Under the pieces are notes generated by a model. That model did not search any database, was not told where the DNA came from, and saw only the letters and a program-made list of their open reading frames with translations. Below, piece by piece: positions 1 through 64,000 of a stretch of 64,000 nt of DNA. This stretch comes from Fragilariopsis cylindrus CCMP1102 (lineage: Eukaryota; Bacillariophyta; Bacillariophyceae; Bacillariales; Bacillariaceae). Each line of letters starts with the position of its first letter. Positions within the stretch are counted from its first letter, which is position 1. The stretch is taken from assembly GCA_900095095.1 (NCBI GenBank), contig FMBT01000363.1, positions 124,001 to 188,000 on the forward strand, in the 5' to 3' direction. The position numbers were made by a program, and so were the translations under genes.

Positions 1-290
1 ACCAGATGGGTTGGGTGCACTATCATCAATCATACCAATACCTATAAGGTCCTCATAATGCTGAGGTTTCTATGGAGGTTATGAAGGTAAAGTGTTGCAT
101 TTACCACAAAATGGGCCATTTAGGCCCAAAAATAGGGGTTTCCACTTTTGTGTGCACCTTAGCTGAATAATCAACACAAAGCACCAGGAGTAAGTTATCT
201 TTGGTATATATGATGCACCCCATCTATATATTTTGGGATGATTCACCTTTTTGAATGTACTGTATGTCCACAAAACACTGCAAATGGGCC
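1..290. repeat. Diverged dispersed repeat, truncated by left window edge
   Basis: The first 20 bases match, 19 of 20, the last 5' monomer of the retrotransposon at 31535-31554. The following ~250 bases are recognisably related to 43166-43430: both carry a TATGGAGGTTAT block, a TCATTTAGGCCC-like block and a TTTGGTRTATATG block in the same order and at similar spacing. I infer an old copy of an element from the same family as the one around 31-43 kb. No coding sequence is seen in it. Confidence 0.55.
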
Positions 291-2020
291 ATTTTTGGGG
301 GTTATTTGATGTGTGCCGTGTGTGAGCCTACATTATGAGATACCAGTAGGCTTACAAGACTAAGGAATATAACAATTCTCAATCCAATAGGTCAACTGTA
401 AACTTCATAGTTTAAGTTTTCAAAAACAAGACCTTATACTTGATGCTAAAGTTGTTATTATATACTACACTAACAAATACTAGTAAAATTTGGGCATGAT
501 TTAGTTTTTATATGACTAATTCCACGCGGAGATTTATTCATTGCTTTCGAACAGATCCCCCGGCGCGAAAATTCAAAGAATGATTGATTCTGTTTAGGAG
601 GGGTGTAACGCACCAAAGTGTACTAGGACCTAGTACTAGTGGTAGTCCTGGCTCTGTACCGTACATATTATAATATGTATGTAATCGTACATACTAGGTC
701 CTATACATATATTGCACTGGGGAGTGAGTGAGTCACGGATCGGATGATTGTTGATGCATGTTGTTAGGGCGTACTTTTCAATTTAAAGTACTTCGAGTAC
801 TGTACTCCTACTACCAGTAAAAAACTAAAGAGACCGCGTGGGACTAAACTGACTGTTTAAGAGTGACCCTTTTGCGCCAACTCTATTAATCATCCGTTAA
901 CATGCTCCGATCAGCCTATAATATTAGATACAATTAAAGGTAACACATAAAGGAAGCATGCTGTAAAAGGAATAATGTTTATATTCGATAATCATGTCTG
1001 CATAGATAGCTTCCCATCTAGCTTCTTTTTTTCTTTGAATTTTTCAAAAATCGTTAAGTGACCCTTTTCTAATTTGGTCGCACTACTCCAAGCGCGCACT
1101 TCTTTGACAGTGACTGAACTGACCGACCCCTTTGATTATTCAAAAAAATGGCATGTATAAAACCGACAAATACAAGTCGATTCGTAGTCTAATCTCTAAC
1201 TATTGAATATAAAGAACAACGGTGTTTAATCTGTTTAAGAAGACTGTATTATTGGATTAGAGTCTAGCTACTCTATATATTTATCAAAATGACACATTAT
1301 AAGGAGCAAATTTTTTTGAAAAGGGTCAGGTCAGTTTAGTTTTTTACTGGTAGAGTACTCTTCTATTATTTGTTTTACGATCAAACAACATCATTGCTGA
1401 TGATGAGAGCAAAAAATACATGCATCGTGGAGCGATGCGATTTTTAAAATTCTTGTTAATGACTCGGCGAAAGACACTATGTCTTGTATTTTGATTAAGC
1501 CTCTTATCAAAAAATGACTTCAAGTTGTTTTCCTTCGCTCTTTTCTTAATTAATTCATTGACGATGTCGTTTGTTTTCATTGCTTTTGTTTCGATTTACG
1601 ATTTACGCTACAGTACTTCAAGTAATAAGGACCTACAGTACTTCGTATACCAATTATATATGGTGTTATTCTTTGTACTACTGTATCACATCTCAGAACA
1701 CGGGCGGTTCGCGTAAAATCTTTCTCTCCTCTCCTCTCCTGCTCAATTGAAGGAGCGTACACTACTTCATGTCAAGCTTTATGCATTGTCGAGGCACAAT
1801 ATAAACTGCGTCGGTTAATTTGCTTATTGCAACGTCGTTCCCATATATTCAGAATTCAGATTTTAACCTACTTGTGAATATTATATACAGTATTATTACT
1901 GGTACAAATATACAATAATCCGCTTTTTGTTATATTTGCCGTTCTAATTCCTCACCAAAACAAACAGTTTCGAATAACAACAACAACAACAACAAAACAA
2001 AAACACCAGCATTATATATT
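291..2020. other. Intergenic, no gene recognised
   Basis: Only short ORFs without recognisable motifs occur here. There is a hairpin at 620-636 (GTACTAGG, one base, CCTAGTAC) and several ACAGTAC-like words. The last ~100 bases are A/C-rich (CAA repeats) and lie directly before the ATG of the PDZ gene, as expected for a 5' leader. Confidence 0.6.
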
Positions 2021-3862
2021 ATGGCTACAACTATCATTAATAGTAGTACACATTCCGCATCATCGTGTTATTCACAAAAAGGTAGAGGTAATAGTGATGA
2101 TGGTTCAAATGCAAGAAGACAACCACTAGTAATAGTAGGTAATCTTGTTAGTATTACAGTACGTAAGGATACTCCAAAAGCAAAAGCTGGTATCAAATTA
2201 ATACAAGATCGGAATGGACAAGTTACTGTAAAAAATATTGCTAGTAATGGATTATTTGGTAATACTGAATTAGAAGTTGGGTACGTAACGTAATAATGTA
2301 ATATGATGCGCTGTACTGTAGCTCGATAAAGATAATGAGTACACGCAGTAGAGTGATCTAGTATACCACGAACGAATATTGCAACACTAACTTTAATTTC
2401 TTCTTCTTTTGTCCTTTTGTCATTTCTGTTCTGATTGCATTGTACACATGCATGCATTTGTTTATGCAGTGATATTATTTTAAGTGTGAATCGTAAAAGA
2501 TTAAGTGATGGTGAAGGTCCTGATTTATTAATGAAATGGGTACATAAATATAATACAATTTCAATATCTGTTCGTAAACCACCACCACCATCATCACTAT
2601 TACCGTCACCAGGACCAGGCGACGGTAGTAGCAGTAGTAGCAGTAGTAGTCCAACAATCAAAACTCCGAAGACTAGTACTAAGACGACGAAAAACAAGAA
2701 AAAATCAGTAGCGACGAAAAAAAAGGATAAGTCTACTACTACTACAACCACTACTACTGGTAAGAGCAACAAGAATAAGATTGTTACTATTACGGCTGAG
2801 AAACCAGAATCATCATCATCAACAAACAATAAAAGCAAAGATAATAATTGTGGATTAGTATTTGAAATCCAGAACAAAAAAATAGTCGTTGTGGATATTC
2901 TACCAAATTCAATGTTTTTTGAATCATCATCAACAACAGCAACGCCACCAGAACAACAACAACAACAGCAACTTAACATTGGTGATTGTATATTAACTAT
3001 TAATGATATGTGTTTTCGTAAATATGCTGATATTGATTATGCATATCAGATAATGAATAAATCAAAAATTATGGTGATATTAGTTGTTGAAAAACAAAAA
3101 GTAGTACCGCAAAAGCAAAAGAAAATCAAAAAGAACAGTACCGGTAGTTCCTTATCAAGAAAGAAGAAGAGCAGCTCAAATAAGATATCAAAATTTCACG
3201 ATGATGATGATGATGATAATGATACTAGTACTACAAGTTCTACTAGTAGTAATTCTACGGATAATGATGACAATGATGAATTCTGTAGTAGTATCAGTAG
3301 TCATAACAAAAACGACAGAACCATTACAAAGAAGGAGAAGAAGAAGACAACAGTAATAAAACCAAAGAAAGTGGTAACAAATTCATCGAAATATGAATTT
3401 GAAATTGAATCTGAATTTAAAATTGAAAAATATAGACCAATCACAATTACTGTACCAAAACATTTTTCATCCGGACATACCGAAAGTATTGGAGTAGAAT
3501 TTCAAATTATTAAAACTAATAAAGGTGATGCATTAAATACTGTAATAGAACAAGAACATGATACTACAGCACCGCCACCAAAAACAACATCGTGGGTATA
3601 TGTAAGTAAAATTGATAATGATTCACTTTTCGAAAATACACCACTAAAGGTAGGTGATAAGATTATTAGTATCAATGACATTAATTTACGTAACAATGAT
3701 CATAACAAAATGATTGATACCGGTATACGACAAGCATATAAAGCATGTTTAAAGGCAAAAGAATTTATTACAATGACTATATTAAAAGACGACGAAACAA
3801 TATTTTTAGAAAAATCATTTACATTTGATAATTCATCCACAAATTTAGACTGGAGGTTTTAA
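2021..3862 (+). CDS. Three-PDZ-domain protein, two exons
   Basis: The CDS joins 2021-2280 and 2470-3862, giving 550 residues. The intron starts GTACGT and ends TTTATGCAG; splicing restores the PDZ core across the junction (ELEVG from exon 1, DIILSVN from exon 2). Three PDZ-like modules can be read. The first, about residues 37-120, has the repeated core form GLFGNTELEVG..IILSVN. The second ends with LNIGDCILTINDM. The third ends with LKVGDKIISINDINL. They are separated by Lys/Ser/Thr/Asp-rich low-complexity linkers, including poly-Thr and Asp runs. PDZ domains bind C-terminal peptides and scaffold complexes; no catalytic domain or transmembrane segment is seen, so a cytosolic scaffold is the best guess. 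It converges with the sulfotransferase-like gene with a gap of only 107 bases. The partner is unknown. Confidence 0.8.
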
Positions 3863-3969
3863 AAAATCAAACAGATGAATACAGTAAGAATATACAATAA
3901 ATATATATATACAATAATACATATAAGAAAAATAAAATGCACTACATTACATTTCATAACATTAGGACA

Positions 3970-5553
3970 TTACGTATATGCAATGCTGTCAAAATCAAGC
4001 CAGGACCCGCAATTCTTCCTCGCAGTAGACAAGCTTTCCGCTAAATCTCTCGCATTTACATTTCCTGCCTTTCTCAGTACGCCAAAATATACATCATATT
4101 CCTCTCGTAGATATATGCAAATGCTTTTTCTTCCTTCATTACTCAATTCCGACCCATCAACAATAGATTGTTTTACTTTAGAAGAATCACGAAACTTTAC
4201 TGTCGGTACCGAAATTGCTGGATCATCTTGTCCGAGATATCTATTTGCAGAAATCCAGTCAACATTCAAGTGTTCTGTTCGAACGACCAGTATAGTCTTA
4301 TCATTCCAGTTGTTATCGTTATCATTGCGGTCATCATTATCATTGCGGTCATCAGACAATAGTTGTTTATAATTGGTACTGGTATTAGTGGTAGCTTTCA
4401 CCTTGATTGATTCTTTGGAATGATATCTAAAGAGATTTCTTACAACGAATGTAATGTCCATTTTCAAATGCTCTGGAATTTTTTTTGATCTTCTACTACT
4501 GTAATGAAACATATCCGTGCAAAATTTCTCATTACTGATTTCTATACTGTTGTTAGTAGTAGTATTGATGATGCTATCGTTGTTGTTGTTGTTGTTGTTG
4601 TTGTAATAGCCACGGAGAAGAAGTGCAAATTTCTCCAATGTTGGAGCGCATCTATAATATGCATAATATCTTGCAGTACGATGAGGCTCCCTAGCCTTTT
4701 GATTGTATGGGTGCTGGTACAAATAACTGGAAATTGTTCGATCATACGGATCTCGTGCTGTCAAGAGATAAAATTCATGTCTCTTGCCGTATCCATTTTT
4801 TGAGAACAAACCATCCTTGCCTTGATCATGGAAAGCCGGTGTGTGGTAGTATGTTGTGAGCTTGCTTATATAAGTTTCGTTTGCAATTACTTTGTCCTTA
4901 CACCTGTCCATGGCAAATGAATGGCAATCATAATGGAGTTGCGTTGCAGACAATGTACTTCCACCAGTCTTGCCAATGTGAATGAATGCTCCTAAAGTTA
5001 ATTCGTTGGGTGGTTTTGGTCTGCTTGGCAGTCCTTTTGATGATGATGTATTCATTCCAAGATGCTGCTTTACAAGCTCTTGCAAATATGATTGATGATC
5101 ATCATTGTTACCGTTGTCGTTGTCGTTACCGTTGTCGTAGTTTTGAACCGCACTAATACCAGTGCGATTAGGATGGTTGATATTACTGTCTCTGTTATTG
5201 CTGTTATCATAAGTTGCTTCTGAAGTTGCTGTTGTTGATTCTATTGCTGTTGTGGGCTGCAAGTCTACTTCTGCTCTGTTGGACGATGCTGCCATTGGTG
5301 ATAACATTTCATGTTGCGAGTTTCTGCCATAATTGTTGTCGTTATTGACTGTTGATAAATATTTACTACTGATATAGATCAAAACTAATCCGTACAGTAA
5401 CACAAGAATAGCAGTAGTGCTGCTAAAAGATTGTTTCTTCCTATTCTTATCTGTAATCCTAATCGTATTCTTATTTTTATTCATATTCATATTCGTATTC
5501 GTATTCGTATTTGTATTTGTATTTGTATTCGAATTCCTAATCGTAGTTGTCAT
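3970..5553 (-). CDS. Type II membrane sulfotransferase-like protein
   Basis: This is a 527-residue intronless ORF. The N-terminus is a cytosolic Asn/Thr repeat followed by one hydrophobic anchor (TAILVLLYGLVLIYISSKYL), as in type II Golgi enzymes. A disordered stem follows. The catalytic part has a 5'-phosphosulfate-binding P-loop, FIHIGKTGGSTL at about residue 190, and a 3'-phosphate-binding motif, RDPYDRTISSYL at about residue 266; both are hallmarks of PAPS-dependent carbohydrate sulfotransferases. An Asn run is inserted at about residue 315. The family transfers sulfate from PAPS to glycans in the Golgi lumen; the acceptor cannot be predicted. Diatom cell walls and mucilage carry sulfated polysaccharides, which fits, but this is inference. 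Confidence 0.75.
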   Translation of the reverse strand: MTTTIRNSNTNTNTNTNTNTNMNMNKNKNTIRITDKNRKKQSFSSTTAILVLLYGLVLIYISSKYLSTVNNDNNYGRNSQHEMLSPMAASSNRAEVDLQPTTAIESTTATSEATYDNSNNRDSNINHPNRTGISAVQNYDNGNDNDNGNNDDHQSYLQELVKQHLGMNTSSSKGLPSRPKPPNELTLGAFIHIGKTGGSTLSATQLHYDCHSFAMDRCKDKVIANETYISKLTTYYHTPAFHDQGKDGLFSKNGYGKRHEFYLLTARDPYDRTISSYLYQHPYNQKAREPHRTARYYAYYRCAPTLEKFALLLRGYYNNNNNNNNDSIINTTTNNSIEISNEKFCTDMFHYSSRRSKKIPEHLKMDITFVVRNLFRYHSKESIKVKATTNTSTNYKQLLSDDRNDNDDRNDNDNNWNDKTILVVRTEHLNVDWISANRYLGQDDPAISVPTVKFRDSSKVKQSIVDGSELSNEGRKSICIYLREEYDVYFGVLRKAGNVNARDLAESLSTARKNCGSWLDFDSIAYT

Positions 5554-6542
5554 ATTGATATTGCTTGATTGCTTGAATGTTCATTTTACACAAGATCTTT
5601 CTATACTAATCGTCTATTGGGTGATCCTAATAGTGATTCACAAATAATTATACAAGTTATGTGCCTTTCGAACTGTTTTCTTTATAGTAGTAGGTTGATT
5701 GTAATCATCGAGTGTTGGTTGGGACCTCTATTTATATCGATTGATTGACACACGCTCAGTCAAGACAAAACCGAATACCGTATATTAAGCTGCGACATTC
5801 CTGATCCATTCATTTTGTTAAGACGAGCCAATACGTTTTCCTTAATCCATTATTTTTACGCCATGATTTTTTCCTTTTATCATTAAATCTAAGTGTCGTT
5901 GGAAATAAATTCACTGAAAGACTAAAAAGACTTTCTGACTTCTTAAAATAGGCAATTAATCTTACAAAAAATAATATGCCCATAAAACAATCACACTTAG
6001 GCCTATCAACAATCCTTCATATTGAAAAGTTCATGCACACGTATACAAGCATTTTGTAGCTTCGAGTACAATGGTATAATTAGTGCTAGAAGTGAAGTAA
6101 TTAGAATATAGTATACAGCACTTTTTTTTTGGTGTTGTTGTTGTTATCGTGAACGGAGTAGGGCCGCTTAATTATACAAAATCCACACATTTAGTTAAAG
6201 GGCTGAAAGTGCACCTCCAGCAGCAGCGAGACAAGGAAGGGAAACAGATAATAATATTACAGGTATCGAAATATCTTAATCTACAAATAAGATTATACGT
6301 AGATAAATAATTCTTCTACTTTTTAAACATAGCCAGAGATGTAATTAACTACTAGGATGTATGTTTATTCTTTCATCTTATTTTTAAGTGTATATCAATG
6401 CTAATTATGTGTAGAGTATTGTTGCTTATGCATGCATGCATTATATATGGTGGTTATTGTGCTTGTGTGCTTGTGTGCATGTGTGCTTGTGTGCTTGAGT
6501 ATTCTTCTGCTTCTTGACTGACTCAATTTTTGTCTGTGATCC
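5554..6542. other. Intergenic, no gene recognised
   Basis: This is promoter-side sequence of the sulfotransferase-like gene and 3' flank of the DUF4126-like gene. It holds a short TGTGCTTG microsatellite at about 6457-6500 and a CAG-rich patch at 6217-6230. I see no RNA gene or ORF worth calling. Confidence 0.6.
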
Positions 6543-8531
6543 TTAAAATGCCTTTCGTACGTTACGTTTTTGTCTATTGCGTTTCCATTTTGGTTGTAGA
6601 TAAAATTCATCTTTTGTTAAACCATTGAAATGCTTATGAAATTCTTCATCGTTTAGGTAAGATTCCCATGTTTCCATATCAATTTCACCATGACGTTTTT
6701 GTTCAAGATCCTTTAATGTATAATAAACCTCATGGTTAATGCCATTATTATTGCTGGCAATAATAGCAGAAGAACCTTCATCACTATAGTAAACTGTCAC
6801 TTCATCGTTAATGCTATTATTATTGCCGACAATAATAGCAGAAGAACCTTCATCACTGCAATCGTCGAGTATTGAAAAGTCTATCCGTGCCAATTCATTT
6901 GCTAACGCAAGTCGACTAGATTCTAGGTCTTCCATTTCAGCATCTAAATCGTCATCTTCTTCTTCGTTCTGGGTGATGGTCGTTCCTAATTTTCCTATAT
7001 GCAGTATCGGTAATGCCAATAGCTCATCGAGTCGTGATACCTGCTCCATGAAGAGTTCCTTTACACTGCCACTAGCACTACTAGGTACTGGAGAAGCTCG
7101 TGATAAAAATGAAGGAGTTGGAGTACTGAATATGTCTTCAATGCGATTTGATGGATTAAAACCTGAGAACGGTTTAGATGTAGGTAAAGCGTCGTAACGT
7201 GTTTCGTCGTCGGTTACGGTATATTCCATATAACTTTGCTCGTCATCGTCGGAGACACTTTGCTCGACGTAAGAGGTATAAGAAGCGGTGGCAGCACCAA
7301 CATCAAAAGAAGGTAAAGAAGCGGTGGTAGCACCACCAACAACAAAAGAAGACAATGCTATCTTCTCTTTAGTATTTGTAGTAGTAGGAGTTGGTGGTAG
7401 TGAATTTGCCATCGGTTTAGATGCAGGTGCAGAAGCGGTGGTAGCACCAGTTACAAATATAGGATACAATAATTTCTTCTCTTTAGTATTTGTAGTAGTA
7501 GTAGTAGTAGTAGTAGTAGAAGTAGTAGTCGGTAGTTGTGAATTTGTCATCGATTTAGATGTAGGTGAAGAAGCATAGATCATGTTGTGGGTTCCTGCTT
7601 CGATCTGATCTAAGTTGCCATCTACTGTTGTGATGATGATTGATTCAATTGGTGCTACTACGTTGGTGGTGGACATTGACGAAATACTGCCACTGCAATC
7701 TTCAAAAGTAGGATTCTTTTTTGGTTTATTGATGTAGTCGTTGAGGGTAATTTCTCCACTATCAAACATGACGCTATGATCGAGGGATTTGTACTTCTCT
7801 TCTGGACTATTTGTCAATACTACTTCTGTTGAAGTATCATTTTCAGTTTCATTTTTTTCAGTTTCATTTTCATCATCAGTCTTAATCGTTGTTTTAGTAC
7901 AAAATTTTATCTTGATTGTATATGCTGCAGCAAGTAAGAATATTATACATGCTATAATAGCATATATTGGTGATAGTATAGTAAATATAACACCACAAAC
8001 GACGACAAGTATTGTTATACATGGTGTACAACAAACAGCAGAACATAGAAATGATGATTCTCTCATTAACATTCTAAAATTACGGATTAATAAACTTAGT
8101 ACAATACCCATTAAAAGTAACATAACTTTTGTAAAATTATTACCATCATTATCGTACGTTGTTACAGTAGCATCACCATCTGATTCATCATCGTACATTA
8201 CTCCTACAGTAGTTACAGTAGCAAATGAACCGAAGGTTGCTATACTTGCAATAATACTGATAATTGGTACAATAAATAGTTCAGCTTTATCAATAATTGA
8301 CTCATATTCTGTTAACATTTTACCAGTAGTTTCAAATAATACCAGAACAGCTAAAATAATAATTGCCCACCAACTCGTTAAAATAGGTCCAATGATTGTT
8401 GTATCCATATATAACGAACTTGGATATAATAATCCTATTAAACATAGCAAAAATAGTGTTAAAAATGGACTTATACCAGTATTACCTGATATTGTTAATG
8501 ATAATGCTAATGACGAGATATAATTACTCAT
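6543..8531 (-). CDS. DUF4126-like polytopic membrane protein with disordered tail
   Basis: A 662-residue intronless ORF. The first ~225 residues are hydrophobic, with about six predicted membrane spans, and resemble DUF4126: GISPFLTLFLLCLIGL at the start, then a W-I-I-I-LAVLVLFE segment, a D-rich turn and a P-x-I-S repeat. The function of that family is unknown. The remaining ~430 residues are acidic, Ser/Thr-rich and disordered. The tail holds internal duplications: SDEGSSAII occurs twice (DNA copies near 6740-6790 and 6805-6860), and a TNTKEK...GATTAS unit also occurs twice. The family members I recall are nearly all membrane domain, so the tail is a lineage-specific extension. A TGACGTCA site lies 108 bases upstream of the ATG. 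Confidence 0.6.
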   Translation of the reverse strand: MSNYISSLALSLTISGNTGISPFLTLFLLCLIGLLYPSSLYMDTTIIGPILTSWWAIIILAVLVLFETTGKMLTEYESIIDKAELFIVPIISIIASIATFGSFATVTTVGVMYDDESDGDATVTTYDNDGNNFTKVMLLLMGIVLSLLIRNFRMLMRESSFLCSAVCCTPCITILVVVCGVIFTILSPIYAIIACIIFLLAAAYTIKIKFCTKTTIKTDDENETEKNETENDTSTEVVLTNSPEEKYKSLDHSVMFDSGEITLNDYINKPKKNPTFEDCSGSISSMSTTNVVAPIESIIITTVDGNLDQIEAGTHNMIYASSPTSKSMTNSQLPTTTSTTTTTTTTTNTKEKKLLYPIFVTGATTASAPASKPMANSLPPTPTTTNTKEKIALSSFVVGGATTASLPSFDVGAATASYTSYVEQSVSDDDEQSYMEYTVTDDETRYDALPTSKPFSGFNPSNRIEDIFSTPTPSFLSRASPVPSSASGSVKELFMEQVSRLDELLALPILHIGKLGTTITQNEEEDDDLDAEMEDLESSRLALANELARIDFSILDDCSDEGSSAIIVGNNNSINDEVTVYYSDEGSSAIIASNNNGINHEVYYTLKDLEQKRHGEIDMETWESYLNDEEFHKHFNGLTKDEFYLQPKWKRNRQKRNVRKAF

Positions 8532-8638
8532 CGTAGTTCTTGATTTCTTGATTGTTGACTCTTAATTGCTGGTTTGTTTTTGTTTTGGTGTTGATGAATT
8601 GTGTGTCTAGTCTATAACTTCCTGCCTGTCTAACGTTA

Positions 8639-8646
8639 TGACGTCA
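8639..8646. promoter_or_regulatory. TGACGTCA (CRE-type) site
   Basis: A perfect 8-base palindrome 108 bases upstream of the DUF4126-like start codon. The core is the bZIP-binding CRE, known in diatoms as part of CO2/cAMP-responsive promoters. A single site may be chance. Confidence 0.35.
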
Positions 8647-8700
8647 GTCAATTGCCGCCTTTCAATAATGGTGGAGATGAATCTACGTTGAGATAGAATA

Positions 8701-8871
8701 GAGTTGTTTCGGCGGTTCTTATTAGAGATTGTTCTAAACAACTTATGAGGCTGTGTGAGCTTTTTGCTCTTATTTTAGCTAATCAGGTTAGACAGACTAG
8801 AGTTGTATCGGTTATTAAATTTTGTTTGATACAACTTATGCGGAGGTGGGAGCTTTTTGCTCTTATTCTTG
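8701..8871. ncRNA. Tandem pair of structured ~95-nt elements
   Basis: Two direct copies (about 8701-8779 and 8800-8871) each contain an outer stem and a small hairpin. In copy 1, AGTTGTTT (8702-8709) pairs with AAACAACT (8736-8743). In copy 2, AGTTGTATC (8801-8809) pairs with GATACAACT (8828-8836). The T-A pair of copy 1 (8708/8737) is an A-T pair in copy 2 (8807/8830), a compensatory change. Both then have GAGC-TTTTT-GCTC (8757-8769 and 8850-8862). The strand is not certain, and it matches no RNA family I know. It could instead be a repeat remnant; a related ~25-nt stretch occurs at 42890-42915. Confidence 0.4.
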
Positions 8872-9927
8872 CTTTATTTACACTTGTATGGTATTTGGAT
8901 AGAGTGGAGCAAAGCTTTGTGAGGTTCCAGCACATCTAGGATAGTATTGTTACTCTCGTGCCGTTAAAAACTAATCGTGCCATTAAAAACTGCTCACTCC
9001 GTTACAACAATTATCCCCTTCAATATGGCGCGTGTCATAAGCGCGTCGTGTAAGAATACTGTACAAGCAGTGTTTTCGGCGAAATTTAAGTGATTATGGC
9101 GATGCTTGAATTTTCTTTCACACATCGCATTTATGAAGTTTAAAATTTGAGAACGCGCGAGGCATATTTAATGATACAAACTTATTGGAACTTCAACAAA
9201 CATCTATGAATTGAATGCATGAATTTATATCGACAAGATTCTACCCGTTACTGAAACATTTATAAAAAAAATTCTTTTGTCAATACAAATGCAAAATGAA
9301 AATTTCAAATTTCTTCTCAATCCCATAATACAATAGAAAAAATTTCAATGAATCCACCGTTGGCGTAAAAGAATTTTCTTTGACGATGCCAACGGCGGTG
9401 TGTCGTCGAAAATTGTTGATACAGGAGAGCCCGCGATTGAAAGTTTTGTTCAAGCTCACGCGGGATTAAAATTAATCATCCAAATTTTGCAAGAGTTAAT
9501 TTTTGCTTGCTGTTCACAATTTGCGATACACATTCCCTTAAAAACGTAACTTTTTGTCGACACGAACGAATGGGAACAATCACAAAAGAAAAAGTGTCTC
9601 GATCAAAACAACAATAATTGACATTCATTTTCGTCCTTCATCCTTTTTCAGGTGATACTACTACTGTAGTACTAATTTCCAAATCCTTCGATCACTCCGA
9701 ATGCGTCTCATTGATACTGGCTGACTGACTGATTGACTTAGTTGTGGACGATTCATTCATTCTATCTTGTTCTTGTCATCAACAAAGTGCCATTTTCTTA
9801 CCATACATGAGGTTGGTTTTTACGTCAATTTCGTTCTGATTATACCACTGAGATATAATAGACGAAGAAGTAATAAACGAGCAGCAATCAAGTATAAGCA
9901 TCACATCCTATCCTACCAATTATTATT
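8872..9927. other. Intergenic, no gene recognised
   Basis: This divergent region lies between the DUF4126-like gene and the one-TM orphan. I see no ORF, RNA gene or repeat beyond the tandem element just to its left. A short inverted word around 9356-9395 (CCGTTGGCGT / ACGCCAACGG type) is the only local structure noticed. Confidence 0.5.
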
Positions 9928-11334
9928 ATGATGCATAGTCAAAACAAAAATCAAAACTATCGACGACGACGTATAATAATACGACAACTTGAAGTTAATT
10001 ATGACGTCGATGATGGAACTTCGGCTCCTAGCAAATCAACAACAAGTACGGCAACAACAATAACAACACCTGATGATGGCATTGGTTTTCTAACACCAGG
10101 TGAACGTATTGGTGTAACAATAGGTTTTATAGTTTTACTACTAATAGGATTGTATTCCATGCTGATGTTTATCCGTATACGAAGAAGACGACAACCACAA
10201 CCACGAACAACAGGCATTAGTAGTAGTAAAAGTGGAAGCAATTGGACGATTGATACGATAACTAATATTTTCGGCGTGAGTAGTAATTACGACGATGAGG
10301 ACGGTGGTGGTGGTGGTGGTGGTAGTTTCGTTACGATCAATAGAAATGAAATGCCAGCAACTGCTAGAAGGACTTTGCATTTGATTACTGAGTTACCTCG
10401 TGCATACGACACTTCATCAGCATCATCGTCGTCGTCTTCATCGTCATCTTCGAGTAGTCAGGATTTATCTGCGAACAAAAATTATCTTCCACATCATTAT
10501 CAAATAGACAAAAACAGTCATTTAAATAAGTCTAGCAAGAGGAATGCGCTGCCTGCTCAAAAATTATCTACACGACGGGTGAAACAACAGCAACGAAATA
10601 AAAATATTGAACAGCAACAACAAAACCAACAACAACAAAATTCGGTCGTTACCGGGATTAGTACTACGCGTAGTACTGGAATGTCAACAATAACAAAGGA
10701 AAATAATGTCTACACACCCACAACAACTACAACTGCTGCAACAAATGTAACGTTCGAGAAAAACAACGAAACTGATTCTTCTAATTATACTACAAGCAGT
10801 AGTGCATACATGACGAATAATGAAGTAGTATTGGATCTGGATATGTACAACAACAACAACAACAAAAGAAACGGTACTTATAGTCCTATGTATGAATTAT
10901 CATCGGTTACACCATCATCCACACAATCGTTTTCACTAGCAAGTGTAGTACTCAATTCCATGCTACCAAAGGGAGCTCATCATATAATGAAAGATAAAGA
11001 TGATGCTGACATCAATCATGATGATGATATTGAAAGTAATGTTTATTATAGACATCAAGACGGTAAAAATGCATGTAGTTCACCAAAGCAACATACGCAT
11101 CCTTTCGATGAAGATTCTTCAGGTGATGGGGGTGATGCAGGTTTTAATGTCTCACGATCGACGACGATGACGACGACGACCGGTATTGGATTCAAGTCAT
11201 ATGGGCCAAGTCATGGATATGATGTATTTGCTGGTATTATTGAACAGAAAAAACAAGATAAGGAGAGAGGAATAGATGAATGTGATTATTTTCAAAAAGA
11301 AGAAGAAGATTCTGTTTTTGATGGTATTCAATAA
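9928..11334 (+). CDS. Single-pass membrane protein, unknown function
   Basis: A 468-residue intronless ORF that starts at the first of two ATGs. A basic N-terminus and a short acidic stretch are followed by one clear transmembrane segment at about residues 55-77 (IGVTIGFIVLLLIGLYSMLM), which is closed by a basic stop-transfer cluster, RIRRRR. The rest is low complexity: a Gly run, long Ser runs (SSSSSSSSSSSS), Gln runs and Asn runs, with no recognisable domain. By the positive-inside rule the long C-terminal part should face the cytosol. It converges with the transporter gene that ends at 11528. I do not recognise a family. Confidence 0.6.
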   Translation: MMHSQNKNQNYRRRRIIIRQLEVNYDVDDGTSAPSKSTTSTATTITTPDDGIGFLTPGERIGVTIGFIVLLLIGLYSMLMFIRIRRRRQPQPRTTGISSSKSGSNWTIDTITNIFGVSSNYDDEDGGGGGGGSFVTINRNEMPATARRTLHLITELPRAYDTSSASSSSSSSSSSSSQDLSANKNYLPHHYQIDKNSHLNKSSKRNALPAQKLSTRRVKQQQRNKNIEQQQQNQQQQNSVVTGISTTRSTGMSTITKENNVYTPTTTTTAATNVTFEKNNETDSSNYTTSSSAYMTNNEVVLDLDMYNNNNNKRNGTYSPMYELSSVTPSSTQSFSLASVVLNSMLPKGAHHIMKDKDDADINHDDDIESNVYYRHQDGKNACSSPKQHTHPFDEDSSGDGGDAGFNVSRSTTMTTTTGIGFKSYGPSHGYDVFAGIIEQKKQDKERGIDECDYFQKEEEDSVFDGIQ

Positions 11335-11527
11335 TGCATTTTGTCATTTATAGATACTATTTACTTATTTATATCATCATTTTTCTTGTTTTTACTTTCG
11401 TTCGTTCATTCATTCCTTCACTGCCATTTAGAATGTCCGAAATTCTTCCACTTTCTTTTATCGTTCTTTTCTTATCGTCATCGCCATTATCTTCGTTTCT
11501 ATAACGAGACTACATATATTGTTCTTC

Positions 11528-14500
11528 TTACGCGTCAAGTTCGACACTATCCTTGTCGACGATGTAATTATTGGATGCCGGATCATCTGTTTTACCTAAT
11601 TCATCAGACGGATCACCTGTTCCACCAATTTCTTCGTTGTCGTCGTCTTTCGCATCCACTTTCTTGTTCTCATCATCCTCAAAATTAGCCCAATATACCT
11701 TCCGTTCCTCGACGGTACCATCGTACGGATAATCATCAGGAATATCTTTAAGTGAACCATCTTGTGAAAACTTTTGAAAACCAATGAATAACATTGCAAA
11801 ACATACTGCAAAACATGCCCAACCAATAGCTTCAATATTTGGATTATTTGGTAGGTATGGTTTTATGATTGTTTGAATCATTTGAAATAAGAATAAACCA
11901 AAAGTTGCAGCGGGGATCATAAGATGAAAATCAAACCGACAACATAAGTATGCGGGACGTAACGAACGCATTCCTGATGTAGCTTTTTGAAGTGCATATT
12001 CAAGACGTTTAAAACCAAAATCAAAATTGAATACTGTAAAGTGTGATATTGTATGGGTTGTATCATTTTAAAAGCGACAATAAATCGATGGTGAGAAAAT
12101 TGACATAGGGAAGAAGAATTAAAGTACACAAACAAACAAACAATGTTTCGTAGTCTCTTTAAAATATACGTACCAATTGATTCCACAAAACAAACTAATA
12201 GTAGGAAATTAATACCAACAAAGAAATCAACACCATCTAAGATAAGATTACCTTTTGTGGTTGCATATGGCAAACCAATTAAAAAAGATACACTGCATGT
12301 AAACAAAGAAATAATCCATGTTCTTGGACGTTTCTCTTTTGGTATAAAATCTTCCACACTTGCTGTTAATGTTTCTGCCCAACAAAAACTAGAATCTAAT
12401 CCTAATGTAAATAACATAAAAAAGAACATTGCTGAAAATGCATTAGCAGCACCACCAAATGTTGGCATTGCAGATGCAATAACAATAAATGCTGTAATGT
12501 ACCGTATTAGTATCAGTATCGTATATCGCGTGTGATTATTGTGGTGAAGCGGTGAAGAAAGAGCGGGAGAGAATGAAAAAGGAAGAGATATTAGCGCTTG
12601 GTTTGTCTATACACAAGATAAACGATTCTAGATTCTCAATGCAATAGGTAAAATACATCGCGTGCAGTAATACAGCACAATAAATTAATGCCATCGCATT
12701 ATCAAAACGTCGCAAACAATAACAATAACAAAAACGAACGGACGACGAAAAAATATAATACATAACGCCACAACAACAACAACAACAACAACAAATAACA
12801 ACAACATACCTAATCCTTGTCCACCACTAGATGCAACTTCTGCAACATCTCTTCCTGATGTATATGCAATATTACCAACCATTGCAAATACAGCTAAACC
12901 AGATGCGAATGCAAATACTGTATTAGCAACCGATGTTATAATTGCTGCTCGATATACGTCTTCTGTTTTGGTGGTGGTAGCACTCAATGTAATTGCTGTA
13001 CCAAATCCAGGACTTAAACTAAACAAACATTGACTTAATGCATTGGCCCATACTTGGGCTTCACCTAATTTCGAAGCTTCAAATTTACCAATATAAAAGG
13101 AGATACCATCAACAGCACCTGGTAAAAATGCTGTACGAATAATTAATATGACCATTAATACTACTGGTGCACAGACTGTCACATATGTAATATCCGCTAA
13201 TATTGATTTCCCAAAACTAATACTGAAAAATACCACAATCCAGACAAATAATAACGATCCAACTAATGACCATTGCATAGATAATCCATCCACCTCTTCT
13301 AAACTACTACTCACACTACCATCAGTATCATCTGAAAATACTGTTTCCTTCAAACCTAATACATGTTCCGTCCAATATCCTTCACTACCACTAGGATGAA
13401 TAGTCCATGGTAATGGATCAGAACATGACCCAACTGGGTTGTGTGTCAGATTAGAAAGATTCGTAAAGTTTACATGTTAGATTGAATGGAAATTTGTGAA
13501 AGGTAATATATACGTGACTGGTATGTGTTTTACTTCGTGATAGAACAATTGTTGCAGAGAGAACTTACTCATATATGGTACAGTATAACCAATAATCATG
13601 ACAAAGTATGATTGTGCTATCGTGTTGTGTCGAATTTGAATTTGAGACGTTGTCAATGTCGTGTTTGTTTTATTATACGGCGGTTATTCGGTATTGACAC
13701 GAAAAGGCGAGAACAATAACGGGACAAAGAAAATGCAGGTAGGTAGATTGGGTTAGACGAAAATATAGCAACAACCAAAAAAAGCATTCATTATCGTTAG
13801 AAGATGATTGAGACGAGTCGGGTTATGTTATTGACGAATGACAATCAATTCTAATTAAATATTCAATTACAGTTACACAATAAGCAGTAACGTAACGTAC
13901 CAATCAATAACATCACAAATTGACTAATAGCTAATCCTTGATATCTTGGTTTGATATATTGCCATGCATTTGCAGCATGTAATCTTAAATATTGTCCTAA
14001 GATCATTTCATACATAAATAATGGTGTTGCAACAAAGATTGTACAAATTATATATGCTGTAGTTGGAGTGGGAGATAAAATATAGAGAAGCAGTAAGATA
14101 CAGATAGAGAGTTTTGAGACGAGAAAAAAGGCACACAACACACCACATACACGACACACACAAAGTCAAAGAAGCAACTGTAATATAATAGACGTAATAA
14201 AACGTACCAAATAAACTAGCCGAACCACCATCTTGCGCAATAACATAACAAAATCTCCATACATTACCAATACCAATTGCATATCCAATTAAACTAAATA
14301 AATATTGGGTGGAGGTCCAATTTTGTACTGATTTACCACCGTAATCAGTTTCAGCAATAGTGGTACTGTCTTCTTCTCCTTTCTTCGAAGGAACTACTGC
14401 TTCTTCAACAGCTTCAAGATTTTCAATACCACCACCATATTTACGTTTCATTAAATTGACAAGATAAATACATAAATAAACAAATGGACCGATACCCCAT

Positions 14501-14553
14501 AAGATAACCAATGTTAATGTACCACTCCAGGATACCTTTGTTTCGTCACTCAT
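11528..14553 (-). CDS. Neurotransmitter:sodium symporter (SLC6) family transporter, six exons
   Basis: Exons on the minus strand: 14553-14208, 14056-13901, 13616-13569, 13433-12810, 12491-12174 and 12033-11528, giving 665 residues. Every splice restores family sequence: exon 1 ends in the signature YLFSLIGYAIGIGNVWRFCY, exon 2 gives TPLFMYEMILGQYLR, exon 4 has WANALSQCLFSLSPGFGTAI, and exon 5 has GLAFIVIASAMPTFGG and FFFMLFTLGLDSSF. These are the Na+/substrate-site helices of the LeuT fold. Members couple Na+ (and often Cl-) entry to uptake of amino acids or amines. An extra hydrophobic segment (LTLVILWGIGPFVYLCIYLV) precedes the core, and the C-terminus is acidic and disordered. All five introns are phase 1. 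The substrate cannot be assigned. Confidence 0.85.
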
Positions 14554-15440
14554 AATGGTGCTTGATCTTTTCTTTTTCTTTTGCTTTATTGTCGTGTTGT
14601 GACGTCTATTATAAAATCACTCAACACAATGGATTTTATGAATGTTGTGTGTGAGCTTTTTTAATGCTTTTATTTGCTGGTGTCGTCTTTTTTGTTGTTG
14701 TTGGATCTTGTTGCTTCCGATTCTTTTTTTTGAACGGCAGAGAATGTAATTCTAAAATTTATGTGTCAGTGGTTCAGTGTCAAGAAATCAAAGAACTTCA
14801 AGTCAAGCAGCCGTCAAAACTTCTCTCAAGTAGAACGATCGGACGGTAAGTTAGAACGACAATGAATGCTTCTTATTTTCAATACTGTATACGTAAGTGA
14901 TTTACTCTCTTTTGTGAAGGAAAAAACAACAACACTACGGTACGACGAACTATTCTGTTCTCTTTTTTATTTTTTAAGAACATAAAAGAAATCGATTGTT
15001 TTTCTTTGATAAGCCCGTTTTTTGTCTTGCATTTAACGTATTTGAAAGAATGTAATTCTGAGTGCGAACTGAATGAATGAGAGGTCCTGTTTCAAAAAAA
15101 AATGATCATTATTTAATTGTATTTGCTCTCGTCACAAGTCGAAGAACCTTCAACCCCGAAATGCTGAAATTCTATACAGCAGGAGAAAAATCTACGACTT
15201 GGAATTAGAATAGTATCCTAGACCAGATTAGAGATACTATATCTCGCTTGTATACTGTATCATATCGCTTTGGCGTCAGGTTGTTATTTTACAGTATCAA
15301 GCCACGACTAAAATGGTGTCAACAACAACAACAATAGTTATACATTGCCTGTCTAACAGCATATAGTACCGATACCATAATCTACTTTCTTTGATCTACT
15401 ATATTGCTCTTTTTTGCACAACATCTCGCAGAAAAAGATC
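14554..15440. other. Divergent intergenic region, nothing recognised
   Basis: This lies between the SLC6-family gene and the secreted protein gene, so both promoters should be here. It holds T-rich and A-rich tracts and short ORFs only. Confidence 0.6.
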
Positions 15441-16298
15441 ATGCTTCTCCTACTGCTACTTTTGCAACTACCATTCATGGTTCTTGCTGATGATGCGATG
15501 ACGAATTGGACATGGTCCGGAAGCTCCATAGAAGATGACTGGTGCTACAACGATTACAAAGGTGTGATGTGGGAGTTCTTCAATGACGACTACCTCTCGA
15601 CTGTGCCAATTCTCAACGGCAATATTCAGATCGAAATCAATGGACAATCTATTGCCGCCGACCAAAAGTTCGTCACGTTGCAGTATATGCCACCCTACAT
15701 TGATATGAATATTACTACCACAAATGATTTCGAAGGTGCAATCAAGGGTATCTTCAATGAAGAGGGGATGACGGGGTGGTCTGTAATTCGTCCATATCAA
15801 GAGCTTCCTATCCAATATAGCTATGTATATGGTACGCCAATAGACCAACCCTTTCAACTGGACATTCTCCATGTCATTGCCGACAAAAAGGCGAAAACCT
15901 GTAATGTATCTCGTTTTCATACGATTTATGTTACGGTTCAACATCTTGCACTGCCTGAGATTGGTACTTTCGAGGCATGCAATATCTGTAACAATGATAC
16001 ATACCACAGAATGGACTGGAATGAGAATGGATACATTGAGCAATTTGGCTACCGAGCCGAATGTCCTGAAATGCAACGGATTGCTCTCGACGGCCGTCTT
16101 TCCGAGAAAAACTGCCTAGAGCTAGTAGAAGACAATCCTGGTACAAACGAGGGGAGAGCATGCACCTGTCTTTATTCATACAACAAGACACGAGAAGAAG
16201 AGCAGAGAGATTGGAAAGAGAGTGGTGTCAAGGCGTTTACTCCTGTTGTTGAGTCCGTGGTATTGCTTTGGCTTATTACTGCATTCCTTTTCTACTAA
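15441..16298 (+). CDS. Secreted protein with probable GPI-anchor signal
   Basis: The ORF can be extended upstream to a TTG at 15414, but the first ATG is 15441, giving 285 residues. A strong signal peptide (MLLLLLLLLQLPFMVLA) is followed by a mature chain that has several N-glycosylation sequons and about ten Cys, including C-N-I-C and C-T-C pairs. The last ~18 residues are hydrophobic (VVLLWLITAFLFY) and end the protein, the form expected of a GPI attachment signal. No known domain is recognised. The sequence is free of the Asn/Ser runs seen in neighbouring proteins and its codons look richer in G/C, which suggests strong expression or a different origin. It is probably a cell-surface protein. 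Confidence 0.65.
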   Translation: MLLLLLLLQLPFMVLADDAMTNWTWSGSSIEDDWCYNDYKGVMWEFFNDDYLSTVPILNGNIQIEINGQSIAADQKFVTLQYMPPYIDMNITTTNDFEGAIKGIFNEEGMTGWSVIRPYQELPIQYSYVYGTPIDQPFQLDILHVIADKKAKTCNVSRFHTIYVTVQHLALPEIGTFEACNICNNDTYHRMDWNENGYIEQFGYRAECPEMQRIALDGRLSEKNCLELVEDNPGTNEGRACTCLYSYNKTREEEQRDWKESGVKAFTPVVESVVLLWLITAFLFY

Positions 16299-17111
16299 TC
16301 AATAGAATATCACTGAAGACATCGAAAGTGCTGTGAGGAATTTAATGACCAGTATGATTTCGATTCGAATACGCTTGAGGTTTTTGTGGTATCCGCGTGT
16401 CACGAACATTCGCACGTCGCTTCCTCACAACAATAGAACATGTGAATTATCTAGTGTGTGGCTAGATATTGACAAGAAAAGATATGTCGTTTGTACATTG
16501 TGTAGATGTAAAACAGCGTACCTCTATTGTCATGTCACCATGTCTCTCATTATTTATTGATTTATCTATGCAGTAGGGAAATATGAATAATATATACAGT
16601 CTCTTTAAGCATGTACCTCGAATAGCAGAGGTGTGACAATTGTATTTCAACATGAAACAGGCTTTCCAACTAATGTAGCATCTCTGCTGGTACTTCTGCT
16701 CCTACTACTACCGACGATAACGATGATACAATGAACAGCAGTAACCATGGTTGTGATATTTATATTTGTCCTCCTGGATTCCTGTGATGAAACGCACGTA
16801 CGCACTACTGTAGACTACATTGAAAATACATATAGGAGCAATTGGGACTATAAACTAGTAGTTGATATTATATTTTATCTTATAGCAATCGCTTTACTGT
16901 GTACACTGGAATCGTTTTCTTTTATGTAATACTACTACTACCTGCCCGTGCACTTTCTACTAACATCTTACTACTTTTTATTATCTTCGATTTATTATTT
17001 CATTTATTATTCCATTTATTATTCATTATTCGTTCCATCTCATCCTTTCAATACATAGATTATTTATTTATTTTATTTTATTTCATTCCTTATCCATTCA
17101 TTTCATTTCAG
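16299..17111. other. Convergent 3' intergenic region
   Basis: This is the 3' flank of two converging genes. It ends in a pyrimidine-rich stretch of TTTATTATTCC-like repeats (about 16970-17110). No gene is recognised; the short ORFs carry no motif. Confidence 0.6.
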
Positions 17112-18056
17112 CTAATTCGATTCAATTTCCGCTAATTTTGCACCATCTGCCATTAATTTTTCTGGCATGACAGATGAATGATGGTGTGCAATTTTCCATT
17201 CATTATCTTCAAAGATATATACGAATGTATATCGTCCAGCAACAACATCACCAGTGGCACCCATAGTAAATTCATATATACCAGCATCCTTACACCAATT
17301 TGGTGTATCAGATATTGTGACACCAGATTTAATAATACCCTGTGGTTTACTTTTTAAGAAATTTGTAAAATAATCTTCAATTCCTTCCGGTGTTGTTCTT
17401 GCTTCATCACTAACAGTTGGTAATAAAATTGCATCTTTTGAATATCGTGCTGCAACTTGTTTTGGATCTAATGTTGCTAATGCATCATTCCATAAATTAA
17501 ACAAATCACGTGTTTCTTTGGAAGAAATTTGTTGTCCCTTTGGCATAATTTCTTCAGGCATTTGTGACGAATGATGATGTGATATTTTCCATTCATCATC
17601 TTCAAGGATATAGGAAAATGTATATCGACCTTTCACTTTTGCACCAGTTGCACCTAATGTAAATTCATATAAACCATTATCTTGTGCCATCTTACCACAT
17701 TCGCCAATCTGGACGTAGCTTTCTAAAATTGTACCCTGTGGTTTACTTTTTAAAAAATTATTAAAATAATCTTTAATTGATTCATAATCATTCCGTGGTA
17801 CATCACTAACAGTTGGTAACAACAAAGCATTTTTGGAATACCGTTTGGCAACTTGATCACTATCTAATGTTGCTAATGCATCATTCCATAATGAAAATAA
17901 TCCTTGTACTTCTTTCTCAGAAATTGATACAGATGTTGTTGATCCAAATGAACGTGAGAATGCCGCTGACGACGACGACAATGCCGATGACGATGACGAA
18001 GCAACGTAACGGCGAGATGCAACACGAAGAAAGGATGTAGTAGTTAACAAGGACAT
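17112..18056 (-). CDS. Tandem NTF2/SnoaL-like (CaMKII-association-type) protein, organelle targeted
   Basis: A 314-residue intronless ORF. The first ~43 residues are Ser/Ala/Arg-rich with no acidic residues (SLLTTTSFLRVASRRYVASS), typical of a mitochondrial presequence. Two homologous ~125-residue domains follow, at about residues 47-168 and 183-304, each with LFxLWNDALATLD, YSKxAxLLPTVSD, DYFxNFLKSKPQG, YEFTxGATG, GRYTFxYIxEDxEWKIxHHHSS and MPE. This is the NTF2-like fold of the CaMKII association domain and SnoaL/DUF4440 families, which bind small molecules or oligomerise. The linked duplication would supply both halves of a dimer in one chain. The three TGACGTCA sites at 18332-18478 lie upstream. 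The ligand is unknown. Confidence 0.8.
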   Translation of the reverse strand: MSLLTTTSFLRVASRRYVASSSSSALSSSSAAFSRSFGSTTSVSISEKEVQGLFSLWNDALATLDSDQVAKRYSKNALLLPTVSDVPRNDYESIKDYFNNFLKSKPQGTILESYVQIGECGKMAQDNGLYEFTLGATGAKVKGRYTFSYILEDDEWKISHHHSSQMPEEIMPKGQQISSKETRDLFNLWNDALATLDPKQVAARYSKDAILLPTVSDEARTTPEGIEDYFTNFLKSKPQGIIKSGVTISDTPNWCKDAGIYEFTMGATGDVVAGRYTFVYIFEDNEWKIAHHHSSVMPEKLMADGAKLAEIESN

Positions 18057-18241
18057 GATTAAGATTTGATGATTGATTCTGTTTTGAATTTGTATTTGTT
18101 TTCGTTTTGGTTTTGGTTTGTTTGTTTTGGATTTATATTTTATGTGATATCAATTGTCATGAATTAAGTTAGGTGTATGATAAAATTCTTTGTGTGTAAA
18201 AAAAGGCTCTTAAAATAATTTTATTGCTTTGAGTTCACGTT

Positions 18242-18478
18242 AAAAAAGTTGGATCTTCCGGAATAAGATTTTATTTTATTTTTTCACACGATTGCTTGCT
18301 TTGCTTCCTTACTTATTTTGAGTCCTTTATATGACGTCAGCATAGTATTTGGAACGAAAAAAAGTTGGATCTTGCTTTACTTCTTACAGTACTACCATGC
18401 TTTTGAGTCATATACGTGACGTCATTATACCACGCATCTTGCTTCTTCAACATTCACAACATGCATACTATGACGTCA
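18242..18478. promoter_or_regulatory. Duplicated promoter module with three TGACGTCA sites
   Basis: Perfect TGACGTCA palindromes occur at 18332-18339, 18417-18424 and 18471-18478. The surrounding sequence is duplicated: AAAAAGTTGGATCTT occurs at about 18244 and 18359, and a TTGCTTT-CTTC-TTAC ... TTTTGAGTC ... TGACGTCA module occurs at about 18296-18340 and 18372-18424. The region lies between divergent genes, about 275-420 bases from the NTF2-like ATG and 350-495 from the S51-like ATG. In diatoms, paired TGACGT-type sites are known CO2/cAMP-responsive elements bound by bZIP factors; a role here is inferred. Confidence 0.6.
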
Positions 18479-18825
18479 CGAACAAAGCGAACTCTCGTAA
18501 ACCTCCTAGAATTTTACGGTAATAATGTGTATCATGAATCGAATCAAACGAATGAATCTTGAATGAATCAATCAACCAATTAATCGAATGAATCGACAAA
18601 TCAAATAATAATCAAACGTGGAAGAATGTAAGGATCGCGCACTGACTGACGAAGGTCGTACAATACAGAAAAGAAAAACAAAACTGATGCCATCTAACTT
18701 ATCATCATTGCTTCATCAATATTCACATGCTATAATACTGCATGTAGTACTGTAACTATCACAAAATACAGTAGCAACGCCGAGCTACAAAGACTTGGTT
18801 ATAACTGCTGCAAAGGACAACCGTT

Positions 18826-20313
18826 ATGACAACTTTCAGGATGAGCAGTTGCAATTGCAATAGTAGTAGTAGTAGTAGTAGAAGGTCGACGATGATGATC
18901 ACGATATTTGTCGGGCATTCAATAATAATGGCAATAATAATACTCATCGGGGGTGTAGATTCCTTCACGGCTAATTACCATCAACCCTCAACAATTACTA
19001 CAACTAGAAAAAGATGTTATAATCAGCGTTATGATAATAAGCTACTTCCATCATGTCGACGTCGTCGTCTTCGTCGTCTTAGTCATCATCAGAAGAATCA
19101 TTTCCATCTAACGCGACACTACTCATCATCAATGGATCAAAATAATAATTCAATAATAAGAAACAGCAGTAATAACGCTGTAGTTGACGACGACGACAAT
19201 GAAAATAATGATGGTACAGAAACGAATGTAGAACAGCAACAACCACAATCAGTATCAGTATCAGAAGTAGTTGGAGAACGTTACATCTGTTTATTTGATA
19301 ACTACAACAAAGTAAAAGGTTCCTACTTTAATGCATTATTTGATCAAATGTTGGATCAGACAAGATTTGAATATAAAAATATGATAGTTTGTACAACGCA
19401 TACTGATATTCAAAATATTATTATAGATAATGACAATGACAATGACAATGACGACGACGGCATCCACAAAGATGGTGATGAAACAACATCAATATCGACA
19501 ACGACAACGACAACAAAGATACTAGCGTCAATGTTCGATGAATTAAAATTATCATTAGATTTAAAGGAAAGACCTGAATTATTTATTATGGATGACTGGA
19601 ATCCCTTAAAAATACAGGAACGATTTTCAGTTTCATCTGATAGTCGATCGCCGCCGCCATCAATTATATGGTTATATGGGAATTATAATGCCTTACATAC
19701 ACGACACTTATTAAGAACAAGTGGATTTGATAAATATATACAAACACAATGTGCATCATCATTCTCATCGACTACATCATCGAATCCTAGCACCAGTATG
19801 TTTATCGGTGAAGGAACCGGTGCATTATGTGCTAGTTATACAATGGATATTGCCGTTTCAATTTCAAAAGAAGGTGGTGGTAATAATAATAATGATCGAA
19901 TTCAAAACGCTGTTGTACCAGAATTACAAAAATTCGGACTACAATTAATATACGACGGCAGTAGTGATAATAATGATAGTAATAATAACAATTTTGATAT
20001 CGATATACAAAATTTAAAAGATGATCAAGTATTCGTTTGGTCACAACAACAACAACAACAACAACAAGACGAATCTGACTATTCGACTGCAACTGCAACT
20101 CCAACTGCAACTGCAACTGCAACTAAATTTATTATCACACCATCAAAAAGAGGAACAATAGAAAAATATGAAACACCGAATCAATTACCACCGTTATTTA
20201 TAGTAACAAATGATGATAATAAGGAAGGTGTACAATGTAATGGTGAACCATCTATCGATCCCTCACGATCCATACAAACACAAGATATTGGTGAATCAGA
20301 GGAATGGTGGTAA
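18826..20313 (+). CDS. Peptidase S51-like protein, probably plastid targeted, catalytic Ser absent
   Basis: A 495-residue intronless ORF. The N-terminus is basic/Ser-rich and then has a hydrophobic signal core ending in GGVDS-FTA, which fits the diatom bipartite plastid presequence with Phe at +1 after cleavage. The core (about residues 150-360) resembles dipeptidase E/cyanophycinase proteins: IIWLYGNYNALHTRHLLRTS matches the segment before the nucleophile elbow, which here reads GEGTGAL at residues 328-334 instead of G-x-S-A-G. The Ser position is Gly330. Asn, Asp and Gln runs are inserted between conserved blocks. It is likely a non-peptidase relative, although a wrong family assignment is possible. 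Its promoter is shared with the divergent NTF2-like gene. Confidence 0.55.
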   Translation: MTTFRMSSCNCNSSSSSSRRSTMMITIFVGHSIIMAIIILIGGVDSFTANYHQPSTITTTRKRCYNQRYDNKLLPSCRRRRLRRLSHHQKNHFHLTRHYSSSMDQNNNSIIRNSSNNAVVDDDDNENNDGTETNVEQQQPQSVSVSEVVGERYICLFDNYNKVKGSYFNALFDQMLDQTRFEYKNMIVCTTHTDIQNIIIDNDNDNDNDDDGIHKDGDETTSISTTTTTTKILASMFDELKLSLDLKERPELFIMDDWNPLKIQERFSVSSDSRSPPPSIIWLYGNYNALHTRHLLRTSGFDKYIQTQCASSFSSTTSSNPSTSMFIGEGTGALCASYTMDIAVSISKEGGGNNNNDRIQNAVVPELQKFGLQLIYDGSSDNNDSNNNNFDIDIQNLKDDQVFVWSQQQQQQQQDESDYSTATATPTATATATKFIITPSKRGTIEKYETPNQLPPLFIVTNDDNKEGVQCNGEPSIDPSRSIQTQDIGESEEWW

Positions 20314-21081
20314 GCTACTACCGTAGCTACCGTAAGCTACCGTAGCAGTAATTGAATTGATGTATTAGTGTAATTTGAGTTTTTATATATTATATATTAT
20401 TGTTATTGTTGACTTTTGTTAGGAATTTATAAAAAGCATATTAACAAGCTACTAAAATAAAGTAGCCTTCCACTTATTATATGGATGTTACTACTGATGT
20501 GCTGGCATAGCAGATCCCATTTGCACAGGTTAGCTATAGTAGCTTCATTACTCATGTTGTCGAAAAACAAGTAGTAGTGTGCTCTTCTTTTCACACTGGT
20601 GAACCCCTCCTCCCCCCCCCCCCCCCTCCCCTCCCATCACAAGATACTAAACTCTGTTTCATATGCTATATACACTAATGACCAAAGATTCTTGCTATTC
20701 TCTACAGCATATTTGTTGCTATTAATCATTTGAAGCCCCACCACTAGTACCTGATATGTTTTGTTGTGATTGTTGGCAAAGCATTTGACTCATTCGATTC
20801 AATTTGTTTTAAGTGCCTGTACGTACGTACGTTGCACGTCAAGCATGTCATCGGGCCCTAAGATATCGCCTTGTGTTGCTAAACGACGAAGTAAACATTT
20901 TTTTAAGCATCGTCGAATAAAAGAGATACGGTAGGTAGCTCTCTTCATTCGAATAATTGGAAGAAGACATCCAATATAGCCACATCAAGCAACAGACACC
21001 CCTGACATTTCTATTACGACAAGCGGATCGTACAGTAAAGTGCTGGTCAATCATTAAAATTACAAATTAATAACAATAATT
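20314..21081. other. Intergenic; poly-C tract
   Basis: This holds a palindromic CGTAGC-type cluster just after the stop (20328-20346), a tract of about 15 C inside a C-rich stretch (20605-20635), and CGTACGTACGTACG at about 20820-20832. No gene is recognised. Confidence 0.55.
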
Positions 21082-22590
21082 ATGATTAGTTATTGCCCAT
21101 CGTCGTCCTCGAAAAAGAGGAAGATGAACAATAGAAAGTCGTCATTGTCATTGTTATTATGGCGTAATAATAATAGTAATAGTAATTATAATAATCCATC
21201 TATCATGATCGTTTTAATGATGGCAGTCGTAACGTTTTTGACGTTATTTTCGTCGTCATCGTCTTCTTCTTCGTTGTTATACGTCAATGCATCGGCTCCA
21301 GCAGTCGTAGCAGCAGATGATGTTGCTGTCGAAACAGCAGAAGAAGTTGTCGTTGACGAAAAGTCAAATAATAACAATAACATTGTTAAAACAAATATAA
21401 ATCAATATAGATTTGTACATAAGACAGTTATTATACCACATGATGAGAAGAAATTTCGTGGTGGTGAAGATTCGGCATCTACATCCGATCATATGTTAAT
21501 TGTTGCGGATGGTGTGGGTGGTTGGGCATCCAAAGGTATCAATCCTGGTTTATATTCAAATCTATTAACAAAGACAATACTAACTAAATTTAATAGGACA
21601 CTGGATAAAAATGTTCATATGACAATTGATGATCCAAAATTAAATAATGCTAATTATTTAACGGAATTAGTACATGAATCCAATGAAGAAGCGGCAGCCA
21701 AACATTTAGGTTCTGCCACATGTACTGTACTTCGACTTTTGAATTCAAATTTATTAGAAACATTAAATGTTGGTGATTCTGGATATTCCATTCATCGTCG
21801 TGTTACTAGTAGTGACGACGCGTCAAGTGGATTAGATGGATCCTTAGAAGTTATTTATGCATCTACACCGGGACAAAAAGGATTTAATTATCCATATCAA
21901 TTAGGTGGTCCAAATGGTGATATTGTTGCGAAAGTTGCTGATGGACCAAGACAACATCAGCTTGTTGATAAAGATATTATTATTGTGGTGAGTGATGGTG
22001 TATCAGATAATTTACAACCCTATCAATATCATGATTGTATTAATGAATGGACCTGGTCTAGTTCCAATTTAAATAGAAGTCCTAATGTTGCTGTATTTAA
22101 TAAACAATATGAAGGTTATTATGAAGAACATGAATTATTATCTTATTCGATTGTTGCTGATTGTATTGCAAGAAAGGCATATCGACTTGGTAAAGATAAA
22201 ACATATGATAGTCCATTTTCACAATCCGCAAAATCATATGGTAAACGTTATGTGGGTGGGAAACATGATGATATTACGGTGACTGTGGCACAAATTGAAA
22301 AAGCTATCTATAATAGTGATATAATGGAGTATGAATTTTCAATGAATATTCAGGAAGATGATCCACATTACAAAGAATCCATTAAGATTTATAAAGATAG
22401 TGATGGTCCAATTGGTTTAGTATCCGATTTACCAAAACAAAAAACTATATTACATACATTATTATATGAAGTTACTAATAATAATTCTGGTGGAAGTGGA
22501 AGTAGTGGAAATAATAATGAAAGTAGTGATTTTAAAGATAATACTAATGCCTATGCTAAAGCAAATAGTGGTGGTGGTGTTGAATTGTAA
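21082..22590 (+). CDS. PP2C-family protein phosphatase, PTC7-like
   Basis: A 502-residue intronless ORF. An N-terminal basic/Asn-rich stretch and one hydrophobic segment (MIVLMMAVVTFLTLFSS) act as a signal peptide or anchor. The catalytic domain spans about residues 105-410 and keeps the PP2C metal-binding acids: GGEDS (Asp130), VADGVGGW (Asp143, Gly144), SDGVSDN (Asp305) and KHDDIT (Asp396/Asp397). GSATC and NVGDSG motifs are also present. The VADGVGGW and YPYQLGG forms are those of the PTC7/AZR1 branch, which acts in mitochondria or plastids of other eukaryotes. The C-terminus is Asn/Gly/Ser-rich. All metal ligands are present, so it should be an active Mn/Mg-dependent Ser/Thr phosphatase; the compartment is uncertain. 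Confidence 0.85.
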   Translation: MISYCPSSSSKKRKMNNRKSSLSLLLWRNNNSNSNYNNPSIMIVLMMAVVTFLTLFSSSSSSSSLLYVNASAPAVVAADDVAVETAEEVVVDEKSNNNNNIVKTNINQYRFVHKTVIIPHDEKKFRGGEDSASTSDHMLIVADGVGGWASKGINPGLYSNLLTKTILTKFNRTLDKNVHMTIDDPKLNNANYLTELVHESNEEAAAKHLGSATCTVLRLLNSNLLETLNVGDSGYSIHRRVTSSDDASSGLDGSLEVIYASTPGQKGFNYPYQLGGPNGDIVAKVADGPRQHQLVDKDIIIVVSDGVSDNLQPYQYHDCINEWTWSSSNLNRSPNVAVFNKQYEGYYEEHELLSYSIVADCIARKAYRLGKDKTYDSPFSQSAKSYGKRYVGGKHDDITVTVAQIEKAIYNSDIMEYEFSMNIQEDDPHYKESIKIYKDSDGPIGLVSDLPKQKTILHTLLYEVTNNNSGGSGSSGNNNESSDFKDNTNAYAKANSGGGVEL

Positions 22591-22940
22591 AAGAAGAAGA
22601 AGAAGAAGAAGAAAGAAATAAAGGAAAAAAAAAGATAAAGAGAAAAGATCTGAGAAAAAAAATAAAAAATTGAAAGAAAACAGAGTAAGAAAACAAAATA
22701 ATATAATTATGAGTACGTACGTTGTATCCTATTTAAGAAAATAGTTTCCACTTTATTACTATGCTATCGTTTAGTTTCAATATACTGTGTTTTTCTACTA
22801 TTCTATTCTAGTATGATTACGTACGTATACTACAGTACTATATATATTTCGTAAACTTTAATTATAATTAGACTTCAAAGCAAAAAACACCCCCTCATTC
22901 GTTTGTCTTCATTTAATACTGGTTCTAAAATCTTGGTGTA
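22591..22940. other. Convergent 3' intergenic region
   Basis: Starts with a purine-rich GAA repeat directly after the phosphatase stop. Nothing else is recognised. Confidence 0.6.
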
Positions 22941-23978
22941 CTATGATGAATTTAAAAGAGGATCAAGTATGCGTTCACATTCGTCTTCACCCAATGGTTC
23001 AAGCGTAACTTTGGTACCAACGTAGAGGATATTGAAATGACTGTAATATGCGGGAACTGTTGTATCAATATCAATGACAAACTTTTTATTTTTCTGCACG
23101 CTAAACATGGTCAATTTGTTTGATTTCAAATGAAAATGGAGACATTCCCCTCTAGTAAATCTTGTCCAACCAGAATCTCCATCTCGAATCGATCCTTCGT
23201 GCCAAACTTGGGGTTTACCCGACCAGCCATAACTGGTTGGATCTACTCGACTATTATAGGAAGCACCGAGACTTCCTATAATACCAAGGAAAACCCATTG
23301 TTTAATATGATCTTCTGGCATCTCGTCAATAGTCACCTTCCAGAACGATCCTTCGTCGGAAGAAGCATTGAGTGATGGCTTACAAGCTACAAAATGTTCC
23401 CCATTTACCTTAGAAAATTGAATTTTGTTATCGTCTCTGGTCACAGTGACCGAAGACCCATACTGATGCTGCTGTACAACGTCAATTTTAACAATATCCA
23501 AAGGAAGAAAAACTGGGGATGGATTAAAAAAAGTCTGTCAAACCAAAATATCTTAAAAGATACTCAAAATTTTCTTTTTTATCAACGTGGACTTTTGGTG
23601 ATCGTATAGGTATAGCTGGATCTTCAATCTTTTTCATTCGAAGAAAATTTATAATTATTTCAATAAGTTCTGGATCATGCATGATCTAAAAATACACGAT
23701 TATTGTGTCGTTTATGTGATTCTTCCCACCGACCACTAAACATAAACGTAAACATCGTATCAGGAGCAAGAGTGAGAGTACTACGAAGTGCTTTGATTAT
23801 TTTCCCTCCTGTCATCAATCTCAATAACGTCATCATCGGCGGCAGCAATATCCGTGATGGACGACTCTCCTCTTCTTCCTCCGACCACAGAATTCATGGT
23901 ATTGTTATCACCGGTGCTGGTATCGTTACTTTTGCGTGTCATGCTATTATTAATATCGCTATTACTACCGTCCTCCAT
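22941..23978 (-). pseudogene. BTB (KCTD-type)-SPRY-like protein, frameshifted pseudogene
   Basis: Reading the minus strand from the ATG at 23978, homologous blocks continue through three frames. Frame 1 gives an acidic N-terminus ending DDDVIEID. Then GGKIIKALRSTL, APDTMFTFMFSGRWEESHK and RVFLDH (about 23806-23680) are in a second frame. DPELIEIIINFLRMKKIEDP and FEYLLRYFGLTDFF are in a third. A C-terminal SPRY-like domain of about 185 residues, with FLGIIGSLGAS and GECLHFHLKSNKLTMFSVQ, is then open to the stop at 22941. The shifts lie near 23807-23812, at GATCATGCATGATC (about 23675-23688) and in a T7 run (about 23530). They are not GT-AG introns. Intact relatives are KCTD/T1-type oligomerisation domains fused to a beta-sandwich; this copy looks recently inactivated. 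Confidence 0.65.
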
Positions 23979-24625
23979 CGTATCGTTTTGAGTTGTGATA
24001 TATAATATTATATATTATATATTTGCAGCATGAAGGGTCCATCTATTATTTATAAGAAGTCTAATACATATCAGTCGTTATTATTGCGTCGTTGCTGTTT
24101 GCGTCGTTGCCATGAAACAAAGAAATTAATCACAGTAACTTACAGTACTGTACTAGCTAGTAGTACAATTGTACAGTAAAGCAATTGATGAATGGGGGAG
24201 AAGGAATGAATCGAATCATTCAGTGTAAAAACTGATTTCCCCACCCCCTCGATTATTTTCACTTTTAAAAATCCTCCCTAGTGGACTCACTCGCTCACAT
24301 AACGGTATTCCGTGATTTGTCATTTTTTCAAATTCATCTTGCTTTTTTTCAGTTTTTTGAAAATTTTCAATCACGAGCTAGCAGACATGGATCGAGCACC
24401 TCTTTCTGTCTTGCTTAATCTATTGTACAGTACTGTACTTTAAACACATTAAACATCATTCATCTGACATCATTATTGTCACTAGCTACCATTCACTTGG
24501 TCTGACAGATAGAAAAGTGGAAAGGAGAATACAAAGTACATCGAATCAAGGCAGAACTATCAAGAAGAAGAAGACGCAATCAAACTACGGCACATCACAT
24601 ATATATATATATCTGACTTATCATC
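23979..24625. other. Divergent intergenic region, no gene recognised
   Basis: Several ACAGTACTGTA-like words occur at 24142-24178 and 24424-24440, and a short AT repeat (24601-24612) lies just before the ATG of the USP-like gene. No ORF or RNA gene is seen. Confidence 0.6.
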
Positions 24626-26671
24626 ATGAATTCATCAGCAGGTAACAACAAAATCAAAAATAAAAACAAACGACAACCACAACGGATTTATTTTCGTAGT
24701 TTAACACTCCCACCGGCAAAATTGTTACCACCAACATCAACGTCATTAGCAGCGTTGTCAGCATTGTCAGCATTGTCGGCAGTACTGTCACCAGCATTGC
24801 CATCGTCATCACCAACATTGCCAACATCACCATATTCATCATGTGGTGGTGGTACAGATGATAGTTTTTATACTGCAGTTGGTACAATCAATAGTGAACA
24901 GGAACCTGACAACATCAAATCAGAATATAGTCCACATTTTTTGTCAGCATTGCAATTGATCGCTCACGTCATCGTACCGCTGCGAAAGGCTTTAGTACAT
25001 TTTTATATGAGTTATAGAAATAATAAGGATATTGAAAATAAATTAGAATGGCAAACATTACTCGCATTTGGTAGACTATTTAAAGAATTGATTTCATCAC
25101 CATCAGGAGCGTCAAGTTCATCAAGTGCTTCCATCCTATCAGGTAATAGTGGAGCAGCAGAAACAGAATCGCGAAATAGCAATAATTCACCACCTATTGA
25201 AGACACAGACACAGTTGAGGCAGAAGAATCATCACGACCTGTTTCCTCAGAACGATTTTTTCCTATTTTTAATAAATGTCTTATAAAGTATACTTATAAA
25301 ACTCATCCAGAAGATGCAGCAGAAGCGATACGTATCGTACTTCAAACATTACAAAACTGTTGTCGAACAATCCCAGTAACAAATCAATTATGGTTAACAC
25401 TACTGGATAAAGCATGTATGGGATTAATGGTACGATCTAATTTAGTTGGTCAACAACGTGCTACGAAGGACAACAATAATGATAATGATACTATATTACA
25501 AAGAACACACAGAGAAAAATGCATATTATGGTGTCCACATGAAATATCTATATCAGATATAAATAGAATAAAACAATCATCAAAACAGATGGATACAATA
25601 AATTCAAGCGATGACGATGAAGATAATAACTCACATCCACATCCAGTGGTAGAAGTACCAACATTACAACAATTAATTGAAATTGATTGTGAAAAACGTC
25701 CATTAAATACAACCACACGTAAATATCATGATTTTAATAAACAGAATTCCTATGATTTTGAAGTCAAAATACCAACTAAATTTTTAAACAATAATAATAA
25801 TAATAGTAGCAGTAGAGAAGAAAAAGACAACAACAATGAACAAGAAGAAGAAGAATGGAAAACAACAAGATCAATGCAATTTGCATCCTTCACAGGATAT
25901 TTATTTCTAAGTATTAATCGTCGACGTCACCAAGATGGAAAGAATAAGAATAATAGAAATAAATTGTTTGATCATTCCGAATTGGTAATACCACCAACGT
26001 TGGACTTATCCAAATTATCTTCCAATGATAATAATATTAAAACAACTGCTGCAGTTGCTGGAGGAGGAGGAACAGGAACAAGTAAGAATAATGCTAGTAG
26101 TATTATATATGAATTAGTTGGTGGTGCATTATTTGATGAAGGTGACTATGTTGCTGTATTAAAAGATTTAGCAATAGAACCAAAATCATCATTGGCGAAA
26201 GATTCTTCGGATGACAGTAAAAATGACGACAAAGAGGAAAGTGATGACGACGATGATGATGAAGAAGAAGAAGAAGAAGAAATATGGAAATTAATGGAAC
26301 CAGAAGAAGTTATACCAATGAGTGAATCAGATGTATTGGAATTTCTAAAGGGTGAAGGTAATAATGATGACAACGATGATGATGAAAACGACGATGAGAA
26401 TGAGAATGGTGATAGCGATGGTAATGGTGATAGTGATAGTGATGATGATGATGATGATGATGACGATTATGGTCCATGTGGTACAATAGCGGTATATAAA
26501 TTAAAAGTAACAACCTCGTCGTCGTCTAGTAAAAATAATACAATTTTTGATGAAATGAATCAAATATTATCAGATATTGTTATATCACAAGTTAGTGGTG
26601 ATTGTATACTTGATAGTAAAACAGATTATTATACTGAAGAAGAATATTATGAAGAAGAAATCATTGATTAA
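24626..26671 (+). CDS. Ubiquitin-specific-protease-like protein, predicted pseudoenzyme
   Basis: A 681-residue intronless ORF. Collinear blocks match the USP fold. YSPHFLSALQ (residues 101-110) occupies the place of the Cys box (normally N-T-C-Y-x-N-x-x-L-Q). HPEDAAEAIRIVLQTLQ resembles the QQDAxEFL helix. KCILWC resembles the fingers. P-x-LDLSKL, YELVGGALFDEGDYVAVLKD (residues 495-514), an IWKLMEPEEVI block and CGTIAVYKL match the His box and C-terminal strands. The nucleophile Cys is absent, and the His position (G-H-Y) is Asp507. So ubiquitin binding without cleavage is likely. Acidic runs are inserted before the last strand, as in other proteins here. The family call rests on pattern matching and could be wrong. 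Confidence 0.5.
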   Translation: MNSSAGNNKIKNKNKRQPQRIYFRSLTLPPAKLLPPTSTSLAALSALSALSAVLSPALPSSSPTLPTSPYSSCGGGTDDSFYTAVGTINSEQEPDNIKSEYSPHFLSALQLIAHVIVPLRKALVHFYMSYRNNKDIENKLEWQTLLAFGRLFKELISSPSGASSSSSASILSGNSGAAETESRNSNNSPPIEDTDTVEAEESSRPVSSERFFPIFNKCLIKYTYKTHPEDAAEAIRIVLQTLQNCCRTIPVTNQLWLTLLDKACMGLMVRSNLVGQQRATKDNNNDNDTILQRTHREKCILWCPHEISISDINRIKQSSKQMDTINSSDDDEDNNSHPHPVVEVPTLQQLIEIDCEKRPLNTTTRKYHDFNKQNSYDFEVKIPTKFLNNNNNNSSSREEKDNNNEQEEEEWKTTRSMQFASFTGYLFLSINRRRHQDGKNKNNRNKLFDHSELVIPPTLDLSKLSSNDNNIKTTAAVAGGGGTGTSKNNASSIIYELVGGALFDEGDYVAVLKDLAIEPKSSLAKDSSDDSKNDDKEESDDDDDDEEEEEEEIWKLMEPEEVIPMSESDVLEFLKGEGNNDDNDDDENDDENENGDSDGNGDSDSDDDDDDDDDYGPCGTIAVYKLKVTTSSSSSKNNTIFDEMNQILSDIVISQVSGDCILDSKTDYYTEEEYYEEEIID

Positions 26672-27235
26672 ATTAGATTAGATGAATTGAAGAGAATACT
26701 GAAGATTATAATAGAAGGAAGACGATTATTGAAGACAAGACTGATGATTAAAACCCAGAAACAAAAGAAGCAACTACCTACACGTGTCATGTACAGAGTA
26801 CTAAATTAATCAGCCACAGATAGAAACCCAGTATGTTGAATCAAATAAGAATAGAAACAAAATTACTTGAGAGAGAGAGAGGATTGACTTAAAACTTGGG
26901 TCATCGCTACAGTACTACCGTAGCGTAGTACTGTGACTGCTAGATGAAAAATATTGTGTCTGATCAGCCTGCATCTACCAGCTAACTACTAAAAGAAACT
27001 AGAAATGAATTGTGATATAAATAAATACAGAATAAAACCAGATATAATATAGTACTACTAGTTTTTTTAATTTGGGACATTATTTGTTACATATATACAG
27101 TAGTCATGTATTGTACATGTGTTAAAATTGAATTCGTGATTGTTTTGAATATTAGTGTTTGTGGGTGGTGTGGGTGTGTACTCTGGTGTGAAGATCAAAA
27201 TTGAGTGTGTATGTGCTTGTGGGGGGGGGGGGGAT
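26672..27235. other. Convergent 3' intergenic region
   Basis: AT-rich. It contains CTACAGTACTACCGTAGCGTAGTACTG at about 26910-26935 and a G-run (27221-27233) immediately before the next gene's stop codon. No gene is recognised. Confidence 0.6.
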
Positions 27236-28234
27236 TCATGAGACGTGAAAAAGAAAATTACTGCGATTTCTTCCTCCACTACTTGTACCAGTTATAGGTA
27301 TTGTAAAAGAAAGGTCACACTCTTGCTGATGCTGTATGTCATCCTCATCATCGTTATCATCAAAGTCGACGTTATTGTTGAAGTTGACGTCATCAAATGA
27401 TAATGTGCGTTTAATAGTAAGCCTGCTTCTCTTTTTAGTCGATGACTTATTATTGTAGTCGCCCGTATTGTTGTTTTTTCCGGTATCAATGGACATTTTG
27501 TACTTAATTTCTTCGTTCGTATCGGCATCCTGATGTGGGAACAATGGAGATCCGTCCAATACGACAACAACACCAGGAGGTGCTGGTGGTAAGCATGACG
27601 TAACACGAATACCACCTTCGTTAGCATTGTTTCCCCCGGTAAACTTGTTCTGGGTCTCATTCTCGTTCTCATCGCACTCGTCAGAGCAGAAGCTTTCTTC
27701 GCCGTCATCAAACATTGGCAAGTAAGGTAACATTGTCTTTGATTCACTTCTGCCATTATTAGCATTATCATTATCATCATCATCATCTGCAACGCAACAA
27801 ACAAAAGCAACATCATCATCGTCACTTATACTCATTTGTGATGATGGTATGAAGATGTTTGTTTGTATTTCTTTCGAATTCGAAACAAGATTGTCAGAGA
27901 AAAGAGGCATCATAATACTGGCGTGACTCGATATTGATAACCTTGGAGATGTATAAGATGCTGATGAGGATTGATGACACTGATGAGCGTTACATATTCT
28001 GGTGGTGATACTAGTATTGATGGGACTACAGCTGCTTTTGAAGGGGGTTCCGAATAACCCTGTATTCGTCCTCCTTTCTCCAGCAGCTGATGCTGCTGCT
28101 CCTACGGCTTCAAATTCGTCCTCATCATAGTAAGAGGTGGTTCTGTCTAGTCTCAATGAAAAGAAAGTTCGTTTTGCATTGTTGTGATTACCGTGAGGAC
28201 GATCGTCTTCATTCTTGTTATTGTTAGGCGACAT
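27236..28234 (-). CDS. Hypothetical acidic low-complexity protein
   Basis: A 332-residue intronless ORF with ATG at 28234. There is no signal peptide, membrane segment or known domain. Less repetitive islands are KRTFFSLRLDRTTSYYDEDE near the N-terminus, GVVVVLDGSPLFPHQDAD, and TIKRTLSFDDV near the C-terminus; the last resembles a basophilic kinase site. Long Asp and Asn runs separate them. A second frame is also open over part of the gene, but it is very Met/Thr-rich and has no better case. The reading frame is kept open over a kilobase and the flanks are AT-rich, which supports a real gene. No function is proposed. Confidence 0.5.
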   Translation of the reverse strand: MSPNNNKNEDDRPHGNHNNAKRTFFSLRLDRTTSYYDEDEFEAVGAAASAAGERRTNTGLFGTPFKSSCSPINTSITTRICNAHQCHQSSSASYTSPRLSISSHASIMMPLFSDNLVSNSKEIQTNIFIPSSQMSISDDDDVAFVCCVADDDDDNDNANNGRSESKTMLPYLPMFDDGEESFCSDECDENENETQNKFTGGNNANEGGIRVTSCLPPAPPGVVVVLDGSPLFPHQDADTNEEIKYKMSIDTGKNNNTGDYNNKSSTKKRSRLTIKRTLSFDDVNFNNNVDFDDNDDEDDIQHQQECDLSFTIPITGTSSGGRNRSNFLFHVS

Positions 28235-29787
28235 AATGGTTTGTTCCGGTTATTTTTTTTCTCTTAGTTGTTGGTATAATTTCGAGAGAGGCAGAGATGT
28301 CGAAGTGTTTGACTTCAACCCTATTGATGTCGTAGATGTCGATGTCGAAGTCGATGTTGATGTTGATGTTGATGTTGAAATTATAATTATGTTCTTCTTT
28401 CTGGGGTGCACCGTAAGATTTTCATCGGCATGTCAATGTTGGCTTAGCAGTATGTTTGTTCGTGCAAAGCAAGTGATAAAATAAAATTGGGAGAATATTA
28501 TTCGCCTCATTTCTTCTTAACTTCAACTAATAATCTTTCATAGTAAAAGCTGTAACGACCCGTACCCGCTTCTTTCTGTCCGTTGATATGAAATATCGTC
28601 GGCTGGAGTGCCGTTGATAAGAGGAAGAACATTGTTTCGGAAAATGAGTCAATATTTCAATTACGGTAATAGCCTCATTAAAAAAATATTTAATGAAAAG
28701 AACACAACATTTTTCTCACAGCGATAATTCTGTCGAGTGAGAGCGAAAAAAATAATACATAGCGGGTTGTCGTTTTGTATCGGTATGTGACATATGATTT
28801 CACCTAAGTAAATAGCCTATTTAGGCATCGAGCGCCAAAAATATATTTTGTGCACGTGTTAGCATATAACGGTAATGTTGTATCGCTGATACTGTACTGT
28901 ACATACTTTCACTGTAAACGGAATTAAAATTAAAATAATGAATTACTCGTACCGTATGGTATTACGTATTACAGTACAGTAAGTGCTCACCAAAAGCTAA
29001 AAGAGTGAGTCCGATATTCGACTCATTCGATTGATTCGACTCATTCAATAAAATCCACACATTCAAGCAAATAATTAAAAATAATGCTTGGCATGTGTGC
29101 AAACTCAAGCCAGGAAGTCAGGAATCACAACCCAATGCTGAAGATAGATGGCAAAGAATATAACATAAAACGGTCCATATACTATTTGTTTGGGGTGTTT
29201 TAGAGTAAAACCCCACAAGTCAGGAATCACAACCCAGTGATAAAGATGAATAAATAATGGCAAAAAATCACAAAATGCCCAATTAAAAAATAACAGAGGC
29301 AGTATTTTGCTAAGGGGTGGTGCATGGATGTCTCAGGATTTGTTCTCTGAGATGGGAAAGGAAGGACCTGTAACATAACAAGGTAGGGGTATGTCTCTCT
29401 ACCTACCTACACAACAAATGCTTGCCTACTTTAATGATGATACATAGATCATAATAATAATGGTACACATTAAAATCTGCAAAATCCCTATCAATGATGA
29501 CAGGCATAATATTCTCCTGCTGCAACCTGCAAAAAAAATGCATCAGTAGAAATAACTCTGGGATAGTTTTGTTCATGTTTTCCTCAGAGATGGTAGCTAG
29601 CTGAGTAAAATGGAATCTTCTTCCAACAATCACCAGCCGAATTTGCGCAGTTTTGCACTTATATTTTTATTATTATTAGCTTCAAAAGATTTTCATCTTA
29701 TTTTTGAAAATTTCTTCTTCAAATTATCGCGTGTTTTTAACACGCGTAAAATACCACCAAATTCCTTATAGCTTGAATCCTGTTAAT
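28235..29787. other. Intergenic with small repeats and a possible exon remnant
   Basis: A GATGTY microsatellite occurs at about 28324-28378. AGTCAGGAATCACAACCCA occurs at 29116-29134 and 29218-29236, a ~102-base direct repeat. A minus-strand ORF at 29403-29633 contains a plausible acceptor (TTTTTTTTGCAG) but no recognisable domain. A perfect 8-base hairpin CGCGTGTT/AACACGCG lies at 29728-29746. No gene is called. Confidence 0.5.
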
Positions 29788-30782
29788 GGCGCGTTCCGGC
29801 TCAACCCTGCGCTGTTTTGTGCAATAAAGGAAAATCTGCGGACAGACGCCTGCCACACGGGATTGGTTAACACGCGCTATGCAGTGAAGTACCATCAATT
29901 GGGGGGATTTTTAACTGTATGGTAGCTCCTCAAACCTTCTCCAGTACCTATCCATAGGCATTCTACACATTCCAAATTATCGACAGGTCTAGGTAGTGTA
30001 GGCAATGACCTGGTACTCATCCAAGGAGAATTTCCCCCATATGGTGTACAGTATCAATGTTTGAAAATTATTATTTATCGCGCACCTATGCAGTAAATAG
30101 GGCGAAATTCCTTTGTATCAACATGAAAATGGGAATGTATTGAATCGAACCTCCATGGATATCAGTCTATTTAACAAAAGCTTATAAGACGAAATACAGA
30201 TGCTTGTTCTCTTAACAATGACAAAAAATTTGGGTTTAATTGGATCCATTTTTAAGTACTTGAGCTCTCTCTTAGTAAAAGACACACATGATCGGATTTT
30301 CCGAAAAAACACGTCCTACATACCCGGTGATAATGGGTCCTCTCTTAATATACCAATAGCAATAAAAATTATTGCATTAGCTAATATATCAGTAATAGAG
30401 ACATGTGTATTACCACTTTATCTATTAGTCCATTATTTGATTTTTAATCTTCCTCTCTTATGCACCTCTTCCTGGCGATTCGAAATTCGCCTTCCACCCA
30501 TATAAATCTTCATAGAATTTTCCCCAGATGACCAAATCACACCCAAACTTTTTTCCTCTCTTAACAGTACAAATATCTATAATTCTTCTGATAAGCGTAT
30601 GTTAAATAGATCGATATCCATGGAGGTTCGTTTCAGTACATTTCCATTGTCTGTATCAATTGAAATAATTTTCCATTTCAATACTTAATAATTTAAAGAA
30701 TTTTCCTGTCGCGAGGTATCGCGCATTAAAAAATTTTAGTCGCGAGTGTCCCACAAAAGGCAGTCTTGAGCCGGAACACGCC
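29788..30782. mobile_element. Candidate ~1-kb terminal-inverted-repeat (MITE-like) element
   Basis: GGCGCGTTCCGGCTCAA at 29788-29804 is matched by its inverted copy TTGAGCCGGAACACGCC at 30766-30782 (16 of 17). TAAT flanks both ends as a possible 4-base target duplication. Further in, 30133-30175 and 30601-30643 form a second inverted pair around CGAACCTCCATGGATATC, with about 38 of 43 bases matching. The inner pair is off-centre, so the left arm carries about 200 extra bases, part of which (about 29937-30015) is itself palindromic. There is no transposase ORF, so it would be non-autonomous. Confidence 0.6.
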
Positions 30783-30824
30783 TAATACAGAAGTATTGTT
30801 TATGTACTACACTAGTACTATTTG

Positions 30825-31621
30825 ACAGGGTTGCAGAGGACAACACCAAATAGGCCGGGTGCACTAACATCCACATAGTATACAAGAACATTGTGTTGGT
30901 ATCCTACAACTTTTCTTTCCTTGTGGTTGCGGAATAAAATGCGTTACGCTTTTATGGCAGGCACAGAAAAATAACAAGATTTTGTACTCCATGCAACAAC
31001 ACCAGCTGGGCCGGGTGCACAAACGTTCACATATTGTACTAGAACATTGTGTTTGTCTCCTACCACATTTCTGCTGCTGTGGTTGAGGTATAACATTCAT
31101 TTCAGAACAATGTTGTTGCACACACAAAAATAACAAGATTTTGTATCAGAAATGAACCACAAAATATCTCAGATGAAAGGGCTCCATACAACAACATCAG
31201 CTGGGTCAGGTGTACAAACATTCACATCGTGTACTAGAACATTGTGTTTGCCTCCTACATCTTTTCTATTCCTGTGGATGAGGAATAACATTCATTTTGC
31301 TGTTGTTGCACGCACAAAAATAGCAAGATTTTGGATCAGAAATGGACCACAAAATATCTCATTTGAAAGGGTTGCAGAGGACAACACCGGATGGGTCAGG
31401 TGCACTAGCATTCACATAGTATACTAGAACATTGTGTTTGCCTCCTACTACTTTTATCTCCCTATGGTTGCAGAATAAGATTCATTTTATGCCAGGAACA
31501 CAAACAACATGATTTTGGATCAGAAATAATGAACACCAGATGGGTTGGGTACACAAACATCCACATAGTGTGCTAGAGCATTGTGTTTGCCTCCTACCAA
31601 ACCACAATTCCAGCTGGAATT
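30825..31621 (+). repeat. Tandem 5' monomer array of the non-LTR retrotransposon
   Basis: Five related units lie directly upstream of ORF1. The shared anchor GAACATTGTGTTTG (with variants) begins at 30886, 31042, 31237, 31427 and 31576, giving spacings of 156, 195, 190 and 149. Each unit also has a CACCRGMTGGGTYRGGTGCAC-type block and CCTCCTAC. The array ends in a perfect palindrome, AATTCCAGCTGGAATT (31606-31621), about 110 bases before the ORF1 ATG. Tandem promoter monomers are known from mouse L1; the same role is inferred here. Confidence 0.7.
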
Positions 31622-31730
31622 AATTGAAAACGCGCACCTCAAGTTATATCACTTAAAACACTCAGTACTGAAACTACGTAGAACTCTACGCGAATCTCTG
31701 CAACCAACCCTCTAAACGAGACTGTTGAAG

Positions 31731-34700
31731 ATGATACCAAAGCCAGTATTAATCCATCATGGATGGAGCCACACCAATGGAGAAGACATGTATGACAACG
31801 TATCAATAGGGTCCACCAAGGAAGCACGAAGCGGGGACAATTTGGACCAAAAATCGATGAAATTGAAGACAAACAGTGAAAATGGAATTATAGGCATTAG
31901 CGACACTGACACCGACACCGATGAACAAGGATGGACTACAATCAATGCAAGTGGAGGACGTAAACCCAAAACAACAACCAGGGAAAGGCCAATCATTGAT
32001 TCAATCATAACAACCATCAACGTAGCAACAAAGACAGTGAAGAACGGAGCAATGGAAGTAAGAATCAAATCACCTGTACGTAGAAACAGATGTATCATAC
32101 CAGACAAAACAGCAAGAGATTACGACGACGAATCAGCATATGATATAACCAAACAACTAATGAAACAAGTGCCAACAACAAAAGCAGAAGAAGATGAAGA
32201 TGAAGAAGAAGAAGAAGAAGGAGAAGAAGAAGTGAAGAAAATCGAACCACCAACCCGAAAAACCGGAAGCATGATAACCGATGGAATTGAATTTGAACTC
32301 AACAGTAGAAACCAAAATGAACAACGTCTATTATCACCAGGAAATATTGCAGATAACGACAAGAAGAAGAGGAAGAATGATGACAACGAAGGAAAAGAGG
32401 AAGAAGAAGAGGTAGAAGAAGAAAAGAATCTAAAGAAAGTAAATAACAAAAATAATAAAAATAATATAGCAACAAACAACAAACCAGTGGAAGGAAAATA
32501 CAAACATAACAAAGAAAATATGGTAACAATGGCAAATGAACAAGCAGGAGATAGTGAAAACAGAAGATTAACAACGGAACGGGCGACAAACGACCAAATG
32601 CAGGAGGACGATGGAAATGATACCACTGGAAGTGAAGGAAATAATGGAAATAATGCAAGTGAAAATAATGGAAATACTGGAAACAACGACAATGGCAACA
32701 ACAACGGAGACAACAGTAATAATAATAACAACAACAGAAAGAGAGGAGGACGTCCAAAAGTATCCATAGTAGCACCAACAGACATGGAAACATATACCTT
32801 TACAATCGCATGGAGACCAGAAAATAAGGCAGGTAAAGATGGAAAAATTATTATAAAGAATGCAATGAGAGAAATGCAGCACAGAGAACCAACAATTATA
32901 TTCCACCCAACAAACTCAGCAACATCACCAGCACCAAGAGACATAATCAATATAAACAATGATTTTCCCAAGACTCCAGCAACCTATGATGATTTCTTTG
33001 ATCAAAATAGAAATAGAGACAATACAAATCAACAAACATTCATGAAAGTATCGATGCCACACAATGAAAAAGAGCTACAAAACAAACTACATAACTATTT
33101 ATACCATAATCAACTATACATGAACAGTCCGTTCATTAATGACAACACACTGGAGCAAGTAGGATTTGTAGAAAAAGCGCACAGTAGATTAGTATATCGG
33201 CCAACAATGGAGAAGAAGATTAGTAATGGAATAAAAGAAATTATGAATAGCAATAAACTTACACCACAACAGGTAGCACAAATAAAGAACCTGTCCAGTA
33301 ATATAAGAGTTGAATGCCACAGGGGAACAGTACGAGGAGGAGAATACAACAACCAATCTGTATGCGAAGGAATAGTACTAAAGACAACAAAAACACAGGC
33401 AAAATTGGTAATGGAACTATTGGCAATGCTACCAGATAAACTACTAGGAGATCATTACAGAATCATCCCTAAAAGTCTAAATCAACTCCTTGGATTTGAA
33501 TTATATGGTCAAATAGTAGCTGATACAGTCAACTTTCAAAACAAATTAAAACCTATCACTATACTCAACTGTCATCCCAGCGTACTAGACGATATGTATG
33601 GCAATGTTAAGGTACTAAATTCTAAGCAGGTGACAGTACAACAATTTATATTAGGTAACTGTGGTGCTATATCAATTGAAGAGACAAATGAAACATCAAC
33701 TAAAGGAAAATATATCGTAATTGTACCAGCAAATAATTTAGATTCAGCAAGAACAGCAATTGGGAAAATGTTTCAGGAGTTTCAAGATAGTAGTGACAGA
33801 CCAGCAGCAATGGAATGCATCAAAGCATACAACAACTACCCATTAGTGAATGATACTGTAACAATAAGTGGACATGCTGAAAGATTATCTCAACAGATTA
33901 GAGAAAGATACCGAAACAAACCCAAAACACCAGTCAGAAATACGCAGAGTTCTCAGTACTCGTACCATGGAAGCTTTGCAATGGAAGAACAAGCTGCATC
34001 GCAAGCACCTTCAGTACCTAGGAGTATCATTAAGAACGGAAGGCATACCATCAATACAGCAATACCAATACAACAATGGGCTTCACCACCGGTAGTACAA
34101 CAAGCAGCAACAACAAATCAAGTAGAAATAGGAACAGTTATGTCCAATTTATCACCGGATGATTCAGCAAAAACAATGATGACAAATGTGTCAAAAATGG
34201 TTGAATCGCTAAGCACAGTAGTCAACTCATTAGCAACAGGTACAGCAAATACAAACGAAACAATTAAACAAATGATGATACAACAAGCAGAAACAAACAA
34301 ACAAATGATGATACAACAAACAACAACAATGAACAATCAAACAACAACAATGAACAACCTTATGATGCTAATGACAAAGAATGAAGAAAGAAGACAGGGA
34401 TCACTAATAAGTGAAATACAACCAGTAATAGATTTACAACAAGGATCTACACCAGCAAGCACTTTAACAAACAGCCTGTACAGTCAATCACAAGAACAAT
34501 CAACAAGCTCCAACAAAAGACCAAAACATGGATTAGATGATGATGAAACAACAGCATTATCAACAGTAGAAAATGGTACATCAGATGAACCAGAAGAAGG
34601 AGAACAAGAAGATATGATAGAAGAACAAACAGAACAAATGGAAGTGACAACAAATGAACAATCAAATGATGTAACAATGGGCGATAATGAACAAACAAGA

Positions 34701-34829
34701 GTTGAAACAACAAACACAGCAAATGTACCAGGAGATTTCAGTCAATTTAATAATAATAATAATAATAATAATAAACAAACAACAACAAATACATCTGCAA
34801 AGACAGATATGAACCCACCAAATGAATAG
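31731..34829 (+). CDS. Non-LTR retrotransposon ORF1 (nucleic-acid-binding type)
   Basis: The frame extends six bases further to a TTG, but the first ATG is 31731, giving 1,032 residues. Residues 1-335 are acidic, Lys/Glu/Asn-rich and disordered. RKRGGRPK (336-343) is an AT-hook-like motif. Residues ~344-730 are compact and free of low complexity, and start VSIVAPTDMETYTFTIAWRP; I cannot assign this region, and see no CCHC knuckle or obvious RRM. Residues ~817-890 are Gln/Met/Thr-rich with heptad-like spacing and could trimerise, as ORF1p of L1 does. The tail is acidic. The stop codon overlaps the ORF2 start by eight bases. The expected role is an RNA-binding chaperone that packages element RNA. 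No in-frame stops, so the copy looks intact. Confidence 0.8.
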   Translation: MIPKPVLIHHGWSHTNGEDMYDNVSIGSTKEARSGDNLDQKSMKLKTNSENGIIGISDTDTDTDEQGWTTINASGGRKPKTTTRERPIIDSIITTINVATKTVKNGAMEVRIKSPVRRNRCIIPDKTARDYDDESAYDITKQLMKQVPTTKAEEDEDEEEEEEGEEEVKKIEPPTRKTGSMITDGIEFELNSRNQNEQRLLSPGNIADNDKKKRKNDDNEGKEEEEEVEEEKNLKKVNNKNNKNNIATNNKPVEGKYKHNKENMVTMANEQAGDSENRRLTTERATNDQMQEDDGNDTTGSEGNNGNNASENNGNTGNNDNGNNNGDNSNNNNNNRKRGGRPKVSIVAPTDMETYTFTIAWRPENKAGKDGKIIIKNAMREMQHREPTIIFHPTNSATSPAPRDIININNDFPKTPATYDDFFDQNRNRDNTNQQTFMKVSMPHNEKELQNKLHNYLYHNQLYMNSPFINDNTLEQVGFVEKAHSRLVYRPTMEKKISNGIKEIMNSNKLTPQQVAQIKNLSSNIRVECHRGTVRGGEYNNQSVCEGIVLKTTKTQAKLVMELLAMLPDKLLGDHYRIIPKSLNQLLGFELYGQIVADTVNFQNKLKPITILNCHPSVLDDMYGNVKVLNSKQVTVQQFILGNCGAISIEETNETSTKGKYIVIVPANNLDSARTAIGKMFQEFQDSSDRPAAMECIKAYNNYPLVNDTVTISGHAERLSQQIRERYRNKPKTPVRNTQSSQYSYHGSFAMEEQAASQAPSVPRSIIKNGRHTINTAIPIQQWASPPVVQQAATTNQVEIGTVMSNLSPDDSAKTMMTNVSKMVESLSTVVNSLATGTANTNETIKQMMIQQAETNKQMMIQQTTTMNNQTTTMNNLMMLMTKNEERRQGSLISEIQPVIDLQQGSTPASTLTNSLYSQSQEQSTSSNKRPKHGLDDDETTALSTVENGTSDEPEEGEQEDMIEEQTEQMEVTTNEQSNDVTMGDNEQTRVETTNTANVPGDFSQFNNNNNNNNKQTTTNTSAKTDMNPPNE

Positions 34830-35582
34830 AGGTGATGATGATAATGAGAACAATGAGGAGAAGAAAATAATAGCAGCAAGAAAACAATTTAAAGAACACA
34901 ACAATAATGAATCAAATATACCAGAGCTAATTAGTAGATATGGTGCTGTTGAATCATCGGATGATGATAGCAGTGAAGAAGACACTCCAAGACGACGCCT
35001 ACCGATTGAAAAGAGACTGGAACAATTAAAAGAATCGATGGAAAGAATAAGTAGTGCAAAGAGTAGAAATAGAGGGCCAGGACTACAGAGGAGAAATCTA
35101 GAAGACAGTGATAGCGAGAGTGATAACGAGGAAGAAGATAATAACAATACAACGCCGGGATTACAGGACAGAGACAGAGAAGACAGTGATAGTGAGGATG
35201 ATACGGATGATGAACATGATCAATTAGGGATCAAATCATCACGAAATACAGAAGAAATAAAAATAAAAACTAAGTTAGTGCGAAAGGAACGAAATAGTGT
35301 AGAAATAAGCACTAAATCAGTACGAAATAGTGAGTTAAGGACTAAATTATCGCGAATTGAAAAATCTAGTAGTATCAACGATGAGGTTGCAACCACTGTA
35401 TCAATGGAAACAACAACAACAAGAGCTATAGGAGATAACAGCGACTATGGAAATGGAAACAACAGTGAAGAAGACCTATTCTTTAAGTCAAGCGACGACG
35501 AAGGTGAAGAAGAAGTTAGTGTACAGAATAATAATCATCATAGCAATGAAAAAGAAGTAACAACAACAGCAACAGAAACAGC

Positions 35583-35614
<32 letters not shown>

Positions 35615-38600
35615 CGAATAAAATGAAGATAACGCAAGAAAACCTACCTTTTGGGCATATTTGTGATGATATAGCAATAGGAAATGATACACCATACGTT
35701 AGAGTATACTGTCAAAATGTATGTGGAATATACGATAGAGACGGTATAGGATTAGACTCGGCATTCAATGAAATGAAGCAGGCAGGAGCTGATATATTTA
35801 CATTCAATGAGACCCACGGAGATGAATCAAATGCAATAGCAAGACGGGCTACAAAAATGTCAAAACAAAGAATGTGGAGAGATAACAATGAAGATTGCAA
35901 AATACTACATTCATCATCAACAGCACCTGTACTAAGCTTTACAAAACCTGGAGGAAATATGGTCGGAATAACTGGATCACTAGTAGGCAGAATAAGAGAA
36001 ACAATAACAGATCCGTACGGAAGATGGTGTGGCTATACACTTATAGGAAAAGATAACAAAGAAATAATGGTATTAACAGCTTACAATGTATCACAACATA
36101 AAAATGCAAAAGTAGGAGATGATACACTGTACAACCAACAAACAGCATTATATAAATTAAAAGACATCAGAGATCCAGATCCAAAGAAATTATTTATAGA
36201 AGATTTAACAGCACTAGTAAAGAAGGCAAGGAAGGAAGACAAAGATATCATATTAACCGGTGACTTTAATGAATTAATAGGTGATGATCCTAATGGTATG
36301 GTGAAAGTGATATCAGCAGGAAGCCTTACAGATGCACACAGTCATCAACATGGTATAGTAGACATAACAACGTATACAAGAGGAGTCAAAAGATTAGATT
36401 ATGTATTTGTAACACCAAGGCTAGTAGACCACATACTTCGAAGTGGATACGAACCCTTTCATACAAGAATAGCATCAGATCACAGAGGCTATTTTGTGGA
36501 CTTTGCACTAGCTGGATTCCTAGACAGACAGTTACCATCGATATTCTCAGCATCATCAAGAGCAATCAGAGGAACCCATCCGAAGAACATCACAAAATAT
36601 GTGGAACACCTCCATAAAGTTTTCAAGATGAGAGATATCTATAGGAGAGTAAAATTACAAAAGAACTGGTATGAAAAGAAGAAATTAGAAGCACTAGACA
36701 GAGAAATAACTGCAGTCATGCTAGAAGCTGAAGAACAGTGCAGAATACATCATAGAGAACCATGGTCGAAGGAAGTGAATGAAGTGATGACGACAGCAAA
36801 CATACTCCGTATTCACTTGTCGAGTCTGAAAAATAACATCGACTGCAACAACCAAATACAGCAAAAGCAGCTTCTGTTAAAGAACCAAATAGAACTCCCT
36901 GCAGACATTGCAGAGGCCTCCAAAGCGCTGAGTATAGCACAGAAGAAAAGAAGGAAATTAATAAGAGATAACAGAACAAAAACGACTAGCATAGGAGAGG
37001 AACAAGAAGCAGCATATGTAGCAATGAATCCGGAAATGGATGCAAAGAGGGCAGCGCAGATATTCCAGAGAGCAAGAGATACAAAACAGATGATGTCGGA
37101 GTTACCATCAAAAATGAACTGTCCAGGGGGTCTATCAGCTGTACTGGTACCACTACCAAAAGAAGGAATTGAGATTGAGTACTTGGCAATAACAGACGGA
37201 CCAACAATTGAAAGAATAATACTGGAGAAGAATATTAGACACTTCAGGCAAGCAGAATTCACTCCATTGGCATCGCCAGAGGTAATAAGAACAATAGGAT
37301 TTGGAGCAGATACAGAAACAGCACAACACCTGCTTGATGGAACTGGTGATCCAACAGATATAACAGATGATGAATGGTCCAGATTTCTACTAACGTCAAT
37401 GAAAAGAAATTCGGAAGAACTGAAAATAGAGATAACAGCAGAGAAAATGATGGAGAAGTATAGAAGATGGAATGAACGTACAAGCACATCACCATCAGGC
37501 AGGCACTTGGGACATTTTCATGCATTATTTCGACCACTAAAGGCAAAGAACAAGAAACATCGTGAGCAATTAGACGATATCAGAGATGAAATAATTGACT
37601 TACATGCAACAATGCTTCAGACAGCGTATGACAATGAGCATGTCTACAAACGATGGGAGTACATACTCACCTGTATGCTGGCAAAGGAATCTGGAATACC
37701 AAGAATACACAGATTGCGAGTGATACACCTATACGAATGCGATTTGAACCTACTCTTTTCATTATTCTTCAGAGAACTGGACCAACACTGTGAAGATAAC
37801 TTTCTACTCAACAAAGGAGTGTATGGATGTCGACCGAATAGAAGAGCAATGGACCCAGTCTTTGTAGATGTAACTCAAAATGAAATGGCAATGGTAACAC
37901 GAAAGGCCCTGGTGAAATTCAACAACGATGCAACAGCGTGCTTTGATAGAATATTAGTACACTTGCTCAGTCTGTGCCTGCAATCAGTTGGAATGCCAAA
38001 GAAATTAACAAAAATACTAGGAGAACTACTAAGAGTGGCAAAATATGCAATAAAAACTGGAATAGGAATATCAAAAGAAACATACCAACACTCAGATGAA
38101 TCACCTGCATTTGGATCTGGACAAGGTAGTGCAGCATCAGCACAAGGATGGACAAAATTAGTATCAATGCTGTTTGATATCCACGACAAGCATGGACATG
38201 GATGTAAATATGAAGACCCATGGAGATTATATAGCGAAATAATTGGCATGCTAGGATTTGTGGATGATAATAATATTACAAACAATGGCGAAGAATGGGA
38301 AACAGTAAATGATATCATCATAAGGACTCAACACGATGCACAGCTATGGAATGATTTATTACGAGCAACAGGAGGAGCCCTAAATCTTGACAAGTGCTTT
38401 GCACAAGTACTAGCATTTCAATTCGGGCTGAATGGAGCACCAGTTATCGCACCAGCTGACCCAACCAACATAATAATAATAAAAGACAGGCAGAACAACA
38501 AAGAAGTAATAATCAAACCAATATCACCATACACGACGTATCGGTTCCTAGGTACGGAACAAGGAACAAGCAAGAATCAAAAGTCACAACAAGGAAAATT

Positions 38601-41600
38601 AGTGAAAACTTCAGGAACTCACAACAGAAAGCTCGCTTGCTCTGCAATGTCCCCAAGATGCGCTTGGGTCCACTACTCAGCAGTATTCCTAAGCAGTGTA
38701 GGATATCCACTCAGCATGTGTCACCTCAGTCAACATCAACTGCATGATCTACAGAAGAAATATATCCCAACACTACTGAATAAAATCAGCATAGCCAGAA
38801 CACATGCACATGCGCTAGTATTTGGACCAAGAGCGTATGGAGGAGTAGGTTGTAATGACCTAAGAATAGAACAAGGATTAGATGCAGTACAAAATCTAAC
38901 CAGGCAATTACGGACTCCAGGCTACGGCAAACAACTAGCTACAATCTTCCTACGAACATTCCAACATGCGTCCGGACTATCGAAACCACTGCTGCAGTTC
39001 CCCAGAATCAGAGCTCCTCACCTTGAAGGACACTATTATGTAAATATACGAAGATTCCTAGCCAAGCACAGAGCTAGCCTCGAAATAGAATGCATACCGA
39101 AATCAATAGATGAACGAATAGGAGATACATACATCATGGATGTAGTATGTGTACCAGCGGCGGCATTGACATTAGATAGAACAACACTAAAGCACTACAC
39201 TGATGCAGAAATCAACCAAATCCACTACTGCAAGAGCTACCTACAAGTAAAAAGAATATCTGATTTATGCACAGCTGATGGAGCTTTTATAATGCCATCC
39301 ATAGCAAAAGGAGAAAGAAGCGTAAGACAATGTACATCCAAACTGAATGAAATAACACAAGAACGACCCGGTGATCAATCGTGGACGGTGTGGAGAAAAT
39401 TCCTGAAGACAATATGCAAACCCAGTTCGAACCAAGGTCCAAACCCGGAACCAAATGAATCTAGCTTATTTGCACCAAGAATTGAACCACGACCAATTGA
39501 ACCAGGATCCGAACCCGGACCCAGCTCACGACTCAACCTATCGACCGAGCCAAGAACCGAACCAACCCCAATGGAAACTAGGGATGCCCTCATAGAAAAT
39601 GAGGGACTGCAGCAGAGAAAAGAAGTGATAGACAAGGTTAGCATTGGAACGTTCATACTCAAATACTGGGTCGGAGTACCGTTCAGAGGCATCGTAATGA
39701 ACAATACAGGCAAATACTACAAGATACTATATGAGGACGGCGATGAAGAGGAACTTAACCATACAGAAGTAGTAAAATATGAGAGGAAGTATAGAGGAGA
39801 GGGACGAATGATAAAAGAAATAGGAAGGAGAATGAGACTTACAAAACCACTAGGAGACTGGCTTGTACAAGCTAATAATTCAGAAAGACTGTGGCCATTT
39901 TACTACTCAGAAGACACGGACACTCTATACAGGAGTTACAGAAAAGAATGGTACACCAATGGAGAATACTACTATGACTGCCATAAAATAGCAGACAATG
40001 ATACATACAACTATACAGCAGATAGAAATGTGGAAACATTACCAGACGATGCATCACCAACGGATGTAATGGACACCGACGATGGATGGAGAATATCAAC
40101 ACATCACTCAGTACGACAACAAGAAGAACAACAACAACAAGCCATGGAGAGCAAAACGATAATGCAATATCTACAGTCACAAGAAGAACATGTATCACAG
40201 TACTATGCAGAAATAAACTTCTACACCACACCGCATGCAGTCTATGAACTAATAAAATCACCAAGGAAATACAACATAGCGACAGATGGAGGGGCAATAC
40301 CACTCAAAGGATCTCTGGGATTTGTTGTGGCAGATGAAGATGGAACCATACTATTATCTTGCTACGGACAACCATCAGGAAATGATCCACTCTCATTCAG
40401 ATCTGAAATATGTGCATTACTAGCAGCAGCAAAACTTATACAATTGATAACAGAATACTATGACAATCACACCCAATGTGAAGAACCAGCAAGAGGGAAA
40501 ATACAGGTGTACACTGACAGTCTAAGTATGATAAAGAAATTAGAAGCATATGATGAATATCCAACAGCACATCTGAAGACAGTACTAAATTCAGAGTGGG
40601 ACGTACTTTCAGCACTGAGTAGGACTTTGAAGAAATTCAGAACATACCCAAAACTAAGCTGGGTAAAGAGTCACCAAGATGATTGGGTTTTTGATGAGAA
40701 AGCAATGCCACTGGAGGCTTATCTGAACTCAGAAGCAGATGAATTGGCAACGATAGGCCTGAAGAGACTACAAGAAAAACCAACTGTACCAATGGATCCA
40801 AACACATGCATACAGTTCCACATTGAAGGAAGAACAATAACAAGAAACTTCAAAAACACAGTAAGAGAAATAATACTACTAAAACCACTACGAAAATTCT
40901 ACTGTGAAAGATTCAAGTGGAGTGACAATATTTTTGACTTGATAGATTGGGACGTATTTCGACCAGTCTACAAGAAACACCTAACAACAAAAGGAATAGC
41001 ATGGATGCATAAATTTTGCATAAAGAAACTTCCAACAGGAGAAAGAGTACACAAAAGAGACCACTTCCATGACAAGAGATGCGCATCATGTTTGGATGAT
41101 GAAGATGATGACCACATCCTCCAGTGTGTTAACAGAAGAAGCGTAAGAAAGAAGGTTGTCAATCAAATAAATGTACTGCGCAAAACAGTGGACAAGAACT
41201 TGTGTGACATACTACAGGAAGGTTTAATGGCTTACTTCAATGGGGACTGCATGTCCAACACCATGTTCAGAATAAGAGGAGGGAAAGACATGGAAAGGTA
41301 CAATAATTTAATAGATGAACAAACTGTAATAGGATGGGACAATCTGTTAAGAGGGAAATTTTCAAAGGAATGGCGAATACAGCAGAAAGCATATAAAACA
41401 AGACTAAGATTAGTAGATCCAATAAAGTATGACAAGATACAACGAATGAAGAAACGTAACCAAGAGCAACAAAATGACACAAACAACAACAACAACAACA
41501 AAACAACCAAAAGCAAAAATAAAACAGAAGAATTTCACGGTTTCTTTCAGTCATTAGTACCAATAATATTAGAAATGTGGACAGATAGGTGCATCGACAG

Positions 41601-42150
41601 AAACACACCAGTATTAGGGGGCAGAATAGTGGCAGAATATGAATCTCTATGCAAGAACGTAACACATCTGTATACACTGAGAGAAATGGTATTGCCAGAA
41701 GATGAAATTAAGATATATGATGAAACACTACTATCAAAACTTGCAGACACAAACCAACAATTGAAAAAGTGGATCAACAGATGGAGACCAGTAATAGACC
41801 ATAGCATGAAAAGAGTGAAGGAATTAGCACAAGAAAACAGCAAACCGATATGGCAACACTTCACTGCAAACAAACCAGCAAAGACCAAGGTATCAAGGAA
41901 ACTATTGAAGCAATTGAAACCAAAGAAATATTCTAATAACCCATTGACAAATGTGTACACCAGATTAAAGAAGAAGCGATCATCAAGTAGAGTACTTCCA
42001 GTAATAAAGAAAATCAAACATAAGGTTAATCATTTGATATCAACATTGTACAACAAATTGGGAAAGAAGAGATCAACTAGCAGAGAGCAAACAGCATTGG
42101 AGGTGGGAAAGCAGATAATTGATGACAGATTTGGAGATGAACCTAAGTAA
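34822..42150 (+). CDS. Non-LTR retrotransposon ORF2: endonuclease, reverse transcriptase, Tudor-like, RNase H, CCHC
   Basis: A 2,442-residue intact polyprotein, about twice the usual LINE ORF2. After ~290 acidic residues comes an APE-type endonuclease: Asn299, FNETH (Glu330), GDFNE (Asp481, Asn483) and SDHR (Asp553, His554). The reverse transcriptase has NNDATACFDRI (Asp1036), FGSGQGSAASAQGW and FVDD (1146-1149). A Tudor-like segment, YYKILYEDGDEEELNHTEV, lies within residues ~1614-1653. RNase H follows with TDGG (Asp1822), RSE (Glu1862), YTDS (Asp1899), KSHQ (His1951) and Asp1973. A zinc motif is Cys2087-x2-Cys2090-x7-His2098-x3-Cys2102. The C-terminus is strongly basic. RNase H plus APE suggests the I/R1/Tad side of LINE diversity. 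All catalytic residues are present, so it may be active. Confidence 0.9.
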
Positions 42151-43165
42151 TAAATAAATGTAGAATAAATTTGGCGGGTAGATTGTTGACTTTCTGTCTT
42201 TCTAAGACCTTAAGGAGCAAAGCTGCAGCTATTAAATAATAAGTTATATATGCCTCCTACCAAACCTGGTGGTTCATCATCGCTTGACTAAAGTTATTCT
42301 GACTGGTATCATTATTTCTATCTCACAAATTCTCCAGTGGAGTTTTTTACTCCTTAGGTTCTAGAACCAGCATAGTGCACCAAAATACCACCCAGTCATC
42401 CATCTCATTCCCATGGGGGATGAACCAAGGGTCATGATCCCTCATACTACCTTATTCTTGCGTCCAGAACACAAACATTGTCATATTTCAATGCCCAAAA
42501 GTACCATTCAGAAATAGGCTGCCACACCATCAAAAAAAGGAATTGGACCATGGTTTGAACACCCAGATACCTTCCATATATACATATGGTCAAAATAAAC
42601 CAACAATACTTGGAACATTTGCCACATTGGTGGTGTAGTGGGACGGGGAACAATAGAATAGACATAAAATGGCCCAAAATGCACACATTGCAAAAATATT
42701 TGAGATGCTACCTTGCCCATACCGTACCAGGTATGCTGAGTCCCAGATAAAAAAGCTAGGCATCAACCTAAATTATAAAGGTTTTTGATTATATCATTGC
42801 TTTAGGTAACCATATAAATATTTGGGGTGTCACGGGTCAACATCTTGTTGAGATTCTAGTTTAGATAGAAGATTAGTTGAGTTATTAAGGTTGTTCTAAA
42901 CGATTTATGAGTTCTATCTTAGGCTGTTCATTAGACGCTTCTGTATTGCTTGTGTTAGTGTGTATAGGCATTTGTTGTTTGAATTGGTGTTACTGTTTGA
43001 ATCTGCGCTTGATAGTAACGGCATTTTCGGTCTGTCCGTCGTGCGTGTTAAGATTTCAACACATCTACCTCTGTTAAAACACACACTTTCTCTAAGTGCC
43101 AAGCGCACGTGTAATCAAGGCTGTGATGCATCACCAATGCAGACCTTATAACCTTGAAAGATTAT
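42151..43165 (+). repeat. Probable 3' UTR and flank of the retrotransposon
   Basis: TGCCTCCTACCAAACC at 42251-42266 is identical to 31588-31603 in the last 5' monomer, so this region belongs to, or recombined with, the same element family. I see no poly-A tail or clear target-site duplication, and cannot fix the 3' end. A stretch near 42890-42915 resembles the element at 8731-8755. The short minus-strand ORFs have no recognisable motif. Confidence 0.5.
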
Positions 43166-43430
43166 ATGGAGCTCAACATCATACCTATGGGTACAAGGTC
43201 CAACTATTGCCTAGGACTTTAGGGGGCTTTATGGAGGTTATAGAGGTGTCAGGGTGTACTTAGCCCCCAAAAGGGTCATTTAGGCCCCAAAACAGGTTCC
43301 CCCTTTAGCGCCCACATCAGCATGGTCCTGCCCAAAGCTTGCCAATTTCATGTTCCCTTTGGTGTATATGGTCAACCCCATGTGCTTACTTTGGGACAAT
43401 TAATCTGGTAGTATTCTTTCTGAACAATTA
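43166..43430. repeat. Dispersed repeat, related to 1-290
   Basis: The order of conserved words (ACCTATR..GGTCC, TATGGAGGTTAT, GGTCATTTAGGCCCC, TTTGGTGTATATGGTCA, TTTGGGACAATTAA) matches the left end of the window. By eye about two thirds of bases agree. The orientation is the same in both. Confidence 0.55.
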
Positions 43431-44992
43431 GGTCATTAGTGGTAGTACTGTAGTACTACACATCAATTCACATAAAGGTTGTTACTATCAAAATACCACC
43501 CCCTCCCCCATAACCCCCTCTGCTGTCATAATGTTACCAACAAATAAATAGCTTGCTTTCATGCTCTGTTGTTCTTCCAGGATCTGTTTCTTACAGCCCA
43601 TTACTCTGTTGTTGTTTACCTTCTTGGTTAACTTTCAGTAAAAAAAATTGAGCTGATTACTGCTGTGCAGTTGTGTTGTTGTTGTTTCATGACATGTGCA
43701 AGAATTATTCTTCATTTTTTATATCAGGTACAATCAGTTGTTCTATCAGACAGATTATGGTCTTCCCAGCAGTGTTATCAGCACTAAAGTAGTTTAGATG
43801 ATAAATGTGCCTGGGATGCCTATATCCTTCTTTCTTTCTTATATAGTCAACTTGTTGTACTATCTGATTTGTTGTTTCATGATCACTATGTGTTGCAAGC
43901 AACATAACAATGGAATGTTATCACACAACATATATCCAAACTGAAGCAAATATATAATACACACAACATTTTGTACTTATAATTACATTCTGTCATGGTA
44001 TTGAGACCTACCACCTGCAAAAATTTAGCTAGATGGCTTTGTTTGTAGGTAAAAATTGATATTCCCATACACTACACATGACCACACATGATATCTATCT
44101 ATGTATATATTATTGTGTCCAGTGTTATTACTGTGATTGATACAACCACCAAGTTATTTGTGGGTAGCTCTAGTAAATATTTTCTGGGAAGGTGCAAGCA
44201 AATTCAGGGGCAAATTTTGACATATACATCAACAAAAACTGTGGAATTGCATAAGAGAAAGAAAAGCATGACACAGAATTGAATTGCAAATAGATAAATG
44301 ATACAATAGTCTAGTGAGATGACCCACTTATCATTATTAAGTGCATGTACTGTCCTATGAAGTTTGTATATCACATTGGGATTGACTTGCTTTTTCCTTC
44401 CAAGTCTTGTGGATCTGTACCTCTAATATGGTGGTAGTAGTGGTAGTATTACTTGTTATCTACTAAGCCTATTACTATGATTTTTTAAAGTGATACAAGT
44501 GCATTGTATAATAGTGAATGATAAAGTATGTTAGTAGTCGGATATATGTTGTTATTGGTTTATTAATTAATTATTCAATCACAATGATCTTCTTCTTCTA
44601 CATTAGTTTTCACTGCTGCTGCTGCTGCTGCTGCTGCGCTTTTGGTTATATTCTATCTATTTACAGTATTCATTACACCCCCCCCCCCCCCCCCTTTTTT
44701 CTTCTTCTTCTTGACTACTCTGCTCTGTTCTGTTCTCCCCTTTTTCCTTTACATCAGTCAATCTCTCGAACTTCAGTTCGAATTCGAATCGAGTCCGTCA
44801 TCGTCTCGCTCCAAGGTTTGTTATATACAGGATGGAAGTGAATCATCATCCAATAAACCGGAGCGGCTCGGCCCGTTATACTTCACTTCACTTCGCCTTG
44901 CGGTTACTCTACTTTTCATCTCCTGTCTCATCACATTGAAATGACACGTCATCCGTTCGATACACAAAAACAGCTAGTTTGGAAGTTCATGT
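43431..44992. other. Intergenic, no gene recognised
   Basis: A minus-strand ORF (43705-43905) reads KKEGYRHPRHIYHLNYFSAD and looks more protein-like than its surroundings, but I cannot place it. A GCT run (44612-44635) and a ~16-base C tract (44677-44693) are present. A transposon remnant is possible. Confidence 0.45.
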
Positions 44993-45439
44993 TTAAGATG
45001 ATGGTGACAAGAAACACATTACCGGGTGATTCTGTTGTTGTTGATGATCCTGCGCTTGTTGTTGTTGTTGCTGCTGCTGTTGTTGTTTCCAGTGTTCGTC
45101 CTTTCTTTGAAATAGTCTTCTTCGCTTTCCGCGAGTCAGCGTGGTGGTGGTGGTGGTCGTCGTCGTCGTTGCAGATGATGTTAGCTGTTGTTGTTGCTGT
45201 TGTTGTTGGTTATTGAATAAGAATGTAACGGGTGTTGCAATTCTCCCAATATAATGAAATGTGCTGCTGCTGTTATCGTCATCGGAAGGACTATTATGAA
45301 GCATTGATAATGAAGAAAAGCTACTATCACTACCGCTTCTACTTCTACCAAAATCGCTTACTAATGTTTTTTCTTCATCTTGCCATAATGATGTTGGTAA
45401 TGGTACAAATAAAGTTTGTTCAAATTCGTTACAATACAT
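44993..45439 (-). CDS. Small polyQ/poly-Thr hypothetical protein
   Basis: A 148-residue ORF with ATG at 45439. The N-terminal third (CNEFEQTLFVPLPTSLWQDE, then a Ser/Asp-rich part and FHYIGRIATPVTFLF) looks like genuine protein. Two Gln runs, a Thr run and a basic RGKRRRLFQRK motif follow. No domain or signal is recognised. The other strand is also open over the CAA/CAG repeats, so the coding direction rests on the non-repetitive N-terminus. It may be a small nuclear regulatory protein, but this is speculation. Confidence 0.45.
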   Translation of the reverse strand: MYCNEFEQTLFVPLPTSLWQDEEKTLVSDFGRSRSGSDSSFSSLSMLHNSPSDDDNSSSTFHYIGRIATPVTFLFNNQQQQQQQQLTSSATTTTTTTTTTLTRGKRRRLFQRKDEHWKQQQQQQQQQQAQDHQQQQNHPVMCFLSPSS

Positions 45440-46666
45440 TTTGTTTGATTCTTTCTTTCTTTCTTGCTGTTTGTTTCTAAAATTGGGTTGGACAGAGTAA
45501 GAATAATGCAGAGGTTATGTAATGTGTGACGAAGGAATTTAAACTGTAAACTGTGTGTGTCCCTTCCTTTGACTTGACTAGCTTTGCTTTGTTGCTGTTG
45601 TGATCGGATTTGAATGCGATCCTTACTAGTATTTTTCTACCGCTGGATTGATTCTAGTGAATACAATAGGCTTCTTTCTTCACCAGTTTCTATGTCATGA
45701 TTTATTCGTGACATTATTGGCGTCATGTAAAGCGATGATGATGATGCAATTTGTTTCGTTCTTTGGCTTGGGGGGGATCTGAATCTGATGTGTATGTGTT
45801 TGTACTCGCGGGTGCGTGCTGCAAAATTTTGCTTCCGTCGAGATGTTATGTATGTGTTAGGTAGTGTCAAATACTTAATGTTATGTATGTGCACCATCTC
45901 CGAATTTTTGGTCTTTCATGCCTTACACGGGATTCACAAATTTATCTTCTACTAAAATTACGTGACAAGCTTCATGTCATCATGATGCCGTTAATACGAC
46001 TTCGAAAGGTATAAACAGAACAAGGACAGCAGATGGACAAATTTCCGAAAGTTTTTAACCAGCGCATACAAGTATTCGGAGTCGACATAATCTGATAATG
46101 GGAATCGACTCATTCGATTCGTTGTACAAGGTAGGCACGTGTACTACAGTGACGTAGGTAGGTACGGTAGTAGTTTGAAACGTTTATTTATCGATTTTTA
46201 CGCGCGACGAAAGCATAATTCACAGAACATACAGTCATTGAGAGCACTTCGCTTCCGACAGAAAGCAAAGAAGAGAGACAATCACATCAATAAAGGCAAA
46301 GAGCTAATTAACCGAGCGTGCTTGCTTACTGTACGTACACTGATGTCTGAGCTGCTGCACATATCAACGGTCCGGAATTTAGACACGATTACACATAACA
46401 TTTATTTTTCCCCTTCCTCCCTCCCTCTGCATCCTGACTTGATCTCAAAAGGAGACAGACACAGCAGAGTTCAGTTCACAGCAGTCGATTACTGTACTGT
46501 AGCGCCTCGAGCAGAGATTGAGAAATTAAGAAAGATATACGGTAGCCAGAGAGTTCACAGCAGTCGACTACTGTATTGTAGCGACTTTAGATTTGAGATC
46601 GAGGAAGAAAGAAAGAAAGAGAAAATAAGAGATTATTTATTAAAGTCATTAAAGTGATTAGTGATT
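45440..46666. other. Intergenic and 5' leader of the RING-H2 gene
   Basis: GTTCACAGCAGTCGAYTACTGTAYTGTAGCG is present twice, at about 46475-46505 and 46553-46583, a ~78-base direct repeat in the probable 5' leader. An open frame from a GTG at 46139 to 46657 ends nine bases before the RING ATG. Its first ATG is 46342; it could act as an upstream ORF but has no protein-like features. Confidence 0.5.
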
Positions 46667-49600
46667 ATGTCAGCAACAATTCATCATCGATATAATCATG
46701 ATGATGGTTCCTCCATCTATACAGTACGATGTGGATTAGATATATCCTCGGATGAAAATGGTGAACCAATTATAAATCCTATTCGTTTACTTCAATATTC
46801 TACAGATTCAAATACAAATATAGATGAAGATAATGATGGAAATATTGATGGAAATGACCAAAATCGTACATTCCGTAAAGTATATACCTCCCCGGACTAT
46901 GATATATTTCAACATGCCGCAAACGCGAATAAAAGTGATGGAACTAGAAAATTACAAGCAAATAATGGATCTCCATTTAGTAATACTTTTGGTAGTGGTA
47001 GCACTACAAGTAGTGCTGGTACTTATGGTACTACTACTACTACTACAAAATCATTTGATGGTATTAATGGTATATCCACACAAAGTCAAAATCAAGCACA
47101 ACAACAACTAGAAGATGAACAACTAGAAGAAGAAGAAGAGGATCAAGAAGATGACGAAGATCAAGACTATGAGAATCATATGAATAATATGGTGGTAGTA
47201 CGTGAATGTTGGTGTGCCAGATTATTTCAACAAACTTTTTTACCAATCGAAGAACGTGTACCACCCGTCTATTGTCCAGCCACCACAAATTCAAATTCAC
47301 GAAAAACACTCAGTCATGATAATACTAATCAAAATAATCAAATGGTCAATGTTTGTCGTGTACAAGCAATAGCCGATCAGAATGGTATTATACGTTTATA
47401 TGATAATTCTTATCAAGCAATATGTTATAATGAAAATAATTTAATAGAATTTACTCGAGGGATCTGGCCCTTATGTTTTTTTTGGTTATTAACTTTATGT
47501 TATGTTTGGTGGTTTACAAATTATGGTCGTCGATGTCGTAATTATCTCTATCGTCATCTCAAATTGAACTATCTACTAGTTCAAAGAAAAATTTGTGGTT
47601 GTTGTTGTTGTTCCAATAATGGTAGTAAGGAAGAGGAAGAGGAAAGTGATGATGATAATGACAATGGTGGAAACGAAATTAATGAAGTGAACGTGGCGGA
47701 TGCGGCGGATGTGAACGAAGATTCATTAGAAACAACAATTACTGCTATTGTTGCTGATGACAGTGGTGGTGGTGTTCGGGGTGTTGTAGTAGCTGATGAC
47801 GCTACTGCCATCGGTGGTGCCACCGGTGCTGCTATCGCTGTCAGTACCGATGATGACGATGATGATGATGGTGCGAATGTTGTTGTAAGCGAAGGAACGG
47901 CGGTTGTAACGATGGACGATGTAGTAGAAAATGTAGAAGATGATGATGATGACGATGATTTAGAGCAAGGAATTAGAAGAAGTACAACAGTAAATACTAC
48001 CATCGGAGCGGATGATGACATTGTCAATGATGAGAATGAGAATGATATTGACAATGCAACACCGCATGATGCTACTTCAGACGAAGAACCAGACGAGGAT
48101 GAAATTGAAGAATCAACAGTTGATGATAACAATCCAATGGATATAATAATCAATGATTTTGGTAGTTTGGATAATTATACTATCTTAGATGAACAATTGC
48201 ATTATTTAAGTACCAGAGGAATCACATCCAATACCAATGATACCAATAATAATGATTATATTACATGGTTATGGTATTCTGCTATACATACCGAAGAACG
48301 GAAACAACGAACTATATCCAGACGTCAACGTCGACTATTACATAATCAACATTATTCACAACGTAGAGAAAGAAGAATGGAAAGAAGAAGTATTGTTACT
48401 ACGAGGAATAATAATGGAAATAGGAATGATGATGGTATTAGTGATAATCAAAATAATAGTACTCAAAATAATAATAGTACTCATGATCAAAGTACTAGTG
48501 ATCAACGTGAATATGAACATGAGGAACAACAAATAGAACAACAATATCGTCAAGATATTGTGAATATCTATAGTAGATCACGTACAAGATTAAATTCGGT
48601 GTATTGGTGGCCACCATTTCATCCCGATGGACGTCGATGGCAACATTTAATTGATATCAATCAAAGACGTAATAATAATAATAGAAGGAATAATCAAAAT
48701 AATAATAATGGATATAATGACGATGGTAGTACAAATGATAATGTTGAAGATAGTAATATTAATAATTATGATCCTAAACGGATGTATCTTAAAACGAAAC
48801 GATTTTCTAGTGTTGAAATGGGTACTACTTATAATACTACTACTTCTACTACTACACCACCGACGACGACGACGACGACGACGGCTTCTTCTTCTTCTAC
48901 CTTGCCTGAATTAGTAGCATCATCATTGCATAATTGTCGTGATGGTGAGGATGAAGATGACAATGATGGTGACAATGTTATTATTCACGACGAGGATGAC
49001 GACGAGGATGACGACGACGACGACGGTGACGACGAGGAAAACCAGATAGGAGGAGCAACAATTATTGTAAATACAACAACGATGACGGTTATCGATGAGA
49101 TTATCGATGACGATGTTGACGATGCTGATGATGTTGATGATGATGTTGATGATGTTGATGTTGATGTTGATCACGAGCAAGATGAGCAGCAGCAACATGA
49201 ACAACAACAACAAACCAACCACATACCTCACAGTCATCAATGTTTCGATACTTCTACACCAACTACCATCACCACCACCAACAATAGTACTGCTAATACT
49301 GCTGATGCTCATAATGGCTATGAGGATGAGGATGATCATACATTAACAGATAATTTATGTTCAATATGTTTATGTGAATTAGTAGATGGTGATATTGTTG
49401 GTGATATACCATGCAATCATTATTTTCATAAAGATTGTTTAAAGGAATGGTTAATGAAAAGTAATTTATGTCCATTCTGTCGGAAAGAAGATATTGCATC
49501 CTATCATCGTAGTGGTGATAGTAGTCGTAATGGTGATAATGGGAGTGGAATTATTTTATCCACAACGACAGGACGTACTTATATATCAACAGGTGTGTGA
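46667..49600 (+). CDS. Membrane-anchored RING-H2 E3 ubiquitin ligase
   Basis: The first ATG is 46667 (the frame extends to a GTG at 46661), giving 977 residues. A hydrophobic segment at about residues 263-283 (GIWPLCFFWLLTLCYVWWF) is followed by a basic Cys-rich stretch (KICGCCCC). The C-terminal RING-H2 has Cys898, Cys901, Cys916, His918, His921, Cys924, Cys935 and Cys938, i.e. C-x2-C-x14-C-x-H-x2-H-x2-C-x10-C-x2-C, with the Trp (W928) and Pro (P936) that contact E2 enzymes. All eight zinc ligands are present, so it should be active. The middle is very acidic, with Asp, Asn and Thr runs. About 100 bases of its 3' coding end are repeated after the stop codon. The substrate is unknown. Confidence 0.85.
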   Translation: MSATIHHRYNHDDGSSIYTVRCGLDISSDENGEPIINPIRLLQYSTDSNTNIDEDNDGNIDGNDQNRTFRKVYTSPDYDIFQHAANANKSDGTRKLQANNGSPFSNTFGSGSTTSSAGTYGTTTTTTKSFDGINGISTQSQNQAQQQLEDEQLEEEEEDQEDDEDQDYENHMNNMVVVRECWCARLFQQTFLPIEERVPPVYCPATTNSNSRKTLSHDNTNQNNQMVNVCRVQAIADQNGIIRLYDNSYQAICYNENNLIEFTRGIWPLCFFWLLTLCYVWWFTNYGRRCRNYLYRHLKLNYLLVQRKICGCCCCSNNGSKEEEEESDDDNDNGGNEINEVNVADAADVNEDSLETTITAIVADDSGGGVRGVVVADDATAIGGATGAAIAVSTDDDDDDDGANVVVSEGTAVVTMDDVVENVEDDDDDDDLEQGIRRSTTVNTTIGADDDIVNDENENDIDNATPHDATSDEEPDEDEIEESTVDDNNPMDIIINDFGSLDNYTILDEQLHYLSTRGITSNTNDTNNNDYITWLWYSAIHTEERKQRTISRRQRRLLHNQHYSQRRERRMERRSIVTTRNNNGNRNDDGISDNQNNSTQNNNSTHDQSTSDQREYEHEEQQIEQQYRQDIVNIYSRSRTRLNSVYWWPPFHPDGRRWQHLIDINQRRNNNNRRNNQNNNNGYNDDGSTNDNVEDSNINNYDPKRMYLKTKRFSSVEMGTTYNTTTSTTTPPTTTTTTTASSSSTLPELVASSLHNCRDGEDEDDNDGDNVIIHDEDDDEDDDDDDGDDEENQIGGATIIVNTTTMTVIDEIIDDDVDDADDVDDDVDDVDVDVDHEQDEQQQHEQQQQTNHIPHSHQCFDTSTPTTITTTNNSTANTADAHNGYEDEDDHTLTDNLCSICLCELVDGDIVGDIPCNHYFHKDCLKEWLMKSNLCPFCRKEDIASYHRSGDSSRNGDNGSGIILSTTTGRTYISTGV

Positions 49601-50239
49601 GTGAATAGTGGGTTACGTCCTCATGCATCAACAGGTGAAAGCAGTGATAATGGTGATAGTAGTGGGAGTGGAATTGTTTTATCAACAACCACAGAGCGTA
49701 CTTATATATCAACATAAATATCGAAGAGTATTACAAACAACCATGCAACGGCCGTGATAATGATGGTTGTGGTAGAAGGTATGATAAGGCTAAGCTAAGC
49801 AAGAATTAGGAGGACGCAGCGCAGAGGACAACAGAACACTGACTTTACTATATATCTATACGGCAGAGATACAAGATAGAGATATAATCATATTATAAGA
49901 AGAACATTATTTCAGTTTCAAGTGTTGAATAATAATTTCTCTTTTTTTTTAAAAGATATAGTTTATGTTTGTTATTATCTATTTTATTATTGAGAAACTC
50001 TACGCTCGACAATCAATCCTGTAGTATTCCTTTGTTGCATTGATTTCTTAACGCGAGGATCACAACGCAACACACCACCATAGGCATTATAGTTAGTCAT
50101 GCAATCATTATACACTGTATATCATCGCAACATGTACAGTATATGAGGCATTCATTGGTTTCTTTGGCTACCTACGCACCACTGCATTATTGATTGCCAT
50201 ATATTATAATAATATGATATACGGTGTCTAAGTAAGAAA
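49601..50239. other. 3' flank with duplicated coding end
   Basis: Bases ~49620-49725 repeat ~49500-49590 of the RING gene (GTGGTGATAGTAGT..., GGGAGTGGAATT, GTACTTATATATCAACA) beyond the stop. The rest holds no recognised feature. Confidence 0.55.
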
Positions 50240-50478
50240 GGCAATGTCATGAGCGCACGTTTGGAAAAATAAAGAACTAATACAGTACGACACTACCCTT
50301 TGTATTCCACGAACTAGATTGTATACAGTACACGGTAGTAACGAGGCAATGTCATGAGCGCACGTTTGGAAAAATAAAGAACTAATACAGTACGTACGGC
50401 ACTACCCTTATTTGCTTGAAAAAAAGAGCGAAAACAACGATGCGAACGCGCGCTATCAGAACACACACACACACACAC
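50240..50478. repeat. Left arm of long inverted repeat, internally duplicated
   Basis: Bases 50301-50478 are nearly identical to the reverse complement of 59132-59310, ending in a CA microsatellite. Inside, GGCAATGTCATGAGCGCACGTTTGG...ACTAATACAGTACG occurs twice as a direct repeat (50240-50300 and 50345-50408). Confidence 0.8.
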
Positions 50479-50830
50479 CACACCACACACATAAAGATGT
50501 TAAATAAATAAAGTTTGAAGAACAAATTGTGTAATGAATTTCGGATAAATACTGTACAGTAGATTGCAACGATTGCAACGATTCGATTCCATTCATTCTT
50601 CTTCTCATTCGATGAGTTGCTTCATCGAATCTTGAATCCATCCAATCGAAGAGGTCCCTACTCTTCGATTTCATTCATTCATCATATTCGATGGTTCATT
50701 CTTATCTCATTCGGTTTCGGACACACAAAAGAAAACAAGAACCGGCGAGAAGATAAATTGTGATAGCAGACAACAATGACAGGCAACAAATAACAGACAA
50801 CAATGACAGACAACAACAACAATAGCAGCA
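50479..50830. other. 5' flank of the sugar-porter gene
   Basis: Contains a GATTGCAAC doublet (50562-50582), TTCATTC repeats and ACAACAATGACAG repeats shortly before the ATG. No gene is recognised. Confidence 0.5.
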
Positions 50831-52972
50831 ATGACAATGCCACTACCACTTATTGAAAGTAATACACGTCCTGCTACAACATTACTAGTACGTCCATCAT
50901 GGTTTGTGATACAATTAACAATAACAGCATCTCTGGGTGGTTGTTTATTTGGATATGATTTAGGTGCAATTTCTGGTACATTATCACAATTAACCACCAC
51001 ATTTGATTTAGATAATTCACAAAAAGAATTAATTGTGAGTATATTATATATGGGTGGTACAATTGGTGCTGCGTGTGGTGGTAGTGTATGTGATCGAATT
51101 GGTAGAAAAACATCAATAATATTGACGGATATAATATTTATTGTCGGTTCACTATGGTTATATTTTAGTTCCTCTTATGAACAAGTTATAGTAGGACGAT
51201 TTATTATTGGAATTGGTATTGCTATTAGTGGTATTGCAGATGTTAGTTATTTACATGAATGTTCACCAATACAATATCGTGGTTCAATTGTATCAGTGAA
51301 TGAAGCATGTATCTCACTTGGTTTCTTGTTGGCATATATATCCGGATTTATTTTTTCATCCCATGAAAAAGAAGAATGGAGAATAGTATTTGGTATAGCT
51401 GGTTTCTTAGCAGCAATACAATTCATTGGTATGTTACTACTACCAGAAAGTCCGGAATGGTTAATTGAAAAAGGAAGACTGGACGATGCCAAAAAAGCAT
51501 CAGCACGTATAAATGGTACTGCTTGTTGTAATAGTAGTAGTACTGATGGTATTTGCTTCGGTAGTCGAGTAGAAGGAGATACAACTACCGATGATGGTAT
51601 ATTTTCTTCAGATAGTCCAACCGCATTAATAAGACGAAAGAGTAGATCCCGGCAGCAAAAGAAAAATAGTATTGATGGAGTTTTAAAAAAGAATACTATG
51701 ATCAATACACCGATACTTCTTCGAGCAGATGATTACGGTACAGACAGTATAATAATGACTGATTCGAAAGGAAAGATTAAAGAAGTTAATAGTTCGTCAT
51801 TATTCGGTAGTAGAGAATTTTTATTCAAAACAACAACAACAGCAACAACAGATAGTAACGATAATCCTACGATAGCAACATATCATAATCAGAGTAGTAG
51901 ATCATTTGGTTTTATTATTAGACACAGAATAGAATCAATTGTCATGATATTATCACAATATAGACGACAGGTATATATCGCATTATATTTAGCTATTGTA
52001 CAACAATTATGTGGACAAACAAATATATTAAATTATGCACCATTAATTTTTGAGGAGGCAACTAATCAAGATAATAACGAACAACAAGAACAACAACAAC
52101 AAAACTATAACGAAAACAATAATGACTATTACGAATACCCAGAGGATGATGCATCATTGGAGGATGATTGGTCAATGGTAATTATTGGTGTAGTTAAATG
52201 TATTGTTACAATCCTAGTAATATGGAAAATTGAATATATAGGTCGACGTAGATTACTTATTTTTGGTAATCTACTTATTGCAATTGGACTATTGGCATTA
52301 ATTATTGCATTTGGTGGATCAAGTTCAAGTTCAAGTAGTTCATCGTCCTCATCTTCGACCATCACTGCTTCCACAAACGATGATAATGGTGGTGACGACG
52401 TAGTAGTAGTAGACAACAACGACGACGATGATTCCTCTGCATCTACTACTTTTTGGTCCCCATTAACTAATGTAAAGACATTCCATCTAGCATTACCAGG
52501 TGTATTGTTGGTTGTTTGTGGATATTCATGTTCATTTGGACCATTGACATGGTTATTAACATCAGAACTATTTCCAACTAATATAAGAGGAAGAGCACTT
52601 GGTGCAAGTACAATTGTATCGTATATGTTTGGTGCAATATCGACACAAACATTTTTATTCGCCACATCACGATATGGTCCATCATTTGTATTTGGTATGT
52701 ATTGTATTATTACAGTATGTGGTGTATTTTTTGTCTATATGGCAATACCGGATACCGGTGAAAAAACTGTTCCAGAAATTGATGATTCATTAAATGATAT
52801 GCCATGGTGGAAATATGATCCAAAAATACTACTACCACAGTATGATTCTTCTACTACTCCACCACCAAGTTTAGAAATGACGAGTGAACAATTTTCGACT
52901 ACTGATACTAATAATGCCAGTACTCGTACTTCTTCTTCTTCTTCTCTGGATCAACAACATGTATTATCATGA
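50831..52972 (+). CDS. MFS sugar-porter family transporter
   Basis: A 713-residue intronless ORF. Sugar-porter signatures are present in order: GGCLFGYD (about residue 36) in TM1, DRIGRK (about 87) in the TM2-3 loop, a YRG block after TM4, PESPEWL (about 204) after TM6, QQLCGQTNILNYA (about 391) in TM7, IGRRRLL in the TM8-9 loop, and a PDTGEKT end motif. The family moves hexoses or inositols, usually with H+. The central loop is long (about 226-375) and disordered, and further Gln and Ser/Asp runs lie in the TM7-8 and TM9-10 loops. QQ-x-x-G and the PESP motif are intact, so it is probably functional; the substrate cannot be told. Confidence 0.85.
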   Translation: MTMPLPLIESNTRPATTLLVRPSWFVIQLTITASLGGCLFGYDLGAISGTLSQLTTTFDLDNSQKELIVSILYMGGTIGAACGGSVCDRIGRKTSIILTDIIFIVGSLWLYFSSSYEQVIVGRFIIGIGIAISGIADVSYLHECSPIQYRGSIVSVNEACISLGFLLAYISGFIFSSHEKEEWRIVFGIAGFLAAIQFIGMLLLPESPEWLIEKGRLDDAKKASARINGTACCNSSSTDGICFGSRVEGDTTTDDGIFSSDSPTALIRRKSRSRQQKKNSIDGVLKKNTMINTPILLRADDYGTDSIIMTDSKGKIKEVNSSSLFGSREFLFKTTTTATTDSNDNPTIATYHNQSSRSFGFIIRHRIESIVMILSQYRRQVYIALYLAIVQQLCGQTNILNYAPLIFEEATNQDNNEQQEQQQQNYNENNNDYYEYPEDDASLEDDWSMVIIGVVKCIVTILVIWKIEYIGRRRLLIFGNLLIAIGLLALIIAFGGSSSSSSSSSSSSSTITASTNDDNGGDDVVVVDNNDDDDSSASTTFWSPLTNVKTFHLALPGVLLVVCGYSCSFGPLTWLLTSELFPTNIRGRALGASTIVSYMFGAISTQTFLFATSRYGPSFVFGMYCIITVCGVFFVYMAIPDTGEKTVPEIDDSLNDMPWWKYDPKILLPQYDSSTTPPPSLEMTSEQFSTTDTNNASTRTSSSSSLDQQHVLS

Positions 52973-53293
52973 AAATCAATATAAAATCAATAATATGATT
53001 ACACTACAGTTCGTGTAACAGCTTAAGTAAAAGATTTATTATATATTATACATTTTAAATTAGTAGTCTAGTAGTCTAGGAGTCAGTCTAGTAGGACATC
53101 GAGGTTTCTTGGCTTTCAACAATGCGGCGGAGAAGAGGAGCCAAGAGTATCAAATTCAATCATTGTAGTGCACGATTAAATCTTGTTACTGCCCCCCCCG
53201 ACTCGGACTCCTTTGATCTGTGTAATTTGTTATATTATTTTATAAAGAAGAGAAATATTCTTATCTTATCTTATCCTATGTATCCTATTCATT
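52973..53293. other. 3' flank of the sugar-porter gene, nothing recognised
   Basis: Repeated TCTAGTAG words at 53060-53095 and a run of eight C at 53193-53200. No gene is seen. Confidence 0.5.
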
Positions 53294-53623
53294 TTATACT
53301 AGCACGACAACAGCTGTATCAATCATTCTAGCACGTTGTAGAGTACTGTTAGAATATTCATTGCGTCGTCGTCGTCGTCTTTGTACTGTTAGAGGGTTTA
53401 TGCTGTTGTAACAACGACCCTTATGATTATGATTATTATTATTATCATTGCTTATATTGGACTGAGCATTAGCACTTTCGATTGCCTTCCACCACATTAG
53501 TTGTTTCCGTTGTAGTTGTTCATCATTTATTGAAATGCTATTACTACTACTACTACTACTACTACTATCGGTGGTTCTTTGATTGTTTGTTGATAAGAAT
53601 GAAGTAAGATGAGTTGTTGACAT
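53294..53623 (-). CDS. Small hypothetical basic/Ser-rich protein
   Basis: A 109-residue ORF with ATG at 53623. It contains a Ser run, DEQLQRKQLMWWKAIESANA, an Asn/His stretch and a basic RRRRRRN cluster. The WW-containing helix looks more protein-like than chance, but there is no family match and no supporting context. It could be a short nuclear protein or not a gene. Confidence 0.35.
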   Translation of the reverse strand: MSTTHLTSFLSTNNQRTTDSSSSSSSSNSISINDEQLQRKQLMWWKAIESANAQSNISNDNNNNHNHKGRCYNSINPLTVQRRRRRRNEYSNSTLQRARMIDTAVVVLV

Positions 53624-54552
53624 GGCTACGCTGTTGATTTTTTATTAAGTGTATTATTTTGTTCTATCTTTGATATATATTTGTTATATTTTAAATTAAG
53701 AATTGTGAGGTAATAGACAAACGAAGATTTGTATTTCTATTTTAGTATGGACGATACCATAACGTTAGACGGTTACCGTATTGAAAAAAGAAAAAAGAAA
53801 TTAGAAAAAATGTCGGCTCAGGCACAATTGACGCGCCATGTGCATGTGTGATTGCTCTCTATGCAATGTTCGCCATGCATCATGCTGCATTATTATTTGA
53901 TCTGATCTGATCTGATTCCACGATTGTTTAAAAAACATTAAGCTTAATGAAAAAATCATTAAGCTTAATGAAAGAATCATTAGGCAGATGATTAAGCAAA
54001 AAAAAAAAATCCGCGCGAAAAGAAGGTGGTCCAATAATTTTATTTTTTTTTCAGATAATTTTTTTTAACTTGCCGAGCGGAAGATGGTCCAGCGTTTGTG
54101 AACGAATGAGACAAATAAATAATCAGCACGCACATACAGTAATTAATGTTCAGGCAGGTAGGTTACTAACGGTAGCACGTCGAAAAAGAAACGTTAATTA
54201 AAGATTGCACGATTGAATTCAAAAAAAAAAACGTTGTAAAAAAAAATTAAAATGACGTGCCAATACATCCCTTTTGTTCTTCTTATTCGGTGGGGTTTGC
54301 TTGGTAACTTCACATACCGGTACTAAATCTAAAAGGAATTGCCGATCGATCGATCGCACCTCCATACGAAGTCTCAAAACACAACAAAGAGGTAAGTTAG
54401 CAGGGACTACAACTGTATTATCGAGAAGAAATAAACGGAGATAATATACAGACAAACAGGCAGATAGATGCTGATCTATCTTGCGAGTGAGACGGGGGGG
54501 GGAAAGAAAGAAAACAGAACTCTAGTAGAACCGAAACAATACTAAGAACATT
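53624..54552. promoter_or_regulatory. Divergent promoter region with phased palindromes
   Basis: CATTAAGCTTAATG, a perfect 14-base palindrome, occurs at 53936-53949 and 53957-53970. A half-copy CATTA follows at 53978, so the three sites are spaced exactly 21 bases apart, about two helical turns. They are about 575-615 bases upstream of the SPX-MFS ATG and 310-360 from the small minus-strand ORF. The rest holds A-tracts, GATCT repeats and a G7 run, with no gene. Confidence 0.45.
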
Positions 54553-57500
54553 ATGGAATATTCGTATGTCCAGCAAGGTTTTCGTTCATGTCTCGATGAT
54601 GCGATTCGTGCCGGACCTGAAAACACGATGAAGAATGGCATTGACAACAACGGAGATGTTGTGAACGGCGATGTTACTACCAGCAATCAACAACTACGTA
54701 ATAAAGAAAAAGAAGCTTCGTCAAATACTGTCGTTGTTGTCGTTGATTATGCAACATTCAAACGTAAATTAAAAATGTATAGTCAACGACGTCAAAAAAT
54801 ACGTCGTCTTATTGATTCATCATCCTCATCATCATTAGATGAAACTATTTACATTGAGGATTTTGAAAATGTATTAAAAGAATTTGATACTAATGATAGT
54901 GACACTGCTGAAATAATAAGTCGTGAGAAGAAACTGCAGAACATAATAGCATCCGCGATGACAAGAAGAAAAAACGGAAATCTCGTCGTCAACTCTGTTG
55001 ACAATAATAATGAGGTACAGGAGATTCCATATGTACCTATGACTGACGTCAATGACAATGATAATGAACCATCAGGAATCTGGTATGGTGGAACTACAAA
55101 AGAAGGGGATAAGAATGAAATAGAAATGAAAGCAATGAAACAGGAACAACAACGGAAAACAAATAATGTACAAAATCATCCAACAAGAAAAATAAAAATA
55201 CATCGAAGAAATATAATGCGACGTGTATCGACTATAGAACGGAATGATATCATAGATTTTCTGTCAAAAGAAACAATCAAATTATCATTGTATTATAAAA
55301 CACAATTACAAATAATCCAAAAACAATTTGCAGACATATGTTTGAATAGTGGGAAGATTATGGAGGAAGAGAAGAAGAAGTATATCCGTTTAAATGATGT
55401 TGTTGTTACAAAGAAGCAGCAGCAACAAGCCGATTACGATGGTGATTATGATGATTATGATGATGATACAATTGTTGGATTTATAAAATTAGGAAAACAA
55501 ATATTAGATTTGTATTCATTTTGTACATTTAATATATTAGTTGTTCTTCAATTACTAATACGATATGATGGATTTGCACGTATGTATGAAGGTACACCAA
55601 TGATGGAATTTTATCTAAAAACATTATTAGTAAGATCATCATCAAGATCAATGAATAGTAATCAAAATAATCAATTATTATTACGTCAAATATTTGTCCA
55701 TGAAGAAGTTATAGCATTATGTGATTCCTATCAAAAACAAATAATATTGCCACCATCTAGTAGTAGTAGTAGTAAAAAGAAGACGACATGGTCGACAACA
55801 ATGAGGAGGAAGTCAAGCAGCAGCAGAATAAAATTACACACATCAGCTACTATTACACACACAGCCATGACAAAAGCTCGTACAATGATATATGATGAAT
55901 TCAAAAATGGACGGAATATAATTCAAAGTGTTATAATTTCTTCTTCCACGACTACTGGTTACAATGATAGTAGAATCTCGTCTATGAATTATACGGATGA
56001 CGACGTATCTGCTTCTTCACCATCTACATCTACATCTACATCTATATCATTCCGTATCATAGATTTTATTCGTAAATATTTTTTAAATGATACTATGGAA
56101 GATTCATTAGGTTGGTATTTAAATGGTACCAATCGTGGTAGGAATTTAACAGATGAAATGTTAATTTTATCGGAATGGAAAGATCAATCACGTAAACGTT
56201 GGTCTACTACTGACGGCGTTGACAATAGTAGTAGTATGCTATTCGAACTTCGTTCTTTATCTTCTAACAATCTTGACAATAGTGTTGTTGGTAACGGATT
56301 ATTCGGCTTATGTGGTGCTTTGGAATGCGGACAATGTCCTTTCATTGAAGGTGAAATTAATTTGGTTGGTAGTGCAGAAGATGATGATGACGATGATGAC
56401 GACTATTGGTTTTGTGGTGACGGATTAGGTGATAGTGCCTCAACTGATGGTGGTGATGGTAGTGATAATATTCATGAAAGCAATACCTTTGACAGTATTT
56501 TACTAGCAGTAACAACAGGAACAGGATCAAGTGCATATTATAAACCAGATGATCACGACCATGATCATGATCACGATGTTGAAAAAGATAATGATGTAGA
56601 TGCAGATGCAGAAAATATTGTATCGAAACAACAGAAATTTAATTTATTTATGTCATTAGCTGGTGCATTTTTATATTGTATGAATTATTACATTGTTGAA
56701 CCATCAAGTACAATGTATGTGAATGCATTAGGTGCAAATGATGCAGCAGGTGCAACTTTAATTGGTATGATGCCAATTGCATCATTCTTTTCAGCTATTG
56801 TATATTCAGTATGGACAAATAAAATCTATAGATCTCCGTTCCTAGTGAGCTGTTGCTTAATGGTATCTGGTAATATTGTGTATTCAAGTGCATTTAATTA
56901 TAAAAGTTTATCCATGGCATTAATTGGACGGTTTATGACAGGATTAGGTGGTCCAAAAATGATCGTTCGACGATATATTGCTGATACGACATGTCTTAGT
57001 ATAAGAACAAGTGTCAATGCGTTATTGGGTATGGTCATTGCTGCCGGATCTGCATTAGGTCCAGGATGTGCTATTATGTTAAGTAATTTTGACTTCATTA
57101 TTACTATACCTAGAACAAACACTGAATTATGGTTCAATGCAATGACCGGACCCGGTTGGTTTATGGCTGTTATGTGGAGTATATTTTCCGTCACATTATG
57201 GTGGGGATTTCAAGAACAGGAACGTATAGGTTTAAAAGAAAAATTGCAACAGGAGTCAGAAATAACAGTACAACAACAAGTACAATTAGTAGAAAAAACA
57301 ATACCAACAACGTCGGTGACATCGTCAAAGTCAACAAAAGCTATAATAAATGACAATCGTTATAACAACGTCAAAAAACTAATTGGTGATGAAGAATCGT
57401 TAATGTCAATCATGTCAGAATGTTACAATAAAGACGAAAGATCAATGAAAGAATCTATATATTTCCGTGATACAATTGTAGAAGACATAGAAGAAGAACG

Positions 57501-58483
57501 TACTGGTATTACGTCGTCATCATCATCATTATCATTATGGTCTGAATTTGTACGTGTATCGAAACATTTGAATTTCCCTGTACGACTATGTATGATTTTA
57601 TTGTTTGCAAAAGTATTTGTTATAGAAACTTTAGTAAGTTGTACATCAGCATTATCAAAAAATCGATACGGATGGAATATACATGAAGTAGGATTATTGG
57701 GTTGTGCAAATGGTAAGTCAAACAAAAGTACGACATCACGCCGTGATTATGTTGTTATCTGCTATTTTGATACATACATGTTTTATATGTTTGTTTCCTA
57801 CATCGCATTTTCGCTGTATGATTGAATAGTCTGGACTTGAATGTTTTTCTTATCCCATCTATCGTTGTTGCTTGTACCTAGGATTTTTTGTTATACCACT
57901 TTCAATTCTAGTTGGTAAACTAAGTATGTCCTATCAAGATCGATTCTTAATGGTGTGCTTATTGAGTGTCGGTATATGCGGGTTAAGTCTATTGATAGAC
58001 TATACTGATTTATTTGTTGATGGTTCCACACGAATGTACAATAAGAACAATTTTTGGTCGGTCGGACCGACACAATACGTCATTGGATACTTTCTCACCT
58101 ACGTTAGTATACAATCCTTTGAAGGGATAATGTAAGTACAACGAGTTGTTTGTCAGAGTTGGATCGGATTTTCTTTCCCTTACGTTTCATTGTCTAACTC
58201 CTTCCTTTATTCTTGATCATCGTGCGCGCTCTATCTCTCATTCTACAGCGGCTCGGCATTATCAAAATTAATACCAACAGCATTAGCAACAGGTACATTC
58301 AATTCAGGTTTATTGGCAACATTAGTTGATACTTTTGGACGATCGTGTGGTGACATATTCATTTCGTTAATGGGACTTATTGATATCCGTCAATTAATGA
58401 ATTTATTATTCATACCGGATGTACTGATTTTGATAACGTGTTTGATGCTAGTACGACGGTATTATGATATATTAGCAGTATAG
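54553..58483 (+). CDS. SPX-MFS transporter (vacuolar phosphate transporter type), three exons
   Basis: Exons are 54553-57712, 57882-58131 and 58249-58483, giving 1,214 residues. Introns begin GTAAGT and end TACCTAG and TTCTACAG; joining restores ANG-FFVIPLSILVGKL and EGI-IGSALSKLIPTAL. The N-terminal half is SPX-like: FKRKLKMYSQRRQKIRRLI near residue 69, then LYYKTQLQIIQKQF and LGKQILDLYSFCTFNILVV (about 312). An MFS domain starts near residue 694 (LFMSLAGAFLYCMNYYIVEPSS) and includes IGRFMTGLGGPKMIVRRYIAD. This architecture is that of plant PHT5/VPT vacuolar phosphate transporters, where SPX senses inositol pyrophosphates. Long Ser/Asp/His insertions interrupt both halves, and the usual Lys cluster of the SPX helix before the core is replaced (see findings). 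Confidence 0.8.
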
Positions 58484-59119
58484 GGAAATCTTTGTAGATA
58501 AAATCACACACTACTGTACGCTGATAATTTTGGACTTATCTTCTTTCTATATTTTATATGATTCCTATTTTCCAGCACATATAATTAATTCTGTAAGCCA
58601 CAGACTGTTTTAATATAAGTCTTGATTTCATTTAAAGCTTGTAGGTATGCCGATTCTTCCTCATCATGGTGCGCCTTAGTCCCAAAACCTTACAGTACAT
58701 CATCTGAACAATTATATGTAGGTATGTTCACATTTTCTTGCAAAGACAAATGCAAGAAGAAAAAGGGGTGCGCCTTCACTGTTGTCTAGTTAGTGAATTT
58801 CAGTATTGATGATTTAATTTAATTTAATTTAATTGTTTTACTGTGTAAAGGAAACAATTTGTATCTTAGATCCATTTTTTTGGCAACTGAAACTTTGTGT
58901 TCTTTTCCATCAACTCATAGCCGCAAGAAAGTCATTGTACTTCCAACGATTTCGTGATGGATATACTATTGTATTGTTGTTCGTTACGCTTTTAGTTTAT
59001 GGTTTGCTTTTTATTCTTCCTCAGTTTTGACGTTACGATAGCCCTGAAATATTCTTAAATTAATAATAAGAAATAAAGTGGCGTATATCTTTATGTGTGT
59101 TGTGTGTGGTGTGTGTGAT
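58484..59119. other. 3' flank of the SPX-MFS gene, nothing recognised
   Basis: Contains AATTT repeats (58818-58831) and a GT-rich lead-in to the microsatellite at 59092 onward. No gene is recognised. Confidence 0.5.
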
Positions 59120-59310
59120 GTGTGTGATGTGTGTGTGTGTGTGTGTGTGTGTGTTCTGATAGCGCGCGTTCGCATCGTTGTTTTCGCTCTTTTTTTCAAG
59201 CAAATAAGGGTAGTGCCGTACTGTATTAGTTCTTTATGTTTCCAAACGTGCGCCCATGACATTGCCTCGTTATTTATTACCGTATATACAGTGTAGTTCG
59301 TGGAATACTT
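59120..59310. repeat. Right arm of long inverted repeat with GT microsatellite
   Basis: Starts in a GT tract (to 59154). The sequence from TTCTGATAGCGCGCGTTCGC to TGGAATAC (59155-59308) is the near-identical reverse complement of 50301-50462, with a few substitutions and small indels. Confidence 0.8.
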
Positions 59311-59393
59311 CTGGCTGTATTATTAATGGACTCGTCTGCATGGCGAGCTATAGTAACGTTACAATTATCTATTTTTCTACTTATTTAGTCATA

Positions 59394-59692
59394 TCGTCTC
59401 ATAGAATAATTGCTGTGGTATTTGGTAGGATGGTGTTATTACTACCAGCAGTAAAAGCATCATGTCCGTCTACGGATTAAGTTACAATCCAGAGGACGTT
59501 GAAAAGTTCCATGCTTTATTTATGGTAATGGTTTTAGTTTTTATTTCACCAACATCAAGTCAACTTATTGTGGTTCTCGCCAAATTATAATCTAGTAAAC
59601 ACGTAAAGCGAGCAATAGCTTGTCAATATGCTGTAGCTCCGGTGATATTGAGCCTGGGTGTTGCAGGATCAGTTTGGGTAACATACGGATAA
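59394..59692 (+). pseudogene. Remnant of auxin-efflux-carrier-like (AEC) transporter
   Basis: One frame reads RIIAVVFGRMVLLLPAVKAS (about 59394-59459). The next frame, from the ATG at 59462, reads SYNPEDVEKFHALFMVMVLV and SPTSSQLIVVLAKL, then meets an in-frame TAA at 59588-59590, and continues as AIACQYAVAPVILSLGVAGS to the stop at 59692. The order PAV - P-x-S-x-x-L-x-V - Q-Y-x-x-A-P-V-x-L-S resembles the C-terminal half of the AEC/PIN membrane transport family. A frameshift plus a stop make it a decayed fragment. No N-terminal half is seen to the left, where the inverted repeat arm lies. The family call is tentative. Confidence 0.4.
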
Positions 59693-60463
59693 GATATGTG
59701 GTAACAATACCCACATTTATAACCGTGTCGATCGTTTCCTTCCAACTACAAATACACAGCATAAATAAATAATAGATTTGACGTTCTTTCGATTGGAAAA
59801 CATGATATTCCTATGCACACGATCCCACAAAATATACTACTTATGTACGCGAAAAATAAACTGATGTTGATGTAGAAAGTAGTTATATGTAGGAGTGCTT
59901 CATTTTAAATCCAATGGATATCGTGTTTTCTGTGTTCTCGTGATGAGTCTGTGAATGTGCGAATGGGGTGTCGTCGAAAACACACAACAAAAACGACCAT
60001 TTGCTCTCTTGGTTCTAGGTTCAAGTAGATGTCGTACGATATTTGATATCGGAAGGATCTTTCTACTGTCGTCTTTTGTCATTAATACCTACTTCGTTTT
60101 ACTTTTCTGATCATCTCTCTCTCTCACTTTCTAAGATAAAAAGAATAGTTCGATAATAATACGTATCACATGTACAATTTTGCTGTCTGAAAGATGAGAA
60201 AACGCACGCTAGTGTATGTTGAAAACGGCCGATCAAGGATAAATCCAATACTACTACTGCAACAAAAAAGAGGATATACTACAGTAAAGATTAGGAAGTC
60301 TTAAATGTGTGTCTGTGGGTGTTTAGATTAATTGAATATACTAAATATTTGGTTTTCTGCTACTTTACTGTACTGTTTTTTCTATAAAACACATAGGGTA
60401 TTTTTTTAATTTATTTATTCGCATTGAAAATATGCCTATTGTACATTAGTACATTCGTTTAAA
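59693..60463. other. Intergenic, no gene recognised
   Basis: TGTAGGAGTG...AATGGATATCGTG at about 59888-59925 recurs in variant form at 62481-62515. Otherwise AT-rich with no gene seen. Confidence 0.5.
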
Positions 60464-61195
60464 TTATAGTATGGCAACAACAGCGACTGTCGCGACGATT
60501 ACTCCAAGAATATTCTTGAAAGATAATGTAACGGCAGAAAAAGAAGAAGAAGAAGGTGGGAGCGTTGGTTGTAAAACAGGTGTCATAATAGGTGTCGGTG
60601 ATGCTGGTTTTTCAGGTTTACGCGTCGGCATAATGTTCGTTGGCCTATCCGTGGGTGCTGGTACTCCAGATAGGATTGGCATTTCGGTGGGTGCCGGTAC
60701 ACCAGACAAGATTGGCATTTCTGTAGGTGCGGGGACTCCAGATAAGATAGGCATTTCTGTAGGTGCTGGTACTCCAGATAAGATTGGCATTTCTGTAGGT
60801 GCCGGTACACCAGACAAGATTGGCATTTCTGTAGGTTCACGCGTCGGTATGTTCGTTGGCTTATCCGTGGGCGCTGGTACTCCAGATAAGATTGGCATGT
60901 CTGTGGGTGCGGGGACTCCAGATAAGATAGGCATTTCTGTAGGTGCCGGTACACCAGACAAGATAGGCATTTCTGTAGGTGCGGGGACACCCGATAAGAT
61001 AGGCATTTCTGTAGGTGCGGGGACTCCAGATAAGATAGGCATATCAGTGGGCGTATCAACACCTGGAAGGATTGGCATTTCTGTTGGTGCGTCCGTAGTA
61101 CCTTGGAGATAGCGAGCATCGGCCGAAGCAGAGAATGTGCTTAAGCCAACAACAGCAAAAGTAGTGATGATACGTGTAGCAATATTGAAATTCAT
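60464..61195 (-). CDS. Secreted Pro-Thr 12-residue-repeat protein, probably surface anchored
   Basis: 243 residues. A signal peptide (IITTFAVVGLSTFSASADA) leads into eleven copies of a 12-residue unit, PTEMPILSGVPA with E/D exchange at position 3. Two blocks (six and five units) are each closed by a spacer of the form PTDK/R-PTNI-x-PTR-E/K. A Pro/Ser-rich stalk and a terminal hydrophobic segment (ILGVIVATVAVVAIL) follow, fitting a GPI signal or a membrane anchor. The DNA repeat is a 36-base minisatellite (about 60640-61100), prone to copy-number change. Pro/Thr-rich repeats are typical of O-glycosylated wall or mucilage proteins; no enzyme domain is present. All frames across the repeat are open, but only this one has a signal peptide. 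Confidence 0.8.
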   Translation of the reverse strand: MNFNIATRIITTFAVVGLSTFSASADARYLQGTTDAPTEMPILPGVDTPTDMPILSGVPAPTEMPILSGVPAPTEMPILSGVPAPTEMPILSGVPAPTDMPILSGVPAPTDKPTNIPTREPTEMPILSGVPAPTEMPILSGVPAPTEMPILSGVPAPTEMPILSGVPAPTEMPILSGVPAPTDRPTNIMPTRKPEKPASPTPIMTPVLQPTLPPSSSSFSAVTLSFKNILGVIVATVAVVAIL

Positions 61196-61668
61196 ATTGT
61201 TTGTTATACTGGTTATTGTTTATTTGGGTTTGACTGCTGATGGTTTTAAGATGAGTTGAAATTGATTTTGTGAGAACTTGTGTTTCTCTTTTCGCTGAGC
61301 GTTATTCATTCGCGCCACGACCCGACCAACAAACTGGCAAAAGCGTAGTATGCGTTATTTTACCCGCCATGACGATATTATTTCGTTCACACTTAAAAGT
61401 TTTGTACTAAACGCGACTGAGAAATGAACCTAGCGGAACAAGCCAAGTACGATACGAAGTAAATGACTGCACAGCGTATTGATCAGAAGTCCTTCTACTA
61501 GTACCGGGTAGATGATTCAATTATTCGAGGTACACGAGTGACCGAAGCGAATTGAATTGAATAAATATATAAAAATCATGTCTTCTCTCATAAAATTAAA
61601 AACGCAAACAAATAAAAGCAAAGCAAAACAAAATAATATCCTTATACATCAAAAACATCGAAAGCAAT
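61196..61668. other. Divergent promoter region of two secreted-protein genes
   Basis: This lies between the Pro-Thr repeat gene and the double six-Cys gene, which may share regulation. An A-rich leader (61560-61668) precedes the latter's ATG. No motif stands out. Confidence 0.5.
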
Positions 61669-62241
61669 ATGAACTTCAAATTTAATAGCATCGTTCTCGC
61701 ATTAGCATTAGCATTTGCCTCTTCATTTCTAATAGATGGCGTCACTGCAGCAAATCAACAACAACTTCGTGGATCTCCTGACGGTAATAATAGTCCTCAA
61801 CGCAATATGGCAGGAATGGTTTGTCCCCCGTTAGCGCCCGCGAATGGTACTTCGTGTGCAGGTGTGTTACCAACTGGTTTTACTAATGGAGGGTGTGAAT
61901 GGCACCACTCAGCATGGGATACTGCCGGCACAAAAACAACCACAATCGATAGTTGTTCGTGTCCAGGCCAACAGGGTAGCTGGAGTTGTTCCAAAGACAC
62001 CGAAACAGTCACGAGTCCACCCGTTCCATCGCCACCTCCAGCTACTGCTCCTACTCCAATAAGCAGCTGGTGCCCTCCTGCTCCTGCTAGTACTGGAGAT
62101 ACATGTACTTTGCCGGATGGAAAGACGAGTGGGTCATGCACAAACTGGTCAACTGCTTTTACGGGGGTCACCACCGAGACTGTTTGTACATGTAAATCGG
62201 CTTCTCCAACCTTTGTTTGTGTACAGACAACCTCAAATTAA
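61669..62241 (+). CDS. Secreted protein with two six-Cys modules
   Basis: 190 residues. A signal peptide (SIVLALALAFASSFLIDGVTA) and a short pro-like stretch (NQQQLRGS) precede two homologous modules. Both follow C-P-P-x-A-P-A-x-x-G-x-x-C, a Gly/Ser-Gly-x-C turn, a T-x-x-x-T/D-x-C-x-C pair and a final W/V-x-C, six Cys each (about residues 52-107 and 135-185). A Pro/Ser/Thr linker (PPVPSPPPATAPTPI) joins them. The even Cys count suggests disulfides within each module. I recognise no named family. It is divergent from the Pro-Thr repeat protein, and both N-termini begin MNF, so the pair may be co-expressed surface proteins. Confidence 0.75.
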   Translation: MNFKFNSIVLALALAFASSFLIDGVTAANQQQLRGSPDGNNSPQRNMAGMVCPPLAPANGTSCAGVLPTGFTNGGCEWHHSAWDTAGTKTTTIDSCSCPGQQGSWSCSKDTETVTSPPVPSPPPATAPTPISSWCPPAPASTGDTCTLPDGKTSGSCTNWSTAFTGVTTETVCTCKSASPTFVCVQTTSN

Positions 62242-62680
62242 ATAGGCAGTGAATAAAAGTAAGATCGTAGATAGAGAATAAAACGTAAAAGTGAATAAAA
62301 AAGCTAATAAGATAGATTTATTATATAATACAGTATCATTGTACATCTAATTGAATATAAAATTTACGATTAAAAGATTCGACAAAAAACTTCCCGTATA
62401 TTACGAACAGCATCTCCAAGAAGCATGGCTATGTATGTATAGTTGTATATGATATAATTCTTCGTATTATTGTTGCTAAGTGTAGGAGTGTTCTATTTGA
62501 TGTAATGGATATCGTGCAATATGTGTGAGTTTGTGCTATGGAAGCATGAAGCACACATACATACGTAGACAAAACGCAAATTAAAATAAATAAATATATA
62601 GTATTAGAGTGGCCCAATTTTATGAATAGTTTAAGAGAACCAAAAACTTCTCTTTGGCTTTCTCCTTTTCAGTTGGTTAT
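62242..62680. other. 3' intergenic region
   Basis: AT-rich. Holds the second copy of the GTAGGAGTGTTC...TAATGGATATCGTG motif (62481-62515). No gene is seen. Confidence 0.5.
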
Positions 62681-64000
62681 CTACCAATCATCGTCCCAGT
62701 CCTCACCGTCAGCATCTTCCTTATTTTCGACTGGTTCCAATTCTGATGAGACCGTTGTATTGTTATTTGTCGTGGACGAGGTGTTTGTGGTGGTAGAGGG
62801 TGGTGGGAGTGGTATAGTAGTAGTGATAGTATCATCTGATGTTACTACGGCGATTCCATCTCCCTTGCTGTTGTCTTCGTTATCGTTACCATCATCATCA
62901 ACCTCCTCCTCATCATCACTACTAGAAGGATGGTGCACTTGTACTCCAGTAGAAATCGATCCGGGTGATGGTGGTGCTGCTAATATCGTTGTTTCGACTA
63001 CCATCGTCGATGAGGCAGCAGCTGCATTGGTAGCTGCGGCAGTTTCTGTCAATGAAGCAGCAGCAGCAGCTGCAGCAGCCTCTCCAAGTGCTTTAGCTTC
63101 AAGTAGTTTACATTGTTCAATATCTTGTTTCAATTCAATAATCTCTTGAGTCTTTAAATCCAAATTGGACTGTAATTCTTTGTTTGATAACAGAGACAAT
63201 TCCATATCGGATTGTAATTCTTGAATAGTTTTTTTATCATGTTGTTCCTTCTGATCTTGTTCAACACGTGCTTGCTGTTGAAGATCCTTGATTTGTTTTG
63301 CCATACCATCATTTTGTAATTGTAATTCAATACGTAATTCAGCTTGTTTTTCTTCCGATACTTGTTGTAATTTTGTTTGTGATTCATATAATTGTTTATT
63401 TAATGTATTAATCTCAACATCCTTTTCGGCTAGTTGTCCTCTTCGTAATATTTCATTTTCTTCATCAACAACATTAGAAGACGATGATGATATTGCTGCT
63501 GCTTCTTCGGTTGCTTCTTTGACCAATACTAATTCATGTTGCAATGAATCAATTTCAGATTGCAATGCGATACGTAATTCTTCTTTTTCTGTAATAGTTT
63601 GATCACATCGTGTACGTAATTCATCAGCAACTTCTACCTTTGTTCGTAATGATTCAATTTCAATATCCCTTTCAGCAATAACTTCACGTAATTCTTCCTT
63701 TTCATTATCATCCTCGTTAGAATCATAATCATCCTCAGTATCACCATTATGTTTACGTTGATCATATATATCTTGTTGTTCTTTCACTTTGGCGGACGCA
63801 GCCTCCTGTTGACGTTCTAATGCATATATTTGTGATTGTAATGCTAATCTCATTTCTTCTTTTTCTGCTAATCGTTCATCTAACTTACGTTGATATTCGT
63901 CTGTATCTTTCTTCATTCGATTTTGTAGTTCATTCAATTCAGAATCTCTACTAGAAAGTGCATCATGCAACTTAATCATTTCTTCTTGATGTTTACCATC
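62681..64000 (-). CDS. Coiled-coil protein, 5' end outside the window
   Basis: The frame stays open through the right edge (the last codons read DGKHQEE before an internal Met at 63979), so the start is missing. About 440 residues are visible. Most form Glu/Lys/Gln heptads, with repeated forms EKEEMRLALQSQIYALE and EKEELRIALQSEIDSLQ that suggest internal duplication. After the coil come an Ala run, an acidic/Thr-rich tail, and the C-terminus EDADGEDWDDDW; the Trp/Asp end may be a short binding motif. It is probably a structural or tethering protein (golgin- or cytoskeleton-like), but without the N-terminus this is only a guess. Confidence 0.7.
   Translation of the reverse strand, partial: DGKHQEEMIKLHDALSSRDSELNELQNRMKKDTDEYQRKLDERLAEKEEMRLALQSQIYALERQQEAASAKVKEQQDIYDQRKHNGDTEDDYDSNEDDNEKEELREVIAERDIEIESLRTKVEVADELRTRCDQTITEKEELRIALQSEIDSLQHELVLVKEATEEAAAISSSSSNVVDEENEILRRGQLAEKDVEINTLNKQLYESQTKLQQVSEEKQAELRIELQLQNDGMAKQIKDLQQQARVEQDQKEQHDKKTIQELQSDMELSLLSNKELQSNLDLKTQEIIELKQDIEQCKLLEAKALGEAAAAAAAASLTETAAATNAAAASSTMVVETTILAAPPSPGSISTGVQVHHPSSSDDEEEVDDDGNDNEDNSKGDGIAVVTSDDTITTTIPLPPPSTTTNTSSTTNNNTTVSSELEPVENKEDADGEDWDDDW

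Follow-up and report, generated by a model that had tools for sequence, protein, structure and literature searches.

A predicted PTM/DIR17-like Tudor domain between the reverse transcriptase and RNase H-like regions of a LINE ORF2 in the diatom Fragilariopsis cylindrus

LINE retrotransposons have no integrase and enter the genome by target-primed reverse transcription, and how they choose among the chromatin of their hosts is an open question. To our knowledge, most LINE proteins carry no evident reader of histone marks. The question takes a specific form at a locus of the diatom Fragilariopsis cylindrus CCMP1102, in a stretch of 64,000 nucleotides that was analysed as a whole and is called the window here (contig FMBT01000363.1, positions 124,001 to 188,000 of the forward strand). 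A first reading, made from the sequence alone, described a Tudor- or Agenet-like motif within ORF2 of a LINE, between the reverse transcriptase (RT) and RNase H, and proposed that such a domain could steer insertion to marked chromatin. Is this segment a Tudor domain, how did the element come by it, and what might the domain do there?

The features of the element are collected in Table 1. The searched genome (67.9 Mb in 818 contigs) encodes silicon transporters (E 1.1e-226), as a diatom would. Two further copies in it, on contigs C91 and C88, have the same ends as the window element, each with its own 15-bp duplication. Exact target-site duplications, of 16, 15 and 15 nt, accompany all three copies for which both ends were read, and the family in this way displays the variable duplications by which target-primed insertion is recognised; the initial T of the left duplication in the window, TGCCTCCTACCAAACC, possibly derives from the element. 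The 3' end reads AATAATAAGTTATATAT, with poly(A) absent, and no LTRs were detected when it was compared by blastn with the element's own 5' end. Endonuclease and RT in one ORF, a two-ORF layout and the lack of LTRs place the element among the non-LTR retrotransposons. Pfam gave no match in ORF1, and no integrase was found by Pfam in either ORF. The two ORFs overlap by 8 nt (window positions 34822-34829), as they also do in a distant LINE family, family B (positions 5786-5793 of locus L069), an arrangement that suggests coupled translation of ORF1 and ORF2 in both.

Table 1. Positions in the window of the LINE, its flanking duplications and its predicted protein features
Feature	Position	Strand	Basis or remark
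Left target-site duplication, TGCCTCCTACCAAACC	31588..31603	.	Exact repeat at both element ends
Full-length LINE, ~10.6 kb, two ORFs	31604..42250	+	Ends common to the C91 and C88 copies
ORF1, 1034 aa	31725..34829	+	From first listed TTG
ORF2, 2442 aa	34822..42150	+	
Apurinic-type endonuclease (Exo_endo_phos), residues 314-554	35761..36483	+	Pfam E 9.3e-6, 26.0 bits, cut-off 24.5
Reverse transcriptase core	37711..38400	+	PF00078 E 2.3e-4, 25.6 bits, below cut-off 29.6
Proline/glutamate-rich low-complexity linker, fast evolving	39418..39600	+	dN/dS 0.525
Predicted Tudor domain	39634..39786	+	PF21743, profile comparisons, dN/dS 0.108, cage positions
RNase H-like region, TDG...E...TDS...NSEADELA	40264..40730 (limits approximate)	+	Motifs by eye
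zf-RVT-like C-terminal zinc finger, residues 2046-2100	40957..41121	+	Pfam E 0.006, 17.7 bits, below cut-off 27.5
Right target-site duplication copy	42251..42266	.	

When the empty sites were rebuilt, no frame of at least 80 aa ran across the window site or the C91 site, and the C88 site was spanned by two frames of ~100 aa each. A 190-bp tandem repeat of 2.6 copies occupies window positions 30987-31488, ~100 bp to the left of the LINE, and the target site itself lies inside a stretch resembling this repeat (CATTGTGTTTGCCTCCTAC). At two other loci (L121 and L122, on C306 and C53) an inverted second LINE stretch follows shortly after the 3' end of a LINE copy. Elsewhere in the window, positions 6543-8531 of the reverse strand encode a predicted protein in which DUF4126 is joined to a villin headpiece domain.

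The RT and the zf-RVT-like finger score higher in some relatives than in the window copy. The RT scores 30.2-30.6 bits against PF00078 in eight sibling copies, above the cut-off of 29.6, and the zf-RVT-like finger reaches E 2.1e-5 and 25.5 bits in one family-B copy, also below 27.5. The RNase H-like assignment consists of D-E-D-D catalytic-type motifs read by eye; Pfam left the region unscored, a search of the PDB with an RNase H profile returned nothing up to E 0.1, and family B gave only weak matches to RNase_H (E 0.3) and RVT_3 (E 0.13).

The residues that drew attention to the segment, V-P-F-R-G-I-V ... YYKILYEDGDEEELNHTEV, are found in ORF2 as they had been quoted, and they lie where they had been placed, with the RT before them and the RNase H-like region, as delimited by eye, after them. 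The HMM check that had been proposed yields a match to PTM_DIR17_Tudor (PF21743), with its core at residues 1614-1650 (window positions 39661-39771), that is borderline around the curated cut-off of 27.2 bits: the whole 2442-aa ORF2 (E 2.5e-5, 24.4 bits) and a 300-aa piece (25.9 bits) fall below it, and a 118-aa segment (E 1.2e-6, 28.6 bits) and the window copy in a six-frame search of the genome (29.3 bits) rise above it. Because the Pfam score is borderline, profiles without shared rows were compared with one another. A LINE-only profile (12 copies, of which hhalign used 10), having no rows in common with the profiles it was set against, matched five Tudors of non-transposon ORFs at E 1.5e-13, seven Copia Tudors at E 1.1e-13 and a sister set of three loci (L105, L107 and L108) at E 7.3e-22. 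The Tudor-like character first read from the motif is borne out by the PF21743 match and by these comparisons with non-transposon and Copia Tudors.

Similarity to Tudors of solved structure was found with a broader profile, A2, of 14 rows (four LINE and ten Copia or other), which matched those of the lamin-B receptor LBR (2dig, E 2.2e-6), RDM15 (7de9, E 1.8e-5) and KDM4A (E 8.9e-4). Its 18 PDB sequences up to E 0.5 include a cold-shock protein at E 0.31, which we take to be the sole non-Tudor protein among them. A mostly-LINE profile, A1, gave five weak PDB matches, the best at E 0.11, all presumably to Tudor-bearing proteins, and the window Tudor alone gave nothing up to E 10 when searched against the PDB by phmmer. 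Two single-sequence AlphaFold models have low confidence (mean pLDDT 59.6 and 59.3) and contain three main strands and a helix, set against the five strands of an SH3-like barrel; for these models, Foldseek and VIA-align, the second of which re-examines only Foldseek's own list, returned no Tudor match of note. With low-confidence models and fold searches that gave no usable match, the identification rests on sequence, and by that evidence ORF2 carries a PTM/DIR17-like Tudor domain that is a divergent member of its family.

The likeness to RDM15 can be followed residue by residue. This Arabidopsis protein is reported to read H3K4me1 via W616, Y623 and Y641 together with D643 and D645, and to contact H3R2 through E647 and Q654 (PMC8184781); we placed these residues on the A2-profile alignment by the residue spacing given there (PMC8184781). 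The six places mapped in its C-terminal Tudor (PDB 7DE9) have equivalents in the LINE: W616, Y623, Y641, D643, D645 and E647 correspond to W, F/Y, Y, D, D and E, and by alignment all six are found in each of the 20 distinct LINE rows and in all three sister rows, the alignment of A2 with RDM15 ending before Gln654. In the LINE the tryptophan precedes the F/Y by five residues, in RDM15 it precedes Y623 by seven, and because this spacing is two residues shorter in the LINE, its equivalence is one of alignment. Within PF21743, the LINE loop is likewise two residues shorter than in the aligned Copia and other Tudors, except for L105 and L107.

Comparison with the rest of the genome, excluding L029 and the rows dropped from the domain tree described below, separates what is general in this cage from what is particular. 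Of the 32 other Copia rows, 31 have H, L or Q where RDM15 has Y623; Y or F stands there in 14 of 17 other rows. The series F, Y/F, Y, D, D, E, in which F takes the place of W, is present in 7 of these 17 and in Copia L092, and the second Tudor of L077, one of the 17, has a W adjoining the first cage column. Much of the cage is, as these alignments read, general to the Tudor family, and the LINE and sister rows are set apart by W at the first cage place, as in RDM15.

Related LINE copies, in which conservation had been named as a check, retain the domain. A recognisable Tudor is present in 30 of 30 loci fetched from the best of 115 match rows, a count biased to carriers, as the Tudor lay within the query and two LINE sequences were in the HMM seed. 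Copies that do not belong to the subgroup of the window element mostly have EDND, EDHD or EDDD rather than EDGD. Pairwise Nei-Gojobori dN/dS among copies, computed from non-independent pairs and with truncated copies admitted for any region that aligned over 70% or more of its length, is 0.076 for the pre-linker part (17 copies), 0.525 for the linker directly before the Tudor (21 copies), 0.108 for the Tudor (28 copies), 0.195 for the post-Tudor part (26 copies) and 0.118 for the RNase H region (24 copies). The main point is the contrast with the preceding linker; the rate of the Tudor is as low as that of the RNase H region. The domain is retained under purifying selection.

The genome search gave 150 matches to PF21743 up to E 10, some of them below the cut-off, and these extend to Copia-type and other ORFs, which rules out that the Tudor is unique to the window LINE. 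Among the ORFs checked, five of Copia type contain the domain (L015, L024, L028, L105 and L125). Like the LINE, these elements have this Pfam family in a retrotransposon polyprotein, but their Pol is of Copia type, with RVT_2 above its cut-off in L028 and L125 and below it in L015, L024 and L105; at 61.1 bits in L125, which is the locus of the L092 Tudor, it makes that Tudor Copia by Pfam. The Tudor lies upstream of the RT in all five, and in L015, L024 and L028 it follows a weak retroviral-SH3 match. No report of a Copia element with a Tudor was found in the titles and abstract openings of the open-licence papers listed.

A domain tree of 73 rows and 51 columns, from which rows shorter than 44 aa, duplicates, and L052, L063, L065, L068, L091, L110 and L112-L116 were dropped, unites the LINE Tudors in one clade (support 85/75, unstarred) that is sister to Copia L105 and the host-like genes L107 and L108 (95/72, unstarred). 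The Copia Tudors are spread over several separate branches: L105 has the LINE's own Tudor subtype, whereas the others lie on other branches, nearly all with H, L or Q at the cage place. With short stretches assigned to a class by ORF length and similarity and not by Pfam for each, the three classes need five changes on this tree when L092 is counted as Copia, and four when it is counted as other, compared with 33.1 in shuffles. The Tudor domains of L105 and L107 share 76% identity, which suggests that a retroelement and a different gene have exchanged the domain. Both L107 and L108 are host-like, with an N-terminal Tudor and a weak, sub-cut-off Mis14 match, to which L107 adds one to Ank_2.

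Other settings of the domain were also encountered. One ORF that is not obviously a transposon (L031:1-2214:-) combines a Tudor with an HSF-type DNA-binding domain and DUF6824, and at L020:1-1713:- a Tudor is followed by a weak match to C-5 DNA methylase (E 0.0074); some DNMT5b enzymes are described as having Tudor domains (PMC9998398). Beyond this genome, three scans of viral contigs and one of genome contigs yielded no relatives, in viral and prokaryote collections that have little bearing on other diatoms. Of 32 Tudor LINE copies, counted from a hand-entered list of positions, 8 have a Tudor Copia no more than 20 kb away, against 1.09 expected if placement were uniform, and 3 have one within 10 kb, against 0.55; at 20 kb, 4 of 32 lie near another Tudor LINE (0.6 expected), 2 of 59 Tudor Copia near another Tudor Copia (2.02 expected), and none of 10 family-B LINEs near a Tudor Copia (0.34 expected). 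Two of the eight co-located LINEs (on C200 and C697) are apparently allelic copies of one place. With gene density and allelic contigs left out of the expectation, this co-clustering of LINE and Copia is a weak hint.

How the LINE came by its Tudor can be approached through relatives: in other related elements a short spacer stands where the domain would be, a pattern that points to acquisition. Measured between WRKFLKTIC-like and PLGDW-like conserved motifs, the spacer reads open and is 131-155 aa long in 20 of the 30 Tudor loci (143 aa in the window copy), with stops in two of the remainder and no result in eight. It is 29 aa in two close relatives without Tudor (L070 on C674, RT 73% identical, and L071 on C59, RT 75%), and 8, 13, 13 and 8 aa in four distant family-B elements, also Tudor-less (RT 33-34% identical). 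A divergent Tudor is present in L061 and L072, the linker before it being short in L072. L070 has, in addition, a Copia element nested between its RT and thumb region. In two trees of 27 and 32 rows, built after removal of the Tudor columns and omitting L073 and any row no longer than 150 aa, the Tudor-less pair forms a clade and a single change suffices for the ingroup. The simplest reading of these sequences would be a single gain of the Tudor, inserted downstream of the RT thumb region and ahead of the RNase H-like region. It is unlikely, in our estimation, that the Tudor was instead ancestral in the LINE group and lost in the Tudor-less pair, although free quick trees rooted by the very distant family B do nest this pair inside the Tudor group, at a cost of two changes. 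The outgroup branch in those trees is extremely long, and the four sampled members of sister family B are themselves without Tudor; moreover, the AU test does not reject a single Tudor clade (p 0.743 and 0.234, L051 also being excluded), and holding the Tudor copies together gives a log-likelihood 4.77 higher on the pre-linker part and 1.05 lower on the post-Tudor part.

As to function, we lean towards the reading that the Tudor was gained by this LINE lineage and has been kept for a job in the life cycle of the element, probably that of docking ORF2p via methyl-lysine; the fold, the binding of methyl-lysine, the mark and the effect on insertion are all features that we infer. ORF2p would reach chromatin for target-primed reverse transcription, the aromatic cage of the Tudor would take hold of a methyl-lysine in a histone tail, and the histone so held would dock the endonuclease and RT on one marked class of chromatin. 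The Tudor is expected from its sequence to be a methyl-lysine reader. RDM15, which reads H3K4me1, has the most similar cage, and this makes low-methylated H3K4, with H3K4me1 foremost, the first candidate ligand. The domain could instead bind partners of the element, such as methylated arginines or lysines in ORF1p, a host RNP or a host silencing protein, and serve RNP assembly or evasion of silencing. The fast-evolving, proline-rich linker that it adjoins is suited to protein docking, but W, F/Y, Y, D, D, E equals a lysine-reading Tudor place for place, and we consider partner binding improbable. More doubtful still is a general SH3-like module for nucleic acid or scaffolding, which would extend the RT/RNase H surface and in which ligand reading has been lost or is irrelevant. 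The other Copia Tudors, of which all but one of 32 rows have H, L or Q in the Y623 position, persist with an altered cage, so that a retroelement can retain the fold without an intact cage; the six places are nevertheless invariant, or vary only between F and Y, throughout the 20 distinct LINE rows, and the acidic core around the cage (YEDGDEEEL) is unlike a grip on nucleic acid. Chance resemblance, an acidic low-complexity repeat mimicking a Tudor, would accord with a whole-ORF Pfam score below cut-off (24.4 against 27.2 bits) and with structure prediction that lacks a confident barrel. It is very improbable, and we regard it as ruled out by the profile-profile matches (E ~1e-13), by purifying selection equal to that on the RNase H region and by the clean presence or absence of the domain among relatives.

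The docking reading that we favour has precedents of several kinds. In chromodomain Gypsy elements (chromoviruses), a chromatin reader is part of a mobile-element protein and has been proposed to guide insertion (PMC12477816); there, the chromodomain is fused to the integrase, whereas in the LINE the Tudor lies within ORF2. RDM15, the nearest match in cage residues, is presented as a host reader of H3K4me1 acting in RNA-directed DNA methylation and not as a mobile element (PMC8184781). Closest in kind is Gypsy-10_Ec32 of Ectocarpus, described in 2025 as, according to its authors, the first reported Tudor-bearing transposable element (PMC12477816). It resembles the LINE as a stramenopile retrotransposon with a Tudor in its protein and differs from it as an LTR Gypsy element with a C-terminal Tudor, that of the LINE being internal to ORF2 (PMC12477816); the window LINE does not have the combination of LTR Gypsy Pol, integrase and C-terminal Tudor that marks the Ectocarpus element. 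The expectation of the sequence-only reading that a Tudor would be unusual in a LINE ORF2 agrees with the open-licence papers listed, in whose titles and abstract openings no LINE with a Tudor was found. A chromatin-reader-like domain in a retrotransposon is already known; as far as we found, the LINE class and the placement between RT and RNase H are new.

In print we found a single Tudor-bearing element, a Gypsy; the present observations widen the set to the LINE class and to Copia elements, and suggest that chromatin readers have been captured repeatedly in stramenopile retroelements. It is possible, though we put this forward tentatively and with more doubt than belief, that one Tudor subtype with a complete H3K4me1-type cage has moved among LINE, Copia and a host gene family, and that the LINE uses it as a predicted reader tethering ORF2p to marked nucleosomes. 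If true, this would be a LINE counterpart of the chromodomain-guided integrase, arrived at via capture of a shared module. For the choice of chromatin by LINEs, the co-occurrence in one genome of a Tudor LINE and its close Tudor-less relatives provides a natural comparison with and without the domain.
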